From Agrococcus sp. Marseille-Q4369 (GTDB lineage: Bacteria; Actinomycetota; Actinomycetes; Actinomycetales; Microbacteriaceae), in assembly GCF_018308945.1 (NCBI RefSeq), contig NZ_CP070501.1, positions 2,232,001 to 2,296,000 on the forward strand: DNA of 64,000 nucleotides, in the 5' to 3' direction. Of this stretch, positions 1-64,000 are shown piece by piece. The position numbers were made by a program, and so were the translations under genes. Below the pieces are notes generated by a model, which was not told the origin of the DNA, did not search any database, and was given only the letters and a program-made list of their open reading frames with translations. Position 1 is the stretch's first letter, and every line of letters begins with the position of its first letter.

Positions 1-6
1 CGACCC

Positions 7-261
7 TCAGTCGCCGGGCGGGCGGCGCGGATCCTTCGGCTCGAGCCCCTCGACCTGGTCGCCGGCCTGCTCGCGCTGCTCCTCCGCGATGCGCTGCTCG
101 TAGGTGTGCGGGCGCCAGATCTCGTCCATGACGCCGAGCCCGCCGCCCATGCGGCGGGTTCGCTGCGTTGAGGCGCTGTGCCACAAGCGGGGTCCCGCGA
201 GCACGAGCGCGACCGTCACGCCCAGGGTGGCGAGGAGGGCGACGAGCTCGAGCCGCCCCAT
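7..261 (-). CDS. small single-pass membrane protein, unknown function
   Basis: An 84-residue protein of unknown function. Residues about 5-25 form one hydrophobic helix (LVALLATLGVTVALVLAGP); the rest is a hydrophilic, charged tail rich in Glu, Arg and Pro, most likely cytoplasmic. It starts 9 bases after the stop of the upstream membrane gene on the same strand, so the two are probably co-transcribed. I recognise no family motif. It has the high GC3 of its neighbours. A real but uncharacterised gene is likely; the short length is the main reason for doubt. Confidence 0.6.
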   Translation of the reverse strand: MGRLELVALLATLGVTVALVLAGPRLWHSASTQRTRRMGGGLGVMDEIWRPHTYEQRIAEEQREQAGDQVEGLEPKDPRRPPGD

Positions 262-270
262 CCGGTCACC

Positions 271-687
271 TCAGCGCCAGAACACCGCGATGAGGAGGTT
301 GACGAGCGCGAGCCCGCCGGCCGCGTGGAAGAACGGCATGAGCTTCCGCTCGAGGGCGACGTCGGCGGCCGCCACGGCGCCGCCAGCCGCCAGGCGCGAC
401 TTCTCGTTGCGCATCGAGCGCTGGCGGAGGAAGCCGATGAGCGCGGCGACGAACACGACGAGCGCGATGACGCCCTTGATGCCGAGCTTCATGTGGTTCA
501 CATCGGCGTCGTTCGCCATGGCCAGTCCGTAGAGCGAGACGCCGGTCACGAGCTGGAGCGCGCCGCCGATCAGGAGCAGCGTGAAGTTGTGCCCGGCCTT
601 CGCCCGCATCTGCACGAAGAACGTGCCGACGAGCAGGGCGAGGCCGATGAAGTGGCCGGCGAGCAGCAGCGAGTGCAGGAAGTCCAT
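271..687 (-). CDS. four-helix integral membrane protein, unknown function
   Basis: A 138-residue protein with four predicted transmembrane helices (about residues 5-25, 35-55, 65-85 and 115-135), joined by short charged loops. The layout resembles small DUF-type actinobacterial membrane proteins, but I cannot assign a function. The ATG start is supported by a TAGGCT hexamer ending exactly 6 bases upstream, which suggests a leaderless message. It is followed on the same strand by the small membrane gene at 7-261, probably as a two-gene operon. Confidence 0.75.
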   Translation of the reverse strand: MDFLHSLLLAGHFIGLALLVGTFFVQMRAKAGHNFTLLLIGGALQLVTGVSLYGLAMANDADVNHMKLGIKGVIALVVFVAALIGFLRQRSMRNEKSRLAAGGAVAAADVALERKLMPFFHAAGGLALVNLLIAVFWR

Positions 688-693
688 GCAGAC

Positions 694-699
694 AGCCTA
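694..699 (-). promoter_or_regulatory. -10 hexamer TAGGCT of the membrane-protein operon
   Basis: On the minus strand TAGGCT ends 6 bases before the ATG of the gene at 271-687. The spacing places the transcription start at or next to the A of the start codon. The same geometry recurs upstream of many genes in the window. Confidence 0.5.
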
Positions 700-718
700 C
701 ACAGACGCGTCCGGTCCG

Positions 719-1681
719 TCAGTTGCCCGACTGGATCACGATGTGGTCGGTCGAGGGAGCGATCTCGGGCCGGTGGAGGTAGAGGTCGGGCTCGATGTAG
801 ATCACTCGCGCGTGCGGGATCTCGGCGCGCAGCAGCGACTCGAGCTCGTTGATCGTGCGCGCGACGTGCTCGATGTCGCTCTTCGGCGGGAACGCGACCT
901 TCGCCGCGATCATGAGCTCGTCGGGCCCGAGGTAGAGCGTCTTCATGTGGATGACCGACTCGACGCCCGGGGCGGCGTTCAGGACGCGCGCGATGCGCGC
1001 CGTGTCCTCCTTCGTCGCGCCCTCGCCGATGAGGAGCGACTTCATCTCGACGGCCAGCACGGCCGCGACGACGATGAGCAGCACGCCGATGACGATGGTG
1101 CCGATCGCGTCGAAGAGCGGGTTGCCCGTGATCGCCGTGAGGCTGACGGCGATGAACGCGAACACGAGGCCGAGGAGCGCCGCGAGGTCCTCGAGCAGGA
1201 TCACCGGCAGCTCGGGGCTCTTCGCCTTGCGGATGAAGTCCACCCAGCGCGCCTTGCCGCGCACCTTGTTCGACTCCTTGATCGCGGTGCGGAACGAGAG
1301 GCTCTCGAGCACGATGGCGATGCCGAGCACGACGAGCGGCAGCCAGATGATGTCGAGCTCGTGCGGGTCACGCAGCTTCGAGACGCCCTCGGCGATCGAG
1401 AAGAGGCCGCCGACCGAGAAGAGCACGAGCGCGACGATGAACGCCCACACGTAGCGCTCGCGGCCGTAGCCGAACGGGTGCTCCGCGTCGGCCTTGCGCT
1501 TCGCGAGCCGACCGCCGAGCAGGAGCAGCAGCTGGTTGCCGGCGTCGGCGACCGAGTGGATCGCCTCGGCGAGCATCGACGCCGAGCCCGAGAAGAACCA
1601 GGCGACGAACTTCGTGATGGCGATGCCCGTGTTGGCGAGGAACGCCGCGACGACCGCCTTCGTACCGTGGGATGCGCTCAC
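719..1681 (-). CDS. cation diffusion facilitator (CDF) family transporter
   Basis: A 320-residue member of the cation diffusion facilitator family, which exports divalent metals such as Zn or Fe by proton antiport. The N-terminal half carries the usual membrane helices. Metal-site motifs are visible in HSVADAGNQ (a variant of the HxxxD pair) near residue 40 and in LLEDLAALLGLV near residue 160, whose ED replaces the more common HxxxD. The C-terminal 90 residues form the cytoplasmic ferredoxin-like domain. I chose the GTG at 1681 over an upstream TTG because TAGAAT lies 7 bases before it. It diverges from proC. Metal specificity cannot be read from sequence. Confidence 0.85.
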   Translation of the reverse strand: MSASHGTKAVVAAFLANTGIAITKFVAWFFSGSASMLAEAIHSVADAGNQLLLLLGGRLAKRKADAEHPFGYGRERYVWAFIVALVLFSVGGLFSIAEGVSKLRDPHELDIIWLPLVVLGIAIVLESLSFRTAIKESNKVRGKARWVDFIRKAKSPELPVILLEDLAALLGLVFAFIAVSLTAITGNPLFDAIGTIVIGVLLIVVAAVLAVEMKSLLIGEGATKEDTARIARVLNAAPGVESVIHMKTLYLGPDELMIAAKVAFPPKSDIEHVARTINELESLLRAEIPHARVIYIEPDLYLHRPEIAPSTDHIVIQSGN

Positions 1682-1688
1682 GATCGCG

Positions 1689-1728
1689 ATTCTACGCAAG
1701 GCGGCGCTGGCGGCTTGCCGACTAGCCT
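1689..1728. promoter_or_regulatory. divergent leaderless-type promoters between the CDF gene and proC
   Basis: TAGAAT on the minus strand (1689-1694) ends 7 bases before the CDF GTG. TAGCCT on the plus strand (1723-1728) ends 6 bases before the proC ATG. No convincing -35 hexamer is seen for either. Both messages are expected to be leaderless. Confidence 0.5.
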
Positions 1729-1734
1729 GGCGGC

Positions 1735-2559
1735 ATGCCAGAGCTGCTCCCTCCCATCGCCATGCTCGGTGTCGGCTCGATGGGCGGCGCGATCCTCACG
1801 GGGCTCGCGCGTCACGGCGCCGAGCGCATCGTCGTGACAAACCGCACCGCCGCGAAGGCGGGCGCGATCGGCCACGAGGGCGTCGAGTCGATCGCGCTCG
1901 AGTCGGAGCCGGGCGGCAACGCCCGCGCGGTCGCCGGCGCGAAGCTCGTCGTGCTCGGCGTCAAGCCGGCCGGCATCGTCGAGCTCGCGCGCGACATCGC
2001 GCCCCACCTCGAGGCGGATGCCGTGGTCGTCTCGATCGCGGCGGGCACGACGACCGCGTCCATCGAGACCGTGCTGCCCGCATCCGTCGCCGTCGTCCGG
2101 GCGATGCCGAACACGCCCTCGCACGTCGGGCTCGGCGTCACGGGTGTGGCGGGCGGCAGCCGCGCCGCTGCCGACGACGTCGCGCTCGTCGCACGGCTGT
2201 TCGAGTCGGTCGGGGAGGTGCTCGTGCTCGACGAGTCGCAGATCGACGCACTCTCGACCATCTCGGGGTCCGGCCCCGCCTACGTCTTCCTGCTCATCGA
2301 GGAGCTCACGCGCACGGCGGAGCGGATGGGCTTCACCCGCGAGCAGGCGGCGACGATGGTGCAGGGCACGTTCCGCGGCGCGAGCGAGCTGCTCGCCGCC
2401 GACGGCGCCGAGCCGGCCGAGCTGCGCCGCCGCGTGACGAGCCCGAAGGGCACGACCGAGCGCGCCGTCGCGGTGCTGCAGGAAGCGCGCCTCGGCGAGG
2501 TCTTCGACCGGGCGACGGCCGCCGCGCTCGAGCGCGCGCGGGAGCTCGCCGCGGGCTGA
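1735..2559 (+). CDS. proC: pyrroline-5-carboxylate reductase
   Basis: A 274-residue enzyme for the last step of proline synthesis, the NAD(P)H-dependent reduction of 1-pyrroline-5-carboxylate to L-proline. The N-terminal Rossmann nucleotide-binding motif is seen as MLGVGSMGGAILTGL at about residues 8-22. The family signature in the C-terminal dimerisation domain is seen as DALSTISGSGPAYVFLLIEEL, followed by TSPKGTTERAV. Length matches the family. The ATG is fixed by TAGCCT exactly 6 bases upstream. The gene ends 7 bases from the convergent YchJ-like gene. Confidence 0.96.
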   Translation: MPELLPPIAMLGVGSMGGAILTGLARHGAERIVVTNRTAAKAGAIGHEGVESIALESEPGGNARAVAGAKLVVLGVKPAGIVELARDIAPHLEADAVVVSIAAGTTTASIETVLPASVAVVRAMPNTPSHVGLGVTGVAGGSRAAADDVALVARLFESVGEVLVLDESQIDALSTISGSGPAYVFLLIEELTRTAERMGFTREQAATMVQGTFRGASELLAADGAEPAELRRRVTSPKGTTERAVAVLQEARLGEVFDRATAAALERARELAAG

Positions 2560-2565
2560 GCCGCG

Positions 2566-2961
2566 TCAGCGCGGCTGGCCGTCGAGGTACTGCCACCCCT
2601 GGTCGCGGCGGAAGCTGCTGACCTCGCGCATCGCGCCGCGCGTGCCGTCGGCGACCCAGTGGGCATCGAACGAGACGGTGCCCTCGCGGTCGAACGGACC
2701 GCCGGCGCTCGTGCCGACGATGTCGAGCCGGAGCCAGCGGATGCCCGGGTCGAGCTCGAGCGAGCGCGGCCGGGTCGTCGGGTGCCAGGACGCGAGCAGC
2801 CAGTCGACGTCGCGGAGCGCGAACGCCGTGAAGCGCGAGCGCATGAGCTGCTCGGCCGTCGCGGCCTCGCGCTCGCGGCGGTGGATCGGCCCGCAGCACT
2901 CGCCGTAGGTGAGCCCGGTGCCGCACGGGCAGCGCTCGCCGTCGTCGATCGCCGTGCTCAC
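2566..2961 (-). CDS. YchJ-like UPF0225 protein with SEC-C type zinc motif
   Basis: A 131-residue protein of the YchJ/UPF0225 family, function unknown. The N-terminus carries a Cys-rich zinc-binding motif (CPCGTGLTYGECCGP), followed by an NTF2-like domain beginning with LMRSRFTAFALRD and ending in SFRRDQGWQYLDG, both typical of the family. The GTG start overlaps the stop of the potassium-channel regulator gene by 4 bases (GTGA), so it is translationally coupled to the Trk/Ktr operon. An upstream in-frame start would run far into that gene and is rejected. Confidence 0.88.
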   Translation of the reverse strand: MSTAIDDGERCPCGTGLTYGECCGPIHRREREAATAEQLMRSRFTAFALRDVDWLLASWHPTTRPRSLELDPGIRWLRLDIVGTSAGGPFDREGTVSFDAHWVADGTRGAMREVSSFRRDQGWQYLDGQPR

Positions 2962-3629
2962 GCGCTCAGGCCCGCGAAGCGCTCGATGTCGTTCTGGTTG
3001 CCCGAGACGATGATGAGGTCGTGGTTCGAGACCACGGTCTCGGGCGTCGCGTAGGTGAACTCCCCGCCGGGGCTCTTCACGCCCACCACCGTCAGGTGGT
3101 ACTTCGAGCGGATCTTCGACTCGGCGAGCGAGATGCCTCGGATGTGCTTCGGCGGGTACATCTTCACGATCGCGAACTGGTCGTCGAACTGGATGTAGTC
3201 GAGCATCCGGCCCGAGACGAGGTGCGCGACGCGCTCGCCGGCCTCCGCCTCCGGGTAGATGACGTGGTTCGCGCCGATGCGGCTGAGGATCTTGCCGTGC
3301 GACTGGCTGATCGCCTTCGCCCAGATCTGCGGGATGCCGAGGTCGACGAGGTTCGCGGTGATGAGCACCGAGGCCTCGATCGACGAGCCGACCGCGCACA
3401 CCGCGATGGAGAAGTCCTGCGCGCCGACCTGCTTGAGCGCGTCGATCGAGCGGGCGTCGGCCTGCACGGTGTGGGTGAGGCGCTCCGACCACTTCTGCAC
3501 GAGGTTGATGTCGCCGTCGATCGCGAGCACCTCGCGGTCGAGGCGCGCGAGCTGCCCCGCTGTCGCGGCGCCGAAGCGGCCCAGCCCGATCACGAGCACG
3601 GGGGCGTCGTGGGGGATCCTGTCAACCAA
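2958..3629 (-). CDS. KtrA/TrkA-family potassium uptake regulatory subunit
   Basis: A 223-residue cytosolic gating subunit for a Trk/Ktr potassium channel. Residues 10-130 form an RCK-N Rossmann domain with VLVIGLGRFGAATAGQLA and the acidic residue of LAIDGD for nucleotide binding. The C-terminal part is an RCK-C domain (about 140-220). One RCK-N plus one RCK-C in about 220 residues fits KtrA/KtrC rather than the duplicated E. coli TrkA. Translation begins at a TTG inside the end of the membrane-subunit gene (8-base overlap). Confidence 0.9.
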   Translation of the reverse strand: MVDRIPHDAPVLVIGLGRFGAATAGQLARLDREVLAIDGDINLVQKWSERLTHTVQADARSIDALKQVGAQDFSIAVCAVGSSIEASVLITANLVDLGIPQIWAKAISQSHGKILSRIGANHVIYPEAEAGERVAHLVSGRMLDYIQFDDQFAIVKMYPPKHIRGISLAESKIRSKYHLTVVGVKSPGGEFTYATPETVVSNHDLIIVSGNQNDIERFAGLSA

Positions 3630-5052
3630 CGATCGGCCTCTCCTCGGGGCGCGTGAACAGCTGCGTCCGCTGGCTCGCGGCGAGCGCCGCGGCGAGCGTC
3701 ACACTACCGATGCGGCCGACGAACATCGTCAGCGCCAGGATGACCTTCGCGGAGTCCTCGAGCTCGGAGTGGGTGAAGCCCGTCGAGAGCCCGACGGTCG
3801 CGAACGCGCTGATGACGTCGAAGAGCACGAACGACAGCGGTGCACCGGTGATCTCGAGCAGCACGATCGTGACACCGGCGACGATCGTCGCGCTCCAGAG
3901 CGTGACGGAGACGGCGAGGCGCAGGACGTCGGAGGGGATGCGGCGCCCGAACGCCTCCATCGACTTGCGGCCGCGCGCCTCGGCGACCGCCGCGAGGAAG
4001 AGGATCGCGAGGGTCGTGACCTTGATGCCGCCGGCGGTCGAGGCGGAGCCGCCGCCGACGAACATGAGCATGTCGGTCACGAGCAGGCTCGAGTTGTGCA
4101 GCAGTCCGAGGTCGTCGACCGCGAAGCCGCCCGACCGTGCCATCGCCGAGAGGAAGAAGGCGTGCAGCAGCTGCTGGCCGAAGTCGTCGGTGCCCCACGA
4201 GTCGGCGTTGCCCCACTCGAGCACGAGGAACGCGAGCCCGCCGAGCAGGAGCAGCAGCAGCGAGACGGTGATCGTCAGCTTGACGTGCAGCGACCACTGC
4301 CGCGGCTTGCCGAGGTGCCGCAGGATGACGAAGTAGACGGGGAAGCCGAGCGAGCCGATGAAGACGCCCAGCATGAGCACGCCGAGGAACCACGGGTCGG
4401 TCGCGAAGGGCTCGAGCCCCTCGACGGTGGGCACGAAGCCCGAGTTCGTGAACGCCATGATCGACCAGTAGGTCGCCTCGTAGAGCGCGGTCAGGAAGTC
4501 CTTGCCCTCGAGCAGCAGCCGCGGCAGCAGCAGCACGATGAGCGCGGCCTCGAACGCGAGCACCGAGAGCGCGACGATGCGCAGCAGCGAGCCGACCTCG
4601 CCGAGCCGGATCGCCTGCTGCTCCTGCACCACGCCGCGCCGTACGCGCGACGGGTTCGAGTCGCTCGCGGCCATGAGCCGCTGCCGCAACCCGAGCCGGC
4701 GGGCGACCGTCATGCCGAGGATCGACGCGAGCGTCAGCACGCCGATGCCACCGACCTCGACGCCGATCATCACGACCGCGTTGCCGAACGGGCTCCAGTG
4801 GGTCGCCATGTCGACGACCGTGAGCCCCGTCACGCACACGACGCTCACGGCCTGGAAGAACGCATCCACCGGGTCGGTCGCGCCCTCGCCCGCTTTCGCC
4901 CACGGGGTCGCGAGCAGCACGGCGAAGACGAGGTTGAGCGACGCGAAGACGGCGATCGCGAAGCGCGCGGGGTACGCAGCTGCGAAGCGCTCGACGGCGT
5001 CGCGCGATCGCTCGAGCAGCGTCGCATCGCTCGACGACCGCAGCTGCGCCAC
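3622..5052 (-). CDS. TrkH/KtrB-family potassium transport membrane subunit
   Basis: A 476-residue multi-pass potassium-translocating subunit. Four pore-loop repeats are visible through their selectivity-filter segments: VCVTGLT near residue 90, FTNSGF near residue 220, ARSGGF near residue 320 and ATVGLSTGFT near residue 430. The motif GGGSASTAGGIKVTT lies before the last pair. The GTG at 5052 is preferred because GAAGGG lies 8 bases upstream; an ATG at 5106 is in frame but lacks a ribosome binding site. It forms an operon with the KtrA-like gene and the YchJ-like gene. Export or uptake coupling to Na or H cannot be told from sequence. Confidence 0.92.
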   Translation of the reverse strand: MAQLRSSSDATLLERSRDAVERFAAAYPARFAIAVFASLNLVFAVLLATPWAKAGEGATDPVDAFFQAVSVVCVTGLTVVDMATHWSPFGNAVVMIGVEVGGIGVLTLASILGMTVARRLGLRQRLMAASDSNPSRVRRGVVQEQQAIRLGEVGSLLRIVALSVLAFEAALIVLLLPRLLLEGKDFLTALYEATYWSIMAFTNSGFVPTVEGLEPFATDPWFLGVLMLGVFIGSLGFPVYFVILRHLGKPRQWSLHVKLTITVSLLLLLLGGLAFLVLEWGNADSWGTDDFGQQLLHAFFLSAMARSGGFAVDDLGLLHNSSLLVTDMLMFVGGGSASTAGGIKVTTLAILFLAAVAEARGRKSMEAFGRRIPSDVLRLAVSVTLWSATIVAGVTIVLLEITGAPLSFVLFDVISAFATVGLSTGFTHSELEDSAKVILALTMFVGRIGSVTLAAALAASQRTQLFTRPEERPIVG

Positions 5053-5168
5053 GTGCTGTGCCCTTCGCGGAACCGGAGCGCCGTCGGGCGGCGCAGGACG
5101 GGGCAAGCGTAGCCCTCGTGCGCGACCTCGCGCGCCGACCAGGTTTGTCGCCCCAGCCTCGGCGCTGG

Positions 5169-5174
5169 CATGCT
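5169..5174 (+). promoter_or_regulatory. -10-like hexamer CATGCT of the ArsR gene
   Basis: CATGCT ends 6 bases before the ATG at 5181, a variant of the TANNNT hexamers seen at the same distance from other starts. It suggests a leaderless message and supports the chosen start over the longer frame. Confidence 0.4.
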
Positions 5175-5180
5175 TTCGGC

Positions 5181-5867
5181 ATGGCCGACATCTTCAGCGT
5201 GATCGCGGACAGCACGCGCCGCGACATCCTCGGGGTGCTCCTCGAGCGCCGCGCGACGACCGGAGACGCCTCGGTCAGCCAGATCGTCGAGGCGCTCGGC
5301 GTGCCGCAGCCCACGGTGTCGAAGCACCTCCGCACGCTGCGCGACGCGGGCCTCGTGACGGTGCGCGAGGACGGCCAGCACCGCCACTACGCGATCGTGC
5401 TCGCGCCCTTCGACGAGATCGACGACTGGCTCATGCCGTTCATCTTCGCTGAGGGCGAGCAGGAGGAGGCCTCGCTCGGCGCGGCCGCCTTCGCCGCGTG
5501 GGCGGGCGTCAACGTGCAGGCGCCGCTCCGCGCCGCGGCCGACCAGGCGCGGCAGGCCGCCGAGCAGGCGCGCGTCGCCGCGGAGCAGGCGCTCGCGCGC
5601 GTCTCGGACACCGTCGAGCACCCCGCGCCGGTCGGCGCATCGATCGGTCGCCGCGCGGCCGATCGCGTGCACGACGTGCAAGAACGCGTGCAGGAGGCCC
5701 GGGACCGCATCCACGAGGTGCAGGAGCGCCTGCAGGAGCTGTCGGCCCGGAACGCGCAGCGGTTCGACGACGCGAAGGGCAAGCTGCGCGGTCGCGAGCA
5801 GCAGCAGCAGCGCGACGCCGACACCGAGCGGCCCGCGCGCGACGCCGACGACGCCCGCCTGGACTGA
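5181..5867 (+). CDS. ArsR-family winged-helix regulator with long C-terminal coiled coil
   Basis: A 228-residue protein. Residues 1-85 form an ArsR-type winged helix-turn-helix; the recognition helix region is VSQIVEALGVPQPTVSKHLRTLRDAGLV. No CxC metal-sensor motif is present in the recognition helix, so a classic metal sensor is unlikely. From about residue 110 the protein is an Ala/Gln/Glu/Arg-rich heptad-like region (AADQARQAAEQARVAAEQAL, then RVHDVQERVQEARDRIHEV), ending in an acidic-basic tail. Typical ArsR proteins are about 100-120 residues, so the tail doubles the length. It diverges from the Trk/Ktr operon, which it might control; that is inference. Confidence 0.85.
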   Translation: MADIFSVIADSTRRDILGVLLERRATTGDASVSQIVEALGVPQPTVSKHLRTLRDAGLVTVREDGQHRHYAIVLAPFDEIDDWLMPFIFAEGEQEEASLGAAAFAAWAGVNVQAPLRAAADQARQAAEQARVAAEQALARVSDTVEHPAPVGASIGRRAADRVHDVQERVQEARDRIHEVQERLQELSARNAQRFDDAKGKLRGREQQQQRDADTERPARDADDARLD

Positions 5868-5980
5868 CCCCAGCGGCGCCCGTGCCGATTCCGGTACGAT
5901 GGCGCGAGCGTTTTCCCTGCGCGGGCCTCGAGGCTGCGCAGCGTCAGCGAGCAATCCCGATTCGGAAGTGAGGAACCTCT

Positions 5981-6079
5981 ATGGGTTCTGTCGTCAAGAA
6001 GCGCCGCAAGCGCATGGCGAAGAAGAAGCACCGCAAGCTGCTTCGCAAGACGCGCCACCAGCGTCGCAACCGCAAGTAG
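5981..6079 (+). CDS. 30S ribosomal protein bS22 (mS38/COX24-like)
   Basis: A 32-residue, extremely basic protein: Met-Gly-Ser-Val-Val, then alternating runs of Lys and Arg with the core KKKHRKLLRKTRHQRRNRK. It matches the small actinobacterial 30S protein seen in mycobacterial ribosome structures and the AURKAIP1/COX24 domain. The GTGAGGA ribosome binding site sits 6 bases before the ATG, and a hairpin follows the stop. It is a stand-alone transcription unit, as is common for this gene. It is short enough to be missed by gene callers that use a length cutoff. Confidence 0.93.
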   Translation: MGSVVKKRRKRMAKKKHRKLLRKTRHQRRNRK

Positions 6080-6092
6080 CCGGTTGCAGCCA

Positions 6093-6125
6093 AGGCCGGG
6101 ACCTGCACTCGCAGGCTCCCGGCCT
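6093..6125 (+). terminator. hairpin terminator after the bS22 gene
   Basis: AGGCCGGGA and TCCCGGCCT form a 9-bp stem, with an inner CTGC/GCAG pairing, starting 14 bases after the bS22 stop. Only a weak T-rich tail follows, as is usual for terminators in GC-rich actinobacteria. Confidence 0.7.
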
Positions 6126-6147
6126 CTGCTTGTCTAGGCCCGGTGTC

Positions 6148-6153
6148 TAGGCT
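6148..6153 (+). promoter_or_regulatory. -10 hexamer TAGGCT of the glutaredoxin-like gene
   Basis: TAGGCT ends exactly 6 bases before the ATG at 6160. No ribosome binding site is visible, which fits leaderless translation. Confidence 0.5.
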
Positions 6154-6159
6154 GGAGCG

Positions 6160-6414
6160 ATGGTCGAGATCACGCTCATCACCAAGCCCGGCTGCCACCT
6201 CTGCGACGACGCGCGGCCGGTCGTCGAGCGCGTCGTCGCCGGCTTCGACGAGGCGTCGCTCACGGAGCTGTCGATCCTCGACGACCCCGCGCTCGCGGAG
6301 CGCTACAGCGACGACATCCCCGTCGTGCTCATCGACGGGCGCCAGCACTCCGCGTGGCGCGTCGACGAGGCGAAGCTGACCGACCGCATCCGCGCGGTGA
6401 CGCTCAAGGGTTGA
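6160..6414 (+). CDS. glutaredoxin-like (DUF836) thiol protein
   Basis: An 84-residue single-domain thioredoxin-fold protein. It has the order beta strand, CxxC, helix (ITLITKPGCHLCDDARPVVERV), with the cis-Pro region visible as DDIPVVLIDGRQHSAW, as in the glutaredoxin 2-like/DUF836 family. The active-site pair is Cys-His-Leu-Cys. The likely role is a cytosolic thiol-disulfide reaction with an unidentified partner. The stop codon lies inside the stem of the following hairpin repeat. Confidence 0.85.
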   Translation: MVEITLITKPGCHLCDDARPVVERVVAGFDEASLTELSILDDPALAERYSDDIPVVLIDGRQHSAWRVDEAKLTDRIRAVTLKG

Positions 6415-6469
6415 GGCCCTTTCGGGCCTCAACCGCGTCCCCAGCGCCGACGCCCGTCCCGGGCGTCGG
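6413..6469 (+). repeat. 57-bp double-hairpin repeat, copy 1 (also likely terminator of the glutaredoxin-like gene)
   Basis: Two perfect hairpins lie in tandem. The first is an 11-bp stem (6409-6419 with 6424-6434, loop TTTC) that includes the TGA of the preceding gene. The second is a 10-bp stem (6447-6456 with 6460-6469, loop TCC). The 57 bases reappear inverted at 8155-8211, with 51 of 57 positions identical by hand alignment. The two copies bracket aspS and its upstream membrane gene. Copy 1 lies where a terminator would be expected. Confidence 0.85.
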
Positions 6470-6501
6470 GCACCGTCGGCCCCTGCGACGAGCGGAGGGC
6501 G

Positions 6502-7824
6502 CTACGGCTTCAGGCGCGTCGGGCCGCGGAAGAGGTACGTCGTCTCGCGGATCGAGCCGAGGCCGAGCATGAGCATCACGACGCGCGCGAGGCCCATGCC
6601 GAAGCCGCCGTGCGGGGGCACGCCGTAGCGGAAGAAGTCGAGGTACTCCTCGAGCTCCGACGCATCCATGCCCTTCTCGGCGATCTGCGCCTCGAGCACG
6701 TCGATGCGGTGCTCGCGCTGCGCGCCCGTCGAGATCTCGACCCCGTTGTAGATGAGGTCGTACGAGTTCGTCACCTCGCCGCGGCCCTCGGGGCGCAGGT
6801 GGTAGAACGGCCGCACGCCCGAGGGGTACTCGGTGACGAACACGAAGTCGTGCCCCATCGTCTCCTTGACGTGCGCCGAGATCTGGCGCTCCGCCTCGGG
6901 GTCGAGGTCGCCGTCGGCGCGCTCGATCGTGTGGCCGCGGCTCTCGACGATCGCCTTCACCTCGGCGTGGGGGATGCGCGGGAAGGGCAGCGTCGGGACC
7001 TCGAGGGTGATGCCGAAGCGCTCCTCGATCTCGGCGCCGTGCCGCTCCACGACCGCGGCGACCGCCTTCGCGAGCAGCTGCTCGTGCAGCTGCATGACGT
7101 CCTCGTGCGAGTCGATCCAGGAGATCTCGGAGTCGATCGACGTGAACTCCGTCGCGTGGCGGCTCGTGAACGAGGGGTCGGCGCGGAAGGCCGGGCCGAT
7201 CTCGAAGATCTTGCCGAAGCCGGCCGACTGCGCCATCTGCTTGAACAGCTGCGGCGACTGCGCGAGGTAGGCGGTGGTCTCGAAGTAGGGCACCTCGAAG
7301 AGCTCGGCGCGCGACTCGGAGGCGGTCGCCATGAGCTTCGGCGTGTGGAGCTCGATGAAGCCCTCATCGATCCAGTGCTGGCGCATCGCGTGCTCGATCG
7401 TGGTCTGCACGCGGAAGATGAGCTGCGCCTCGGGGCGGCGCAGGTCGAGGAAGCGCCAGTCGAGGCGCTTGTCGATCGACGAGTCGTCGGCGATCGGCGA
7501 GTCCTTCGCGACCGACTCGACCACGAGCGAGCCGACCTTGACCTCGAGCCCGCCGAGCTTGACGCGCTCGTCGGCCTTCAGGTCGCCCGTCACGGTGATG
7601 AACGAGCCGTGCATGAGCGCGGAGATCGTCGCGGCGGTCTCGGCGGTGTCGTCGTTGACCGGGTTGACGAGCTGCGCGGCGCCCGACTCGTCGCGCACGA
7701 TGACGAACTGCACGCGCTTCTGATCGCGCACCGTCTCGACCCAGCCCTGCACCTTCACCGGCCCATCCGGCAGCGACGCGAGGTCGGCGATGAGCGTGCG
7801 GGGGAGCGAGGTCGGCTGAGTCAC
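6502..7824 (-). CDS. aspS: aspartate--tRNA(Asp/Asn) ligase, archaeal-type
   Basis: A 440-residue class II aminoacyl-tRNA synthetase. An N-terminal OB-fold anticodon domain (about residues 10-110, VKVQGWVETVRDQKRVQFV) is followed by the catalytic core. Motif 2 is seen as FEIGPAFRADPSFTSRHATE and motif 3 as GFGMGLARVVMLMLGL. The short length and absence of the bacterial GAD insertion domain (bacterial AspRS is about 590 residues) place it with the archaeal/non-discriminating type, which can also charge tRNA-Asn for GatCAB. The GTG at 7824 is chosen because the membrane gene ends 10 bases upstream and the protein then begins with the usual short leader. Specificity is inferred. Confidence 0.93.
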   Translation of the reverse strand: MTQPTSLPRTLIADLASLPDGPVKVQGWVETVRDQKRVQFVIVRDESGAAQLVNPVNDDTAETAATISALMHGSFITVTGDLKADERVKLGGLEVKVGSLVVESVAKDSPIADDSSIDKRLDWRFLDLRRPEAQLIFRVQTTIEHAMRQHWIDEGFIELHTPKLMATASESRAELFEVPYFETTAYLAQSPQLFKQMAQSAGFGKIFEIGPAFRADPSFTSRHATEFTSIDSEISWIDSHEDVMQLHEQLLAKAVAAVVERHGAEIEERFGITLEVPTLPFPRIPHAEVKAIVESRGHTIERADGDLDPEAERQISAHVKETMGHDFVFVTEYPSGVRPFYHLRPEGRGEVTNSYDLIYNGVEISTGAQREHRIDVLEAQIAEKGMDASELEEYLDFFRYGVPPHGGFGMGLARVVMLMLGLGSIRETTYLFRGPTRLKP

Positions 7825-7834
7825 GCGCTCGATC

Positions 7835-8116
7835 CTACCGACGACGCTCCGGCGCCCATCGCGCGATCCCGATCCAGCCGCCGACGAGCAGGGTCGCCGA
7901 TGCGCCGAGCGCGACCCAGCCCGCCGCAGCCGGCACCGACGCATCCGCCCCGTCCGAGGCCACGAGCAGCCAGACGCCCGCGGCGGCGAGCGCGACCACG
8001 ACGAGCGCGACCGTGCCGCCGTGCGCGCGGTGCGCGATCGACCCCGCCCACACCCACAGCATGGCGGCGCCGGCCGCGACGAGCAGCGCGGCGACGAGGG
8101 GCACGAGGAGGGGCAC
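7835..8116 (-). CDS. small membrane protein upstream of aspS
   Basis: A 93-residue hydrophobic protein with three predicted transmembrane helices (about residues 2-25, 35-52 and 65-85) and a basic C-terminus. Function unknown. The GTG start is preceded at 6 bases by CAGGAT, so it probably begins the transcript that continues 10 bases later into aspS. No family motif is recognised. Confidence 0.7.
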   Translation of the reverse strand: MPLLVPLVAALLVAAGAAMLWVWAGSIAHRAHGGTVALVVVALAAAGVWLLVASDGADASVPAAAGWVALGASATLLVGGWIGIARWAPERRR

Positions 8117-8154
8117 GCCTCCATCCTGGCGTGCTCAGGCGTCAGCCGGGCTCC

Positions 8155-8211
8155 CCGGCGCCCGGGACGGGCGCCGGCGCTGGGGTCGCGGCGAAGGCCC
8201 GAAAGGGCCTC
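8155..8211 (-). repeat. 57-bp double-hairpin repeat, copy 2 (inverted)
   Basis: On the minus strand this is the same double hairpin as 6413-6469. The short stem is AGGCCC/GGGCCT, followed by the 10-bp stem CCGGCGCCCG/CGGGCGCCGG. Of the six differences from copy 1, two are paired changes that keep the second stem intact. It lies between divergent genes, upstream of both, so unlike copy 1 it cannot be an ordinary terminator. Confidence 0.85.
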
Positions 8212-8245
8212 CGCCCTCAGCTCCACCGCGCATAGACTCCGCAAG

Positions 8246-8251
8246 TACGAT
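8246..8251 (+). promoter_or_regulatory. -10 hexamer TACGAT deciding the phosphatase start
   Basis: TACGAT ends 7 bases before the ATG at 8259 and itself overlaps another in-frame ATG at 8250. If it is the -10 element, the upstream ATG is not transcribed. Confidence 0.4.
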
Positions 8252-8258
8252 GAAGGCC

Positions 8259-8900
8259 ATGCCCGCCCGTCGCCTCCATCTCGTGCGCCATGGCGAGGTG
8301 CACAACCCGGAGCGCATCCTCTACGGGCGGCTGCCCGGCTACCGCCTCTCCGAGCGCGGCGAGCGGATGGCCGAGCTCGCGGCCGAGCACCTCGCGAGCC
8401 GCCCCGTCGTGCGCCTCGCCGCGAGCCCGCTCGAGCGCGCGCAGCAGTCGGCGCAGCCGTGGGCCGATCGCTTCGGGCTCGAGATCCGCACCGAGCACCG
8501 CATCATCGAGCCGACGAACGAGTTCGAGGGCAAGACCTTCGAGGCGAGCGGCGCCCTGCGGCACCCGTCGGCGTGGCCGCTGCTGCGCAACCCCTTCCGC
8601 CCCTCGTGGGGCGAGCCCTACACCGCCATCGCCCAGCGCGTCATCGCCGCGATGGAGGACGCGTGGGACGAGCTCGACGAGTCGGACGACGACGGCGACA
8701 TCGTGATGGTCAGCCACCAGTCGCCCATCTGGATCTCGCACCTCGCACTCGCGGGCAAGCCGCTCTGGCACGACCCGCGCAAGCGCCGCTGCCAGCTCTC
8801 GTCGATCACGAGCTACGTGCGCCGTGACGGCCGCATGGTCGAGGTCGACTACGCCGAGCCCGCCGCGGGCGTCGACGCGGTCGACGCGGGAGCGGTGTGA
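8259..8900 (+). CDS. histidine phosphatase (phosphoglycerate mutase-like) family protein
   Basis: A 213-residue histidine phosphatase. The catalytic RHG motif is seen at about residues 9-11 (LHLVRHGEVHNPE), a second-domain Arg in ASPLERAQQSA, and the second catalytic His in VMVSHQSPIW. The substrate is not evident. It is the first gene of a run that overlaps into tlpA-, ccdA-, resB- and ccsB-like genes, a conserved order in Microbacteriaceae, so it is co-expressed with cytochrome c maturation although probably not part of the machinery. The start at 8250 is an alternative. Confidence 0.88.
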   Translation: MPARRLHLVRHGEVHNPERILYGRLPGYRLSERGERMAELAAEHLASRPVVRLAASPLERAQQSAQPWADRFGLEIRTEHRIIEPTNEFEGKTFEASGALRHPSAWPLLRNPFRPSWGEPYTAIAQRVIAAMEDAWDELDESDDDGDIVMVSHQSPIWISHLALAGKPLWHDPRKRRCQLSSITSYVRRDGRMVEVDYAEPAAGVDAVDAGAV

Positions 8901-9490
8901 GCGGCGTGGCGACGAGGGCCGTTCGACGGATGCGCGTTGGCGCGTTCGCGCTCGCTGCGCTCGCGCTCGCGGGCTGCTCGAGCGCCGACGGCGTGGCCGG
9001 GCAGGTCGGCGACTCGGGCTACATCGCGGGCGACGGCTTCGTGACCGAGGTGCCGCTCGCCGAGCGCCAGGCCCCGGGCGAGTTCGGCGGCCCGCTCGCA
9101 GGCGGCGGGCAGTTCGACTCGTCGGAGCTCGACGGCGTCGCGCTCGTCAACTTCTGGTACGCGGCGTGCCCGCCGTGCCGCGTCGAGGCGCCCGTGCTCG
9201 CCGAGCTGCACGCCGAGTTCGGCGATGAGGTCGACTTCATCGGCGTCAACACGCGCGACGGCGCCGCGCAGGCGACGGCGTTCGAGGAGCAGTTCGGCAT
9301 CGACTACCCGTCGATCCTCGACGACGAGAGCGCCGAGGCGCAGCTCGCCTTCACCGGCATCGTCGCCCCCAACGCCGTGCCCTCGACGCTCGTGCTCGAC
9401 AAGGAGGGCCGCGTCGCGGCGCGCGTCTCGGGCGCCGTCTCCGACACGAGCATCCTCGCGACCCTGCTGCGGGAGGAGCTCGAGCGGTGA
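8897..9490 (+). CDS. TlpA/ResA-like thiol-disulfide lipoprotein
   Basis: A 197-residue membrane-anchored thioredoxin-like protein. It has a signal peptide with the lipobox LALAGC (Cys near residue 27) and a thioredoxin domain with the active site WYAACPPCRVE and the cis-Pro region NAVPSTLVLD. ResA-type proteins reduce the CxxCH motif of apocytochrome c outside the membrane, taking electrons from CcdA. CcdA is encoded immediately downstream with a 4-base overlap. The GTG start itself overlaps the stop of the phosphatase gene by 4 bases. Confidence 0.92.
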   Translation: MSGVATRAVRRMRVGAFALAALALAGCSSADGVAGQVGDSGYIAGDGFVTEVPLAERQAPGEFGGPLAGGGQFDSSELDGVALVNFWYAACPPCRVEAPVLAELHAEFGDEVDFIGVNTRDGAAQATAFEEQFGIDYPSILDDESAEAQLAFTGIVAPNAVPSTLVLDKEGRVAARVSGAVSDTSILATLLREELER

Positions 9491-10281
9491 GCGCCGCTGC
9501 CTCCCTCCTCGCCGCCCCGGCGATCGCCGCCTTCGACGTCGCTTCCTTCGATCCGGCGGGCGCCGTGCTGAGCGGCCAGCTGCTCGTCTCGATCCCGATC
9601 GCGCTGCTCGCCGGCATCGTCTCGTTCGCGAGCCCGTGCATCCTGCCGCTCGTGCCCGGCTACCTCGGCCTCGTCGGCTCGCTCGTCGGCGAGCAGGGCC
9701 AGGGTCGCGGCCGGCTCGTCGGCGGCGTCGGCCTCTTCATCGCCGGCTTCACGCTCGTGTTCGTGCTCGGCAACGCGATCGTCGGGGCCGTGAGCTCGTT
9801 CCTGCTGCAGCACGGCGACACGCTCGTGCGCATCCTCGGCGGCGTGCTCATCGTGCTCGGCCTCGTCTTCGTCGGCCAGTTCTCGTTCCTGCAGCGCGTC
9901 TGGAAGCCGCAGCAGGTCAAGGCGGGCGGCCTGTGGGCGGCGCCGCTCGTCGGCGTCGTCTTCGCGCTCGGCTGGACGCCGTGCTCAGGCCCGACGCTCG
10001 CCGCGATCAGCGCGCTCACCGTCACGACCGGCTCGGCGTGGCAGGGCGCGCTCCTCGGCCTCGCCTACGCGCTCGGCCTCGGCATCCCGTTCCTGCTGCT
10101 CGCGCTCGGCCTCGGCTGGGCCGGCGGCGCCGTCGCGTGGATGCGTCGGCACATCCGGGCGATCAACGTCGCCGGTGGCGCGATGCTCATCGCGATCGGC
10201 GTGCTCATGGTCACCGGCGCGTGGAACGCCATCATGCAGTCCCTCCAGGGTTGGATCGCGAGCGTTGTCACAGTCATCTGA
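9487..10281 (+). CDS. ccdA: CcdA-family cytochrome c biogenesis protein
   Basis: A 264-residue membrane protein with six to seven helices that passes electrons from cytosolic thioredoxin to extracytoplasmic thiol proteins. The redox cysteines are visible in FASPCILPLVPGYL (about residues 47-60) and LGWTPCSGPTL (about 161-171), the two halves of the CcdA repeat. It overlaps the TlpA-like gene by 4 bases and the start of the resB-like gene. Confidence 0.95.
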   Translation: MSAAASLLAAPAIAAFDVASFDPAGAVLSGQLLVSIPIALLAGIVSFASPCILPLVPGYLGLVGSLVGEQGQGRGRLVGGVGLFIAGFTLVFVLGNAIVGAVSSFLLQHGDTLVRILGGVLIVLGLVFVGQFSFLQRVWKPQQVKAGGLWAAPLVGVVFALGWTPCSGPTLAAISALTVTTGSAWQGALLGLAYALGLGIPFLLLALGLGWAGGAVAWMRRHIRAINVAGGAMLIAIGVLMVTGAWNAIMQSLQGWIASVVTVI

Positions 10282-11917
10282 TCCGCTGCGGCCGAGCGAC
10301 CACGTCGACTCCACCGCCACGACCTCGCAGCCGCCGCTCGGCGTGCGCGGCTGGGCGCGCTTCCTCTGGCGCCAGCTCACCTCGATGCGCACCGCGATCG
10401 TGCTGCTGCTCCTGCTCGCGGTCGCCGCGATCCCCGGCAGCCTCGTGCCGCAGGAGTCGAGCGACCCGAACGGCGTCATCCAGGTGCGCGCCGACAACCC
10501 CGAGCTCGTCTGGCTCTACGACGCGCTCTCCCTCCACGACGTCTACTCGAGCCCGTGGTTCTCGGGCATCTACATCCTGCTGTTCACGTCGCTCGTCGGC
10601 TGCGTCGTGCCGCGGCTCGCGCACCACTGGAAGGCGATGCGCGCCAAGCCGCCGCGCACGCCCGCGCGCCTCTCGCGGCTCGTGGGGTTCCAGACCGTGC
10701 CCGGGGACGCATCCGACCTCGACCGCGCCGACCGCGTGCTGCGCCGCCTCGGCTACCGCACCGCCCGCTACGGCGAGTCGGTCTCGGCCGAGCGCGGCTA
10801 CCTGCGCGAGACCGGCAACCTGCTCTTCCACATCTCGATGCTCGGCCTGCTGCTCGTCATCGGCCTCGGCTCGGGCTTCGGCTACGACGGGCAGCGACTG
10901 CTCGTCGAGGGGCGCGGCTTCGCGAACACGCTCTCGAGCTTCGACTCGTTCTCGTCGGGGCAGTGGTTCGACGAGGCCTCGCTCGAGCCGTTCGCGGTCG
11001 TGCTCGACGACCTGCAGGTCGAGTACGAGACCGAGAACCGCGACGCGATCGGCGCGCCGCTCGACTTCACGGCGCTCGTGTCGGTCACCGACGCGGCCGG
11101 CGAGCGCGACGCGCAGATCAAGGTCAACGAGCCGCTGAACGTCGCGGGCGCCGACCTGTACCTCATCTCGAACGGCTACGCGCCGCGAATCTCGGTGCGG
11201 GATGCGTCGGGCGAGGTCGTGTACGACCAGTACACGCCGTTCCTCGCGCAGGACGACGCGATGACGAGCCTCGGCGTCATCAAGCTGCCGGACGGGCTCG
11301 AGGAGCAGCTGGGCCTGCGCGGCTTCTTCTACCCGACCGCGGTGCCGCTCGACACCGGCGCGCTCGCCTCCGCCTACCCCGACCTCGCGAACCCCGTGCT
11401 CTCGCTGCAAGCGTTCGCGGGCGACCTCGGGCTCGACCGCGGGGTCCCGCGCTCGGTGTACGCCCTCGAGACCGACGAGATGACCCAGATCGCCGGCGGC
11501 GACTCCGGGACGGATGCGCTGACGCTCGCACCCGGGCAGACGATCGACATCCCCGGCGGGCTCGGCACCATCACGTTCGAGGACGTGCGGCGCTACGGCG
11601 TCATCGAGGTGCACGTCGACCACACGCAGACCCCGGTGTTCTGGATCACGGTGCTGCTGTTCGTCTCGCTCCTCGCGTCGCTCCTCGTGCCGCGCCGCCG
11701 CTTGTGGGTGAAGGCCGTGGGCGACCGGCTCGAGCTCGCCGGGCTCGCGCGCGGCGAGGACCCGACGCTCGAGCGCGCCGTCGACGACCTCGCGCGACGG
11801 CTCGTCGACGACGCCTCGGCGGCGGGCGACGACGACGCTTCGGCGGCGACGGATGCGGTCGGCGCGACCGCGGGCGAGGCCCGGTCGGCAGGGCTCACTG
11901 ATAGGCCGCGAGAGTAG
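10265..11917 (+). CDS. resB: ResB-like cytochrome c maturation protein
   Basis: A 550-residue system II cytochrome c synthesis protein that partners CcsB/ResC in heme delivery. Two N-terminal helices start at LTSMRTAIVLLLLLAVAAIP and FSGIYILLFTSLVGCV, and a third at LLFHISMLGLLLVIGLG. A large extracytoplasmic domain follows (about residues 210-455), then a last helix at VFWITVLLFVSLLASLLVP and an acidic cytoplasmic tail. The TTG at 10265, within the 3' end of ccdA, is the most likely start; it gives a short cytosolic leader. A GTG about 50 codons later is possible. Confidence 0.9.
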   Translation: MSQSSDPLRPSDHVDSTATTSQPPLGVRGWARFLWRQLTSMRTAIVLLLLLAVAAIPGSLVPQESSDPNGVIQVRADNPELVWLYDALSLHDVYSSPWFSGIYILLFTSLVGCVVPRLAHHWKAMRAKPPRTPARLSRLVGFQTVPGDASDLDRADRVLRRLGYRTARYGESVSAERGYLRETGNLLFHISMLGLLLVIGLGSGFGYDGQRLLVEGRGFANTLSSFDSFSSGQWFDEASLEPFAVVLDDLQVEYETENRDAIGAPLDFTALVSVTDAAGERDAQIKVNEPLNVAGADLYLISNGYAPRISVRDASGEVVYDQYTPFLAQDDAMTSLGVIKLPDGLEEQLGLRGFFYPTAVPLDTGALASAYPDLANPVLSLQAFAGDLGLDRGVPRSVYALETDEMTQIAGGDSGTDALTLAPGQTIDIPGGLGTITFEDVRRYGVIEVHVDHTQTPVFWITVLLFVSLLASLLVPRRRLWVKAVGDRLELAGLARGEDPTLERAVDDLARRLVDDASAAGDDDASAATDAVGATAGEARSAGLTDRPRE

Positions 11918-11920
11918 GAT
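11915..11920 (+). promoter_or_regulatory. -10 hexamer TAGGAT before ccsB, overlapping the resB stop
   Basis: TAGGAT ends 6 bases before the GTG of ccsB. Its TAG is also the resB stop codon. The AGGA core could instead serve as the ribosome binding site, so a leaderless internal promoter is only one reading. Confidence 0.4.
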
Positions 11921-11926
11921 CCCGCC

Positions 11927-12874
11927 GTGCCTCCCGCTGAACTCGACGCCTGGTCGCTGCTGCTCGTGTACTCGGCCATGGCCGTCTACACGCTCGCGTT
12001 CGTCGCCTACGCGGTCGACGTCGCGCGCCGCTCCGCGGCAGCCGCCGTGCCCGAGGAGGCGCGCGAGCTCGTGAGCGCGGGCGCGCCCGGTGCGCCTGCG
12101 CGACCCGCCGCATCCGCCCCCGCCGCCTCTGGGTCAGCCGCCCGTCCGGGCCGCGGCGCGCGCATCGGCTTCGCGCTCATCGTGATCGCGTGGGCGCTGC
12201 ACCTCGGCGGCGCCGTGCTGCGCGGCCTCGCCGCCGGCCGCGTGCCGTGGGCGAACATGTACGAGTTCGCGCTCACGGGCGTCGCCGTCATCGTGGGCGT
12301 CTTCGTACTGTCGCGGCTGTGGCGCGACTTGAACTTCCTCGGCGTGTTCATCTCGGGCCTCGCGACCGTCTTCCTCGGGCTCGCGACCGTCAACTTCTAC
12401 GTCACGCCGACGCCGCTGCCGCCCGCGCTGCAGTCGTACTGGCTCGTCATCCACGTCTTCGTCGCGACGCTCGCGACCGGCTTCTTCGCGCTCGGGTCGG
12501 GCCTCAGCATCCTGCAGCTCATCAAGGAGCGGCGCGACAGCGGCTTCCTGCGGGCGCTGCCCTCGACGGTGCAGCTCGAGGACCTCGCCTACCGCGTCGG
12601 CGTCATCGGCTTCATCTTCTGGACCTTCACGCTCATCGCCGGCGCGATCTGGGCCGAGCACGCGTGGGGCCGCTACTGGGGCTGGGACACGAAGGAGGTC
12701 TGGACCTTCGTGATCTGGGTCGTCTACGCCGGCTACATCCACGCGCGGGCGACGCGCGGCTGGCGCGGCTCGCGCTCGGCGTGGCTGCAGCTCGTCGGCT
12801 TCGCCGCGATCATCTTCAACTACTCGGTCGTCAACCTCTTCTTCAAGGGCCTGCACGCCTACAGCGGCCTCTAG
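11927..12874 (+). CDS. ccsB: CcsB/CcsA-type cytochrome c heme-handling protein
   Basis: A 315-residue integral membrane protein of the heme handling superfamily. The tryptophan-rich heme-binding signature is visible as AWGRYWGWDTKEVWTFVIW at about residues 243-261. Conserved His residues flank it (WVVYAGYIHARAT and LVIHVFVATLATG). It forms the heme export and ligation complex with the ResB-like protein just upstream. The gene ends one base before palindromic repeat copy A, which probably terminates the operon. Confidence 0.94.
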   Translation: MPPAELDAWSLLLVYSAMAVYTLAFVAYAVDVARRSAAAAVPEEARELVSAGAPGAPARPAASAPAASGSAARPGRGARIGFALIVIAWALHLGGAVLRGLAAGRVPWANMYEFALTGVAVIVGVFVLSRLWRDLNFLGVFISGLATVFLGLATVNFYVTPTPLPPALQSYWLVIHVFVATLATGFFALGSGLSILQLIKERRDSGFLRALPSTVQLEDLAYRVGVIGFIFWTFTLIAGAIWAEHAWGRYWGWDTKEVWTFVIWVVYAGYIHARATRGWRGSRSAWLQLVGFAAIIFNYSVVNLFFKGLHAYSGL

Positions 12875-12875
12875 G

Positions 12876-12941
12876 GTCTTCAACCGGATAGCCGGTGGGG
12901 CGAGGAGATATGTGTCGCGCCCTACCGGCCATCCGGTTGAG
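12876..12941 (+). repeat. 66-bp palindromic repeat, copy A
   Basis: An imperfect inverted repeat with a 23-base arm (TCAACCGGATAGCCGGTGGG and three more bases) around a 15-base AT-richer loop containing GAGATATG. It starts one base after the ccsB stop. The same 66 bases occur inverted at 13966-14031, with 61 of 66 identical by hand alignment. It also lies 51 bases downstream of the DUF559 gene, so it could stop transcription from both sides. Confidence 0.9.
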
Positions 12942-12992
12942 TTCGGCTCAACTGACGCGTTCGGGTGAGGAGGCGGTCCACCGCACAGCGTC

Positions 12993-13862
12993 TCAGCCCC
13001 AGATCGGGCGGAGGTGCGCGCGCCGCCGCACCAGGGCCAGCACGATCGACATGACGTAGTCCGGCTGGAAGAGCACTTGCTCGTACGTGAAGCGCAGCAC
13101 GCGGTAACCCATCGCCGTCAGCGCCGCGTCGCGCTCGCGATCCTTCGCCTGCTGCTGCGGCGTCGCGTGCCACAGCTGCGAGTCGATCTCGACGATGAGC
13201 GAGCGGCCGATCCGGAAGTCGGAGAAGTGGCCCGGCCGCGGTTCGAACTGGTGCACGTACCGGATGCCGGCGCGCCGCAGCAGGAGCGCGAACGTCGACT
13301 CCGAGCCTGAGCCCGTCTCACCGCTCGCGCGCTCCAGGCCGCGTCGTCGGTCTCGAGGCAAGCGCGCCGCGAGCTCGCGCACATCCTCCAGCGAGAGGCG
13401 TCCAGAGGTCACCGCGGAGTCTGTCGCGCCGATGACATCGGCCTCTGACACACACGCGGTCGCGACCGCGAGGGCCGTCTCGGGGGCATCGATGCCGAAC
13501 GTCGGTCGCTCCTCCGGCAGCCAGAAGTGCAGGCGGTGCACGGTGATCCCCGCAGCCCGCTCCGAGCGGTCGACGCGCGCGCTGTGCGTCTCGCGGTGCA
13601 CGCGCACGTGAAGGTGCTGCGGCCCGTGCGGTGTCCAGAGGCCGTGCTCGCGGAACGCCGAGACGCAGGTCAGCACGCCGCCCGCCCGCAGCGCCCGCGT
13701 GACGTCGTTGCGCACGCCCGCGAGCGCGAGCCAGCCCCGGAGCGGCGACCAGAGCCGGCCTTCCGCGCGGTGCCGCACGAGCTCGTCGCCCGTGGCGAAG
13801 TCGCGCGCGGCCCGGGTCGTGCAGACGCCGCCGACTGTTCCCATCCACTCGAGGAGCTCCAT
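12993..13862 (-). CDS. DUF559/Vsr-like endonuclease-domain protein with AbiEi-like N-terminus
   Basis: A 289-residue protein. The C-terminal domain (about residues 190-289) has the DUF559 pattern of Vsr/PD-(D/E)xK-like nucleases: SESTFALLLRRAGI, then HFSDFRIG, then LIVEIDSQLWH, with the acidic residues and His in order, then RERDAALTAMGYRVLRFTYEQVL. The N-terminal half resembles the winged-helix transcriptional part of AbiEi-type type IV antitoxins. Such proteins are common in actinobacteria, often alone, and their biological role is unknown. Upstream in-frame sequence is not used because the ATG at 13862 begins the conserved region. It is bracketed by two inverted 66-bp palindromes. Confidence 0.85.
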   Translation of the reverse strand: MELLEWMGTVGGVCTTRAARDFATGDELVRHRAEGRLWSPLRGWLALAGVRNDVTRALRAGGVLTCVSAFREHGLWTPHGPQHLHVRVHRETHSARVDRSERAAGITVHRLHFWLPEERPTFGIDAPETALAVATACVSEADVIGATDSAVTSGRLSLEDVRELAARLPRDRRRGLERASGETGSGSESTFALLLRRAGIRYVHQFEPRPGHFSDFRIGRSLIVEIDSQLWHATPQQQAKDRERDAALTAMGYRVLRFTYEQVLFQPDYVMSIVLALVRRRAHLRPIWG

Positions 13863-13965
13863 GCGCGCACCATGCGCCCACGCGCTGCGCGTCCGCGCGG
13901 CGCGAACGGCCAGATGTGCACAACCCCGCCCGCGCTCCGCTGCCCGCCGCGCCAGTCGAGCGAGC

Positions 13966-14031
13966 CTCAACCGGATAGCCGGTGGGGCGCGAAACATATC
14001 TCCTCGCCCCACCGACTGTCCGGTTGAAGAC
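13966..14031 (-). repeat. 66-bp palindromic repeat, copy B (inverted)
   Basis: On the minus strand it begins directly after the menC stop codon, just as copy A begins one base after the ccsB stop. It has the same 23-base arms and 15-base loop (GAGGAGATATGTTTC on the minus strand). It is a candidate terminator for menC, and it lies 103 bases upstream of the DUF559 start. Confidence 0.9.
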
Positions 14032-15000
14032 TCAGAGGTGGGGGAGCGCCGCCGCGAGCCGCTCGCGCCAGTGCTCGACCCGCTCTGGCGCAGCCGCGTG
14101 CGCCTCGAGCAGCGCGGGGTCGGGGGAGACGCGGCCGACCGGGATGGCGCCGCCGACCGGCACGAGCGGCGCCGCGACATCGGCCGCGAGCAGCGCGCCC
14201 GTGCCGAGCCCGCAGTCGTAGGGCAGCTCGGGCAGCGCGCCAGCGAGCCCGGCGCCCATCGAGAGCCCCACCGACGTGTCGAGCGCCGATGAGACGACCG
14301 CCGGCAGCCCCGCCTCGGCGACGATCTCGAGCGCCGCGCGGATGCCGCCGAGCGGCTGCGCCTTCACCACCACGATGTCGGCGGCACCGGCTCGCGCGAC
14401 GAGCAGCGGGTCCTCCGCCTTCCGAACCGACTCGTCGGCGGCGATCGGGATGTCGAGCTTCCGCACCCGAGAGCGCAGCTCCGCGAGCTCCGGCACGGTC
14501 GCGCACGGCTGCTCGACGTACTCGAGGTCGAAGCGCTCGAGCGCCCGGATCGCCGACTCGGCCTCGTCGAGGTTCCAGCCGCCGTTCGCGTCCAGCCGGA
14601 TGCGCACGTCGGGCAGCAGCGTCCGCACCTCCGCGACGCGCGCGATGTCGTCGGCGAGCACCTGGCCGCGCTCGGCGACCTTGACCTTCACGGTGCGGCA
14701 GCCGTCGTAGCGCGCGAGCACGCCCGCGACCGCGTCGGGCGCGACGGCAGGCAGCGTCGCGTTGACGGGCACCGACTCGCGCATCCGCGCCGGTCGCTCG
14801 CGATCCGCGTCCTCGAGCGCCGCCCGCAGCCAGCGCGCGGCCTCCTCGGCCTCGTACTCGAGGAACGGGCTCCACTCGCCCCAACCGGCGACGCCCGAGA
14901 AGAGCGCCGCCTCCCGCACCTCGACGCCGCGGAAGCGCGTGGCGAGCGGCAGCGACACGACGTGCATGCGGTCGGCGAGCCGCTCGAGGGCGAGGTCCAC
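14032..15000 (-). CDS. menC: o-succinylbenzoate synthase
   Basis: A 322-residue member of the enolase superfamily; it dehydrates SHCHC to o-succinylbenzoate in menaquinone synthesis. Catalytic elements appear in order: KxK in CRTVKVKVAE, metal ligand Asp in IRLDANGGWN, Glu in YVEQPC, Asp in PIAADESV and the second Lys in DIVVVKAQPLGG. Length is normal. The GTG at 15000 is the first start in frame that preserves the N-terminal strand. It is transcribed opposite to menB-menE-menA. It is followed immediately by repeat copy B. Confidence 0.94.
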   Translation of the reverse strand: MDLALERLADRMHVVSLPLATRFRGVEVREAALFSGVAGWGEWSPFLEYEAEEAARWLRAALEDADRERPARMRESVPVNATLPAVAPDAVAGVLARYDGCRTVKVKVAERGQVLADDIARVAEVRTLLPDVRIRLDANGGWNLDEAESAIRALERFDLEYVEQPCATVPELAELRSRVRKLDIPIAADESVRKAEDPLLVARAGAADIVVVKAQPLGGIRAALEIVAEAGLPAVVSSALDTSVGLSMGAGLAGALPELPYDCGLGTGALLAADVAAPLVPVGGAIPVGRVSPDPALLEAHAAAPERVEHWRERLAAALPHL

Positions 15001-15034
15001 GCGCCCATGCTCGCACGCCTGCCATGATCGTCCC

Positions 15035-15367
15035 GTGGAGCTGCCCTGGGTCATCGAGACGCGCGCCGCGCGCACCCGTCGCCGCAACCCGGTCTGGGGC
15101 ATCCTCGCGCTCATCGCCGCGGTGCTGTGCGGGGCGATGCTGCTGCTGTGCTTCGGCATCGCCGTCGTCGACCTCGACGGGCTCGTCGTGTGGCTCCTGC
15201 CGCTGTGGGGCATCTTCACGCTGCTCGGCCTGTGGTTCGCGATCGCGGCGCTCGCGAAGCGCGGCACCGCGAACATCACGATGGCAGCGATCGCCGGCGG
15301 CCTGCTCGTCATCTCCAACCCGGTCGTCTTCCTCATCATCGGCTTCGCGCTCGGCCTCCTGCAGTAG
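15035..15367 (+). CDS. small multi-pass membrane protein, unknown function
   Basis: A 110-residue protein with a basic N-terminus (TRAARTRRRNP) and three predicted helices (about residues 22-45, 50-70 and 80-108). Function unknown. The GTG start has CATGAT ending 6 bases upstream. It precedes the FEMP-family paralogs, but a 32-base gap and a separate promoter-like hexamer suggest its own transcript. Confidence 0.7.
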   Translation: MELPWVIETRAARTRRRNPVWGILALIAAVLCGAMLLLCFGIAVVDLDGLVVWLLPLWGIFTLLGLWFAIAALAKRGTANITMAAIAGGLLVISNPVVFLIIGFALGLLQ

Positions 15368-15399
15368 ACGGCTGCGGATGCGGTGGCATCCTTGGTCGC

Positions 15400-16344
15400 A
15401 TGGCGACGGCGCCGCAGTTCCAGATGCCCGACGAGGACCCGGCCCTGCCGGAGCGCGCCACCTCCCGCCGGGCGATGATCGCGGTCGCGCTCGTCGCCCT
15501 GCTCGTCGGCATCGCGGGCACGCTCGGCGTGCAGGCTCTGCTCGAGCGGAACGGCCCCCGCTCCGAGCAAGCGGCGCGCGAGGCGGTGCTCGACTACCTC
15601 GAGGCGATCGCGACGGGCGACGACGAGGCCGCCGACGAGGCGCTGCTCCCGTCCGCCGAGCGCGCCGCCGCCCTGCCGAGCACGATCGCTCGGGACGGTC
15701 GGCTCCGCTCGCCCCGCGTCGCCGCGGTCGAGCTCGGCGACGGCACCGCGAGCGTCGACGTCACGTACCTCATCGCCGAGCGCACGGTGCTGCGCGAGAT
15801 CGACGCCGTCTACGCCGACGGCGCGTGGCGCATGCAGCGCACCCTCGCTGAGCCGGTCGCGATCGCGACCGCCCTCTCGGTGCCGGTGCAGATCGACGGC
15901 ATCGGCGTCGTGCCCGCGACGCGCAGCCTGCTGCTGCTGCCCGGCAGCCACGCGATCGCGCCGATCGACGCCCCGCTCGTGGCGATGCCGGCCACGTCGT
16001 TCGAGACCGACGGCGACCCGCGCTCGCGCGTCGCGGTCGATCTGACGCCGACCCTCACCGATGCCGCGATCGACGCGCTCGAGGCCGCCGGTCGCGACTT
16101 CGTCGCCGAGTGCGTCGCAGCCCGCTCGTGCGCCCTGCCGCCCGCCTTCGACGCGTCCCAGCTGCCGCGCCCGATCGTCGTGCCCCGCACCGGGCAAGCC
16201 GGCGAGGTCGCCGTGCAGGTGCCGATCGCGTCGGGTGAGGTGGGCACGTCGCTCGAGGTCGTCGGCTTCATGGACCCGACGCTCAGCGCTTTCGAGAGCA
16301 TGCGCTGCGCGCTCGCCGGCGCCGAGCCGCGCAGCTGCGGCTGA
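15400..16344 (+). CDS. FEMP-motif membrane protein family, paralog A
   Basis: A 314-residue protein of an unrecognised family present five times in this window. It starts with a short cytosolic segment holding PQFQMPDEDP, a diverged form of the family motif MPEFEMP. One transmembrane helix follows (about residues 27-47), then an extracytoplasmic region beginning with AVLDYLEAIATGDDEAADEAL, like an NTF2/DUF4878-type fold. A Cys pair (ECVAARSCALP) and a C-terminal Cys pair (MRCALAGAEPRSC) are conserved among the paralogs. It is the most diverged member. CATCCT ends 7 bases before the ATG. Confidence 0.8.
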   Translation: MATAPQFQMPDEDPALPERATSRRAMIAVALVALLVGIAGTLGVQALLERNGPRSEQAAREAVLDYLEAIATGDDEAADEALLPSAERAAALPSTIARDGRLRSPRVAAVELGDGTASVDVTYLIAERTVLREIDAVYADGAWRMQRTLAEPVAIATALSVPVQIDGIGVVPATRSLLLLPGSHAIAPIDAPLVAMPATSFETDGDPRSRVAVDLTPTLTDAAIDALEAAGRDFVAECVAARSCALPPAFDASQLPRPIVVPRTGQAGEVAVQVPIASGEVGTSLEVVGFMDPTLSAFESMRCALAGAEPRSCG

Positions 16345-16415
16345 CGCGGCGGAGGAGTGCGGATGCCTCCGCGCGCCTGCCCGGGCGGGCGACGCAGCGC
16401 TCGTAGCATCGGGCG

Positions 16416-16802
16416 ATGCTCGAAGAACTCCTCGCAGAGGCCGACCAGCGCGCGCCCCGCACGCCGCGCGCCGTGCGCGACCGGCGGGCCGCCCGCCTCG
16501 GCGCCATGTCGCTGTGGCTCATGCTCGGCGCGCTCGTGCTGCAGGGCATCTCGCTCGTGCAGCAGCTGAGCTACCTCTTCGCACCGCGACCGGGCGAGCT
16601 GCCCGTGCTCGTCGTCGTGCTCGTGCTCGCCGTCGCGGCCGGCCTCGGCGCGGTCGTCGTGGGCTGCCTGGCTGCGAGGAGCGCGGATGGGCGACGCACC
16701 GGCGTCTTCGGCGCCGCCCTCGCGCTCGGCTTCCTCGTGCTCTTCGGCGCGGCGAGCTGGTTCGGCTGGGGCTTCCTCGGCGCGCTCTCCGCGCCCATCT
16801 GA
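16416..16802 (+). CDS. small membrane protein between paralogs A and B
   Basis: A 128-residue protein with a basic amphipathic N-terminus and three predicted transmembrane helices (about residues 30-55, 65-88 and 97-120). It has no FEMP motif and no recognisable family. TAGCAT ends 6 bases before its ATG, suggesting an independent leaderless transcript. Its place inside the paralog cluster may be incidental. Confidence 0.7.
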   Translation: MLEELLAEADQRAPRTPRAVRDRRAARLGAMSLWLMLGALVLQGISLVQQLSYLFAPRPGELPVLVVVLVLAVAAGLGAVVVGCLAARSADGRRTGVFGAALALGFLVLFGAASWFGWGFLGALSAPI

Positions 16803-16867
16803 CCCGCCTTCGTAACGATTCGCGCAGCGCGGGCGCGAACGGCGCATCCGACCGCCAGGATGGTCGC

Positions 16868-17944
16868 GTGTCGACGGAGATGCCCGAGTTCGAGATGCCC
16901 GACGTGGTGCCGCCGCCCCTCCCGGCGCCCGATCCAGGCACGCTCGCACCGGCCGCCGCGGCCCCGACCGCGGTCGGCGAGAGGGAGCTGACGGCGGAGC
17001 CCGCGCTCGAGGCCCCGCCGATCCCGCCTCGACCGCGCGTCGTCTGGCGGCACGTGCTCGCCGCGGCGCTCGTCGGGGTCATCGCGGGGGCCGCCGTGCC
17101 GGCCGCGCTGCAGGCCTTCGACCGGGCTGCAGCGGCGGCCGAGATCGATGGTGTGCGTTCCCTCGCCGCCGACTACCTCACCGCGATCGCCGAGGGGCGC
17201 GCCGATGATGCGACCGCCCTCGCCCCGTCGGCGGCCCGGACGCCGCTCGCGCCCGCGGCCGTCCTCGCAGCGGCTCGGCCGATCGAGCGGACCGAGGTGC
17301 GGCTCGTGCACCTGGAGGGCGACCGGGGCTCCGTGGAGGTGCGCTACCGCGTGGGCGGCTCCGACACCTTCGGCTCGCTCGACGTCGAGCGTCGCGACGG
17401 CCGCTGGCACCTCGCGACGACGCTCCTGGAGCCGGTGAGCGTCTACAGCTCCGACGATCGATCGACGCTCACGATCGCCGGCATGGCCGTCGAATCCGGC
17501 AGGGTGCTCCTCTACCCCGGCGTGTACGTGCCCGAGAGCGACGCAGGCCCCGTGCTCGTCTCTCGAGCCGAGAGCTTCGTCGTGGATGGCGACCCGCGCA
17601 CGCCCACCGAGACGTACCGCATGTCGGAGCTCGCGCCGGAGCTGTCGGAGCTCGCCGCGGCGCACGCCCTCGCGGCCGTCGCGGCGTGCCAGCGCGCCGA
17701 CGCGTGCGAGGTTCCCGCCGGCGAGACGCTGCGAACGACCGATCAGGTGCACGTCGTCTTCAGCGACCTCGAACGCGGCCGGCTCGACCTCAGCGTGCCC
17801 CTCTCGCCGGAGTCGCCGACGGGCACGTGGCTCGACCTGCAGGTGCGGCTGAGCGTCGACGCGGACGGCCGACCGCTCGATTGGCTCTGCGGACGACCGG
17901 GGCGGTTCGACGGCGACCTCTCGCCCTGCCCCGCGATCGACTGA
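16868..17944 (+). CDS. FEMP-motif membrane protein family, paralog B
   Basis: A 358-residue member of the five-gene family. Residues 4-10 read MPEFEMP, followed by about 50 residues of Pro/Ala-rich, probably disordered cytosolic linker. A transmembrane helix (WRHVLAAALVGVIAGAAVP) leads into the extracytoplasmic part, which starts AADYLTAIAEGRADDATAL. Then come the LLYPGVYVPE segment, a Cys pair (ACQRADACEVP) and the terminal WLCG...CPAID. CAGGAT ends 6 bases before the GTG. It is followed 5 bases later by paralog C, so the two form an operon. No function can be assigned. Confidence 0.82.
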   Translation: MSTEMPEFEMPDVVPPPLPAPDPGTLAPAAAAPTAVGERELTAEPALEAPPIPPRPRVVWRHVLAAALVGVIAGAAVPAALQAFDRAAAAAEIDGVRSLAADYLTAIAEGRADDATALAPSAARTPLAPAAVLAAARPIERTEVRLVHLEGDRGSVEVRYRVGGSDTFGSLDVERRDGRWHLATTLLEPVSVYSSDDRSTLTIAGMAVESGRVLLYPGVYVPESDAGPVLVSRAESFVVDGDPRTPTETYRMSELAPELSELAAAHALAAVAACQRADACEVPAGETLRTTDQVHVVFSDLERGRLDLSVPLSPESPTGTWLDLQVRLSVDADGRPLDWLCGRPGRFDGDLSPCPAID

Positions 17945-17949
17945 GCCGC

Positions 17950-19041
17950 ATGGATGGCGATGTGCACGATCGCGAGCCGGTCCACGGCATCCCGGAGTTC
18001 GAGATGCCGCCGGAGGTGTCGCGTCCCGAGCCCGTCGGCGCCGCGCGCGATGCGCCCCGCGTCGACGGGGCAGCGTCGGCCCCCGCGCTCGAGGAGCCCG
18101 CGCCGGCACTGATCGGGCGCCGTCGCGTCGGCTGGCGCCACGTGATCGCCGCCGGCGTCGTCGGCGCGCTCGTCGGCGCCGCGGTGCCCGCGACCCTGCA
18201 GACGCTCGACCGCGCCGCGGTCGCCGACGACGTCGAGCGGCTCCGCGCCGTCGCCGCCGACTACCTCGCGGCGGTGGCCGAGCGTCGCGCCGACGAGGCG
18301 ACGGCGCTCGTGCCGCTCATGCAGGGCACCGAGGCGGCCGCGATCGCGCCGGCGGAGCTGCTCGCCGCGGCGCGGCCGATCGAGCAGCCGGAGGTGCGGC
18401 TCGTGCACATCGACGGCGACGTCGGCACCGTCGAGGTGCGCTTCCGGGTCGGCGGCCGCGAGCACGCGCGGTCGCTCGACGCGGAGCGGATCGACGGGCG
18501 GTGGGCGCTGCTGACCTCGCTCGCCGAGCGCGCGACCGTGCAGCCGTTCGACAACGGCCTGCCGGTGTCGATCGCCGGGGTCTCGCTCACCGAGCGCCAG
18601 GTGCGGCTCTACCCGGGCACGTACGAGCTCGACCTCGTCGAGGGACCGGTCTTCGTCGTCGGCGGGGAGCGCCTCGCGATCGACGGCGACCCGCGCACGC
18701 CCACAGAGATCCACGTCGAGCGCCGGCTCGCCGAGCCGCTCGCCGAGCTCGCGGCCGACTTCGCGATCGCCGCGGCCGCCGAGTGCCAGGCAGAGGGGTC
18801 GTGCCCGATCGCCGACGGCGCGCTGCTCGGTACCCCCGAGAGCGCGTACGTGCGGTCGATCGATCCGGACGGCAGGATCCAGCTCGGCGTGCCGCTCGTC
18901 GCGACGGCGGGCACCACCTCCTCGTGGTTCGAGCTCTCGATGCGGCTGGCGGTCGACGACGAGGGCCGCCCGCTCGAGTGGGAGTGCGGGGTGCCGGGCG
19001 CCGCCGACGGTGCTCTGGCCCCGTGCCCGACCCTGGACTGA
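17950..19041 (+). CDS. FEMP-motif membrane protein family, paralog C
   Basis: A 363-residue paralog of B with the same plan. It has GIPEFEMPPE near residues 13-22, a disordered linker, the helix WRHVIAAGVVGALVGAAVP and the domain start AADYLAAVAERRADEATAL. It also has RLYPGTYELD, the Cys pair ECQAEGSCPIA and the C-terminus WECG...CPTLD. It is closest to B by eye along its whole length, suggesting a recent tandem duplication. The ATG is 5 bases after the stop of B, with no promoter of its own. Confidence 0.82.
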   Translation: MDGDVHDREPVHGIPEFEMPPEVSRPEPVGAARDAPRVDGAASAPALEEPAPALIGRRRVGWRHVIAAGVVGALVGAAVPATLQTLDRAAVADDVERLRAVAADYLAAVAERRADEATALVPLMQGTEAAAIAPAELLAAARPIEQPEVRLVHIDGDVGTVEVRFRVGGREHARSLDAERIDGRWALLTSLAERATVQPFDNGLPVSIAGVSLTERQVRLYPGTYELDLVEGPVFVVGGERLAIDGDPRTPTEIHVERRLAEPLAELAADFAIAAAAECQAEGSCPIADGALLGTPESAYVRSIDPDGRIQLGVPLVATAGTTSSWFELSMRLAVDDEGRPLEWECGVPGAADGALAPCPTLD

Positions 19042-19093
19042 GCCGCCGAACCCACCGCTTCCCGCGCGATCGCGACGGGTGCATCATGAGCGC

Positions 19094-19843
19094 ATGGCGG
19101 GCGAGATGCCGCAGTTCGAGATGCCGCCGCCGGTGGCTCCGAGGGTCGGCGCCGTGCCGCTCGCGACGCCCTCGCCACCCGCGCCCGAGGTGCGCGAGCG
19201 CGCGATCGAGCCGGATGCATCCGCACCCGTGCGCGCGAGCCGCGCGTTCCTGCTCAAGCACGTCGCGGCCGCGGCGCTCGTCGGCCTCGCGATCGGCGCC
19301 GGCGTGCCTGCGGCGCTCGAGGCCGCGGAGCGGACCGCTGCCGGCGCCGCGGTCGAGAGCCTCCGCGCGACCGCGCTCGACTACGTCGACGCGATCGCCG
19401 AGGGCGACTCGCGCCGGGCGAGCCAGATGGTGCCCATCCGCGGCCTCGCCTACGCCGCGCCCCCGGAGGTGCTGCGCTCGGCCCGCCCGATCGAAGTGCC
19501 CGAGGTCGAGGTCGTGCACATCGAGGGCGACCGAGGCACCGCGGAGGTGCACTATCGCGTGCGGGGCGTCGACGTCTTCCGCACGCTGCAGGCCGAGCGA
19601 GTCGACGGCGCGTGGGAGCTGCGAACCTCGCGCATCCGCTTCGACGATCGCGTGCACGTCGCGGGCGTCGACCCCGTCGCGCGCACCGTCGACCTGTCGG
19701 TCGGCTTCATGGCGCTCGACGAGCCAGGCCGCGAGGCGTTCGACGTGCAGGTGCGCATCACGCTCGACGAGCACGACCGGCCCGAGCGCTGGGAGTGCGG
19801 TGAGCCGGGCTGGTTCGGCACCGCGCTCGAGGCGTGCGGCTGA
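19094..19843 (+). CDS. FEMP-motif membrane protein family, paralog D (short form)
   Basis: A 249-residue short paralog. The N-terminus is MAGEMPQFEMP, followed by a linker, one helix (KHVAAAALVGLAIGAGVP) and the domain start ALDYVDAIAEGDSRRASQM. After WELRTSRI the roughly 90 residues that hold LLYPG and the first Cys pair in B and C are absent. The sequence resumes at the equivalent of the last strands and ends WECG...EACG. The frame is intact and GC3 is normal, so this is a clean internal loss rather than a pseudogene. CATCAT ends 6 bases before the ATG. Confidence 0.82.
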   Translation: MAGEMPQFEMPPPVAPRVGAVPLATPSPPAPEVRERAIEPDASAPVRASRAFLLKHVAAAALVGLAIGAGVPAALEAAERTAAGAAVESLRATALDYVDAIAEGDSRRASQMVPIRGLAYAAPPEVLRSARPIEVPEVEVVHIEGDRGTAEVHYRVRGVDVFRTLQAERVDGAWELRTSRIRFDDRVHVAGVDPVARTVDLSVGFMALDEPGREAFDVQVRITLDEHDRPERWECGEPGWFGTALEACG

Positions 19844-19875
19844 CCCGCGCAGGCGGCGCTGGGTAGGCTGGCCGA

Positions 19876-20775
<900 letters not shown>

Positions 20776-20814
20776 GCTGAGAACGAACGGACGACCGAGC
20801 ACGAGAGGAGAGCG

Positions 20815-21813
20815 ATGACGATCGTCGTGGAGACCAGCGGGTCGAGCGGCAGGCCGAAGCGCGTCATCATCTCCGATGAGGCCGTGCGGGCGTCGACCGA
20901 GGCCGCGATCGAGCGGCTCGGCGGGGCGGGCCAGTGGGTGCTCGCGCTGCCGGAGCAGTACATCGCGGGCAAGAACGTCATCTGGCGCAACGCCGTCTCG
21001 GGCGCGCCGCTCGTGCGCACCGAGGGCGCCTTCACCGCGGAGGCGTTCGTCGAGGCGGTGCAGAGCCTCGAGCACGAGCGGAAGTACACGTCGCTCGTGC
21101 CGACGCAGCTCGCGCGGCTCGTCGACGCGGCCGCCCTCGACCGCTCGTTCATCGGGCCGATCGCGCGGCTCGACCGCATCCTGCTCGGTGGGCAGCGCGC
21201 GCCGTTCGGGCTCATCGAGCGCGCCGCGCGGCTCGGTTGGCGCGTCACCCGCACCTACGGCGCGACCGAGACGGTCGGCGGATGCGTGTGGGACGGCCGG
21301 CCGCTGCGCGACGTGAAGCTGCGCCTCACCGACCAGATCGAGATCGCCGGCCGGCAGCTCGCCGACGGCTACGACGACCCTGCGCTCACCGAGCAGCGCT
21401 TCGTCGTCGACGGCTCAGGCACCCGCTGGTACAAGACGGGCGACGCCGGCAGCCTCATCAGCGGGCTGCTGCAGGTCTCGGGCCGCATCGACGACGTCAT
21501 CAACTCCGGCGGCATCAAGGTGTCGCTCGCGGCGGTCGAGCACGTCGTGCAGACCTTCGCGCCCGACGCGGTCGTCGTCGCGGCGCCGCACCCCGAGTGG
21601 GGCGAGGTGCCGGCGGTCGTGACGACGCTCAAGCCGTCGCTCGCCGAGATCCGCGCGGCGGTCGGCAACGCGCTCGGCAAGCCCGCGCGCCCCAACCACC
21701 TCGTGACGGTGTCGGTGATGCCGACCACGGCATCCGGCAAGCCCGACCGCAAGCGCCTCACGCGGCTCGTCGCGAGCCGCACGCAGGAGCGGCGCCGGGG
21801 GCTGTTCGGCTGA
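20815..21813 (+). CDS. menE: o-succinylbenzoate--CoA ligase, N-terminally short
   Basis: A 332-residue acyl-adenylate enzyme that activates o-succinylbenzoate with ATP and CoA. The protein starts practically at the ATP-binding P-loop (VVETSGSSGRPKRV, residues 4-17). YGATETVGG, YKTGDAG and the C-terminal TASGKPDRKRL with the catalytic Lys are intact. Bacillus or E. coli MenE has well over 100 further N-terminal residues, and many actinobacterial versions have tens. GAGGAGA before the ATG makes this start solid. It lies between menB and menA on the same strand. Confidence 0.93.
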   Translation: MTIVVETSGSSGRPKRVIISDEAVRASTEAAIERLGGAGQWVLALPEQYIAGKNVIWRNAVSGAPLVRTEGAFTAEAFVEAVQSLEHERKYTSLVPTQLARLVDAAALDRSFIGPIARLDRILLGGQRAPFGLIERAARLGWRVTRTYGATETVGGCVWDGRPLRDVKLRLTDQIEIAGRQLADGYDDPALTEQRFVVDGSGTRWYKTGDAGSLISGLLQVSGRIDDVINSGGIKVSLAAVEHVVQTFAPDAVVVAAPHPEWGEVPAVVTTLKPSLAEIRAAVGNALGKPARPNHLVTVSVMPTTASGKPDRKRLTRLVASRTQERRRGLFG

Positions 21814-21825
21814 GGCGCGCGCCTT

Positions 21826-22075
21826 CGCGGACCCGATCTCGCTGCGGGGGCCCGAGATCTCGAGTCCGTGCGTCGAGATGGGGTCCGCGGAGCGGGTCGC
21901 CGAGCCGACCGAACCCGCGCTCGCCGACTCGACCGCTTCTCGCCGAGCCGACCCGTTCTCAGCGGGACGCTCCGCCGAGCCGACCCGTTCGCGCCCAGTG
22001 GACCCGCTGCAAGGGCTCCGGTCGGCTGGAACGGGTCGAGTCGGTGGGCGGCGGCCCGGTCGAGCGGTGCGCGCG
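21826..22075. repeat. menE-menA intergenic region with a long palindrome and repeated CCGAGCCGACC elements
   Basis: The 281-base gap between menE and menA holds no gene. 21826-21841 and 21874-21889 are 16-base inverted arms (CGCGGACCCGATCTCG, one mismatch) flanking CCGAGATCTCGAG; this may terminate menE transcripts. From 21897 to 21985 the element CGCCGAGCCGACC or close variants occurs four times at irregular spacing (starts near 21898, 21922, 21941 and 21973). Further on, CGGTCGGCTGGAACGGGTCG is the inverted sense. TACCAT followed by GGAGG precedes menA. Confidence 0.6.
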
Positions 22076-22094
22076 GCGACTACCATCGGAGGCG

Positions 22095-23051
22095 ATGGCC
22101 AACCCCCGCTCCGGCAACCCCGCCAATCGCGCGCAGCACGCCGGCACCGCTCCTTCGCCCGCGACCGCGCGCGACTGGATCGCCGCATCCCGCCCCCGCA
22201 CGCTCGGCATGGCGGTCGCCCCCGTCGCGCTCGGCACCGCGGCCGCGTTCAACGCCGAGGGCTACCACCTCGGCATCGCGATCGCGTGCCTGCTGCTCGC
22301 GATCTGCATGCAGATCGGCGTGAACTTCGCGAACGACTACTCCGACGGCGTGAAGGGCACCGACGCCGTGCGGGTCGGCCCGGGCCGACTCGTCGGCGCC
22401 GGCAAGGCCGCGCCCGAGGCGGTGCGGAACGTCGCGATCGGCTTCCTCGCCGCGGGCGCGCTCGCCGGCATCGCCGTCGTGGTGCTCAGCGGCCGGTGGT
22501 GGCTGCTCGCGGTCGGCGCCGTCTGCATCGTCGCCGCGTGGGGCTACACGGGCGGCAAGCGGCCCTACGGCTACTACGCGCTCGGCGAGCTCATGGCCTT
22601 CCTCTTCTTCGGCCCGGTCGCGGTGTGCGGCACCGTCTACGCGATGCTCGGCCGCGTCACCGACGACTCGATCGCGCTCGGCATCGCGATCGGCGCGATC
22701 TCGGCCGCGCTCATGCTGTGCAACAACCTGCGCGACATCGACACCGACCGCGCCGCCGGCAAGCGCACGCTCGCGACGCTGCTCGGCCGCGGCCCGTCGA
22801 AGGCGCTCTACGTGCTGCTCATGCTCGTGCCGTTCGGCATCCTGTGGGTGTTCTCGTACGCGCTCGCCTACGGCTTCGTCGTCTTCGCGGTGCTGCTGCT
22901 CGCGGGTCCCGCCATGGTCATCGTCATCACCGCGCGCACGCCGCGCGACCTCATCACCGCGCTCGGCCTCACGGGCGTGACCGCGCTGCTCTACGGCGTC
23001 GGCCTCGCGGTCGCGATCTGGGGCGGCCCGGCCGGCTTCGTCGGCGCCTGA
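22095..23051 (+). CDS. menA: 1,4-dihydroxy-2-naphthoate polyprenyltransferase
   Basis: A 318-residue UbiA-superfamily membrane enzyme that prenylates DHNA with loss of CO2 to give demethylmenaquinone. The two Asp-rich Mg-pyrophosphate motifs are visible: NFANDYSDGVKGTD (about residues 77-90) and NNLRDIDTDRAAGKRTLA (about 213-230). About eight transmembrane helices surround them. The ATG follows GGAGG at short spacing. The long upstream gap holds the repeats described separately. Confidence 0.96.
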   Translation: MANPRSGNPANRAQHAGTAPSPATARDWIAASRPRTLGMAVAPVALGTAAAFNAEGYHLGIAIACLLLAICMQIGVNFANDYSDGVKGTDAVRVGPGRLVGAGKAAPEAVRNVAIGFLAAGALAGIAVVVLSGRWWLLAVGAVCIVAAWGYTGGKRPYGYYALGELMAFLFFGPVAVCGTVYAMLGRVTDDSIALGIAIGAISAALMLCNNLRDIDTDRAAGKRTLATLLGRGPSKALYVLLMLVPFGILWVFSYALAYGFVVFAVLLLAGPAMVIVITARTPRDLITALGLTGVTALLYGVGLAVAIWGGPAGFVGA

Positions 23052-23095
23052 CGCGCCTGCCGCCGGCATCGCCGTCGGTGGGTGATGATGGATGC

Positions 23096-24139
23096 GTGCC
23101 GTCACCGATGCCGGAGTTCGAGATGCCGTCCGCGCGCCCGACGGTCGAGGCCGAGGTCGACGACGAGCCGCACTCCGAGCACGCCGGTCTCGACGCGGCG
23201 CCGCGTGACGACGACCGGTCGGTCGAGGGCGCGCGGCGCCGCCGGCTCGTGGTCGGCGCCGTGCTCGCGGCAGCGCTCGCGGTCGTGGCGCTCGCGGTCG
23301 GCATCGCACAGGCGGTGCAGCGCCACGCGCACAGCTTGGCGAACGAGGCCGTCACGGCGGCGGCCGCCGACTACCTGACGGCGATCGCCGAGGGGCGCGG
23401 TGACGACGCGAGCGCGCTCGTGCCGGTCGAGGGAGATGCGCCGCTGCTGACCGACGCGGCACTTGCCGACGCCGAGCGGATCGACCGCTTCGGCGTCGGG
23501 GCCGTCGAGCTCGATGGCGACGCCGCGACCGTCGAGGTCTCCTACCGTGCGGGCCAGCGCTCCGCCGAACGCCGCCTGCAGGCAGTGCGCGAGGGCGACG
23601 GGTGGCGCATCGTGACGAGCCTCGCCGAGCCTGTGCGCCTCGATGCGATGCAGTCCGTCGCGCTGCCGGCCTACCTCGGCGTCGACCTCGGCGGTGACAG
23701 CCCGACGCTGCTCTACCCCGGCGTCTACGCCGCCGACCCTGTCGAGCACGCACTCGTCGACTTCGGGCCGCTCGCGCTCGTCGTCGACGGCGATCCGAGC
23801 ACGTCGGTCGTCTCGGAGCCGCGCGTCTGGCGAGTCGACGAGGAGGTCGTCGAGGCCGCGCGCGAGCGGGCGCTCGCGCATGCGCTCGCCTGCGGTGCCG
23901 TCCAGGCGTGCCCGCGCGGCGGCGCGGGAGCGACGCTCGGCGACTTCACGAGCATGGCGCCCGTCGCAGGCGGCATCGTCGAGCTCGACGTGCCGGTGAG
24001 TGTGCCGGGCGCCGCGGGCGACGTGCGCGTCGCGGTCCGTGCGCGCGCCGACGGGGCGGGCGGCATCGACTGGGAGTGCAGCGGTCCGGCCGTGCTCGAT
24101 CCCGCGGGCGAGGAGCACGCGTGGGAGGCCTGCCGCTGA
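23096..24139 (+). CDS. FEMP-motif membrane protein family, paralog E
   Basis: A 347-residue paralog lying 3.2 kb away from the A-D group, after menA. It begins PSPMPEFEMPSARP, followed by an acidic linker and a basic stop-transfer flank (ARRRRL). A transmembrane helix comes next (about residues 47-68), then AAADYLTAIAEGRGDDASAL, LLYPGVYAAD, the Cys pair ACGAVQACPRG, and WECSGP...WEAC at the end. GATGAT ends 6 bases before the GTG. The FEMP motif and domain order are kept although the linker is unrelated in sequence. Confidence 0.82.
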   Translation: MPSPMPEFEMPSARPTVEAEVDDEPHSEHAGLDAAPRDDDRSVEGARRRRLVVGAVLAAALAVVALAVGIAQAVQRHAHSLANEAVTAAAADYLTAIAEGRGDDASALVPVEGDAPLLTDAALADAERIDRFGVGAVELDGDAATVEVSYRAGQRSAERRLQAVREGDGWRIVTSLAEPVRLDAMQSVALPAYLGVDLGGDSPTLLYPGVYAADPVEHALVDFGPLALVVDGDPSTSVVSEPRVWRVDEEVVEAARERALAHALACGAVQACPRGGAGATLGDFTSMAPVAGGIVELDVPVSVPGAAGDVRVAVRARADGAGGIDWECSGPAVLDPAGEEHAWEACR

Positions 24140-24158
24140 TCGCGCGGGCGTCAGCGCG

Positions 24159-24581
24159 TCAGGGGCGCGGCTCGGATGCGTCGTGCCCGTCGGCCGCGTC
24201 GGTCTGGCGGGCGGGCGGCGCCTCGGGCGCCGCGTCGGCGAGGTCCGCTCGAGCGGCGTTCGCGTCGACCGCGCCCGCGTCCGCGTCGCGCGCGACGCCC
24301 GCCGTCGGGGCAGCGCCCCCAGCGCCCGCGTCGAGCACCTCGTCCTCGATGTCGGCGTCGTCGGGACCGGCGCCCTCGCGCTTGCGCCCCTGACGCATCC
24401 GCTGGAGGTCACGGGCCGCCTCGTCGCGCAGCTTGCCGAAGAACACGATCGACGCGGCGAACGCGAACGCGAGCGCGACGAGCAGCGAGATCGGCCACGG
24501 CACGTCGGCGATCATCAGCAGCGCGAACGGCACGAGGAACAGCGCAGCGCGCACGACGAGGTAGCGCATCGAGGGGCCCAT
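24159..24581 (-). CDS. DUF4229-like membrane protein
   Basis: A 140-residue protein with two adjacent helices near the N-terminus (about residues 8-48, LVVRAALFLVPFALLMIADV and SLLVALAFAFAASIVFFG). A charged segment LRDEAARDLQRMRQGRKREG follows, then a long Ala/Asp-rich disordered tail. This arrangement matches DUF4229 proteins found beside men genes in Microbacteriaceae; function unknown. TAGACT lies 7 bases before the ATG. It diverges from the PLDNc-menD frame. Confidence 0.75.
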   Translation of the reverse strand: MGPSMRYLVVRAALFLVPFALLMIADVPWPISLLVALAFAFAASIVFFGKLRDEAARDLQRMRQGRKREGAGPDDADIEDEVLDAGAGGAAPTAGVARDADAGAVDANAARADLADAAPEAPPARQTDAADGHDASEPRP

Positions 24582-24632
24582 GCGCTCAAGTCTAAGAGCC
24601 GCGCCATAGGGAAGAGGCCTAGGGTGGGTGAC

Positions 24633-25049
24633 ATGAGATGGCTCATCCTCGGCGGGATACTCGCCCTCGTGGTGACGGTCTACGCGCTCGTCGACCTCAC
24701 CGTGACGGACGACCGCCGCATCCGCCGTCTCAACCGCGTGCTGTGGGTCGTGCTCATCGTCGTCGTGCCCGTCTTCGGCCCGATCGCCTGGCTCGCGTGG
24801 GGCAAGGGCCCCCGCTCGGCGGCGCGCCCGATGGCACCCGACGACGACCCGTCGTTCTCGCGCTCGACGCTCGTCTCCGACGAGGAGGCCGATCGCCGCA
24901 TCGCCGAGCTCGAGGCGCAGCTCGCCGCGCTCGACGACGAGGACCCGCGCACCCCGCCCGCACCGAGCCCCGCCCCGACCGACCGGTCGTGGGCCCCGAC
25001 GCCGGGAACGACCCCGACGACTCCGACGGGTCTGGCCGTCGCTCGCCCG
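24633..25049 (+). other. PLDNc-like N-terminal module of the menD frame
   Basis: This stretch encodes two transmembrane helices and a cytosolic acidic helix (ADRRIAELEAQLAALDDED), as in stand-alone PLDNc-domain proteins. In another frame the last 100 bases read as an acidic tail (GPDAGNDPDDSDGSGRRS...) ending at TGA 25073-25075, the type of C-terminus expected of the separate protein. A one-base indel in the C-rich run near 24965-24980 would restore two overlapping genes. Confidence 0.6.
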
Positions 25050-26732
25050 ATGACGGCGACGCGGCGCGTGCCTGACGCCCTTCCCGCAGCCGCCTACGCC
25101 GACCGGCTTGTCGCCGCGCTCGCCGACGCGGGCGTCGGCGACATCGTCGTCTGCCCCGGCTCGCGCTCGCAGTCGATCGCGCTCGCCGCTGCCCGCCTCG
25201 CGCGCGAGGGCGCGCTGCACCTGCACGTGCGCATCGACGAGCGCTCGGGCGCATTCCTCGCGCTCGGGCTCGCGCGCGAGACCCGGCGCCCCGTCGCGAT
25301 CGTCGTGACGAGCGGCACCGCGCTCGCGAACCTCCACCCCGCGATGCTCGAGGCGCACCACAGCGACGTGCCGCTCATCGCCATCACCGCCGACCGGCCG
25401 ACCGAGCTGCACGGCATCCGCGCCAACCAGACGACCCGGCAGGCGGGCATCTTCGGGGACGCGGCTCGCGTCGTGCTCGATGTGGGAGCGGATGCGCTGT
25501 GCGAGCCCGAGGACGACGCGGTCAGTGCCGTCCGTGCCGCGCTGGGCTGGCGTGACCGCGAGCACACCGAGCCCGGCCCCGTGCAGCTCAACATCGCCTT
25601 CCGCGAGCCGCTCTCGGGCGGGGCGCCGACGCAGCATCGCCGCGTCGAGCGGGTCGAGCGGCCGCAGATGCCGAGCGCGACGCTCCTGCCCGCGCCTCGC
25701 ACGGTCGTGATCGCGGGCGCCGACGCGGGCGCCGCAGCGGTCGACGTCGCCGAGGCGCTCGCGGCGCCGCTGCTCGCCGAGCCGACCTCCGGCGCTCGCT
25801 TCGGCCGGCTGCTCGTGCCGCACGGCTGCGACGTCGTGCCGCAGCTCGCCGACGAGGTGCGGCGCGTCGTCGTGCTCGGCCACCCGACCCTCTCGCGCTC
25901 GGTGACCGGCCTCATCCGTCGGCCCGACGTCGAGGTCGTCGTGCTCGGCCGCGCCGGGCAGGACAACGTGCGCGGCACCGGCGTCACGCGCGTGCTCGCC
26001 GGGCGCATCGAGGTCGAGCCCGCTGAGCCCGACGACGCCGATCGCGCGTGGGTCGAGCGCTGGCTGCACGCGGGCCGCGCGCTCGCCGACGCGCGCGATG
26101 CCGAGGCGGCGCCCGACTCGGAGCTCACGCGCGCCGACTACGCGCGGGCGGAGCTCGCGGAGGGGCGCACGCCCATCAACCGCCGCGAGCTCGTGAGCCA
26201 GGTGTGGGACCGCACGTGGCCGCACGACCGGCTCGTCGTCGCGGCGTCGCGGCTCATCCGCGAGCTCGACCTCGTCGCCGGCCCGAAGGCGGTGCGCGCC
26301 CACGCCAACCGCGGGCTCGCCGGCATCGACGGCACCGTCAGCACCGCATCCGGCATCGCCGTCGCGCACGAGCGCGAGAGCGCCGGCGGCATCACGCGGC
26401 TGCTCATCGGCGACCTCGCCCTGCTGCACGAGGCAGGCGGCCTGCACGTGCCGCCCGGGGAGGAGCGGCCGCGGCTGCAGATCGTCGTCGGCAACGACAA
26501 CGGCGGCAGCCTCTTCGAGCTGCTCGAGGTCGCCGGCAGCGCCGACCCCGGCGACTTCGCGCGCGTGCAGCGCACCCCGCACGACGTCGACCTCGAGCAC
26601 CTCGCGGCCGCCTACGGCTGGCCGTTCGAGCGCGTCGTCGACCGCGCCGGCCTCCGGAGGGCCCTGTCGCAGCCGAGACCGGGCATCATCGAGGCAGTGC
26701 TGGAAGGGGGCGCGGATGCGCAAGGGCTCTGA
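24633..26732 (+). CDS. menD: SEPHCHC synthase MenD in one open frame with an N-terminal PLDNc membrane domain
   Basis: One 699-residue open frame. Residues 1-65 are a PLD-nuclease N-terminal type membrane module (YALVDLTVTDDRRIRRL, then VPVFGPIAWLAWGKGP), followed by a charged and Pro-rich linker. From about residue 140 the sequence is MenD, which makes SEPHCHC from isochorismate and 2-oxoglutarate with ThDP. It has DIVVCPGSRSQSIALA, RIDERSGAFLALGLAR, VVTSGTALANLHPA, the ThDP region IGDLALLHEAGGLH and GNDNGGSLFELL. MenD alone would start at ATG 25050 or GTG 25068. In relatives as I know them these are two genes, so this is either a true fusion or an indel. Confidence 0.85.
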   Translation: MRWLILGGILALVVTVYALVDLTVTDDRRIRRLNRVLWVVLIVVVPVFGPIAWLAWGKGPRSAARPMAPDDDPSFSRSTLVSDEEADRRIAELEAQLAALDDEDPRTPPAPSPAPTDRSWAPTPGTTPTTPTGLAVARPMTATRRVPDALPAAAYADRLVAALADAGVGDIVVCPGSRSQSIALAAARLAREGALHLHVRIDERSGAFLALGLARETRRPVAIVVTSGTALANLHPAMLEAHHSDVPLIAITADRPTELHGIRANQTTRQAGIFGDAARVVLDVGADALCEPEDDAVSAVRAALGWRDREHTEPGPVQLNIAFREPLSGGAPTQHRRVERVERPQMPSATLLPAPRTVVIAGADAGAAAVDVAEALAAPLLAEPTSGARFGRLLVPHGCDVVPQLADEVRRVVVLGHPTLSRSVTGLIRRPDVEVVVLGRAGQDNVRGTGVTRVLAGRIEVEPAEPDDADRAWVERWLHAGRALADARDAEAAPDSELTRADYARAELAEGRTPINRRELVSQVWDRTWPHDRLVVAASRLIRELDLVAGPKAVRAHANRGLAGIDGTVSTASGIAVAHERESAGGITRLLIGDLALLHEAGGLHVPPGEERPRLQIVVGNDNGGSLFELLEVAGSADPGDFARVQRTPHDVDLEHLAAAYGWPFERVVDRAGLRRALSQPRPGIIEAVLEGGADAQGL

Positions 26733-27573
26733 CACCGTCATCGACGGCTCGACGCGGATCGTCATCACCGGCGGCGGCAGCGGCATCGGCCGGCTCGTCG
26801 CGCTCGCGGCGGCGCGGAAGGGCGCCCACGTCGTGCTCTGGGACCGCGACGAGCGAGCGGCGCGCGCGGTGGTCGCCGAGATCGACACGGAGGACGGCCG
26901 CGCGACCGCCGTCGTCGTCGACCTCACCGACGCCGACGCGATCGAGCTCGCGGCCGCCGAGACGCTCATGCTCGGCCCCGTCGACGTCGTCGTCAACAAC
27001 GCGGGCGTCATCTCCGGCAAGCCGCTCGCCTCGCTGAGCGTCGCCCAGATCGAGCGCACGATGCGCGTCAACGCGATCGCGCCCATCCTCGTCACGCGCG
27101 CTTTCCTGCCCGCGATGCGCGACGCGGGCCGCGGGCGCATCGTCACCGTCGCGAGCGCCGCCGGCTTCATCGGCGTCGCGGGCCAGACCGACTACGCCGC
27201 GAGCAAGTTCGCCGCGGTCGGCTTCATGGAGTCGCTGCGCGCGGAGCTGCGCAAGGAGCGCTCGCCCATCACGACCCTCACAGTCGCGCCGTTCTACATC
27301 GACACCGGCATGTTCGACGGCGTCACGACGAAGGTGCCGGCGCTGCTGCCGATCCTGTCGCAAGCGCGCGTCGCGACGCAGATCCTCGCCGCGATCGAGT
27401 CGCGGCGCACGCTGCTCGCGCTGCCGCCGCTCGTGCGCCTCGTGCCGGCGATCAAGGCGCTGCCGACCGCGCTCGGCGACCTGGTGGCGGATGCGCTGGG
27501 CGTCAACGAGGGGATGGACGCGTTCCGCGGTCGGCAGGCCACGCACCGCGACGGCGAGCGGGCGCTCCGCTGA
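26716..27573 (+). CDS. short-chain dehydrogenase/reductase (SDR) family protein
   Basis: A 285-residue classical SDR. Visible motifs: cofactor motif TGGGSGIGRLVAL near residue 18, NNAG in VDVVVNNAGVIS, catalytic Ser in VTVASAAGF, and YxxxK in TDYAASKFAAV. An Asp after strand 2 (LWDRDERAAR) favours NAD over NADP. The C-terminus continues about 60 residues beyond the core. It overlaps menD by 17 bases, so it is co-transcribed, but there is no evidence that it belongs to the quinone pathway. Confidence 0.9.
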   Translation: MRKGSDTVIDGSTRIVITGGGSGIGRLVALAAARKGAHVVLWDRDERAARAVVAEIDTEDGRATAVVVDLTDADAIELAAAETLMLGPVDVVVNNAGVISGKPLASLSVAQIERTMRVNAIAPILVTRAFLPAMRDAGRGRIVTVASAAGFIGVAGQTDYAASKFAAVGFMESLRAELRKERSPITTLTVAPFYIDTGMFDGVTTKVPALLPILSQARVATQILAAIESRRTLLALPPLVRLVPAIKALPTALGDLVADALGVNEGMDAFRGRQATHRDGERALR

Positions 27574-28781
27574 TGCGCTGGCCGTGGCAGCGGCGGCAGC
27601 AGCCGGCGCCCGTCCTCCAGGCCGAGCCGCCGCGCGAGCGGTGGGCGCTCCCGCGCACGCTCATCGTGCTGATCTCGGTGATCGCCGTCATCGCCGTGCT
27701 CATCGCCTTCAACCAGGTCGCATCCTTCGTCGCCCCCGTCTTCCTCGGCCTCAACCTCGTGATCGCCGTCATGCCGCTGCAGCAGTGGCTGCTGCGCATC
27801 GGGGCGCCGAGGGTGGTCGCGGCGCTCGCGTCGATGCTGACGGTCTACGGCTTCCTCGTCGCGCTGCTGTGGTCGATCTACTGGTCGGTGCAGTCGCTCA
27901 TGACCGAGCTGCCCGGCTACTCGAGCGAGTTCAACCGGCTCTACCGCGAGACGCTCGCGTGGCTCGAGACGCTCGGCGTCTCGGAGGACGAGGCGCTCCA
28001 GCAGCTGCGGAACGCCTTCAGCCCCGGCGCGATCGCGAGCACCGTCGGCGCGCTCGCCTCGGACGCGGGCGTCGTGCTCGGCTTCGTCGCGACCCTCTTC
28101 GTCGTCATCTTCTTCCTCGCGTGGGACTCGATGCGGCTGCCCGACCGCATGCAGCGCATCGCGATCACGAACCCCGACCTCGTGCGCGGCGTCGACCGCT
28201 TCGCGGCCGGCGTGCAGCGCTACTGGGTCGTCACGACGCTGTTCGGCCTCGTCGTCTCGGCGCTCGACCTCGTCGCCCTCACGGCGCTCGGGGTGCCGCT
28301 CGCGCTCGTCTGGGCCGTCTTCGCGTTCGTGACCAACTACATCCCGAACATCGGCTTCGTGATCGGCACGGTGCCGCCGACGCTCATGGCGCTGCTCGCG
28401 AACGGCCCGCTCAACGCGCTGCTGACCGCGATCCTCTTCAGCGTCATCAACTTCGTCATGCAGTCGCTCGTGCAGCCGAAGGTCGCGGGCGACGCGGTCG
28501 GGGTGACGCCCGCGACCTCGTTCCTGTCGCTGCTCGTGTGGGCGTTCGCGCTCGGACCGGTCGGCGCGCTGCTCGCGCTGCCGGCGACCCTCGCCGTCAA
28601 GACGATGCTCGTCGACCCCGACCCGCGGCTCGGGTGGATCAGCAAGCTCATCTCGAACAAGGTCGACGCGGTGCCGCCGGGCAGGCTCGGCCGCGCCGTG
28701 TCGCCCGGGGTGCGGCCTCGCGATCAGCGGCCGCCCACCGCGGCGGTCCCCATTCAGGAGCCGCCAGCGTCACGGGGCTAG
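27573..28781 (+). CDS. AI-2E (PerM/TqsA-type) family transporter
   Basis: A 402-residue membrane protein with the AI-2E transporter layout: helices near residues 30-50, 55-75 and 80-110, a soluble stretch to about 155, then helices to about 345 with FVTNYIPNIGFVIGTVPPTL and VTPATSFLSLLVWAFALGPVGALLALPATL. The family exports or imports various solutes; AI-2 itself is proven only for some members. The ATG overlaps the SDR stop by one base. The C-terminal 55 residues are basic and Pro-rich. Confidence 0.88.
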   Translation: MRWPWQRRQQPAPVLQAEPPRERWALPRTLIVLISVIAVIAVLIAFNQVASFVAPVFLGLNLVIAVMPLQQWLLRIGAPRVVAALASMLTVYGFLVALLWSIYWSVQSLMTELPGYSSEFNRLYRETLAWLETLGVSEDEALQQLRNAFSPGAIASTVGALASDAGVVLGFVATLFVVIFFLAWDSMRLPDRMQRIAITNPDLVRGVDRFAAGVQRYWVVTTLFGLVVSALDLVALTALGVPLALVWAVFAFVTNYIPNIGFVIGTVPPTLMALLANGPLNALLTAILFSVINFVMQSLVQPKVAGDAVGVTPATSFLSLLVWAFALGPVGALLALPATLAVKTMLVDPDPRLGWISKLISNKVDAVPPGRLGRAVSPGVRPRDQRPPTAAVPIQEPPASRG

Positions 28782-28784
28782 TCT
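28779..28784 (+). promoter_or_regulatory. -10 hexamer TAGTCT of ppk2
   Basis: TAGTCT ends exactly 6 bases before the ATG at 28791 and overlaps the stop of the preceding gene. It suggests a separate leaderless transcript for ppk2. Confidence 0.45.
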
Positions 28785-28790
28785 CGCGCA

Positions 28791-29642
28791 ATGACTGCGA
28801 TCACCGACGCGCTGCGCATCACCGGTCCCGTCGACCTGGCGAGCGTGAGCCCCGCATCCACCCCCGGGTTCGACGGCCGCAAGGCCGACGGGCAGCGGGC
28901 GCTCGAGGCGGGCGCCGAGCGCCTCGCCGAGCTGCAGGAGCGGCTCTTCGCCGAGAGCACCGCGGGCGGCGAGCGCTCGGTGCTGCTCATGGTGCAGGGG
29001 ATGGACACCTCCGGCAAGGGCGGCATCATGCGGCACGTGATCGGGCAGGTCGACCCGCAGGGCGTGCGCATCAAGGCGTTCAAGGCGCCCACCGAGGAGG
29101 AGCGCAGCCACGACTTCCTGTGGCGCATCGAGCGCGAGCTGCCGGCGCCGGGCATCATCGGCGTCTTCGATCGCTCCCACTACGAGGACGTGCTCATCCA
29201 CCGCGTGCGCGGCCTCTCGGCGCCCGATGTGATCGAGGAGCGCTACGGCCGCATCGTCGAGTTCGAGCGGGGGATCGCCGAGCGCGGCATCTCGCTCATC
29301 AAGGTGATGCTGCACGTCTCGTTCGAGGAGCAGGGCACGCGGCTGCTCGAGCGCCTCGACCGGCCCGACAAGCACTGGAAGTACAACCCGGGCGACATCG
29401 ACGAGCGCGAGCACTGGGATGCCTACATGGAGGCGTACGAGATCGCGATCGCCCGCACGGCCACCGAGCAGGCGCCGTGGCACGTCGTGCCCGCCGATCG
29501 CAAGTGGTACTCGCGGCTCGCGGTGCGCGAGCTGCTGCTCGAGGCACTCGAGCGCATCGACCCGCAGTGGCCGCCGGCCGACTTCGACGTGGCCGCCGAG
29601 CGCGCCCGGCTCGTCGGCGCGGGCGGCACCCCCGCCAGCTGA
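28791..29642 (+). CDS. ppk2: PPK2-family polyphosphate kinase
   Basis: A 283-residue polyphosphate kinase 2 family protein, which transfers phosphate between polyphosphate and nucleoside mono- or diphosphates. Walker A is visible as MVQGMDTSGKGGIMRHV (about residues 65-81) and Walker B as GVFDRSHYEDVLIHRV (about 124-139). The lid region is seen as RPDKHWKYNPGDIDER, and the C-terminus as WHVVPADRKWYSRLAV. The single-domain length fits class I or III; substrate preference cannot be decided here. The gene ends 18 bases before the 20-bp repeat array. Confidence 0.94.
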   Translation: MTAITDALRITGPVDLASVSPASTPGFDGRKADGQRALEAGAERLAELQERLFAESTAGGERSVLLMVQGMDTSGKGGIMRHVIGQVDPQGVRIKAFKAPTEEERSHDFLWRIERELPAPGIIGVFDRSHYEDVLIHRVRGLSAPDVIEERYGRIVEFERGIAERGISLIKVMLHVSFEEQGTRLLERLDRPDKHWKYNPGDIDEREHWDAYMEAYEIAIARTATEQAPWHVVPADRKWYSRLAVRELLLEALERIDPQWPPADFDVAAERARLVGAGGTPAS

Positions 29643-29660
29643 CCGCGAGCCCGCCCGCCC

Positions 29661-29960
29661 TCGAGCGGTCAATTCCCCGCCTGAGCGGTCAACTCCGCGC
29701 GTGAACGGTCAACTCCGCGCGCGAGCGGTCAACTCCGCTCGCGAACGGTCAACTCCGCCCGCGAGCGGTCAACTGCGTGGCGGAGCAGCCGCCCGCCGGC
29801 CGGCCGACCGCTCACATGACGAACTGACCACTCGCACACCGACGTGATCCTTCGCACACCGAATCGACCGTTCACACGCGAAAGTGACCGCTCGGAAGCG
29901 GAAGTGACCGCTCACACGCGGAAGTGACCGCTCGAGCGCGGAAGTGACCGCTCGGAGCGC
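29661..29960. repeat. 300-bp head-to-head array of 20-bp repeats between convergent ppk2 and menF
   Basis: Six plus-sense units start at 29661, 29681, 29701, 29721, 29741 and 29761, with consensus GCGAGCGGTCAACTCCGCGC. A 20-base centre follows (29781-29800). Then eight opposite-sense units start at 29801, 29821, 29841, 29861, 29881, 29901, 29921 and 29941, with consensus GAAGTGACCGCTCACACGCG. The 20-base phase is unbroken through the centre. The conserved core is GAGCGGTCA or its complement TGACCGCTC. It exactly fills the gap between the two gene ends. There is no coding potential and no unique spacers. Confidence 0.95.
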
Positions 29961-29963
29961 CGG

Positions 29964-31172
29964 TCAGGGGAGGGGGTCGGCGAGCGCGTCGGTGATGGGG
30001 CGCAGCTTCACGGCCGTCTCGGCGAGCTCGGCGGCCGGGTCGGAGCCCGCCACGATGCCCGCGCCAGCGAACGCGCGGATGCCCCCGTCGGCCGCGATCT
30101 CGGCGCCGCGCAGCGCGATCACCCACTCGCCGCCGCCGTCGCCGTCGATCCACCCGACCGGCCCCGCGTAGCGGCCGCGGTCGACGCCCTCGAGCTCGCG
30201 GATGAGCGCGAGCGAGGCCTCGCGCGGCGTGCCGCCGACCGCAGCGGTCGGGTGCAGCAGCGCGAGCACGTCGAGCGTCGAGCGGTCGCCGAGCGTGCCG
30301 GTGATGTCGGTCGCGAGGTGCCAGAGGTTCGGCAGCCGCAGCGGGAACGGCTCCGACGCGCGCGCATCCGGCGCGAGCTCGCGCAGCACCGCCATCGCGG
30401 AGTCCGCCGCGAAGCGGTGCTCGCGCAGATCCTTGTCGCCCGACGCGAGCGCCTCCGCGATCTCGGCGTCGCGCGAGGGCGTCGCCCCTCGCGGGGCCGT
30501 CCCCGCGAGCACGCGCGAGAAGAAGTGGCCCCGGTGCGCGGCGATGAGCGTCTCGGGGCTCGCGCCGACGACCCCGTCGACCGCGTAGGTCACCGCATCG
30601 GGGTAGCGCTGCACGAGGCCGACCGCGACCGAGCGCACATCCCCGTCAGGCGGCAGCTGCCCCACGCGATCCCGGGCGACGACGACCTTCTCGGCCCAAC
30701 CGGCACGGATGCGCTCAGTCGCCGCCGCGACGACGGCGCGGTAGCGCTCGGCGTCGATCTCGCCGTCGGTTAGCTCGACGCGCACCTCCTCGACCGCGGT
30801 CGGGTGCAGGCGGCCCTCGTCGCCGATCCACGTCACCCACTCGTCGTCGCCGCGACGGCCGACGACGAGCTCCGGCACGATGAGCACGCTCGTCGCGGCC
30901 GACGCGTCGTCGAACGCGAACGCGCCGAAGGCGACGAGCCCCGTGCCCGGGACGGCGACCGCGTCGTCGACGACCGCGTCCCGCGCGACGTCGCGCCACG
31001 CATCCGCCGCGTCCGTGAAGCGCGAAGGGCCCCGGAACTCGAGCCGCATCGCGACGCCCCGGCCGACGATGCCGTCGGCGCCGCGGCGGATCGCGAGCGG
31101 CCAGCGCGGCTCGGCGTGCTCGAGCAGCCGGCCGGGCTCCGCGCGCTCGGTGCGCACGTGCAGGCTGGGCAT
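29964..31172 (-). CDS. menF: isochorismate synthase
   Basis: A 402-residue chorismate-binding enzyme that isomerises chorismate to isochorismate, the entry step of menaquinone synthesis. The conserved C-terminal core shows EKVVVARDRV, VVGASPETLIAAHRG, VLAGTAPRG, the metal ligands around SGDKDLREHRFA, HLATDITGTL, HPTAAVGGTPRE and GWIDGDGGGEWVIALRGAEI. The N-terminal third is variable, as usual. TAGGCT lies 7 bases before the ATG. It diverges from menG and converges on ppk2 across the repeat array. Confidence 0.95.
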   Translation of the reverse strand: MPSLHVRTERAEPGRLLEHAEPRWPLAIRRGADGIVGRGVAMRLEFRGPSRFTDAADAWRDVARDAVVDDAVAVPGTGLVAFGAFAFDDASAATSVLIVPELVVGRRGDDEWVTWIGDEGRLHPTAVEEVRVELTDGEIDAERYRAVVAAATERIRAGWAEKVVVARDRVGQLPPDGDVRSVAVGLVQRYPDAVTYAVDGVVGASPETLIAAHRGHFFSRVLAGTAPRGATPSRDAEIAEALASGDKDLREHRFAADSAMAVLRELAPDARASEPFPLRLPNLWHLATDITGTLGDRSTLDVLALLHPTAAVGGTPREASLALIRELEGVDRGRYAGPVGWIDGDGGGEWVIALRGAEIAADGGIRAFAGAGIVAGSDPAAELAETAVKLRPITDALADPLP

Positions 31173-31179
31173 GCACGCC

Positions 31180-31236
31180 AGCCTAGACGTCCGTCTCGAG
31201 GCGCCCGACCTGGGCTCAGCCCGCGCCGCCTAGGAT
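31180..31236. promoter_or_regulatory. divergent leaderless-type promoters of menF and menG
   Basis: TAGGCT on the minus strand (31180-31185) ends 7 bases before the menF ATG. TAGGAT on the plus strand (31231-31236) ends 6 bases before the menG GTG at 31243. The intergenic region is only 70 bases, so a regulator binding here could control both genes. Confidence 0.5.
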
Positions 31237-31242
31237 GGGGGT

Positions 31243-31995
31243 GTGAGCCGAGCCGACATGCAGAAGGACCCCAACGAGGTCGCGGGCATGTTCGACGCGA
31301 CGGCCAAGCGCTACGACCTGCTCAACTCGTTGCTCTCGGGCGGCAACGACAAGCTGTGGCGCATCCAGATGCAGCGCGCCGTCCGCCCGCAGGCGGGCGA
31401 GCGCATCCTCGACGTCGCCGCCGGCACGGGAGCCTCGGCCGCGCCGATGGCGAAGGCCGGCGCGCTCGTCACCGCGCTCGACATCAGCCACGGGATGCTC
31501 GAGGAGGGCCGTCGCCGCCACCCCGACATCGAGTTCGTGCACGGCAGCGCGACCGAGCTGCCGTTCGACGACGACACCTTCGACGCCGTCACCATCTCCT
31601 TCGGCCTGCGCAACGTGCAGCAGCCGCGCGCGGCGCTCAGCGAGTTCTACCGCGTGCTGAAGCCCGGCGGCCGCCTCGTCGTGTGCGAGTTCTCGCACCC
31701 GCCGGTCGATGTCGTGCGCAAGGGCTACGAGCTCTACCTGCGCACCGCGCTGCCGGGCATGGCGCGGCTCGCGAGCAGCAATCCCGAGGCCTACCGCTAC
31801 CTCGTCGAGTCGATCTCGAGCTGGCCCGACCAGCACTCGCTCTCGCAGTGGATCCGCACCGCGGGCTTCACGCGCGTCGCCCACCGCAACCTCACGCTCG
31901 GCGTCGTCGCCCTGCATCGCGGCCGCAAGCCCACCGAGCAGACCGCCGCGCTGCGCCTCGCGCGCCACGCGAGCGCGGAGGAGCAGGCCGACTGA
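31243..31995 (+). CDS. menG: demethylmenaquinone methyltransferase
   Basis: A 250-residue SAM-dependent C-methyltransferase of the UbiE/MenG family, the last step of menaquinone synthesis. Family features: KDPNEVAGMFDATAKRYDLLN at the N-terminus, SAM motif ILDVAAGTGASAAPMA, ALDISHGMLEEGR, FGLRNVQQPRAALSEFYRVL and CEFSHPP. The GTG at 31243 fits the TAGGAT hexamer; an ATG 5 codons later is possible. Its TGA overlaps the next ATG by one base. Confidence 0.95.
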   Translation: MSRADMQKDPNEVAGMFDATAKRYDLLNSLLSGGNDKLWRIQMQRAVRPQAGERILDVAAGTGASAAPMAKAGALVTALDISHGMLEEGRRRHPDIEFVHGSATELPFDDDTFDAVTISFGLRNVQQPRAALSEFYRVLKPGGRLVVCEFSHPPVDVVRKGYELYLRTALPGMARLASSNPEAYRYLVESISSWPDQHSLSQWIRTAGFTRVAHRNLTLGVVALHRGRKPTEQTAALRLARHASAEEQAD

Positions 31996-33005
31996 TGCCG
32001 ACGATCCCCGAGACCTTCGGTCTCCGCGGGCCGCGCTTCACGGCGCCCGCCGACCGCCGCGTCGTCGACCGCATCGAGGAGAGCCTCGAGTCGGTCGAGG
32101 AGCGGCTCCTCGCCCACCTGCACGTCGCCGATCCCGTGGCGGATGCGGTGACGCGCTACCTCCTGGAGGCCGGCGGCAAGCGCGCCCGGCCGCTCCTGCT
32201 GCTGCTCACGGCGCACCTCGGGCGAGGCATCGACGACCAGGTGCTGACGGCGGCGGAGCTCATCGAGATCACGCACGTCGCGAGCCTGTACCACGACGAC
32301 GTCATGGACGAGGCGGAGACGCGTCGCGGCGTGCCCTCCGCGCACGTCGCGTGGAGCAACTCCGTCGCGATCCTCGCGGGCGACCTGCTCTTCGCGCGCG
32401 CCGGCAAGCTCGCCGCGCCGCTCGGCCGCGAGGTCGCCGAGCTGCAGGCGCGCACGTTCGAGCGGCTCTGCCTCGGGCAGCTGCACGAGACGCTCGGCCC
32501 GGGCGACGAGGACCCGGTCACGCACTACCTGCAGGTGCTCGCCGACAAGACCGGATCGCTCATCGCCGCCGCCGCCGAGTGCGGCGCGCTCGTGAGCGGC
32601 GCCGACGACGAGCACCGCGCGGCCCTCCGCGAGTTCGGCGAGCGCATCGGCGTCGCCTTCCAGCTCGTCGACGACTGTCTCGACCTCTCGGCCGACCCCG
32701 ACACCGGCAAGGACCAGGGCAACGATGTGCGCGCCGGCGTCGAGACGCTGCCGGTGCTGCTGCTGGCCCGTCGAACCGACGACGCCGCGGCCGCGCTGCT
32801 CGCGCGCCTGCAGGATCCCGCCGACGACGCCGACCTCGCCGCCGCGGTCGCCGAGCTCGCCGCCCACGACGTCGTCGACGAGACGATGGCCGAGGCCGAG
32901 CGCTGGCAGCGCGAGGCGCTCGCGGCGCTCGAGCCGCTGCCCGCCGGCACCGTGCGGCGCGGCCTCGAGGCGTTCGCCGAGAAGGTCGTCTCGCGCACCC
33001 GCTGA
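31995..33005 (+). CDS. trans-polyprenyl diphosphate synthase (menaquinone side chain)
   Basis: A 336-residue all-trans prenyl diphosphate synthase. Motifs: GGKRARPLLLLL, first Asp-rich motif SLYHDDVMDEAETRRG (DDxxD), GDLLFARAGKLA, and second Asp-rich motif FQLVDDCLDLSADPDTGKDQGND. The small residues before the first motif fit a medium-to-long chain product such as octa- to deca-prenyl, but length cannot be fixed from sequence. One-base overlap with menG strongly suggests it provides the menaquinone tail. Confidence 0.93.
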   Translation: MPTIPETFGLRGPRFTAPADRRVVDRIEESLESVEERLLAHLHVADPVADAVTRYLLEAGGKRARPLLLLLTAHLGRGIDDQVLTAAELIEITHVASLYHDDVMDEAETRRGVPSAHVAWSNSVAILAGDLLFARAGKLAAPLGREVAELQARTFERLCLGQLHETLGPGDEDPVTHYLQVLADKTGSLIAAAAECGALVSGADDEHRAALREFGERIGVAFQLVDDCLDLSADPDTGKDQGNDVRAGVETLPVLLLARRTDDAAAALLARLQDPADDADLAAAVAELAAHDVVDETMAEAERWQREALAALEPLPAGTVRRGLEAFAEKVVSRTR

Positions 33006-33052
33006 GCACACGAAGTCCGGGCGGCGCGCCCGCCCTCACCCCAAGGAGAGAA

Positions 33053-34405
33053 GTGAGCGAACCGCTCCGCATCGCCGTGATCGGCGCAGGCCCCGCAGGC
33101 ATCTACGCCGCCGACATCCTCAAGAAGGCCGTCCGCGAGGCCGGCGGCGACGTCTACATCGACCTGTTCGAGCAGCTGCCCGCCCCCTACGGTCTCGTGC
33201 GCTACGGCGTCGCGCCCGACCACCCGCGCATCAAGGGCATCATCTCGGCGCTCCGCGAGGTGCTCGAGGCGGGCGTCGTGCGGCTGTTCGGCAACGTGCG
33301 CTTCGGCGACGACATCACGGTCGCCGACCTCGAGCGGCTCTACCACGGCGTGATCTTCGCGACCGGCGCCACGAAGGACGCCCCGCTCGACATCCCCGGC
33401 GTCGAGCTGTCCGGCTCCTACGGTGCCGCCGACTTCGTCTCCTGGTACGACGGCCACCCCGACGTGCCGCGCGAGTGGCCGCTCGAGGCGAAGGAGATCG
33501 CTGTCATCGGCAACGGCAACGTCGCCCTCGACGTCGCCCGGATGCTCGTGAAGCACCCCGAGGACCTCCTGCCGACCGAGGTGCCCGACAACGTCGTCGC
33601 CGGGCTCGAGGCGTCCCCCGTCACCGATGTGCATGTCTTCGGCCGCCGCGGCCCGCTCGGGGTGAAGTTCACGCCGCTCGAGCTGCGCGAGCTCGGCGAG
33701 CTGCGCGACGTCGACATGATCGTCCACGACGAGGACTTCGGCGTCGACCCCGACGAGGAGACCGCGAAGCAGAACAAGCAGATCCTGGTGATCTCGCGCG
33801 TGCTCGACCAGTGGCGGCAGCGCGAGGTCGGCACGGCGTCGCGTCGCCTGCACCTGCACTTCTGGTCGCGGCCGGATGCGGTGCTCGGCGACGAGCGCGT
33901 GGAGGCGCTCCGCGTCGAGCGCACACGCCCGACGCCGGAGGGGCTCGAGGGCACGGGCGAGTACCGCGAGTTCCCGGTGCAGGCCGTCTACCGCGCGGTC
34001 GGCTACTTCTCCTCGCCGCTGCCGGGCGTGCCCTTCGACGAGCGCCGCGGCGTCATCCCGAACGAGGCCGGGCGCGTGATGGACGGCATCCGCCCCCTGC
34101 CCGGGATGTACGCGACCGGCTGGATCAAGCGCGGCCCCGTCGGCCTCATCGGCCACACGAAGTCCGACGCGAAGGAGACGATCGAGCAGCTGCTCGGCGA
34201 CTCCAACTCGTGGTGGTCGCCCGAGCCCTTCGACCCCGATGCGGTGCCGCGGCTGCTCTCGGAGCGCGGCGTCGAGTGGACCGACATCGACGGCTGGATC
34301 CGGCTCGACGAGCACGAGATGGCGCTCGGCGAGCCCCACGGGCGCGCGCGCGTCAAGGTCGTGCCGCGCGACGAGATGGTGCAGATCTCGCGCGACGAGC
34401 GCTGA
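33053..34405 (+). CDS. ferredoxin--NADP reductase (FprA-like) flavoprotein
   Basis: A 450-residue FAD/NADP-binding oxidoreductase of the adrenodoxin reductase/FprA type. Motifs: FAD-binding RIAVIGAGPAGIYAADIL at residues 5-22, APYGLVRYGVAPDHPRIK, NADP-binding EIAVIGNGNVALDVARML, VHVFGRRGP, and the second flavin contact MYATGWIKRGPVGLIGHTK. AAGGAGAGAA before the GTG is one of the strongest ribosome binding sites in the window, marking a separate translational unit from the menG operon. It likely reduces ferredoxins; the partner is unknown. Confidence 0.93.
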   Translation: MSEPLRIAVIGAGPAGIYAADILKKAVREAGGDVYIDLFEQLPAPYGLVRYGVAPDHPRIKGIISALREVLEAGVVRLFGNVRFGDDITVADLERLYHGVIFATGATKDAPLDIPGVELSGSYGAADFVSWYDGHPDVPREWPLEAKEIAVIGNGNVALDVARMLVKHPEDLLPTEVPDNVVAGLEASPVTDVHVFGRRGPLGVKFTPLELRELGELRDVDMIVHDEDFGVDPDEETAKQNKQILVISRVLDQWRQREVGTASRRLHLHFWSRPDAVLGDERVEALRVERTRPTPEGLEGTGEYREFPVQAVYRAVGYFSSPLPGVPFDERRGVIPNEAGRVMDGIRPLPGMYATGWIKRGPVGLIGHTKSDAKETIEQLLGDSNSWWSPEPFDPDAVPRLLSERGVEWTDIDGWIRLDEHEMALGEPHGRARVKVVPRDEMVQISRDER

Positions 34406-34406
34406 C

Positions 34407-35171
34407 TTGGAGCCGATCGGCTGGGCGCTGATCGCGCTCGCGTCGGTCGGCGGCGGCGCGATCAACGCGGCGGCGGGCGGCGGCACGCTCATCACCTTCC
34501 CGGCGATGCTCGCCGCCGGCATGAGCCCGCTCGCGGCCAACATGACGTCGTCGATCGGCATGCTCATGGGCACGCTCGGCGGCGCGTGGAGCTACCGCGC
34601 CGAGCTGCGGCACCAGCGCCGGCGCTTCCTGGCGAACGCCCCGTTCGGGGTGATCGGCGGCGCGCTCGGCGCGGTGCTGCTGCTGCTCACGCCGTCCGAC
34701 TCGTTCACCGCGATCGTGCCGTGGCTCGTGCTCGGCGCGGCGGCGCTCTTCGCCGCGCAGCCGCTCATCGCCAAGCGGCTGGGCCGCGCGCCCGACAGCG
34801 GCTTCGACACCGTCTCCACCGGCGGTTGGGCGACGAAGGTCTCGTTCGTGCTCGTCGGCATCTACGGCTCCTACTTCGGCGCGGGCGTCGGCGTCATGAT
34901 GCTCGCGATGCTCGGCCTGCTCATCCACGACTCGCTTCAGCACCACAACGCGCTCAAGAACGTGCTCGCCGCGGTCGTGAACGGCACCGGCGCGATCATC
35001 CTCGCCTTCTCGCCGCTCATCCACTGGGGCGTCGTGCTCGTCATGCTCGCCGGCTCGCTCGCGGGCGGCATCGCGGGCGGCTGGCTCTCGCGCCGGGTGC
35101 CGTCGTGGGCGCTGCGGGTCGTCGTGATCGCCTTCGCGATCGGCGTCGCGCTCACGATGCTGCTCGCGTGA
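34407..35171 (+). CDS. TSUP (TauE/SafE) family permease
   Basis: A 254-residue membrane protein with about eight helices, beginning with the family-typical GGGAINAAAGGGTLITFPAML and with a second similar half from IYGSYFGAGVGVMMLAMLG. TSUP proteins export or import small anions such as sulfite, sulfoacetate or phosphonates; the substrate is not evident. The TTG start lies one base after the fprA-like stop, so translation is coupled. Confidence 0.9.
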   Translation: MEPIGWALIALASVGGGAINAAAGGGTLITFPAMLAAGMSPLAANMTSSIGMLMGTLGGAWSYRAELRHQRRRFLANAPFGVIGGALGAVLLLLTPSDSFTAIVPWLVLGAAALFAAQPLIAKRLGRAPDSGFDTVSTGGWATKVSFVLVGIYGSYFGAGVGVMMLAMLGLLIHDSLQHHNALKNVLAAVVNGTGAIILAFSPLIHWGVVLVMLAGSLAGGIAGGWLSRRVPSWALRVVVIAFAIGVALTMLLA

Positions 35172-35177
35172 ACCGCC

Positions 35178-36629
35178 CTACTGCAGCGCCGACGTCAGCC
35201 GCGCGACGTTGTCGAACAGCTGCGTCACGCGCGGTCGGGCGAGCCACGTCTCGAGCGTGAGCTCCGACGACTGCAGCCGGTAGCCCTCCGCCGTGCCCTG
35301 CAGCTGCTTGACCATCGACTCGCCCTCGATGAGCATCGACACCTCGAAGTTGAGGCCGAACGATCGCATGTCGATGTTCGACGAACCGACGACCGAGACC
35401 TTCTCGTCGAAGGTCATGAACTTCGAGTGCAGCACGGTCGGCTTCGCGAACAGCGTGATGCGCACCCCTGCCCGCAGCAGCTCCTCGTAGTACGAGCGCT
35501 GCGCGTGGTGGGTCCAGAACTGGTCGCCGATCTCGCTCGCGAACAGCTCGACCTCCACGCCACGGACTGCGGCCGACGTGATCGCGTAGCGCATCGCCTC
35601 GTCGGGCACGAAGTATGGGCTCACGATCGTGATGCGGTGCTCGGCCGCGTGCACGAGCTCGAGGAAGATGCGCAGGTTGATCTCGCCCTCGAAGCCGGGT
35701 CCCGAGGGGACGACGGATGCGTTGAGGTCGCCCTGGTGCTCGGAGCCGTGCGTCGCGAGCTCGACGAGCTCATTCGACTCGGCCCACCAGTCCGACCAGA
35801 AGAGCACGTCGAGCGCCCGCACCGGCTGACCCGTGAGCTCGATCCACGAGTCGCGCCACTGCAGGCCGCGGCGGATGTTCTTCCTCCACAGGTAGGACGG
35901 GTCGACGAGGTTGAGCGAGCCGGTGAAGCCGACCGAGCCGTCGATCACGACGAGCTTGCGGTGGTTGCGGAGGTCGGGCCGCTGCCACTGCGCGCGCCAC
36001 GGCTTCAGCGGCAGCATGTCGCGCCACTCGGCGCCCATCGATTCGAGTCGGGCGATCGTCTCCTTGCGCCGCGGGTAGCGCGCGCTCGTGAGGTGGTCGA
36101 CGAGCACGCGCACCGTGACCCCGCGGGCGGCGGCGCGCTCGAGCGCGGCGAAGAAGACCTCGGTGCGCTCGCTCGCGACGATGAGGTAGAACTCGACGTG
36201 CACCCAGCGCTCGGCCTCGTCGATGCGGCGGGCCATCGCCTCGAGCTGCGCGTCGAACTCGCCCCACACGACGCCTTGCGTCGGGCCGACGTGCGGCATC
36301 GACGAGAGGGCACGGTTGAGCTCGATCACGCCGCCGAGCCACGACGGCCGGTCGCGCGCGGCAGGTGCGTCGTCGATCGAGAGCGTGCTCTCGCGGATGA
36401 GCTCCTGGATCGCCGACATCTTCTCGCGCCGGGCCCGCGGCAAGCGGGTGTTGCCGAGGATGCCGAAGACGATCCAGCCGACGATGGGCTGCAGCTGGAT
36501 GACGAGCAGCCAGGCGATCGCCGAGGAGGGGCGTCGGTTGTAGGGCACGACGAAGAGGGCGACGACTCGCAGCAGGATGTCGACGACGAAGTAGAGCGTG
36601 GTGAACGCCTCGGCGAGCGTCAGCTCCAC
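35178..36629 (-). CDS. cls: cardiolipin synthase
   Basis: A 483-residue PLD-superfamily enzyme. Two N-terminal helices form a PLDNc domain (YFVVDILLRVVALFVVPYNRRPSSAIAW). The two catalytic HxKxxxxD motifs are NHRKLVVIDGSVGFTGSLNL (about residues 220-240) and LHSKFMTFDEKVSVVGSSNID (about 395-415). It condenses phosphatidylglycerol into cardiolipin at the membrane. Length is typical. The GTG start lies 22 bases after the YajQ gene on the same strand. Confidence 0.94.
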   Translation of the reverse strand: MELTLAEAFTTLYFVVDILLRVVALFVVPYNRRPSSAIAWLLVIQLQPIVGWIVFGILGNTRLPRARREKMSAIQELIRESTLSIDDAPAARDRPSWLGGVIELNRALSSMPHVGPTQGVVWGEFDAQLEAMARRIDEAERWVHVEFYLIVASERTEVFFAALERAAARGVTVRVLVDHLTSARYPRRKETIARLESMGAEWRDMLPLKPWRAQWQRPDLRNHRKLVVIDGSVGFTGSLNLVDPSYLWRKNIRRGLQWRDSWIELTGQPVRALDVLFWSDWWAESNELVELATHGSEHQGDLNASVVPSGPGFEGEINLRIFLELVHAAEHRITIVSPYFVPDEAMRYAITSAAVRGVEVELFASEIGDQFWTHHAQRSYYEELLRAGVRITLFAKPTVLHSKFMTFDEKVSVVGSSNIDMRSFGLNFEVSMLIEGESMVKQLQGTAEGYRLQSSELTLETWLARPRVTQLFDNVARLTSALQ

Positions 36630-36651
36630 GGGGACGGGGGAGTGGCCGGGC

Positions 36652-37143
36652 TCAGCGGAAGTTGACGAACTGCAGGTCGATCTCGAAGTCGCCGGCCTTC
36701 AGCAGCCGGATCGTCTCCTGCAGGTCGTCGCGGCTCTTCGAGGTGACGCGCACCTCGTCGCCCTGGATCTGCGCCTTGACGCTCTTGGGCCCCTGGTCGC
36801 GGATGAGCTTCGTGACCTTCTTCGCGTCCTCGCTCGAGATGCCGTCCTTGAGCGAGATCTCGATGCGGAACTCCTTGCCCGACGCGTAGGGGTCGCCCTG
36901 CTCGAGCATCTTGAGGTCGATGCCGCGCTTGATGAACTTCGACTGCACGACGTCGAGCACGGCCTTCACGCGCTCCTCGCTCGACGCCTTGAGCAGCAGC
37001 TTCTCGCCGCTCCACGCGACGTCGGCGCCGACGCCCTTGAAGTCGTAGCGCTGCTCGACCTCCTTGCGCGCCTGGTTGACGGCGTTCTCGGCCTCCATCT
37101 TGTCGACCTTGCTGACCACATCGAAGCTCGAGTCATTTGCCAT
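36652..37143 (-). CDS. YajQ-family nucleotide-binding protein
   Basis: A 163-residue protein matching the YajQ family from end to end: [54 protein letters not shown] and FVNFR at the C-terminus. Some members bind cyclic di-GMP and others bind tRNA or GTP; the role here is unknown. TAGGCT ends 6 bases before the ATG. Confidence 0.95.
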
Positions 37144-37149
37144 AGCGCA

Positions 37150-37155
37150 AGCCTA
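37150..37155 (-). promoter_or_regulatory. -10 hexamer TAGGCT of the yajQ-like gene
   Basis: TAGGCT on the minus strand is followed by TGCGCT and then the ATG. The spacing of 6 bases indicates a leaderless message. Confidence 0.5.
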
Positions 37156-37235
37156 GATCACCGGGTTCCTTGTGCTAACGCAAGTCGCTGAAGGAGCCCG
37201 AGGTGTTCGTCACGCAAGGGCTGCGCCGCATCGCG

Positions 37236-37241
37236 TACAGT
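37236..37241 (+). promoter_or_regulatory. -10 hexamer TACAGT deciding the start at 37248
   Basis: TACAGT ends 6 bases before the ATG at 37248. An in-frame GTG at 37203 would lie upstream of this promoter. Confidence 0.45.
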
Positions 37242-37247
37242 CCTGCC

Positions 37248-37778
37248 ATGGAAGCACGGCCGGCGGGGATGTCCACGCTCGGCACGCGCTGGGCACTCAC
37301 GCCGCACGGTGAATGGCGTTCCAAGGGATTCCTTCGGCTGCGCGAGGAGTATGTCGAGCTTTCCCCGCAGCGTTTCCTTGACTGGACTGTGGACGGCGAG
37401 CCAATACGCGATTGGTTCGCCAGCGCCGAGGGCGAGCGGCACGAGATCACCTGGATGGTCGAGGGTTTCTCGGGGGAGGCAGCGGCGGCAGCGAGCCTGC
37501 GTGCACTGCTGGTGGACAGTCGCTCATCTCCCCGTTCAGATGTTCGGTTCGGCGACGGTCGAGTGGGGCTCCTGTACTGCCCGGGATGCTACGACCTCGC
37601 TTGCGGCGCGCTGAGCGCGGAAGTGCGGGTCACCGACGACACCGTCGAGTGGCGCGACATCACCTATCAGGATGCGATAGCGGATGAGCTCTGGGCGGAG
37701 ATGCCGCGGCGGAGCGTGACGTTCGAGAGGCGTGCGTACGAAGCAACTGTTCGTGAGTTGCTGGCCACTTGGGGATAG
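37248..37778 (+). CDS. hypothetical protein with atypical base composition
   Basis: A 176-residue soluble protein that I cannot place in a family. It has Trp- and acid-rich stretches (HEITWMVEGFSGEAAAA), a LLYCPGCYDLACGAL segment with three Cys, and RVTDDTVEWRDITYQDAIADELW. No signal peptide or membrane helix is seen. Codons ending in A or T (for example gtatgtcgagctttcc) are clearly more frequent than in neighbours, and it sits next to tRNA-Tyr with a repeat array between, so it may be acquired. It resembles small proteins of polymorphic toxin or immunity loci only in a general way. Confidence 0.65.
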   Translation: MEARPAGMSTLGTRWALTPHGEWRSKGFLRLREEYVELSPQRFLDWTVDGEPIRDWFASAEGERHEITWMVEGFSGEAAAAASLRALLVDSRSSPRSDVRFGDGRVGLLYCPGCYDLACGALSAEVRVTDDTVEWRDITYQDAIADELWAEMPRRSVTFERRAYEATVRELLATWG

Positions 37779-37949
37779 CCGCAGGGCGGAAGCGCGCCGC
37801 ATCGGTGGAGCGGGAGCCGTGCTCGAAGGGGTGGCCGATCGTCCGGGTACAGAAGTCGACCGTTAGCGTTCAACTTCATCGAACGAGGAATCTGCCATGC
37901 CCCGATCCTAGGCCGGTCGACCCAGCCGCGCGTCGCGCGTCGCGCGCCG

Positions 37950-38049
37950 CACCCTGCGGGAACTGTGCGCCTCGCGACCTCGCGCAGGCGCAGAATGCCG
38001 GAACTCTGCGCTCAGAGACCCGCTGAGCAGCAGAGTGCCGGAACTCTGC
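37950..38049. repeat. array of 20-base palindromic modules between the hypothetical gene and tRNA-Tyr
   Basis: The 331 bases between 37778 and 38110 hold no convincing gene. Units GCAGAATGCCGGAACTCTGC (37990-38009) and GCAGAGTGCCGGAACTCTGC (38030-38049) are near-identical palindromes 40 bases apart. Exactly 20 bases lie between them, also a partial palindrome (CTCAG...CTGAG, 38010-38029). One more 40-base step upstream, GGGAACTGTGC (37958-37968) is a degenerate copy. The module length matches the array at 29661-29960 but the sequence is different. Confidence 0.7.
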
Positions 38050-38075
38050 GGGCCGGCGGGCGCGACCGAGACGGC

Positions 38076-38103
38076 GGAAGCCCCGCTTCGAGGCGGGGCT
38101 TCC
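38076..38103 (-). terminator. hairpin terminator of tRNA-Tyr
   Basis: GGAAGCCCCGC and GCGGGGCTTCC form an 11-bp stem around a TCGA-centred loop, directly downstream of the tRNA on the minus strand. The palindrome is nearly symmetrical, so it may act in both directions. Confidence 0.8.
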
Positions 38104-38109
38104 GGATGG

Positions 38110-38191
38110 TGGCGAGTGAGGGATTCGAACCCCCGAAGGCATTGCCAGCTGATTTACAGTCAGATCCCTTTGGCCGCTTGGGTAACTCGCC
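38110..38191 (-). tRNA. tRNA-Tyr (anticodon GTA)
   Basis: The minus strand reads GGCGAGTTACCCAAGCGGCC at the 5' end, anticodon loop CTGTAAA, a long class II variable arm, T-loop GGTTCGAATCC, acceptor 3' strand ACTCGCC and discriminator A, followed by an encoded CCA (38107-38109). The long variable arm and GTA anticodon fit bacterial tRNA-Tyr. Confidence 0.97.
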
Positions 38192-38269
38192 GAGGCCGCG
38201 CGGGCCGTCGTCCACCTTACAACACCCCCAGGCGCCGCCCCGCCCTGCTCGGCGCCGGGGCGGGATCGC

Positions 38270-38275
38270 TACCGT
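38270..38275 (+). promoter_or_regulatory. -10 hexamer TACCGT of the inositol monophosphatase gene
   Basis: TACCGT ends 6 bases before the ATG at 38282. The intervening GGAGGC could also act as a ribosome binding site, though it is very close to the start. Confidence 0.4.
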
Positions 38276-38281
38276 GGAGGC

Positions 38282-39085
38282 ATGCGCGAGCTCCACGACC
38301 TCAACGTCAGCATCGCCGTCGAGGCGGCCGAGCTCGCGCGGGCCCGCCGACGCGTCGGCGTCGCGGTCGCTGCGAGCAAGTCGAGCCTCGTCGACATCGT
38401 CACCGAGGCCGATCGTGAGGTCGAGCGGCTCGTCGTCGAGCGCCTGCGCGCCGCGCGCCCCGACGACGGCATCCTGGGGGAGGAGGGCACGAGCATCCCG
38501 GGCACCTCCGGGCTCACCTGGGTGATCGATCCGATCGACGGCACCGTCAACTACCTCTACGACATCCCCGCGTACGCGGTCTCCATCGGCCTCGTCGAGG
38601 GCGACCCCGACCCCGCGACGTGGCAGCCGCTCTCGGGCGTCGTCGTCAACGCCGCGTCGGGCGAGCGCTTCGAGGCGACCCGGGGCGGGGGAGCGACGCT
38701 CGACGGCCGGCCCATCAGGGTGGCGGATGCCGTCCCGGCGGCGACCGCGCTCGTCGGCACGGGATTCGGGTACGACGCGGCCCGCCGGCAGCGGCAAGCC
38801 GCGATCGTGCAGGAGCTCATCGGCTCGGTGCGCGACATCCGTCGCATCGGCGCGGCCGCGCTCGACCTCGCGAACGTCGCCTCCGGCCGGCTCAACGCCT
38901 ACTTCGAGATCGGCCTGCAGCCGTGGGATTTCGCGGCCGGCGCCCTCATCGTCGAGGAGGCCGGCGGCTCCCTGCACGGCTGGGAGGGCGAGGCGCCGGG
39001 CTCGCGGTTCCTGCTCGCGGCGCACCCGCAGGTGGCGGCCGAGATCCTCGAGCTGCTGGCGCCGCTGCCCGTCGGGGGTGTCTGA
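38282..39085 (+). CDS. inositol monophosphatase family protein
   Basis: A 267-residue Mg-dependent phosphatase of the IMPase/FIG superfamily. Motifs: metal-ligand Glu in ILGEEGTS, WVIDPIDGTVNYLYDIP (DPxDGT motif) and the C-terminal PWDFAAGALIVEEAGG. Substrates in the family include inositol phosphate, histidinol phosphate and PAP; nothing in the neighbourhood decides. The length is normal. Confidence 0.94.
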   Translation: MRELHDLNVSIAVEAAELARARRRVGVAVAASKSSLVDIVTEADREVERLVVERLRAARPDDGILGEEGTSIPGTSGLTWVIDPIDGTVNYLYDIPAYAVSIGLVEGDPDPATWQPLSGVVVNAASGERFEATRGGGATLDGRPIRVADAVPAATALVGTGFGYDAARRQRQAAIVQELIGSVRDIRRIGAAALDLANVASGRLNAYFEIGLQPWDFAAGALIVEEAGGSLHGWEGEAPGSRFLLAAHPQVAAEILELLAPLPVGGV

Positions 39086-39089
39086 CCTC

Positions 39090-39118
39090 TTGCCAGGTCG
39101 TTACCATTCCGTTATCTT
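39090..39118 (+). promoter_or_regulatory. promoter of the M23 peptidase gene with MtrA-like direct repeats
   Basis: TTGCCA (39090-39095) and TATCTT (39113-39118) are 17 bases apart and form a good promoter. The direct repeat GTTACC-ATTCC-GTTATC (39100-39116, 11-base phase) covers the spacer and the -10 box. It resembles the direct-repeat boxes described for the actinobacterial response regulator MtrA, which controls M23 and other wall hydrolases in corynebacteria. The start of transcription would be near 39125. Confidence 0.5.
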
Positions 39119-39270
39119 TGATGGCTGGAGCGCGCGACAGAGCCGCTCCGCGCGTCGTTGCTCCTGACGCCCGGTCCGTGCTTTCATCGAAACCGGCGCT
39201 GGTCACGATCGCCCCCAGGATCGACGCGCGCCAACGAACCCCAGACTTCGACCTCCAGGACGGCCCCCGC

Positions 39271-40455
39271 GTGACATCCCCCACACGACGAGCACTGCGC
39301 TCGTCGGCTGAGGCTGTCGTCGCGCCTGCGCCGCCCACGCGCCGCGAGCTGCGAGAGCGCGAGCGCGCCGCCGAGGCGATCGCGCTCACCGCCGCCGAGG
39401 CCCGCACCGCCGCTCGCGTCACGGTCGTCGAGGGCTCGGCGCCCCTCTACACGACCCGCCGCGCGATGCGCGAGGCCGCGACGCAAGCCGCGCGCGAGCT
39501 GCCCGTGACGATGGCGGCAGAGGCCTTCACCACGCCGGTCATCACCGTCGACGCGCCCTCGCTCGGCACCGGCGGGGACAGCGTGCCCGCCGTCCGCCCG
39601 CCGGCGCCGCGCCCGCTCGCCCCGCGCGTCGTCCGCCAGACGGCCCCGGTCGGACCGCCGACCCGGCGCCCGACGAGCGTCCGCGGCATCGCGCAGAAGA
39701 TCACGGCCGGCGGCGCGCTCCTGTTCATCGGCTCGCTCGTCGTCGTCACGAGCCTGCCCGCCCAGGCCGTACAGCAGCCCGGCGGCATCGACCCGCAGGT
39801 CGCGGCGATGCACGAGGAGGGCGAGCAGACGCTCGAGGGCGTCTCGGCCGAGGTGACGAGCTACTTCGCCCGCGACGACATCATCGTCAACGACCAGGTC
39901 GCGGCCGCGCGTATGTCCGACGGCGAGCGCGCCGCCTTCCAGGCGGTCGCCGACGGCGAGCCCGCCGGCCCCTCCTACACGGGCGACCCCGCCTTCCCGC
40001 AGGTGTGGTCGATGCTCGAGACGAGCTTCGTGCAGACGCCGTTCCCCGACATGGACCAGGTGTCGATGTCGAGCGGCTTCGGCTACCGTCCCGGCGGCTT
40101 CCACGGCGGCAGCGACTTCACGCCCGGCCTCGGCACCGACATCCGCCCGATCGCGAACGGCGTCGTGTCGGCCGTCTTCCAGGGCAACAACCCGGGCGGC
40201 GGCGGCTACTCCGTCTTCATCGACCACAACATCGACGGCCAGTTCGTGCAGTCCTGGTACGGCCACATGCTGCCCGGCTCGATCGACGTGCGCGTCGGCC
40301 AGGTCGTCGACATCACGACGATCATCGGCCAGGTGGGCAACTCGGGCCGCTCGACCGGCCCGCACCTGCACCTCGAGCTGAAGAACAGCGACTACGTCTC
40401 GTTCGACCCGGTGCTGTGGCTCCAGACGCGCGAGATGAACCTCGAGCACCGCTGA
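39271..40455 (+). CDS. M23-family metallopeptidase (LytM-like), membrane-anchored
   Basis: A 394-residue cell-wall peptidase. A basic, Arg/Ala-rich cytosolic N-terminus is followed by one helix near residue 150 (GGALLFIGSLVVVTSLPAQA). An extracytoplasmic stalk then leads to a C-terminal LytM domain with the zinc ligands in HGGSDFTPG and GPHLHLELKN. The active-site residues are complete, so it is probably a real endopeptidase. The GTG at 39271 is preferred because the promoter at 39090-39118 lies too close to the in-frame ATG at 39121. That leaves an approximately 145-base leader with no recognisable riboswitch. Confidence 0.88.
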   Translation: MTSPTRRALRSSAEAVVAPAPPTRRELRERERAAEAIALTAAEARTAARVTVVEGSAPLYTTRRAMREAATQAARELPVTMAAEAFTTPVITVDAPSLGTGGDSVPAVRPPAPRPLAPRVVRQTAPVGPPTRRPTSVRGIAQKITAGGALLFIGSLVVVTSLPAQAVQQPGGIDPQVAAMHEEGEQTLEGVSAEVTSYFARDDIIVNDQVAAARMSDGERAAFQAVADGEPAGPSYTGDPAFPQVWSMLETSFVQTPFPDMDQVSMSSGFGYRPGGFHGGSDFTPGLGTDIRPIANGVVSAVFQGNNPGGGGYSVFIDHNIDGQFVQSWYGHMLPGSIDVRVGQVVDITTIIGQVGNSGRSTGPHLHLELKNSDYVSFDPVLWLQTREMNLEHR

Positions 40456-40476
40456 GCGCCGCCCCCGCGAATCGCA

Positions 40477-40510
40477 GAAGGACGCCCTGCCGATCGGCAG
40501 GGCGTCCTTC
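40477..40510. terminator. perfect bidirectional terminator between the peptidase and alpha-glucosidase genes
   Basis: The 34 bases are a perfect palindrome: GAAGGACGCCCTGCC, loop GATC, and its complement. It lies between two convergent genes and starts with GAAGG and ends with CCTTC, giving A- and T-containing flanks on both strands. Confidence 0.9.
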
Positions 40511-40526
40511 ATGCATCGGCGCCTGA

Positions 40527-42170
40527 TCAGGCGGTGCGCACCCACACGGTCTCGTCGGCGGCGAGCGACGCCGCGTCGAGCGGCGACGACGCGAGCAGGA
40601 TCTCGCCGCGCGGCACGTCGACCGCGTCGTGACCGATGTTGGCGATCACAGTGATGCCGCCGTTGCGGAAGCCGATCGCGGTCGGGCCCACGTCGATCCA
40701 CTCGAGCTCACCCGTGCCGAGGCCGTGCGCCTCGCGCAGCGCGAGCGCGCGGCGGTAGAGCTCGAGGGTCGAGCCCTCGACGCCGGCCTGCGCGTCGCGG
40801 GCGAGCGTCGCCCACTCCGGCGGCTGCGGCAGCCACGTCTCGCCCGTCGGCGAGAAGCCGTAGGCGGGCGCCTCCGACTCCCACGGGATCGGCACGCGGC
40901 AGCCGTCGCGGCCCCAGAGCTCGCCCTTCGTGCGGTGGAACGTCGGGTCCTCGCGCTGCTCCGGCGCGATCGCCGTGACCTCGGGCAGGCCGAGCTCCTC
41001 GCCCTGGTAGACGTAGGCGCTCCCGGGGAGCGCGAGCATGAGCGCCGTCGCGGCGCGGCCGCGCCGCAGCGAGACGGTCGGGTCGGCCTTCGACTTCGAG
41101 GTCGGTCCGATGCCTGCGCCGTGGGGCGGCGGCGGCACGAGCGCGAGGCGCGTGCGGTGCCGGATGGTGTCGTGGTTGGAGAGCACCCACGTCGGCGGGG
41201 CGCCGACCTCGCCGAACGCGCGGATCGACTCGTCGATCACGGAGCGCAGCTGCGCCGCGTCCCACGGCGTCTCGAGGTAGACGAAGTTGAACGCCTGGTG
41301 CATCTCGTCGGGGCGCACGAAGCGGGCCATCTTCTCGAGCGGGCTCACCCACGCCTCGGCGCACAGCACCCGGTCGCCCTCGTACTCGTCGAGCACCGTG
41401 CGCCAGCGGCGGTAGATCTCGTGCACGTGCTCCTGGCCGAAGAACGGCGACTCCATCGAGCCGGCGGCGATGAGCTCCTCGTCGACGTCGGGCAGCCCCT
41501 CCGCCTTCGCGTTGCCGTGCGCGACGTCGACGCGGAAGCCGTCGACGCCCCGGTCGAGCCAGAACCGCAGCACCTCGACGAACATGTCGCCGACCTCGGG
41601 GTTGTTCCAGTCGAAGTCGGGCTGCGAGGAGTCGAAGAGGTGGAGGTACCACTCGCCGTCGGCGACGCGCGTCCACGCGGGCCCGCCGAAGACGCTCTGC
41701 CAGTTGTTCGGCGGCTCGTCGCCGCCCGGGCCCTTGCCCTCGCGGAAGATGTAGCGCGCGCGCTCCGGGCTGCCAGGGCCCGCGGCGAGCGCCGCCTGGA
41801 ACCACTCGTGCTGGTCGGAGGAGTGGTTCGGCACGAGGTCGACGATCACGCGGAGGCCCTGGGCGTGCGCCTCGGCGAGCATGCGGTCGAAGTCGTCGAG
41901 CGTGCCGAAGAGCGGGTCGACGTCCATGTAGTCGCTCACGTCGTAGCCGGCGTCCTTCTGCGGCGAGCGGTAGAAGGGGCTCAGCCAGATCGCGTCGACG
42001 CCCAGCTCGGCGACGTGCGGCAGCCGCGCCGTGATGCCCGCGAGGTCGCCGATGCCGTCACCCGAGGCGTCGGCGAAGCTGCGCGGGTAGATCTGGTAGA
42101 TGACGGCCGAGCGCCACCACTCGTGGCCGGGCGCGGACTGCGGTTGCTGTTGTGTCGAGGCTTCGGTCAT
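40527..42170 (-). CDS. alpha-glucosidase / oligo-1,6-glucosidase (GH13)
   Basis: A 547-residue cytosolic GH13 enzyme that hydrolyses terminal alpha-glucosidic bonds of maltose, isomaltose or short oligosaccharides. GH13 regions: WWRSAVIYQIYPRSFADA, VDLVPNHSS (region I), DGFRVDVAH with the nucleophile Asp (region II), VLCAEAWVS with the acid Glu (region III) and VLSNHDTIRHR (region IV). No signal peptide. TAGCCT ends 6 bases before the ATG. It diverges from the MalEFG-type importer, which presumably supplies its substrate. Confidence 0.94.
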   Translation of the reverse strand: MTEASTQQQPQSAPGHEWWRSAVIYQIYPRSFADASGDGIGDLAGITARLPHVAELGVDAIWLSPFYRSPQKDAGYDVSDYMDVDPLFGTLDDFDRMLAEAHAQGLRVIVDLVPNHSSDQHEWFQAALAAGPGSPERARYIFREGKGPGGDEPPNNWQSVFGGPAWTRVADGEWYLHLFDSSQPDFDWNNPEVGDMFVEVLRFWLDRGVDGFRVDVAHGNAKAEGLPDVDEELIAAGSMESPFFGQEHVHEIYRRWRTVLDEYEGDRVLCAEAWVSPLEKMARFVRPDEMHQAFNFVYLETPWDAAQLRSVIDESIRAFGEVGAPPTWVLSNHDTIRHRTRLALVPPPPHGAGIGPTSKSKADPTVSLRRGRAATALMLALPGSAYVYQGEELGLPEVTAIAPEQREDPTFHRTKGELWGRDGCRVPIPWESEAPAYGFSPTGETWLPQPPEWATLARDAQAGVEGSTLELYRRALALREAHGLGTGELEWIDVGPTAIGFRNGGITVIANIGHDAVDVPRGEILLASSPLDAASLAADETVWVRTA

Positions 42171-42176
42171 GGCTCC

Positions 42177-42350
42177 AGGCTAGGCGGATGCCCTGGGGAG
42201 CGCCGACACGGTGCCCAAGGTCACAGAATGCCAACGATCGGCTGCTATCGGTCACGCCAGGTTGCAGAGGGGGCAGGTTGCGGCCACGATGAGCCAGGCA
42301 CGCTACGACGCCGTCGTCAGCGGAGCCCATCTGACCTGAAGGAAGGCACC
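42177..42350. promoter_or_regulatory. divergent regulatory region of the alpha-glucosidase and sugar-importer genes
   Basis: TAGCCT on the minus strand (42177-42182) serves the glucosidase. On the plus strand an exact direct repeat CAGGTTGC occurs at 42258-42265 and 42274-42281, with a 16-base phase. It could be a binding site for a sugar-responsive regulator, none of which is encoded in the window. GAAGGAAGG precedes the binding-protein ATG. No strong CGATCG-type LacI palindrome was found. Confidence 0.4.
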
Positions 42351-43607
42351 ATGAAGCACAGCAGCCTCATGAAGGCGGTCGGCGTCGGCGCCCTCGCGCT
42401 CACGCTCGCGGCCTGCTCGGGCGGCGGCACCCCCGCGCCCGAGGGCACGGAGTCGGCAGCCCCGCAGGGCGGCGGCGAGCTCGTCATCTGGATGGACGAG
42501 AACCGCGCGTCGGCCCTCGAGGGCGTCGTCGCCTCGTTCGAGGAGGAGACCGGCACGACGGTCGAGGTCATCATCAAGGACTTCAACACCATCCGCGACG
42601 ACCTCACGACCCAGGCGCCCTCGGGCGACGGCCCCGACGTCGTCGTCGGCGCGCACGACTGGATCGGCAAGCTCGTCCAGAACGGCGTCATCCAGCAGGT
42701 CGAGCTCGGCGACCTCGCGAGCGACTTCGAGGAGGTCGCGGTCTCGGCCATGACCTACGACGGCTCCGTCTACGGCGTGCCCGTCTCGATCGAGAACATC
42801 GCGCTCGTGCGCAACACGGCGCTCGCCCCCGAGGCGCCCGCGACGTGGGACGACCTCGTCGCCACCGGCCAGGCGGCCGTCGCGTCGGGCCAGGCCGAGC
42901 ACCCGCTGCTCGTCGGCATCGACCCGAACAACGCCGACCCGTACCACCTGTACCCGCTGCAGGCCTCGTTCGGCGGCCCGGTCTTCGGCATCAACGAGGA
43001 CGGCTCCTACAACCCCGACGACCTGCAGCTCGGCAACGAGGGCAACGTGCAGTTCGCCCAGGCGCTCGCGCAGTGGGGTGCCGACGGCATCATCAACCTG
43101 AACATCTCGCAGGACATCGCGAAGGAGCAGTTCGCCTCCGGCACGAGCCCGTACACGATCACCGGTCCGTGGAACCTCGCCGACTTCCAGGAGGCGGGGA
43201 TCGAGTACGCGATCGACCCGATCCCCTCGGCGGGCGGCCAGCCCGCGACCCCGTTCGTGGGCGTGCAGGGCTTCTTCATCTCGCAGTACGCGAACAACCC
43301 CATCGTCGCTTCGCAGTTCCTCACCGAGTACATCGCCGGTGAGGAGGCGCAGGCGGCGATCTTCGAGAGCGGCCAGCGCGCGCCCGCGCTGACGGCGGCG
43401 TTCGAGGCCGCGCAGTCGAACGAAGACGTCGCGGGCTTCGGCGCCGTCGGCGCCGCGGGCGTGCCGATGCCGAACATCCCCGAGATGGATGCGCTGTGGA
43501 CCGACTGGGGCACCACCGAGGCGCAGATCATCGGCGGCCAGGCGGCCGACCCGGCCGCGGCCTGGACCGAGATGGCTGCGAAGATCCAGGGCACGCTGGG
43601 CGGCTGA
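42351..43607 (+). CDS. maltose/maltodextrin-type ABC transporter substrate-binding lipoprotein
   Basis: A 418-residue extracellular binding protein of cluster 1 (MalE type). Signal peptide with lipobox LTLAACSGGG (Cys near residue 20). The mature part shows ELVIWMDENR, FEEETGTTVEV, PDVVVGAHDWIGKL, YDGSVYGVPVSIENIALVRN, YTITGPWNL, IDPIPSAGGQPATPFVGVQGF and a C-terminal WTDWGTTEAQIIGG, all typical of MalE. The strong GAAGGAAGG ribosome binding site and the hairpin after the gene fit higher expression than the permeases. Confidence 0.94.
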   Translation: MKHSSLMKAVGVGALALTLAACSGGGTPAPEGTESAAPQGGGELVIWMDENRASALEGVVASFEEETGTTVEVIIKDFNTIRDDLTTQAPSGDGPDVVVGAHDWIGKLVQNGVIQQVELGDLASDFEEVAVSAMTYDGSVYGVPVSIENIALVRNTALAPEAPATWDDLVATGQAAVASGQAEHPLLVGIDPNNADPYHLYPLQASFGGPVFGINEDGSYNPDDLQLGNEGNVQFAQALAQWGADGIINLNISQDIAKEQFASGTSPYTITGPWNLADFQEAGIEYAIDPIPSAGGQPATPFVGVQGFFISQYANNPIVASQFLTEYIAGEEAQAAIFESGQRAPALTAAFEAAQSNEDVAGFGAVGAAGVPMPNIPEMDALWTDWGTTEAQIIGGQAADPAAAWTEMAAKIQGTLGG

Positions 43608-43623
43608 GCCCCCCGGTGCAAGC

Positions 43624-43651
43624 GGCGGCCGGCCCCATCGGGCCGGCCGCC
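43624..43651 (+). terminator. 12-bp intercistronic hairpin between malE- and malF-like genes
   Basis: GGCGGCCGGCCC and GGGCCGGCCGCC form a perfect 12-bp stem with loop CATC, 16 bases after the binding-protein stop. It is likely a partial terminator or mRNA stabiliser that lowers permease expression relative to the binding protein. Confidence 0.7.
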
Positions 43652-43691
43652 GTCCCATCCCCAGCGACAGCCGAGGCGACAGGAGCCCGTC

Positions 43692-45290
43692 TTGACCACT
43701 ACCGCCGCACCGCCCAGGCCCACCCGGGCGCCGAAAAGTGGCATCCGCCACCAGCCCTCGAGCATGAAGGTGCTCGCGGTCAAGCTGCTGCTGCTCGCGC
43801 TCGTCGACGCGGTCGCGGTCTTCGCGATGTCGGTGATGCTGCTGCGCGACGACTACGTGCTCGCGGGCGTCGTGCTCGTCGTGACGCTGCTCGTCAACTG
43901 GGTCTACCTGAGCCCCGGACTGCTGCCGGCGAAGTACCTCACGCCCGGCCTCATCTTCCTCGCGCTCTTCCAGGTCTTCGTCATCGTCTACACGCTCTAC
44001 ATCGCCTTCACGAACTACGGCGACGGCCACAACTCGACGAAGGACGACGCGATCTCGGCGATCGTGGGGCAGAACACGCAGCGCGTCGAGGGCTCGCCCG
44101 TCTACCAGGTGCAGGTCGTCGAGAGCCTCGCGGGGCTCGGACTGCTCGCGACGAGCCCCGACGGGGACGTGCTCGTCGGCACGGCCGAGGAGCCGCTCGA
44201 GCAGGTCGCCGAGCGCGACGTCACGATGGACGGGCCGCGCGCGACCGCCGCGTCCGGCTGGACGAGCCTCGGGATGCAGGACATCCTGCAGCGCCAGCAG
44301 GAGATCGCCGCCCTGCAGGTGCCGCTGAGCGACGACCTCGCGGACGGTTTCCTCCGCACGACGAACGCATCCCAGGCCTTCGTCTTCGAGTCGACCTTCG
44401 TCTACGACGAGGCGGCCGACACCATGACCGACAGCGCGACCGGCATCGTCTACCGCGACCTCGGCAACGGCCAGTTCGAGAGCGACGACGGCCAGGTGCT
44501 CGGCACCGGCTGGCAGATCGTCGTCGGGTTCGAGAACTTCCTCTACCCGTTCGAGAACCCTCGCTACGGCGGAGCGCTCGTCCTGGTGCTGCTCTGGACG
44601 TTCGCGTTCGCGATCATCTCGGTCGGGCTCTCGTTCTTCCTCGGCCTCTTCCTGGCCATCGCGCTCAACGACCCGCGCATGAAGTCGAAGTTCGCCTATC
44701 GCGTGCTGTCGATCCTGCCGTACGCGTTCCCGTCGTTCCTCGGCGCGCTCGTCTGGCTCGGCCTCATGAACACCGAGTTCGGCTTCATCAACAACGTGCT
44801 GCTCGGCGGCGCCGACATCCCGTGGCTCACGGATCCGTGGCTCGCGAAGGTGTCGACGATCATCGTGAACGTGTGGCTGGGCTTCCCCTACATGTTCCTC
44901 ATCTGCCTCGGCGCGCTGCAGTCGATCCCGGAGGAGCTCACCGAGGCGGCGTCGGTGGACGGCGCGAGCGGCTGGCAGGTCTTCAGCGGCATCAAGCTGC
45001 CGCTGCTGTTCGTCTCGACCGCGCCGCTGCTCATCTCGTCGTTCGCGTTCAACTTCAACAACTTCAACATCATCTACATGCTGACGCGCGGTGGTCCCCG
45101 CATGGCGGGCGTCGAGGAGAACGTCGGGCACACCGACCTGCTCATCACGCTCGTCTACAAGACGGCGTTCGAGGGGGTCGGCCGCGACTACGGCCTCGCC
45201 TCGGCGCTGTCGATCCTCATCTTCATCATCGTGGCGACCGTGTCGACGATCGCGTTCCGCCGCACCAAGGCGCTGGAGGAGCTCCACTGA
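43692..45290 (+). CDS. MalF-type sugar ABC transporter permease
   Basis: A 532-residue permease, long for a sugar permease because of an approximately 160-residue extracytoplasmic insertion between the third and fourth helices (about residues 115-275), the counterpart of the MalF P2 loop. The EAA signature is visible as EELTEAASVDGASGWQVFSGIKLP. Helices before it show IISVGLSFFLGLFLAIALND. The TTG start follows AGGAG at 7 bases. Its TGA overlaps the malG-like ATG by one base. Confidence 0.92.
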   Translation: MTTTAAPPRPTRAPKSGIRHQPSSMKVLAVKLLLLALVDAVAVFAMSVMLLRDDYVLAGVVLVVTLLVNWVYLSPGLLPAKYLTPGLIFLALFQVFVIVYTLYIAFTNYGDGHNSTKDDAISAIVGQNTQRVEGSPVYQVQVVESLAGLGLLATSPDGDVLVGTAEEPLEQVAERDVTMDGPRATAASGWTSLGMQDILQRQQEIAALQVPLSDDLADGFLRTTNASQAFVFESTFVYDEAADTMTDSATGIVYRDLGNGQFESDDGQVLGTGWQIVVGFENFLYPFENPRYGGALVLVLLWTFAFAIISVGLSFFLGLFLAIALNDPRMKSKFAYRVLSILPYAFPSFLGALVWLGLMNTEFGFINNVLLGGADIPWLTDPWLAKVSTIIVNVWLGFPYMFLICLGALQSIPEELTEAASVDGASGWQVFSGIKLPLLFVSTAPLLISSFAFNFNNFNIIYMLTRGGPRMAGVEENVGHTDLLITLVYKTAFEGVGRDYGLASALSILIFIIVATVSTIAFRRTKALEELH

Positions 45291-46225
45291 TGAGCATCGA
45301 GATCGATCCCATCGCCGTCGACCCGACCGGCGACAGCGAGCGCGAGCGACGCCCTGCGGCGCAGCCGAGGATGTCGTTCAAGAAGTGGCTCCGCGAGCTC
45401 GGCTGGCGGCACCTCGTCGGCATCGCGGTCGTGCTGTTCGCCGCCTTCCCGCTCGTCTACGTGCTGAGCGCGTCGCTCAACCCGAGCGGCACCCTCACCG
45501 GCTCCAATGCGCTCTTCCGCGAGGTGTCGGTCGAGAACTATGTCGCCCTGCTGAGCGATCCGCGGCGCCCCTACGCCGCGTGGTTCGCCAACTCGCTCAT
45601 CGTCGGTCTCGTCACCGCCGCGGGCACCGTCTTCCTCGGCGCGCTCGCCGCCTACTCGTTCAGCCGCATGCGCTTCACGGGCCGCCGCTTCGGGCTGCTG
45701 AGCCTCATCCTCGTGCAGATGTTCCCGCAGCTGCTCGCGGTCGTGGCGATCTACCTGCTCATGCGCGGCATCAGCGACTTCTTCCCGGCGATCGGCCTCG
45801 ACTCGCTCGTCGGCCTCATCATGATCTACCTCGGCGGCGCGCTCGGCGTGAACACCTACCTGATGTACGGCTTCTTCAACACCGTGCCGTCGTCGATCGA
45901 CGAGGCGGCGAAGATCGACGGCGCGGGTCACGCGCGCATCTTCTTCACCATCATCCTGCGGCTCGTCGCGCCGATCCTCGCCGTCGTCGGGCTGCTGTCG
46001 TTCATCAGCACGATGAGCGAGTTCGTCGTCTCGTCGGTCATCCTGACGAGCCCAGATCGGCTCACGCTCGCCGTCGGGCTCTTCCGCTACGTCTCCGAGG
46101 AGACGAACACGAACTACCCCGTCTTCGCGGCAGGCGCGGTGCTCGCGGCCATCCCGGTCATGGCGCTGTTCCTGTGGCTGCAGAAGTACATCGTGGGCGG
46201 GCTCACCGCGGGCGCTGTCAAGTAG
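45290..46225 (+). CDS. MalG-type sugar ABC transporter permease
   Basis: A 311-residue partner permease with six helices after a charged 45-residue cytosolic N-terminus. The EAA loop is SSIDEAAKIDGAGHARIFFTIILRL. It pairs with the MalF-like protein; the shared ATPase (MsmX/MsmK type) is not in this window and is usually encoded elsewhere. This is the last gene of the importer operon. Confidence 0.93.
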   Translation: MSIEIDPIAVDPTGDSERERRPAAQPRMSFKKWLRELGWRHLVGIAVVLFAAFPLVYVLSASLNPSGTLTGSNALFREVSVENYVALLSDPRRPYAAWFANSLIVGLVTAAGTVFLGALAAYSFSRMRFTGRRFGLLSLILVQMFPQLLAVVAIYLLMRGISDFFPAIGLDSLVGLIMIYLGGALGVNTYLMYGFFNTVPSSIDEAAKIDGAGHARIFFTIILRLVAPILAVVGLLSFISTMSEFVVSSVILTSPDRLTLAVGLFRYVSEETNTNYPVFAAGAVLAAIPVMALFLWLQKYIVGGLTAGAVK

Positions 46226-46296
46226 GGCGCCCCGCGCCCGCGGCAGCTGTGGCACGGTAGGGGCATGCATCTCGACGGAGCGGTGGAGGTCTGGCC

Positions 46297-47829
46297 ATGA
46301 CGCAGGTGAAGGCGCCGATCGATCGAGGGCGGTTCTCGAACAAGACCGTCTTCATCATGGCCGCGATCGGCTCCGCGGTCGGGCTCGGCAACATCTGGCG
46401 CTTCCCCTACGTCGCCTACGAGGGCGGCGGCGGGGCGTTCATCCTGCCGTACCTCGTCGCGCTGCTCGTCGCGGGCATCCCGCTCCTGCTGCTCGACTAC
46501 GCCATCGGCCACTCGCAGCGCGGCTCGGCACCGCTCTCGTTCGCCCGCCTGCACCGTCGGCTCGAGTTCATCGGCTGGTGGCAGGTGTCGATCTGCGTGG
46601 TCATCGCGCTCTACTACGCGGCGATCCTCGCGTGGTCGACGCAGTACATCGGCTTCTCGTTCACGCAGGCGTGGGGCGACGACCCGTAGGCGTTCCTCTT
46701 CGGCGAGTTCCTGCAGACGGAGGCGGGCGTCGTCTCGCTCGAGTTCGTGCCGGCCGTGCTCATCCCGATGGCGATCATCTGGCTCGTCACGATCGTCATC
46801 ATGGCGCTCGGCGTGCAGAAGGGCGTCGGGGCGACCTCGGTCATCTTCATCCCCGTGCTGCTCATCGCGTTCTGCGCGCTCGTCGTGCAGGCGCTCATGC
46901 TCCCGGGCGCGCTGGACGGACTGCAGTCGCTCTTCGCCCCCAACTGGGCGGCGCTGCTCGACCCGGCGGTCTGGGCGAGCGCCTTCGGCCAGATCTTCTT
47001 CTCGCTCTCGGTGGGCTTCGGCATCATGATCACCTACGCCTCCTACGTGGGGCGGAAGATCGACATGACCGGCTCGGCCTTCGTCGTCGGCTTCGCGAAC
47101 TCGGGGTTCGAGCTGCTCGCGGGCATCGGCGTCTTCTCGGCGCTCGGCTTCCTCGCGCAAGCCTCGGGAGCTGCGGTCGCCGACGTCGTGAGCGCCGGCA
47201 TCGGTCTCGCGTTCGTCGCGTTCCCGGCGATCATCTCGCAAGCGCCGTTCGGCGCGCTGCTGGGCGTGCTGTTCTTCGCATCGCTCGTGCTCGCCGGCTT
47301 CACGTCGCTCGTGAGCATCCTCGAGGTCGTGATCTCGGCCGTGCGCGACAAGCTCGAGCTGGGGCGCGTCGCCGCGAGCCTCGCCGTGACCGTGCCGATG
47401 GCGATCGTGAGCATCCTGCTCTTCTCCACCAGGAGCGGCGTGGTCGTGCTCGACATCGCCGACTACTTCATCAACCGCTTCGGCATCCTGCTCGTCGCGC
47501 TCGTCGCGATGGTCGCCGTCGGCTGGGGCCTCCGGCGCGTGCCGTGGTTCGCCGACCACATGAGCCGCTTCGGCTCGATCCGGCTCGGCCGCTGGTGGGT
47601 CGTGCTCGTGACGTACATCACGCCCGTGCTCATCGCGCTCATCCTCGTGCAGGAGGCGGTCACCGCGATCACGGTGCCGTACGAGGGATACCCGGCGTGG
47701 ATGCTCGGGGTGTTCGGGTGGGGCGCGGCTTGTGCCGCACTCGTCGCGGGCGTGCTGCTCGCGATCCCGAAGTGGAAGCAGACGACGCCGCTCGAGGCGC
47801 CGCCGCACGACGAGGAGGTCATCCGATGA
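46297..47829 (+). pseudogene. metP: MetP-like NSS family transporter interrupted by an in-frame TAG
   Basis: A 511-codon frame for a sodium:neurotransmitter symporter family protein, interrupted once by TAG at 46687-46689 (codon 131). Upstream are [20 protein letters not shown] and [15 protein letters not shown]; downstream the frame runs intact from AFLFGEFLQTEAG through SLSVGFGIMITYASYVG to KWKQTTPLEAPPHDE. Everything else is conserved in frame, and GAG to TAG is the simplest single change. An ATG at 46747 could restart only a truncated protein lacking the first sodium-site helices. The intact metS partner follows, as in MetPS methionine/alanine importers. Confidence 0.85.
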
Positions 47830-47954
47830 CGATCGACGCGATCCTGCTGATGGCGGTCTCGATGCTCGTGCTGTGGGGCGGGCTCGGCGCCGCGATCGTG
47901 AACATCGTGCGGTTCAAGGGCCCCGAGCCCGACGCATCCATGCGCGACCTCTGA
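47826..47954 (+). CDS. metS: MetS-like small subunit of methionine/alanine importer
   Basis: A 42-residue single-helix protein: AILLMAVSMLVLWGGLGAAIVNI followed by a short charged tail. It matches the small subunits that accompany NSS-type MetP transporters. The ATG overlaps the metP stop by 4 bases (ATGA). Still intact although metP carries an internal stop. Confidence 0.88.
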   Translation: MTIDAILLMAVSMLVLWGGLGAAIVNIVRFKGPEPDASMRDL

Positions 47955-48071
47955 CGCGACCGCCCGACGCGCTTGAGGCTGCGTTGAGCGAGACTTGAGG
48001 ATGCGGATAGGCTCACCCGACTTGGACGAAGGAGCGGGCGCAGCGTCGCGCCCGGGATGGGAGATCCGCGC

Positions 48072-48416
48072 ATGCCCGATTCCGACCCGATCGCCGAGCG
48101 CAGCCTGCACATGCAGGCCTCGCCGGAGTTCCAGCGCCTCCGCAGCGCGTTCGTGCGGTTCATCGTGCCGCTCACCGTGCTCTTCCTCGCCTGGTACCTC
48201 ACCTATGTGCTGATCGCCGGCTTCGCGCCCGACTTCTTCGCCACGCGCCTCGGCGACAGCTACATCACGATCGGGCTGCTGTTCGGGCTCGCGCAGTTCG
48301 TCAGCACCTTCGCGATCACGATGCTCTACAGCCGCTGGGCGAACCGGGTCTACGACCGCGACGCCGAGCCGCTGCGAGAGCAGATGGAGCACGCGACGAT
48401 GGTCGGAGGCCGCTGA
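48072..48416 (+). CDS. DUF485 family membrane protein (YjcH-like)
   Basis: A 114-residue protein with two helices (about residues 33-53 and 65-90) and the DUF485 pattern SPEFQRLRSAFVRFIVPLTVLF. This family accompanies acetate symporters of the ActP type. The ATG at 48072 is preferred over 48057 because GGGAGA lies 8 bases before it. Its TGA overlaps the symporter ATG by one base. Confidence 0.9.
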   Translation: MPDSDPIAERSLHMQASPEFQRLRSAFVRFIVPLTVLFLAWYLTYVLIAGFAPDFFATRLGDSYITIGLLFGLAQFVSTFAITMLYSRWANRVYDRDAEPLREQMEHATMVGGR

Positions 48417-49993
48417 TGGAGCAGATCAACCCGCTCATCAACATGATCGTGTTCGGCGCCTTCGTCGCCGTCACGCTCTTCATCGTGTTCCGCGTCTCGC
48501 GCCGCAAGGCGACCGAGAACGAGTTCTACGCCGCGGGCCGCTCCTTCTCGGGCAGGCAGAACGGCGTCGCCATCGCGGGCGACTACCTCTCGGCCGCGAG
48601 CTTCCTCGGCATCTGTGGCGCGATCGCAGTCGCCGGCTACGACGGCTTCCTCTACTCGATCGGCTTCCTCGTCGCATGGCTCGTCGCGCTGCTGCTCGTC
48701 GCCGAGCTGCTGCGCAACACCGGCCGCTTCACGATGGCCGACGTGCTGAGCTTCCGGCTCAAGCAGCGCCCCGTGCGCATGGCGGCGGCACTCGCGACCC
48801 TCGCGGTGTGCTTCTTCTACCTCGTCGCGCAGATGGCGGGCGCCGGTGGGCTCGTCGCGCTGCTCATGGGCTTCGAGGGCACGCTCGCGACGTCCATCAC
48901 GATCGCGGTCGTCGGCATCCTCATGATCGTCTACGTGATCGTCGGCGGTATGAAGGGCACGACCTGGGTGCAGATCATCAAGGCCGTGCTGCTCATCGCG
49001 GGCGCCGGCATCATGACGCTCATCGTGCTGTTCATGGTGCAGTTCGACTTCAACGAGCTGCTCGCTCGCGCGGTCGAGGCGTCGCCCGACGGCGAGGCGA
49101 TCCTCGCGCCGGGCCTCAAGTACACGAATCCCGTCGACTTCCTCTCGCTCGGCCTCGCGCTCGTGCTCGGCACCGCGGGGCTCCCGCACGCGCTCATGCG
49201 CTTCTACACGGTGCCGTCGGCGAAGGAGGCGCGCCGGAGCGTGGTCTGGGCGATCTGGCTCATCGGCATCTTCTACCTCTTCACGCTCGTGCTGGGCTTC
49301 GGCGCCGGCGCGCTCGTGGGGCCGGAGACGATCCGAGACGCGCCCGGCGGCGAGAACGCCGCGGCTCCGCTGCTCGCGCTCGCGCTCGGCGGACCGGTGC
49401 TCATGGCGGTCATCTCCGCCATCGCGTTCGCGACGATCCTCGCGGTCGTCGCGGGCCTCGCGATCACGGCAGCGACGTCGTTCGCGCACGACATCTACGC
49501 ATCCATCATCAAGCGCGGCGACGTGCAGCCGGGCGCGGAGGTCAAGGTCGCGCGCATCACCGTGGTCGTGATCGGCGTCATCGCGATCCTCGGCGGCATC
49601 CTGGCGCAGAACCAGAACGTCGCGTTCCTCGTCGCCCTCGCGTTCGCGGTCGCGGCGAGCGCGAACCTGCCGACCATCATCTACTCGCTGTTCTGGCGCC
49701 GGTTCAACACCGGCGGGGCGCTGTGGTCGATGTACGGCGGGCTCATCGCGTGCGTGCTGCTCATCGTGCTCTCGCCCGTCGTGTCGGGTCGCGAGACGTC
49801 GATCTTCCCCGACGCCGACTTCGCGGTCTTCCCGCTCGCGAACCCCGGCATCGTGTCGATCCCGCTCGCGTTCGTGCTCGGGATCGTCGGCACGCTCGTC
49901 TCGAAGCCGTCGGCCGACCACGCGGTGAAGCAGGCCGAGATGGAGGTGCGCTCGTTCACGGGCGCCGGCGCCGAGAAGGCCAGCGAGCACTGA
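48416..49993 (+). CDS. ActP-type cation/acetate symporter
   Basis: A 525-residue solute:sodium symporter family protein with about thirteen helices. Visible: NEFYAAGRSFSGRQNGVAIAGDYLSAASFLG near the N-terminus, MTLIVLFMVQFDFNELL, GLPHALMRFYTVPSAKEARRS and SFAHDIYASIIKRG. It takes up acetate and related short carboxylates with cations. It is co-transcribed with the DUF485 gene. Confidence 0.94.
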   Translation: MEQINPLINMIVFGAFVAVTLFIVFRVSRRKATENEFYAAGRSFSGRQNGVAIAGDYLSAASFLGICGAIAVAGYDGFLYSIGFLVAWLVALLLVAELLRNTGRFTMADVLSFRLKQRPVRMAAALATLAVCFFYLVAQMAGAGGLVALLMGFEGTLATSITIAVVGILMIVYVIVGGMKGTTWVQIIKAVLLIAGAGIMTLIVLFMVQFDFNELLARAVEASPDGEAILAPGLKYTNPVDFLSLGLALVLGTAGLPHALMRFYTVPSAKEARRSVVWAIWLIGIFYLFTLVLGFGAGALVGPETIRDAPGGENAAAPLLALALGGPVLMAVISAIAFATILAVVAGLAITAATSFAHDIYASIIKRGDVQPGAEVKVARITVVVIGVIAILGGILAQNQNVAFLVALAFAVAASANLPTIIYSLFWRRFNTGGALWSMYGGLIACVLLIVLSPVVSGRETSIFPDADFAVFPLANPGIVSIPLAFVLGIVGTLVSKPSADHAVKQAEMEVRSFTGAGAEKASEH

Positions 49994-50185
49994 CCGACTC
50001 CGGTCGAGGGGCCGTCCGGCCGCCGCGCGCGGCACCGGGCGGCCCCGGAGCGTGGCCGGGGACGACCTGACGGTGGCTGCTCGACCAGCAGAGGCCCGCT
50101 TCAGCGAGTGGATGCGATGCGCGTACGCCGCCGAGATCGCCGCCGCGACGCGCCGGTGAGGTCGAACCGGTCCCTGGCGCGGTGC

Positions 50186-50191
50186 TATGAT
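50186..50191 (+). promoter_or_regulatory. -10 hexamer TATGAT of the tRNA-Thr/tRNA-Met unit
   Basis: TATGAT lies 25 bases before the tRNA-Thr 5' end and is the best -10 box in the 223-base gap after the symporter gene; no clear -35 is seen. The rest of that gap shows no feature I can support. Confidence 0.5.
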
Positions 50192-50216
50192 CGTCCGGTT
50201 GCCGTCGCACGGCAGC

Positions 50217-50288
<72 letters not shown>

Positions 50289-50326
50289 CGCGTTCGCTCG
50301 ACGCTTCGAGCTCGGGTGGGCGTCCT

Positions 50327-50400
50327 GGCGGGGTAGCTCAGTTGGTGAGAGCGCACGACTCATAATCGTGAGGTCGCGGGTTCGAACCCCGCCCTCGCTA
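50327..50400 (+). tRNA. tRNA-Met (anticodon CAT)
   Basis: Acceptor GGCGGGG pairs with CCTCGCT through two G-U pairs, D arm GCTCAGTTGGTGAGAGC, anticodon stem CACGA/TCGTG with loop CTCATAA, T arm GCGGGTTCGAACCCCGC, discriminator A. It lacks the three G-C pairs of the initiator anticodon stem, so it is elongator Met or, if lysidine-modified, Ile2. Confidence 0.93.
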
Positions 50401-50413
50401 CCGCTGGAGACGC

Positions 50414-50441
50414 AGGGGATCGGGCTGACGCCCGATCCCCT
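50414..50441 (+). terminator. hairpin terminator after tRNA-Met
   Basis: AGGGGATCGGGC and GCCCGATCCCCT form a perfect 12-bp stem with loop TGAC, 13 bases after the tRNA. Confidence 0.85.
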
Positions 50442-50551
50442 CCTCCGTTCCCGCACCCCCCCGAATCGGGGCATGGACGCGCGTCCCGGTCGGGAGTAGC
50501 GTGCATGCCACGACAGGCCGCGCAGCCTGCCTCGACACCGAGGAGGACGCT

Positions 50552-51556
50552 TTGTCCACGATCGCGCGACGGACGATGTCGTCCTCGCTCACGGCCAAGC
50601 CGTCGAAGCACCGCCACGAGGTGCCGGTCCGCACCCAGGTCTCGTGGCCGACCGCCGCGCGGCCCTTCGTGACCGACGGCGGGCTCGAGACCGACCTCAT
50701 CCACAACCGCGGCGAGGAGCTGCCCGGGTTCGCCGCCTACCCGCTCGTGCGCACCGAGCGCGGTCGCGCGCTGCTCGAGGAGTACTTCGACGGCTACGCG
50801 GCCATCGCGCGCGAGCACGGCACCGGCCTCGTGCTCGAGACGCCCACGTGGCGCCCGAGCGCCGATTGGGGCGCGCGGCTCGGCGACTCGCGCCGAGAGC
50901 TCTACGACGTGAACGTGCAGGCCGTGCACCACCTCCTGCGGCTCCGCGAGGAGCGCTACGACGACATCGCCGACGTGCTCATCAGCGGCGCGATGGGGCC
51001 GCGCGCAGACGCCTACGCCGACATCCCGCCGATCGATCCCGACGACGCGCAGATGTACCACGAGCGGCAGATCGACGCCTTCGCCGAGGGCGGCGTCGAC
51101 CTCGTCACCGCCTTCACGCTCTCCGACCCGGGGGAGGCGGTCGGCCTCGCCCGCGCCGCGTTCTACCACGGGCTCCCCGTCGTGATCGGCTTCACCCTCG
51201 AGGCCGACGGGCGGCTGCGCGGCGGCATGCCGCTGCGGGAGGCGATCGAGGTCGTCGACGCCGAGACCGACACCGTCCACTACATGCTCAACTGCGCGCA
51301 TCCGCAGCACATCCTCCGCGGCCTCGACGAGGGCGCGTGGCGGCGGCGCATCGTGAGCGTGCGCTACAACGCCTCGACCCGCACGCACGCCGAGCTCGAC
51401 CGCGCGACGACGATCGACGCCGGCGACATCGGCGAGCTGCGGCGCGGGCACGACGAGCTGCGCGCGCAGCTGCCGAACCTCGCGATCATCGGCGGCTGCT
51501 GCGGCACCGACGCCCGCCACATCGCCGCCCTCTGGGAGGATCGCGCCACTGCCTAG
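50552..51556 (+). CDS. homocysteine S-methyltransferase family protein
   Basis: A 334-residue protein of the homocysteine methyltransferase fold. The zinc-binding cysteines are visible in MLNCAHPQHI (about residue 248) and GGCCGTDARHIAAL near the C-terminus, and the start of the barrel in FVTDGGLETDLIHNRG. The family methylates homocysteine or selenohomocysteine from donors such as S-methylmethionine; the donor here is unknown. The TTG start follows AGGAGG at 6 bases. Alternative ATG 8 codons later. Confidence 0.88.
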   Translation: MSTIARRTMSSSLTAKPSKHRHEVPVRTQVSWPTAARPFVTDGGLETDLIHNRGEELPGFAAYPLVRTERGRALLEEYFDGYAAIAREHGTGLVLETPTWRPSADWGARLGDSRRELYDVNVQAVHHLLRLREERYDDIADVLISGAMGPRADAYADIPPIDPDDAQMYHERQIDAFAEGGVDLVTAFTLSDPGEAVGLARAAFYHGLPVVIGFTLEADGRLRGGMPLREAIEVVDAETDTVHYMLNCAHPQHILRGLDEGAWRRRIVSVRYNASTRTHAELDRATTIDAGDIGELRRGHDELRAQLPNLAIIGGCCGTDARHIAALWEDRATA

Positions 51557-51559
51557 ACT
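51554..51559 (+). promoter_or_regulatory. -10 hexamer TAGACT of the HadA/HadB-like/murB operon
   Basis: TAGACT ends 6 bases before the GTG at 51566 and includes the stop codon (TAG) of the methyltransferase gene. Confidence 0.45.
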
Positions 51560-51565
51560 GGCTCC

Positions 51566-52015
51566 GTGCCAGTCAACCCCGAGATCCAGGGCAGGCAGTA
51601 CCCGCCCACGCCGCCCTACCTCGTCGGCCGCGAGAAGGTGCGCGAGTTCGCGCGCGCCGTGCAGGCCGAGCACCCGCTGCACCACGACGTCGACGCCGCT
51701 CGCGCCGCGGGCCACGCCGATGTCATCGCACCGCCGACGTTCCCCATCGTCATCCAGCAGCTCACCTGGAACCAGCTGCTCGACGACCCGGCCGCCGGCA
51801 TCGTGCTCGAGCGCATCGTGCACGGCGACCAGCGATTCACGGCCACGCGCGCGATCGTCGCCGGCGACGAGCTCACGGGGCAGCTGACCGTCACGCGCGT
51901 GCGCTCGCTCGGCGGGAACGACATGGTCACGTGCGAGACGCGCGTGACGGATGCGGCGGGCGAGCACGTGGTCACGGCCACGTCGTCGCTCGTCGTGGCT
52001 GGGGAGGCCGCGTGA
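51566..52015 (+). CDS. HadA-like FAS1-type MaoC dehydratase subunit
   Basis: A 149-residue hotdog-fold protein of the FAS1_DH_region/MaoC_dehydrat_N type: YLVGREKVREFARAVQAEHPLHHD, IAPPTFPIVIQQL and ERIVHGDQRFTATRAI. It resembles the non-catalytic HadA/HadC subunits of mycobacterial hydroxyacyl-ACP dehydratases. Its stop overlaps the start of the HadB-like gene by 4 bases, so the pair forms a heterodimer as in mycobacteria. Confidence 0.9.
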   Translation: MPVNPEIQGRQYPPTPPYLVGREKVREFARAVQAEHPLHHDVDAARAAGHADVIAPPTFPIVIQQLTWNQLLDDPAAGIVLERIVHGDQRFTATRAIVAGDELTGQLTVTRVRSLGGNDMVTCETRVTDAAGEHVVTATSSLVVAGEAA

Positions 52016-52425
52016 GCGCGCTCGTCGGCCTCGAGGTGGGCCAGGTCGTCGCCGAGCGCGACGTCGTCCTCTCGCGCGAGTCGCTCGTGCGCTACGCCGG
52101 GGCGTCCGGCGACTTCAACCCCATCCACTACCGCGACGACGTCGCCGCGGCGGTCGGCCTGCCGGGAGTGCTCGCGCACGGCATGCTCACGATGGGCGTC
52201 TCGGTGCAGCCGGTCGTCGACTGGGCGGGGCCCGACCGCATCCTCGACTACCAGGTGAGGTTCACGCGCCCGGTCGTCGTCGACCCCGAGGCGGGCGCTG
52301 CGCTGCACGTGGTCGCGAAGGTCGGCCAGCTCGGCGAGGGCACGGCGCGCATCGACCTCACCGTGACGTCGGCCGAGCAGACCGTGCTTGGCAAGGCGCA
52401 GGTCGTCGTGAAGACCGACGGATGA
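52012..52425 (+). CDS. HadB-like MaoC dehydratase, catalytic subunit
   Basis: A 137-residue hotdog-fold hydratase with the MaoC catalytic motif YAGASGDFNPIHYRDD (Asp and His of the active site) and GVLAHGMLTMG. It is the likely catalytic partner of the preceding HadA-like protein, acting on 3-hydroxyacyl-ACP or -CoA. The organism type is not expected to make mycolic acids, so the pair presumably serves ordinary fatty-acid elongation. Confidence 0.91.
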   Translation: MSALVGLEVGQVVAERDVVLSRESLVRYAGASGDFNPIHYRDDVAAAVGLPGVLAHGMLTMGVSVQPVVDWAGPDRILDYQVRFTRPVVVDPEAGAALHVVAKVGQLGEGTARIDLTVTSAEQTVLGKAQVVVKTDG

Positions 52426-53585
52426 GCGGCCCGCACCGGCTCGCCGACGCGACGACCATGCGGGTCGGCGGGGAAGCCGCGCGCTGGATCGAGGCCACGA
52501 CGCGCGAGGAGGTCGCGGCCGCCTACGCCGAGGCCATCGCCGACGACCACGAGCCGCTGCTGCTGCTCGGCGGCGGCTCGAACACGGTCGCGTCGTCCGA
52601 GCCCTTCGAGGGCACCGTGCTCCGGATCGCGACCCGAGGCATCCGCACCCTGCCCGCCGCACCGCCGCCGCACCGCCCCGCTGGGGAGGAGCCGCCGCCG
52701 GACGACTCGGTCGTGCTGCGCGTCGAGGCGGGCGAGCCGTGGGACGCGCTCGTCGAGCGCACCGTCGAGGAGGGGCTCGCGGGCATCGAGGCGCTGAGCG
52801 GCGTGCCTGGCTCGACCGGCGCCGCGCCCATCCAGAACATCGGCGCCTACGGCCAGGAGCTCTCGTCGACGCTCGTCGGTCTCGAGCTGCTCTGTGTGAG
52901 TGAAGACAGCGCCGAGTCGCTCGAGACCCGGTTCGTGCCCGCGGCCGAGCTGCGGCTCGGCTACCGCGACTCTGCGATCAAGCAAGGCGTGCTGCAGGGC
53001 GTCGTGCTCTCGGTCGACCTGCGCCTGCGGCGCTCGGCCGACGGTCGCAGCCAGCCGATCGCCTACCAGCAGCTCGCGTCGGCGCTCGGTGTCGAGCTCG
53101 GCACGCGGGTGCCGCTCGTCGACGTGCGCGCCTCGGTGCTCGCGCTCCGCTCCTCGAAGGGCATGGTGCTCTCGGACGACCCCGATTCGACGAGCGCCGG
53201 GTCGTTCTTCACGAACCCGATCGTGTCGGCGCGCTTCGCCGCGGGGCTGCCCGACGACGCGCCGCGCTGGTCGGTCGCCCCCGAGCCGCAGCCGGTCGTG
53301 CTGCCGCTCGGCGCCGACGACGCGGTGCCGCCGCTCGAGCGGCCCGTGCCGCGCGTGAAGCTCTCGGCCGCGTGGCTCATCGAGCACTCGGGCATCGGCC
53401 GCGGCTTCTCGCTCCCTGGCTCGCGCGCCGCCATCTCGACGAAGCACACCCTCGCGCTGACGAACCGCGGCGGCGCGACGGGCGAGGAGATCGCCGAGCT
53501 CGCGCGCTTCGTGCAGGCGCGCGTCGAGAACCAGTGGGGCGTGCACCTCGTGCCGGAGCCCGTGCTCGTCGGCCTGCAGCTCTAG
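52422..53585 (+). CDS. murB: UDP-N-acetylenolpyruvoylglucosamine reductase
   Basis: A 387-residue FAD enzyme of peptidoglycan precursor synthesis. Motifs: TTMRVGGEAARWIEA, LLLGGGSNTVAS (flavin-binding), SGVPGSTGAAPIQNIGAYGQEL, LGYRDSAIK, SAGSFFTNPIVS with the catalytic Ser, AAWLIEHSGIGRGF and STKHTLALTNRG. It is type I-like and long, with a Pro-rich insert at about residues 85-105. It overlaps the HadB-like gene by 4 bases; the hadAB-murB order is known in actinobacteria. Confidence 0.95.
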   Translation: MSGPHRLADATTMRVGGEAARWIEATTREEVAAAYAEAIADDHEPLLLLGGGSNTVASSEPFEGTVLRIATRGIRTLPAAPPPHRPAGEEPPPDDSVVLRVEAGEPWDALVERTVEEGLAGIEALSGVPGSTGAAPIQNIGAYGQELSSTLVGLELLCVSEDSAESLETRFVPAAELRLGYRDSAIKQGVLQGVVLSVDLRLRRSADGRSQPIAYQQLASALGVELGTRVPLVDVRASVLALRSSKGMVLSDDPDSTSAGSFFTNPIVSARFAAGLPDDAPRWSVAPEPQPVVLPLGADDAVPPLERPVPRVKLSAAWLIEHSGIGRGFSLPGSRAAISTKHTLALTNRGGATGEEIAELARFVQARVENQWGVHLVPEPVLVGLQL

Positions 53586-53624
53586 CGCGGGAATGGCCGC
53601 GCCGCGAGCGCGGTTGCCGCTCGC

Positions 53625-54047
53625 ATGACCGCACCCGTGCAGCTGCGCCTCGTCGTCGAGGCGGAGGACTTCGAGGCCGCGCTCGCGTTCTACCGCGATG
53701 CGCTCGGCCTGCCCGAGATCGCGGCGTTCGAGGGCGACGGCGAGGCGCGCGTCGCGATCCTCGACGCCGGCCGCGCGACGCTCGAGCTCGCGAACCCCGC
53801 GCAGAAGCGCATGATCGATGGCATCGAGGCAGGCGGGCGACAGAGCCCGCGCATCCGCGTCGCCTTCGAGGTCGACGACGCCGAAGGCGCGACGCGCCGG
53901 CTCGAGACGGCCGGCGCGACGGTGATCGCCGAGCCCGTCGAGACGCCGTGGCGCTCGCGGAACTCGCGGCTCGAGGGCCCCGCCGATCTCACGCTCACGC
54001 TCTTCGAGGAGCAGGGCGGCGAGGAGCACTTCGTCCCGCTGGGCTGA
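53625..54047 (+). CDS. VOC (glyoxalase/bleomycin resistance) superfamily protein
   Basis: A 140-residue protein with two beta-alpha-beta-beta-beta modules: QLRLVVEAEDFEAALAFYRDALGLP and RIRVAFEVDDAEGATRRLETAG, ending in LTLFEEQGG. The substrate is unknown. It stands alone, convergent with the response regulator gene. Confidence 0.88.
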   Translation: MTAPVQLRLVVEAEDFEAALAFYRDALGLPEIAAFEGDGEARVAILDAGRATLELANPAQKRMIDGIEAGGRQSPRIRVAFEVDDAEGATRRLETAGATVIAEPVETPWRSRNSRLEGPADLTLTLFEEQGGEEHFVPLG

Positions 54048-54061
54048 CGCCGGCCGCAGCG

Positions 54062-54676
54062 TCAGAGCAAGCCGCGCTCGAGCGCGACCGCGACCGCCGA
54101 GGTGCGATCGCGCACGCCGAGCTTCGCGAAGATCGACTGCACGTGCGTCTTCACGGTCGCCTCGCCGATGAACAGGGCCCGGCCGATCGCCGCGTTCGTC
54201 GCGCCCGCCTTCATGCGCTCGAGCACCTCCCGCTCGCGCGCCGAGAGGGCGATCGCCAGGCCGCGCTGGCGATCGGCGATCGCTCGAGCGACGGTCGGCG
54301 CCATCGCCCGCTCGCCGCGCGCGACGGCGCGCACGGCGGCGAAGATCTCGAGCGGCGGCGCCGCCTTGAGCAGGTAGCCGGTCGCGCCCGCCTCCGTCGC
54401 GGCGAGGATGTCGGCGTCGGAGTCGTAGGTCGTGAGCACGAGCACCCGCGTCTCCGGGAACTCGGCAAGGATCCGCCGGGTCGCCTCGGCGCCGCCGACC
54501 CCCGGCATGCGGAGGTCCGTGAGCACGACGTCCGGGCGCTCCTGCCGCGCGAGCGCGATGAGCGCCTCGCCGTCGGCCGCTTGCCCGACGACCTCGATGT
54601 CGGGCGCCTCGGCGAGCAGCGCCGCGAGCCCGCCACGCACGACGGGGTGGTCGTCGGCGACCGCGACGCGGATCAC
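54062..54676 (-). CDS. NarL/FixJ-type response regulator
   Basis: A 204-residue regulator. Receiver domain (residues 1-118) with acidic pocket VADDHP, phosphorylation site DVVLTDLRMPG (Asp near residue 52) and Lys in YLLKAAPP. The C-terminal LuxR helix-turn-helix is seen as LSAREREVLERMKAGATNAAIGRALFIGEATVKTHVQSIFAKL. The GTG start overlaps the kinase stop by 4 bases. It is the last gene of an ABC exporter/two-component operon and probably controls it. Confidence 0.95.
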   Translation of the reverse strand: MIRVAVADDHPVVRGGLAALLAEAPDIEVVGQAADGEALIALARQERPDVVLTDLRMPGVGGAEATRRILAEFPETRVLVLTTYDSDADILAATEAGATGYLLKAAPPLEIFAAVRAVARGERAMAPTVARAIADRQRGLAIALSAREREVLERMKAGATNAAIGRALFIGEATVKTHVQSIFAKLGVRDRTSAVAVALERGLL

Positions 54677-55845
54677 GGCGCCCCCGCCCCGAGCCGGGCG
54701 ACCACGCGCGTGCCCGCGGGGGAGGTGTCGATCTCGAGGCTGCCGCCCGCGAGCGACATCCGCTCGTCGAGTCCCTGCAGCCCGAGCCCCCGCCGCACCG
54801 CCGCGCGGTCGAACCCGCGCCCGTCGTCGGCGACCTCGAGCCGCACGCCCGACGCATCCGCCGTGAGGGTCACGCCGACGCTCGCCGCGCGGGCGTGCTT
54901 GCGCACGTTCGCAAGCGACTCCTGCGCGGTGCGCAGCAGCGCCGCCTGCGCGTCGACCGGCAGCTCGACCGCGACGGCCTCGACCCGCACCGCGATGCCG
55001 GTCTCGGCCGCGAAGCGCTCGCCGAGCCGCTCGAGTGCGACCGGCAGCCCGTCGTCGAGCCCGACGGGCGCGTTCGCCGCGACGAGTCCGCGCACCTCGG
55101 CGAGCGCCCCCTGCGCGAGCTCCTCGACCGCGGCGAGCGTCGCCGCGTCGGCACCGCGGCGCTGCGCGAGCATCGCGATGGCGGCGAGGTCCTGCGCGAT
55201 CGTGTCGTGCAGGTCGCGGGCGATGCGCGCGCGCTCGGCGGCCGTCGCGTGCTCCCCGCTCAAGCGAGCGATCGAGGCCTGTGCGGCCTCGAGCTCGGCG
55301 ATGAGCCGGTCGCGCTCCTCGGTCGCGCGAGCGAGCCCCGAGATCCATAGGCCGATGACCATGCTGAACGCGAAGCTGAGCGACTGCGTCGTCGCGAGCA
55401 GCAGCGTGTCGCCCCCGCGGAGCCAGAACGCGGCGAGCACGGCGCCGAAGAGCCCGACGTTCGCGATCACGGCGCGGCGGATGCTGTCGCACGACGAGAC
55501 CCACAGCAGCGGCGCGGCAAGCGCTTGCGCGCCGCCGAGCGGCGGATACGCGAAGGCCGCGACCGCGGTGCCGACGATCGCGGCGACCTGGAAGGCCGTG
55601 CTCGGCCGCTCCGCGAGCAGCGCCCTCCGCGCGACGGGATAGGCAGCACCGATCGTCAGCACGCCCGCGGCGCCGAGCGCGATCGACGGCAGGTCGCCCG
55701 CGAAGCCCGCGACCACGAGCAGCACGGCGACCCCGATGCCGGCGAACGCATCCCACATCCGTGGGTCCTCGATCGCCGTCGCGCGCACGCGAGCGGCGCC
55801 GGGAGCGCTCTCGCCCCCGGCGCGCACCGGCTCGCTCGCCGTCAT
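54673..55845 (-). CDS. NarL-system sensor histidine kinase (HisKA_3)
   Basis: A 390-residue kinase. Residues 30-170 hold about five to six membrane helices without a large extracellular domain. The dimerisation/phosphoacceptor motif is ERARIARDLHDTIAQDLAAIAM, and the HATPase domain ends with VRLEVADDGRGFDRAAVRRGLGLQGLDERM. GGAGG precedes the ATG. Intramembrane-sensing kinases of this type often respond to envelope stress or antibiotics and sit with ABC exporters, as here. Confidence 0.94.
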   Translation of the reverse strand: MTASEPVRAGGESAPGAARVRATAIEDPRMWDAFAGIGVAVLLVVAGFAGDLPSIALGAAGVLTIGAAYPVARRALLAERPSTAFQVAAIVGTAVAAFAYPPLGGAQALAAPLLWVSSCDSIRRAVIANVGLFGAVLAAFWLRGGDTLLLATTQSLSFAFSMVIGLWISGLARATEERDRLIAELEAAQASIARLSGEHATAAERARIARDLHDTIAQDLAAIAMLAQRRGADAATLAAVEELAQGALAEVRGLVAANAPVGLDDGLPVALERLGERFAAETGIAVRVEAVAVELPVDAQAALLRTAQESLANVRKHARAASVGVTLTADASGVRLEVADDGRGFDRAAVRRGLGLQGLDERMSLAGGSLEIDTSPAGTRVVARLGAGAP

Positions 55846-55857
55846 GTCATCCTCCGG

Positions 55858-56721
55858 TCAGCCCCGCTTGATCCAGCGGAACGTCAGCGCCGCCACCACG
55901 GTACCGACCACGGCCCAGATCCCGAGCGCCATCGCGACGCCCTGCAGGTTCCACGCCTCGCCGACCTCGAGGTGGTGGGCGATCTCGGGCAGCAGCGCGA
56001 AGCGCATCCCCTGCCCGACCCACGCGAGCGGGAAGAGGTTCGCGATCGTCTGCAGCCACTCCGGCAGCATCGGGAAGGCGAGGTAGATGCCCGAGATGAA
56101 CTGCAGGATGAGCGCGAGCGGGATGACGACGGCGGATGCGCTGCTCACGGTGCGGGGGATCTGCGCGACCGCGACGCCCAGCACCGCGAAGCACACGAGC
56201 GCGCCGAAGAAGACACACGCGAGCGTCGACCATCGCTCGGGCTCGGTCGGGAGCTCGATGCCGAACGCGCCGACCGCGACGGCGAGCAGGAGCGCCGCTT
56301 GCGCGAGCGAGGTGACGAGCAGCTGGCCGAGCTTGCCGAGGAAGTACGAGAGCACCGGCAGTGGCGTCGCGGCGAGCCGCTGCAGCGTGCCGTCGTTGCG
56401 CTCGACCGCGATCTCGATGCCGAGGTTCTGCACGCCCGAGAGGAACACGCCCGCGGCGAGCATCGCGGGCAGGTAGTAGTGCGCCTGCGTCACCTGCTGC
56501 CCGTCGAGCTCGAGCAGCGGGGGCAGCGAGCCGAACGCGCTCGCGAAGATCACGAACAGCAGCACGGGGAACAGGAACGTGAAGACGAGCGCGTCGCTGC
56601 GCCGGACGTACTGGAGCAGCTCGATGCGCACGCGGTCGGCGGCGCACCGCAGCGTGTGGCCGGGGCGGAGGCCGGTGCGCGCGGGCGCGACGCCGGCGGC
56701 GAGCGGGGTGATGGCGGTCAT
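55858..56721 (-). CDS. ABC-2 type exporter permease
   Basis: A 287-residue permease with six helices: LVFTFLFPVLLFVIFASAFG first and a C-terminal ALGIWAVVGTVVAALTFRWI. The ABC-2 feature QFISGIYLAFPMLPEWLQ precedes the last helices. The ATG overlaps the ATPase stop by 4 bases. The substrate is unknown. Confidence 0.92.
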   Translation of the reverse strand: MTAITPLAAGVAPARTGLRPGHTLRCAADRVRIELLQYVRRSDALVFTFLFPVLLFVIFASAFGSLPPLLELDGQQVTQAHYYLPAMLAAGVFLSGVQNLGIEIAVERNDGTLQRLAATPLPVLSYFLGKLGQLLVTSLAQAALLLAVAVGAFGIELPTEPERWSTLACVFFGALVCFAVLGVAVAQIPRTVSSASAVVIPLALILQFISGIYLAFPMLPEWLQTIANLFPLAWVGQGMRFALLPEIAHHLEVGEAWNLQGVAMALGIWAVVGTVVAALTFRWIKRG

Positions 56722-57581
56722 GCTGCAGCCTCCTCGGGCTGGTCGTCGGCGTCGTCGCCGATGAGGGAGAGGTAGACGTCCTCGAGCGAGGGGCGCACGA
56801 CTTCGAGGTCGCTCGGCTCCCCTCGCAGCTGCCGCACGACGGACGCGGGCTCGTGGGTGCGCACCTCGTGGTGACCCGACGCATCCGACCACCGCACGAT
56901 CGGCGTGCGCGCCTCGGCGCCGCCGATGCGATCGGTGCGATCGATCGCGAGCAGCCGCCCGCGCGCGATGATGCCCGCGCGGTCGGCGAGCTGCTCCGCC
57001 TCGTCGAGGTAGTGGGTCGTGAGCAGGATGGTCGTGCCGTCGGCCGCGACGTCGCGGATGAGCTCCCAGAAGGCGCGCCGCGCCTGCGGGTCGAACCCGG
57101 TGGTCGGCTCGTCGAGGAAGAGCACCTCCGGGCGGCCGATGATGCCGAGGGCGACGTCGACGCGGCGCTGCTGGCCGCCCGAGAGCTTGCCGACCCGACG
57201 CTTCGCGTGCTCGGCGAGCCCGACGGCGGCGATCGTCTCGTCGACGTCGCGGGCGGAGGGGAAGAGGCGCGCGAAGTGCGTGAGGATCTCGCGCACCGTG
57301 AGCGCGTCGGCCTGGCCGGTCGACTGCAGCACGACGCCGATGCGGCTGCGCCACGCGCGGTCGGCGTGCCTCGGGTCGACCCCGAGCACGCTCGCGGAGC
57401 CGCTCGTCGGCGTGCGGAAGCCCTCGAGCATCTCGACCGTCGTCGACTTGCCAGCGCCGTTGGGGCCGAGGAGCGCGAAGGTCTCGCCCGGCTCGATGCG
57501 GAAGGAGACGTCGTCGACGACGGTGCGCGCGCCGTAGCGCTTCGTGAGGCCGTCGGCGAGGACGGCGGGTGCGGTGGTCAT
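56718..57581 (-). CDS. ABC exporter ATP-binding protein
   Basis: A 287-residue ATPase of the drug/lantibiotic export type. Walker A LLGPNGAGKSTTVEMLEGF, Q-loop GVVLQSTGQ, signature LSGGQQRRVDVALGI and Walker B VLFLDEPTTGFDPQARR, with H-loop LTTHYLDEAEQL. The ATG at 57581 is the second in-frame start and removes a non-conserved leader. It begins the four-gene operon ATPase, permease, kinase, regulator. Confidence 0.94.
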   Translation of the reverse strand: MTTAPAVLADGLTKRYGARTVVDDVSFRIEPGETFALLGPNGAGKSTTVEMLEGFRTPTSGSASVLGVDPRHADRAWRSRIGVVLQSTGQADALTVREILTHFARLFPSARDVDETIAAVGLAEHAKRRVGKLSGGQQRRVDVALGIIGRPEVLFLDEPTTGFDPQARRAFWELIRDVAADGTTILLTTHYLDEAEQLADRAGIIARGRLLAIDRTDRIGGAEARTPIVRWSDASGHHEVRTHEPASVVRQLRGEPSDLEVVRPSLEDVYLSLIGDDADDQPEEAAA

Positions 57582-57641
57582 GGCACCAGGTTCGCGCGGG
57601 CCGCGGCCGGTTGCATCCACCGATCGGTGGGGCGGGGCGCC

Positions 57642-58541
57642 TCAGCCCAGCGTGCGAGCCAGCCAGTCGATCGCGGAGCGCCGGTGCTCGGCCGCGAGCC
57701 GCGAGCCGCCCGCGATCGCGTCGAGCCCGTGCGGCGCGCCCGGCACGACATCGAGCTGCACGTCGACGCCAGCGGCGCGCAGCCGCTCGGCATAGTCGAC
57801 GTCCTCCTCGTGGAAGAGGTCGAGGTCGCCGACACCGATCCACGCGTGCGGCAGCCCCCGCAGGTCGTCCCGGCGTGCGGGCACGGCGTGCTGGGGCACC
57901 GCCTCGGCGCCGGGCTCCCGCGCGAGGAGCGCGCGCCAGCCCAGCCGGTTCGAGCGGTTGTCCCACACGAAGTGCCGCTCGACGTCGAGCTCGGTGCGCG
58001 CGGCGGTGCGGTCGTCGAGCATCGGGCAGAAGAGCAGCTGCGCGACGGGCTGCGCGCCGCCGTCGTCGAGCAGGCGCTGCGCGAGCGAGGCGGCGATGCC
58101 CGCACCCGCGCTCTGCCCGCCGACGGCGAGGCGCTCGCGGCCCTGCGCCGCGAGCGCCGCGAAGACGCGCGCGCAGTCGTCGAGCGGCGCGGGGAAGGGA
58201 TGCTCGGGCGCGAGCCGGTAGTCGACGCTCACGACCGCGATCCCGACGCGCGCGGCGATCTCAGAGCACACGCGATCGTCCATGTGCGGCGCGCCGATGA
58301 TCATGCCGCCGCCGTGCACCCACAGCAGCACCGCGTCCGAGCGGATGCCCGGCGGCGCGTAGGTGCGCACGCGCACGCCCCCGAGGCGATCGCGACGGAT
58401 GCGCACGCCCGGCTCGCGCGGCCAGCGCATGAGCCGCGGCGCGACGCGGCCGAGCCGGCGGCCGATGGGGCGGCGCAGGTCGATGCCGGGGAGCGCCGTG
58501 ACGGCCTCGCGCAGCTCGGGGTCGACGCGCTCGAGGTCCAC
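57642..58541 (-). CDS. alpha/beta hydrolase (HSL-type esterase)
   Basis: A 299-residue esterase of the hormone-sensitive lipase group. Oxyanion-hole motif LLWVHGGGMIIG, nucleophile motif VGGQSAGAGIAASL, acid Asp in WIGVGDLDLFHEED and catalytic His in GAPHGLDAIA. No signal peptide. The GTG start lies 17 bases after the aminotransferase stop, so the two genes are probably co-transcribed. Confidence 0.92.
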   Translation of the reverse strand: MDLERVDPELREAVTALPGIDLRRPIGRRLGRVAPRLMRWPREPGVRIRRDRLGGVRVRTYAPPGIRSDAVLLWVHGGGMIIGAPHMDDRVCSEIAARVGIAVVSVDYRLAPEHPFPAPLDDCARVFAALAAQGRERLAVGGQSAGAGIAASLAQRLLDDGGAQPVAQLLFCPMLDDRTAARTELDVERHFVWDNRSNRLGWRALLAREPGAEAVPQHAVPARRDDLRGLPHAWIGVGDLDLFHEEDVDYAERLRAAGVDVQLDVVPGAPHGLDAIAGGSRLAAEHRRSAIDWLARTLG

Positions 58542-58558
58542 GGGGCTACACCACTGCG

Positions 58559-59752
58559 CTACGCGGCGAAGAGGCGCTGCAGCCGCTGGACGCCCTCGAG
58601 CAGGGCGTCGTCGCCGAGCGCGTAGGAGAAGCGCAGGTAGCCGGAGGGGCCGAACGCCTCGCCCGGCACCGCGGCGACCTCGGCCTGCTCGAGCATGAGG
58701 TCGGCGAGCTCGAGCGAGGTCTCGGCGCGCACGCCGCCCCATTCCCTGCCCAGGAGCGCCGACACATCCGCGTAGACGTAGAACGCGCCCTTCGGCGTCG
58801 GCACCGAGAACCCCGGGATGCGCGAGAGCTCCTCGACGATCGTGCGGCGGCGCCGGTCGAAGGCGGTGAGCATGTCGGCGACCGCGTCCTGCGGGCCGGT
58901 GAGCGCCTCGAGGGCGCCGCGCTGCGCGACGTTGTTGACGTTGCTCGTCAGGTGCGACTGCAGGTTGCCGGCCGCCTTGATGACGTCGGCGGGCCCGACC
59001 ATCCAGCCCACGCGCCAGCCGGTCATGGCGTAGGTCTTCGCGACGCCGTTGACGAGGATCGTGCGGTCGGCGAGCGCCGGCACCGCCTCGACGACCGACA
59101 CGGCGCGCTCGCCGTCGTAGACGAGGTTCTGGTAGATCTCGTCGCTCACGACCCACAGGCCGTTGCGCTCGGACCACTCGGCGATCTCGCGGATGCGCTC
59201 GGCCGGGTAGACGGCGCCGGTCGGGTTCGAGGGGCTCACCATGAGCAGCGCCTTCGTGCGCTCGGTGCGCGCGGCCTCGAGCTGGTCGACCGTGACGAGG
59301 TAGCCCTGCTCCGCGCCCGCGAAGACGTCGACCTGGCGGGCGCCGGTGAGCGCGATCGCCTCGGGGTAGGTGGTCCAGTAGGGCGTCGGTACGAGCACCT
59401 CGTCGCCCGGGTCGAGGATCGTCTGGAACGCCTGGTAGACCGACTGCTTGCCGCCGTTCGTGACGAGCGTCTGGCTCGGCTCGACCTCGAGGCCCGAGTC
59501 GCGCTTCGTCTTCGCCGCGATCGCCTCCCGCAGCTCCGGCAGGCCCGGCGCCGGGGTGTAGCGGTAGTTCTTCGGATCGGCGAGCGCGCGCTGGGCCGCC
59601 TCGACGATGTTGGGCGGCGTGGCGAAGTCGGGCTCGCCCGCGGCGTAGCTGATGACGTCGCGGCCGGCGGCCTTGAGCGCCTTGGCCTTCGCGTCGACCT
59701 TGAGGGTCGCGGACTCGTTGATGGCGGCGATGCGCGCGGCGATGCGGTTCAC
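58559..59752 (-). CDS. aspartate/aromatic aminotransferase (class I, fold type I)
   Basis: A 397-residue PLP-dependent aminotransferase. Visible motifs: [13 protein letters not shown] near residue 37, [45 protein letters not shown], and the PLP-lysine region [20 protein letters not shown] with the Lys near residue 235. It is most like bacterial AspC subgroup I-gamma, which uses aspartate and sometimes prephenate. TAGGCT ends 6 bases before the GTG. Confidence 0.93.
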
Positions 59753-59825
59753 GGCTCCAGCCTACGAGGACGGGCATCCGCGAGGGGTGCCATCGTGGGC
59801 CGTCGCCGCGCGACACTCGGTGAAG

Positions 59826-59855
59826 TGGACAGCGGGTGCCAGGCCCACGTATGCT
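59826..59855 (+). promoter_or_regulatory. promoter of the tRNA-Trp-secE-nusG unit
   Basis: TGGACA (59826-59831) and TATGCT (59850-59855) are 18 bases apart, the best -35/-10 pair upstream of tRNA-Trp. Transcription would start near 59862, giving a 5' leader before tRNA processing. A second TTGACA at 59869 has no good -10 partner. Confidence 0.6.
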
Positions 59856-59931
59856 GTTCCCTCGGTGGTTGACAACCGCCATGATGTCGCACGCCCAGGC
59901 CGGTGCTGACAGCGTGGCTCTCCACCCGCCC

Positions 59932-60004
59932 AGGGCGGTGGCGCAATTGGTAGCGCAGCGGTCTCCAAAACCGCAGGTTGCAGGTTCGAGTCCTGTCCGC
60001 CCTG
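59932..60004 (+). tRNA. tRNA-Trp (anticodon CCA)
   Basis: Acceptor AGGGCGG pairs with CCGCCCT, D arm GCGCAATTGGTAGCGC, anticodon stem GCGGT/ACCGC with loop CTCCAAA, T arm with GGTTCGAGTCC, discriminator G. It lies 68 bases before secE, as in many actinobacteria. Confidence 0.97.
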
Positions 60005-60072
60005 CAGAAGGCGCCCGAACGGCGCTTGACTGGCCTCGGCAGCAGCCGGGCCGAACGAATCGAAGGGTCACC

Positions 60073-60339
60073 GTGGCTGAGAACGCGATCGAGGAGGCAC
60101 CCCGCACGCGCGAGGGCGGCTCTCGCAACCCGTTCCTGCGCCTGTGGACCTTCCTCAAGGAAGTCCTGGTCGAGCTCCGCAAGGTCGTCACGCCGACGCG
60201 CAAGGAGCTGATCCGCTACACGCTCGTCGTGCTGGTGTTCGTGGTGTTCATGATGCTCCTGGTGTCGGGTCTCGACCTGCTGTTCGGCTCGCTCGTGGGC
60301 TGGGTCTTCGGCGACATCCCGCTGTTCGGCCTCGCTTGA
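60073..60339 (+). CDS. secE: preprotein translocase subunit SecE
   Basis: An 88-residue single-spanning SecE of the Gram-positive type. The cytosolic amphipathic region FLKEVLVELRKVVTPTRKEL leads into one transmembrane helix (YTLVVLVFVVFMMLLVSGLD). It clamps SecY in the membrane channel. GAAGGG precedes the GTG. It is followed 33 bases later by nusG. Confidence 0.96.
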   Translation: MAENAIEEAPRTREGGSRNPFLRLWTFLKEVLVELRKVVTPTRKELIRYTLVVLVFVVFMMLLVSGLDLLFGSLVGWVFGDIPLFGLA

Positions 60340-60372
60340 GCCCGACGCGGAACGTGAAGGAGAAGGTGGACT

Positions 60373-61065
60373 GTGTCTGACGTCAACGACCTCGACATCG
60401 AGCTGAACAAGGCGCTCGACGACCTCGTCCCGGACGAGGGCAAGCCCGAGGAGCCCGCGACCGATCCCTACGAGGACTTCAAGCGCGAGATGCGCCTCAA
60501 GCCCGGCAAGTGGTACGTCATCCACTCGTACGCCGGCTACGAGAGGAAGGTCAAGGCCAACATCGCCTCGCGCGCCGAGAACATGCAGGTCGACGGCATC
60601 TACGAGATCCAGGTGCCGACCGAGGACGTGCTCGAGACGAAGAACGGCCAGGCCAAGCGCGTCAACCGCGTGCGCGTGCCCGGCTACGTGCTCGTCCGCA
60701 TGGACCTGAACGAGGACACCTGGTCGGTCGTGCGCCACACGCCCGGCGTCACGGGCTTCGTGGGCAACGCCCACAACCCGGCCCCGCTGCGCTTCGACGA
60801 GGCGTTCACGATGCTCAAGCCGATCGCCGACGAGCAGCTCGCCGAGCAGCAGAAGACGGCGCCCTCGCAGCAGCCCAACCAGGTCACGGTCGAGGTCGAC
60901 TTCGAGGTCGGCGAGACCATCACGATCACCGAGGGCTCGTTCGCGGGCTTCCCCGGCACCATCAGCGAGATCCAGCCGGCGAGCCGCAAGCTCACCGTGC
61001 TCGTCAGCCTGTTCGAGCGCGAGACTCCGGTCGAGCTCGGCTTCGGCCAGGTCAGCAAGCTCTAG
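60373..61065 (+). CDS. nusG: transcription termination/antitermination protein NusG
   Basis: A 230-residue NusG. About 40 N-terminal acidic residues precede the NGN domain ([39 protein letters not shown]). A linker and a C-terminal KOW domain follow ([29 protein letters not shown]-like ending as [16 protein letters not shown]). The acidic leader is usual in actinobacteria. A short CCCTCT/AGAGGG hairpin after the stop is too weak to call a terminator. Confidence 0.96.
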
Positions 61066-61143
61066 TCCCTCTCAAGAGGGCTGGATGCGGTCCCGGGCTC
61101 CGAGCGTGCCCGCACGACCGCGACACACCAAGAAGGAAGAGAC

Positions 61144-61575
61144 ATGGCACCCAAGAAGAAGGTCACGGGTCTGATCAAGCTGCAGATCCAGGCCGGCGCC
61201 GCCAACCCCGCACCGCCGGTCGGTCCGGCGCTCGGTCAGCACGGCGTCAACATCATGGAGTTCTGCAAGGCGTACAACGCCGCGACGGAGAACCAGCGCG
61301 GCAACGTCATCCCGGTCGAGATCACCGTCTACGAGGACCGCTCGTTCGACTTCGTGCTCAAGACCCCGCCGGCCGCAGAGCTCATCAAGAAGGCCGCTGG
61401 CGTCAAGAAGGGCTCCGGCGTCCCGCACACCACGAAGGTGGGCAAGCTGACGATGGCGCAGGTCGAGGAGATCGCGCAGCAGAAGCTCGCCGACCTCAAC
61501 GCGAACGACATCGAGGGCGCGAAGAAGATCGTCGCCGGCACCGCCCGCTCCATGGGCATCACCGTCGAGGGCTGA
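61144..61575 (+). CDS. rplK: 50S ribosomal protein L11
   Basis: A 143-residue L11 with the classical N-terminal [30 protein letters not shown] and the C-terminal rRNA-binding domain containing [18 protein letters not shown] and [25 protein letters not shown] precedes the ATG. It binds the GTPase-centre rRNA. Confidence 0.98.
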
Positions 61576-61671
61576 CCTCGACGCTGCGATCACGCAGACC
61601 AGAGCCGCTCCGGCTCACCAGTGGGAGCGCCGGCCAGGCGCGCACCGCGAACCCTGATCTAGGAGATCCAC

Positions 61672-62361
61672 ATGGCACAGAAGTCCAAGGCCTACAGGGC
61701 CGCAGCCGCGAAGATCGAGGCTGACAAGCACTACACGCCGGCCGAGGCTGTCGCGCTCGCTCGCGAGACCGGCTCGACCAAGACCGACTCGACCGTCGAG
61801 GTCGCGCTCAAGCTCGGCGTCGACCCCCGCAAGGCTGACCAGATGGTCCGCGGTACCGTTTCTCTTCCTCACGGCACCGGCAAGACCGCTCGCGTCATCG
61901 TCTTCGCGCAGGGCCCGGCCGCCGAGGCCGCCATCGCCGCAGGCGCCGACGAGGTGGGCTCGGACGAGCTCATCGAGAAGGTCGCCGCCGGCTGGACGAA
62001 CTTCGACGCCGCCGTCGCGAGCCCCGAGCTCATGGGCAAGGTCGGCCGACTCGGCAAGGTGCTCGGCCCCCGCGGCCTCATGCCGAACCCGAAGACCGGC
62101 ACGGTCACCCCGAACGTCGCGCAGGCCGTGACCGACATCAAGGGCGGCCGCATCGAGTTCCGCGTCGACAAGCACGCCAACGTGCACTTCATCGTCGGCA
62201 AGGCCTCGTTCTCGGAGGAGCAGCTGAACGACAACATCAGCGCCGCGCTCGAGGAGGTCGTCCGCCTCAAGCCGTCGTCCTCCAAGGGCCGCTACATCCA
62301 GAAGGCCACGGTCTCGACGACCTTCGGCCCCGGCATCCCGGTGGACGTCACGTCCATCTGA
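61672..62361 (+). CDS. rplA: 50S ribosomal protein L1
   Basis: A 229-residue L1 with [20 protein letters not shown] at the N-terminus, [16 protein letters not shown] (the L1 signature), [22 protein letters not shown] and [22 protein letters not shown]1 commonly represses its own operon through mRNA; I could not identify a convincing target site here. AGGAGA precedes the ATG. Confidence 0.98.
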
Positions 62362-62374
62362 GATCCGTCTCGCT

Positions 62375-62402
62375 CGAGAGCCCTGCTTCGGCGGGGCTCT
62401 CG
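62375..62402 (+). terminator. hairpin terminator after rplA
   Basis: A 12-bp stem (CGAGAGCCCTGC with GCGGGGCTCTCG, one T-G pair) with loop TTCG, starting 13 bases after the rplA stop. It probably ends the secE-nusG-rplK-rplA transcript. Confidence 0.85.
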
Positions 62403-62467
62403 TCGTCTCCCGGCACTTCCTCCCGCTCACGGCCAGGCGTAGGGTGCGGGCGGATGCGGGAGGCGGC

Positions 62468-63106
62468 ATGGCAGCGCACGGATCGATCGCGATCCACGAG
62501 AGCCGCGGCGCGAGCGACCTGCAGGGCCTCGCGCTCGGCGCAGCCGCGGGCTTCGCCTGGATCGGTGCGCTCCGCGCCTGGATGGCGCTGCTCGCTGGCT
62601 CCGAATCGAAGGTGACCTGGCGCACCGGCCCCTTCGTGCTGCTGCCCGGCACGGTCGTCGGCGCGGCGCACGGCCTCGCGGCGAGCCGGCGCTCGCGCGG
62701 CGAGCCCGTGCCGCTCGCCGCTCGCTGGAGCCCGCTCGCGTTCGCCGCGCCGCTGCTGCTTCCGGGCGCGGTGCGCGAGCTCGTCACGACCGGCATCGGC
62801 AGCGGCGCGCTCGTCCCGCCGATCGTCATGGCGGTGTCGGGCTCGGCGCTGCGGCCCTCGCTCGTCGCGGGCCGACCGCGGGCTCGGCGGGCGGCGGCCG
62901 CGGTCGGAGCGCTCGCAGTGGTCGGCGGCGCGGTCGGCGGGGCGATGACGCGAACGCTCGGCCGCGCTCGCCGCGGCGCTCTGATCGGCTTCCTCGGCAC
63001 CGGCCTCATCGTGCTCGCGGGTGCGGCAGCGCCGCTCGCCTACGACGGGGATGCGAGCGGCGGCCTCACACCTCGACGAGGTGGTGCTCGTAGGCGAGAG
63101 CGATGA
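62468..63106 (+). CDS. multi-pass membrane protein, unknown function
   Basis: A 212-residue protein with about five hydrophobic segments (residues 20-45, 55-75, 85-105, 135-155 and 170-190) and basic loops. The pattern is GFAWIGALRAWMALLAG, then VVGAAHGLAASRRSRGE, then GGAVGGAMTRTLGRARRGALIG. I recognise no family. GGGAGG 5 bases before the ATG supports this start over a GTG 8 codons upstream. The last 41 bases overlap the convergent response regulator gene. Confidence 0.7.
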   Translation: MAAHGSIAIHESRGASDLQGLALGAAAGFAWIGALRAWMALLAGSESKVTWRTGPFVLLPGTVVGAAHGLAASRRSRGEPVPLAARWSPLAFAAPLLLPGAVRELVTTGIGSGALVPPIVMAVSGSALRPSLVAGRPRARRAAAAVGALAVVGGAVGGAMTRTLGRARRGALIGFLGTGLIVLAGAAAPLAYDGDASGGLTPRRGGARRRER

Positions 63107-63716
63107 GCTGCACCCGGCTCGGGACGCCGAGCTTGGCGAGGATCGCGCGCATGTGCGTCTTCACCGTCGTCTCGGCGACCCAGAGCCGCTGCGCGATCTC
63201 GGCGTTCGACAGCCCTCGCGCTGCGAGCGCGAACAGCTCGCGCTCGCGCTCGGTGAGCCCGTCGAGCACGCTCGTGTCGGGTGCGGGCCGCACGGGTGCG
63301 AACGCGCGCAGCAGGTCGAAGGTCTCGGCCGGCGCGATGACCTGCTGCCCGTCGACGACCGCGCGGACCGACTGGACGAGGAACTCGGGGCGGGCATCCT
63401 TGAGCAGGAACCCGCTCGCCCCCGCGCGCAGCGCATCCACCACTGCCCGATCGTGCCGGACAGTCGTGAGCACGATGACGTGCGGCGGCGGCTCCGGCGA
63501 CTCGCGCCTGATCGCGGCGGTCGCCGCGACGCCGTCGAGCACGGGCATCCGGATGTCCATGAGCGCGACGTCCGGCCGCAGCTCGCGCGTGAGCTCGATC
63601 GCCTGCCGGCCGTCGCGAGCGGCGCCCACGACCTCGATGCCGTCCTGGCTCTCGAGGATCATCGAGAGCCCTTCCAGGAACAGCTCCTGGTCGTCGACGA
63701 GCAGCAGTCGGATCAC
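63066..63716 (-). CDS. NarL/FixJ-type response regulator
   Basis: A 216-residue regulator. The receiver domain shows LLVDDQELFLEGL, phosphorylation site DVALMDIRMPVLDG (Asp near residue 54) and FLLKDARPEFLV. The LuxR helix-turn-helix shows LTERERELFALAARGLSNAEIAQRLWVAETTVKTHMRAILAKLG. The GTG start overlaps the kinase stop by 4 bases, so the two are coupled. Confidence 0.94.
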   Translation of the reverse strand: MIRLLLVDDQELFLEGLSMILESQDGIEVVGAARDGRQAIELTRELRPDVALMDIRMPVLDGVAATAAIRRESPEPPPHVIVLTTVRHDRAVVDALRAGASGFLLKDARPEFLVQSVRAVVDGQQVIAPAETFDLLRAFAPVRPAPDTSVLDGLTERERELFALAARGLSNAEIAQRLWVAETTVKTHMRAILAKLGVPSRVQLIALAYEHHLVEV

Positions 63717-64000
63717 CGGGGCGCCATGGGGTTGCGGATGCTTCCGTCAGCCTCACGCGCCGGCGTCAGGTCTACCGTGGTCGCCTGCGACCAGCCGGTC
63801 GGCGGACTCGCTCTGTCTGCCGCGGAGCTCCACCGTGCGATCCAGGGTGCGACGGCATCCTCGGGCCCGGCGGGCGGGGGCTGCTGCGGCACCGGGAGCG
63901 TCGCGAGCTGATCCTCCGTGAGCGGCAGCGTCGGCGCGTCGCTGACCGGCTCGTACGGCAGGTGCGCGCTCACCACGAAGCGCTCGCCCTCGGCGTCGAT
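63713..64000 (-). CDS. sensor histidine kinase, C-terminal end (partial)
   Basis: The last 95 codons of a gene that continues beyond the window. The beginning (IDAEGERFVVSAHLPYEP) is the final strand region of a HATPase domain, as in kinases ending with G-(x)-F-x-V-x-x-P. The remaining 75 residues are a Pro/Ala-rich acidic tail that ends AREADGSIRNPMAPR. The 4-base overlap with the response regulator supports kinase identity. The catalytic motifs themselves lie outside the window. Confidence 0.7.
   Translation of the reverse strand: MDAEGERFVVSAHLPYEPVSDAPTLPLTEDQLATLPVPQQPPPAGPEDAVAPWIARWSSAADRASPPTGWSQATTVDLTPAREADGSIRNPMAPR

Follow-up and report, generated by a model that had tools for sequence, protein, structure and literature searches.

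Inward-facing arrays of 20-bp repeats in intergenic gaps of Agrococcus chromosomes

Iteron arrays are tandem Rep-binding sites that lie at plasmid origins, about two helical turns apart. Repeats of the VNTR or MIRU type are tandem and intergenic, and their copy number differs between relatives. The part of the REP/BIME literature drawn on here describes elements of enterobacteria, Stenotrophomonas, and Pseudomonas that are extragenic, dispersed, species-specific, inverted, and subject to fast turnover (PMC2817692). According to the same part of that source, hybrid arrays of two repeat types occur, and some loci have a gene flanked on both sides by inverted repeats (PMC2817692). BIMEs are described there as alternating in orientation and REPs as imperfect palindromes with kept complementarity (PMC2817692).

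The array that is the subject of this report lies in the window, i.e., the whole 64-kb stretch of Agrococcus DNA that was analysed, and the genome to which the window belongs is labelled G000 in our genome set. The gap that holds the array is bounded by the stop codons of two genes, at 29642 and 29964 (Table 1). A preliminary description placed the array between convergent ppk2 and menF, which is borne out by gene calls and family matches. Its layout of six units of one sense followed by eight of the other, in exact 20-base steps within each half, is confirmed by the unit listing and by shuffling. With at least 8 of 9 core positions matched in a single 20-base phase, the array has six plus and six minus units, versus a maximum of one phase-locked unit in 2000 mononucleotide shuffles of its 320 bases. 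The TRF scores of the two half-arrays are 163 and 120-141. The array is not CRISPR-like, as was stated earlier, because it consists of continuous 20-mers without unique spacers. At gathering score, Rfam recovered four tRNAs only from the window and left the array unmatched. A separate 40-bp tandem repeat of 2.4 copies is found in the window at 37955-38050, near a tRNA at 38110-38191.

Table 1. Features of the array and of its two neighbouring genes (window coordinates).
Feature	Position	Strand	Basis
Left half-array, six 20-bp units, sense GAGCGGTCA...	29663..29782	+	Repeat finding, unit listing
Plus unit starts, left half	29663, 29683, 29703, 29723, 29743, 29763	+	Unit listing
Centre, with beginning of decayed seventh plus unit GAGCAGCCG (29783)	29783..29793	.	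Unit listing
Right half-array, eight opposite-sense 20-bp units, innermost four degenerate	29794..29953	-	Unit listing
Minus unit cores, right half, eight	29805-29813 through 29945-29953	-	Unit listing
ppk2, polyphosphate kinase of the PPK2 family, convergent neighbour on the left	28791..29642	+	PF03976 E 3.5e-69; TIGR03709 above cut-off
Isochorismate synthase gene, menF-like, right convergent neighbour	29964..31172	-	PF00425 E 1.6e-62; TIGR00543 isochorismate synthase above cut-off

G000 contains about a dozen arrays overall, and at least 11 of them are made of the window-type 20-mer. The list of exact matches of this 20-mer in G000 is whole, and tandem pairs with up to three mismatches number at least 59 forward and at least 70 reverse, whereas the reversed control gave 2 and 1. 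Ten of the 11 arrays are two-sided, every one with plus units on the left and minus units on the right; the sole one-sided array occupies a convergent gap at rpsT. By gene calls, seven of the 11 lie between convergent genes, three between co-directional genes (aroB/aroQ, dnaE/hisD, and treY with the gene following it), and one in a divergent gap (DoxX-like/serA, L028). A related 20-mer, GAGTGGCGCC..., forms further G000 arrays at 448.75-450.0 and 901.4 kb, and its units are found at the outer edge of the arrays at 196 and 767 kb.

The array goes beyond slippage noise of one genome, since 20-mer arrays occur across the genus: either of two 20-mer patterns matched in 19 of 24 Agrococcus genomes, the first in 12 and the second in 15 (in G302 through one match). 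The reversed control of the first pattern matched in G223, G302, and G049, and these matches are genuine arrays with GAGTGGCCA- or GACTGGCCA-like cores. The reversed control of the second pattern gave 1-5 matches in G400, G265, G402, and G406. Cores differ by genome and include GAGCGGTCA, GAGTGGTCA, GAGTGGCG[CG]C, GA[CG]TGGCCA, and GACTGGTCA. G119, an Agrococcus genome without pattern matches, has no mostly non-coding 20-bp repeat in 400 kb of its 2.67 Mb; it has intergenic tandem repeats of unrelated periods. The search of Microbacteriaceae for the tandem core that was proposed at the outset was productive within Agrococcus, where 4 of 10 sampled genomes were positive; among the other genomes, 14 of 388 gave one match each. 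A collection search returned 21 stretches, 8 from Agrococcus lahaulensis and Agrococcus sp. HG114 and 13 scattered in other bacteria. Single sites that start with GATCGGTCAG and show a core copy again 20 bases on occur once per genome in eleven genomes of other genera (five of these sites are L012-L016), and in part they are inverted repeats. Bacillus sp. PAMC26568 (L033, L039, L042) has a composite element, roughly 200 bases long, in which five GARCGGTCA units follow each other in 20-21 base steps. It is present at several loci, also in tandem; its core equals the Agrococcus core and its step is nearly equal, perhaps by chance. Near-perfect 20-bp tandem arrays with GACCGGTCA in Micromonospora antibiotica (L036) and Actinoplanes sandaracinus (L037) may be chance tandem duplications. 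The preliminary description named no known element of this kind, and none with this layout was found in the open-licence literature of PubMed Central; the inward-facing 20-base layout is absent from the available parts of PMC2817692 and PMC12306157. The arrays look like a selected kind of bacterial repeat without earlier description.

The ppk2 gene lies beside menF in 20 of the 24 Agrococcus genomes. An array stands at this locus in three of the 24, made of GAGCGGTCA in G000 and of GAGTGGCGCC in G265 and G402, and is absent from the junction in 21. The three genomes are sisters in a one-gene tree, and MenF of G265 is 98% identical to window MenF. For 8 of the 11 G000 loci, at least one further Agrococcus genome has an array beside both of the flanking genes (19 pairs among the fetched arrays). 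Recurring loci often carry a different 20-mer, e.g., L018 of G000 versus L105 of G384, and thus the places are kept while the 20-mers change. The comparison of unit number between relatives, which had been recommended, shows that close species differ in unit number and also in their spacers. The longest half-array seen has 45 units (L105, 1121-2020) and belongs to the same locus as L018. In the ppk2-menF gap of G332 (L055), where G000 has its array, there is a palindromic element around GGTCTCGATACGC...CTACTCGACCAGCG, and similar elements are present in L034 and L153. In L024, a perfect 15-pair hairpin stands right behind the stop of a parA-like gene (just after 3813), ahead of the array; it is absent in G265. 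Dispersed polar sites on the chromosome, some in places common to species, might be chromosome-scale DNA sites for nucleoid organisation, segregation, recombination, or replication. We give this reading very little credence, given that the G000 arrays, which are spread along the chromosome, are unevenly spaced and that the window locus is so often array-free.

Evidence on the period comes from a junction of response regulator (ANTAR) and thioesterase genes, which was reached in 18 Agrococcus genomes via a DUF559 query and not via the repeats. Lag-20 arrays occur there in 15 of the 18; G406 and G411 have weak three-unit chains only, and G359 has none. Control lags of 18, 19, 21, and 22 yielded two segments, one in G409 at the junction (lag 21) and the other in G119 at a different locus (lag 22). 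This locus is fair evidence for a fixed 20-base period, because 20-base patterns served to detect the remaining arrays. The nuclease gene lies in the middle, between half-arrays that adjoin the ends of the two genes. Inward half-arrays enclose a DUF559/MTES_1575 nuclease gene in L103, L087, L091, L115, L116, and L081. In L081, from G359, the nuclease gene with a half-array on each side lies between the genes for an M50 peptidase (rseP-like) and ispG. The nuclease was considered as the element's own gene and rejected, since an array adjoins it at 2 of 12 other loci (one of them L081) and at none of 40 further fetched loci. A search of 45 genera, in which 30 junction loci were read, found an array in G000 only, with one locus masked by N. 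In the 28 junctions from other genera, no period of 14-30 bases was present, and a perfect stem of at least 8 pairs lies within 150 bases of the stop in 9 of them.

All 70 two-sided arrays of the fetched set, with orthologous loci counted separately, are head-to-head. A tail-to-tail array would be equally self-complementary, so the uniform head-to-head layout suggests that the units are polar or that the arrays descend from a single ancestor. The 99 array-bearing gaps, with orthologous loci again counted separately, comprise 58 convergent, 37 co-directional, and 4 divergent gaps. This count covers fetched arrays with well-scored neighbours, gathered by pattern or at two protein loci and not by context; arrays with a consensus starting GAGCCGCC, GAGTGACC, or AAGTGG were excluded, as were L096 and L118. 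Array-free gaps are a biased null and were left unused. On a circular genome, convergent gaps equal divergent gaps in number, and 58:4 is therefore far from even (p 2.6e-13, with orthologous loci not independent). From the stop codon to the first unit, the median distance is 32 bases (n=144, quartiles 16 and 63.5; 3' end of the outer neighbour within 300 bases). In co-directional gaps of up to 900 bases, 9 of the 12 one-sided arrays have the same direction as the genes, and two-sided arrays in co-directional gaps have no clear surplus of gene-sense units. The two-sided transcription barrier suggested from the first array is matched in position, as the arrays are mostly at gene 3' ends; the barrier action itself we infer.

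In units accepted on spacer evidence, the GG at unit positions 5-6 varies in 4 of 1674 cases and spacer positions in 1042 of 9207 (unit chains were first detected by a core pattern that tolerates one mismatch, and some bias is left in the GG count). For the three unit types, GG mismatches are 3/542, 1/1026, and 0/106, and spacer mismatches are 394/2981, 584/5643, and 64/583. Between loci of one genome, the core is also better kept than the remainder of the unit, subject to the same bias of the one-mismatch pattern. The near-invariant GG points to a putative sequence-specific recognition, because it almost never varies while the spacer does. The counts of unit conservation, stop distance, and half-pairing additionally exclude the consensus GAACGGCACC and GAAGGG. 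Arrays of more than 20 units are left out of the outer/inner, stop-distance, and unit-conservation counts, and L096 and L118 are also left out of the outer/inner comparison and the phase replication set. Drift is larger near the centre, as had been noticed in the window: the outer two units are better kept in 53 of 94 half-arrays and the inner two in 19, with 22 ties (in G000, 12, 2, and 6, n=20). The idea that units are added at the outer ends fits three G000 halves that mix two unit types, since the second type is the outer one in each, though in one half it amounts to just one or two units. L127 (G402) differs and has one single unit of the other kind outside. Neutral tandem repetition through replication slippage could produce the variable unit number and spacers of close species, and G119 does have intergenic tandem repeats of unrelated periods. 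Slippage is nevertheless a most improbable account of the arrays, with lag 20 in 15 genomes at a locus not chosen by repeats, an orientation of 70:0, a core common to loci, and a GG that is almost invariant.

The whole window array folds at -176 kcal/mol (z -9.7), while the left half alone has z -3.3 and the right half z -1.2. The first two values, and the location behind stop codons, would suit units that act in the transcript as an array of 3'-end, terminator, or stabiliser elements. The weak right half does not, and over 94 half-arrays the sense fold is no better than the antisense fold (52 lower, 42 higher, p 0.60). Pairing between the two halves of one array is not stronger than between halves taken from different arrays (25/54, p 0.79), and no terminator-like site with a T tract was found in 29300-30300. 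We regard action at the RNA level as improbable. The missing difference between sense and antisense folds rules against an RNA hairpin in each unit, and the pairing of the halves rules against selection for a long hairpin. A helical phase running through the centre was rejected as well. A 10.5-bp signal was present in the first 32 arrays (R 0.48, p 0.0005; seven periods tried) and persisted with orthologues removed (R 0.44, p 0.006). With the prediction set first, 26 new arrays gave R 0.16 and p 0.51, and 12 of the 26 fell in the predicted half. Hence the 20-base lattice that had been described throughout holds within each half and not across the centre, where the array family has no fixed phase, and the notion of a motif displayed fourteen times on one DNA face fails.

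The polar 20-bp arrays of Agrococcus are intergenic, lie mostly in convergent gaps, have inward-facing halves, and combine a constrained core (GANYGG...) with fast turnover elsewhere in the unit. Tandem sites for a trans-acting factor are consistent with their polarity and period and with a core that is constrained while the spacer changes. The core would be the putative binding site of this factor, with DNA-binding likelier than RNA-binding. Location at gene ends, together with outer units that are kept best, is in line with a polar barrier to machinery that leaves genes. Our best guess, which we hold tentatively on sequence grounds, is a polar and putatively protein-bound two-sided barrier at gene 3' ends. 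Each half-array would form tandem polar sites that halt or slow machinery coming out of the adjacent gene, and a two-sided array would insulate convergent genes from mutual read-through. The outermost units would be encountered first and matter most, which may be why they are best kept. Units would be gained and lost fast, perhaps at the gene-proximal edge. The response regulator/thioesterase junction, which carries arrays in 15 of the 18 Agrococcus genomes but in none of the 28 other genera read there, supports the barrier. Five points count against it: four arrays lie in divergent gaps, one of them the serA/DoxX-like gap of G000; the window junction is array-free in 21 of 24 genomes; L024 already has its hairpin behind the parA-like stop; gene-sense units are in no clear surplus in two-sided co-directional arrays; and promoter avoidance could also yield the enrichment in convergent gaps.

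Such avoidance is part of another explanation, a BIME-like non-autonomous repeat, in which a head-to-head element spread in the genus and was kept where no promoter was harmed, its arms expanding and turning over. It accounts for the 70:0 orientation by descent and for the convergent bias by promoter avoidance, and it covers the fast replacement between sister species, the new unit types at the edge, and the conserved GG. The core would be kept through recognition by the spreading or amplifying enzyme, with little gain for the host, a part that we likewise rate as somewhat unlikely. Against a BIME-like origin, no mobilising gene was found, the candidate considered, the DUF559/MTES_1575 nuclease, being so seldom beside an array at its other loci. 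Viral contigs have no exact match of the two core patterns, and plasmid and phage records left the window array unmatched (BLAST, low-complexity filter on). Although somewhat unlikely in itself, the tolerated BIME-like repeat is nearly as likely as the barrier, which is slightly ahead at nearly equal weight. A broader form of the barrier view is more doubtful. It would make the arrays a new class of bacterial satellite DNA with a fixed period, a monomer that changes in concert in each genome, a dedicated co-evolving putative factor acting as a two-sided gene-end barrier, and new monomers on the gene-proximal side.

Within the genus, the repeat itself gives way to another, at one locus even between sister species, while its 20-base step, its inward polarity, and many of its loci persist. 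As the repeat changes while step, polarity, and loci stay, the arrays are a natural experiment on the joint change of a short DNA signal and its putative reader. They are also a testable candidate for separating convergent genes in high-G+C bacteria. Among known systems, REP and BIME elements, as far as the cited part of PMC2817692 describes them, share with the Agrococcus arrays the extragenic location, the many dispersed copies per genome, the species-specificity, the inverted and hybrid arrangement, the gene that lies between inverted repeats at certain loci, and the fast turnover. In contrast, an Agrococcus half-array is a run of single orientation, with halves facing inward (70/70) and no regular alternation. 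The halves are not co-adapted, the sense fold is not favoured, and pairing as in a palindrome is not kept. Bidirectional hairpin terminators of convergent genes offer a likeness in place, since the junction that carries arrays in 15 of 18 Agrococcus genomes has a perfect stem in 9 of 28 other genera. They differ in that the arrays have independent 20-bp halves and also occur beside divergent genes, and the window array is without a T tract. Iterons are also tandem sites about two helical turns apart, whereas the Agrococcus arrays are dispersed on the chromosome and head-to-head, and the neighbours in the window are ppk2 and the isochorismate synthase gene with no replication gene. With VNTR or MIRU-type repeats, the arrays have in common that they are tandem and intergenic and that copy number differs among relatives; unlike these, they retain one period with changing sequence, a fixed polarity, and a constrained core.
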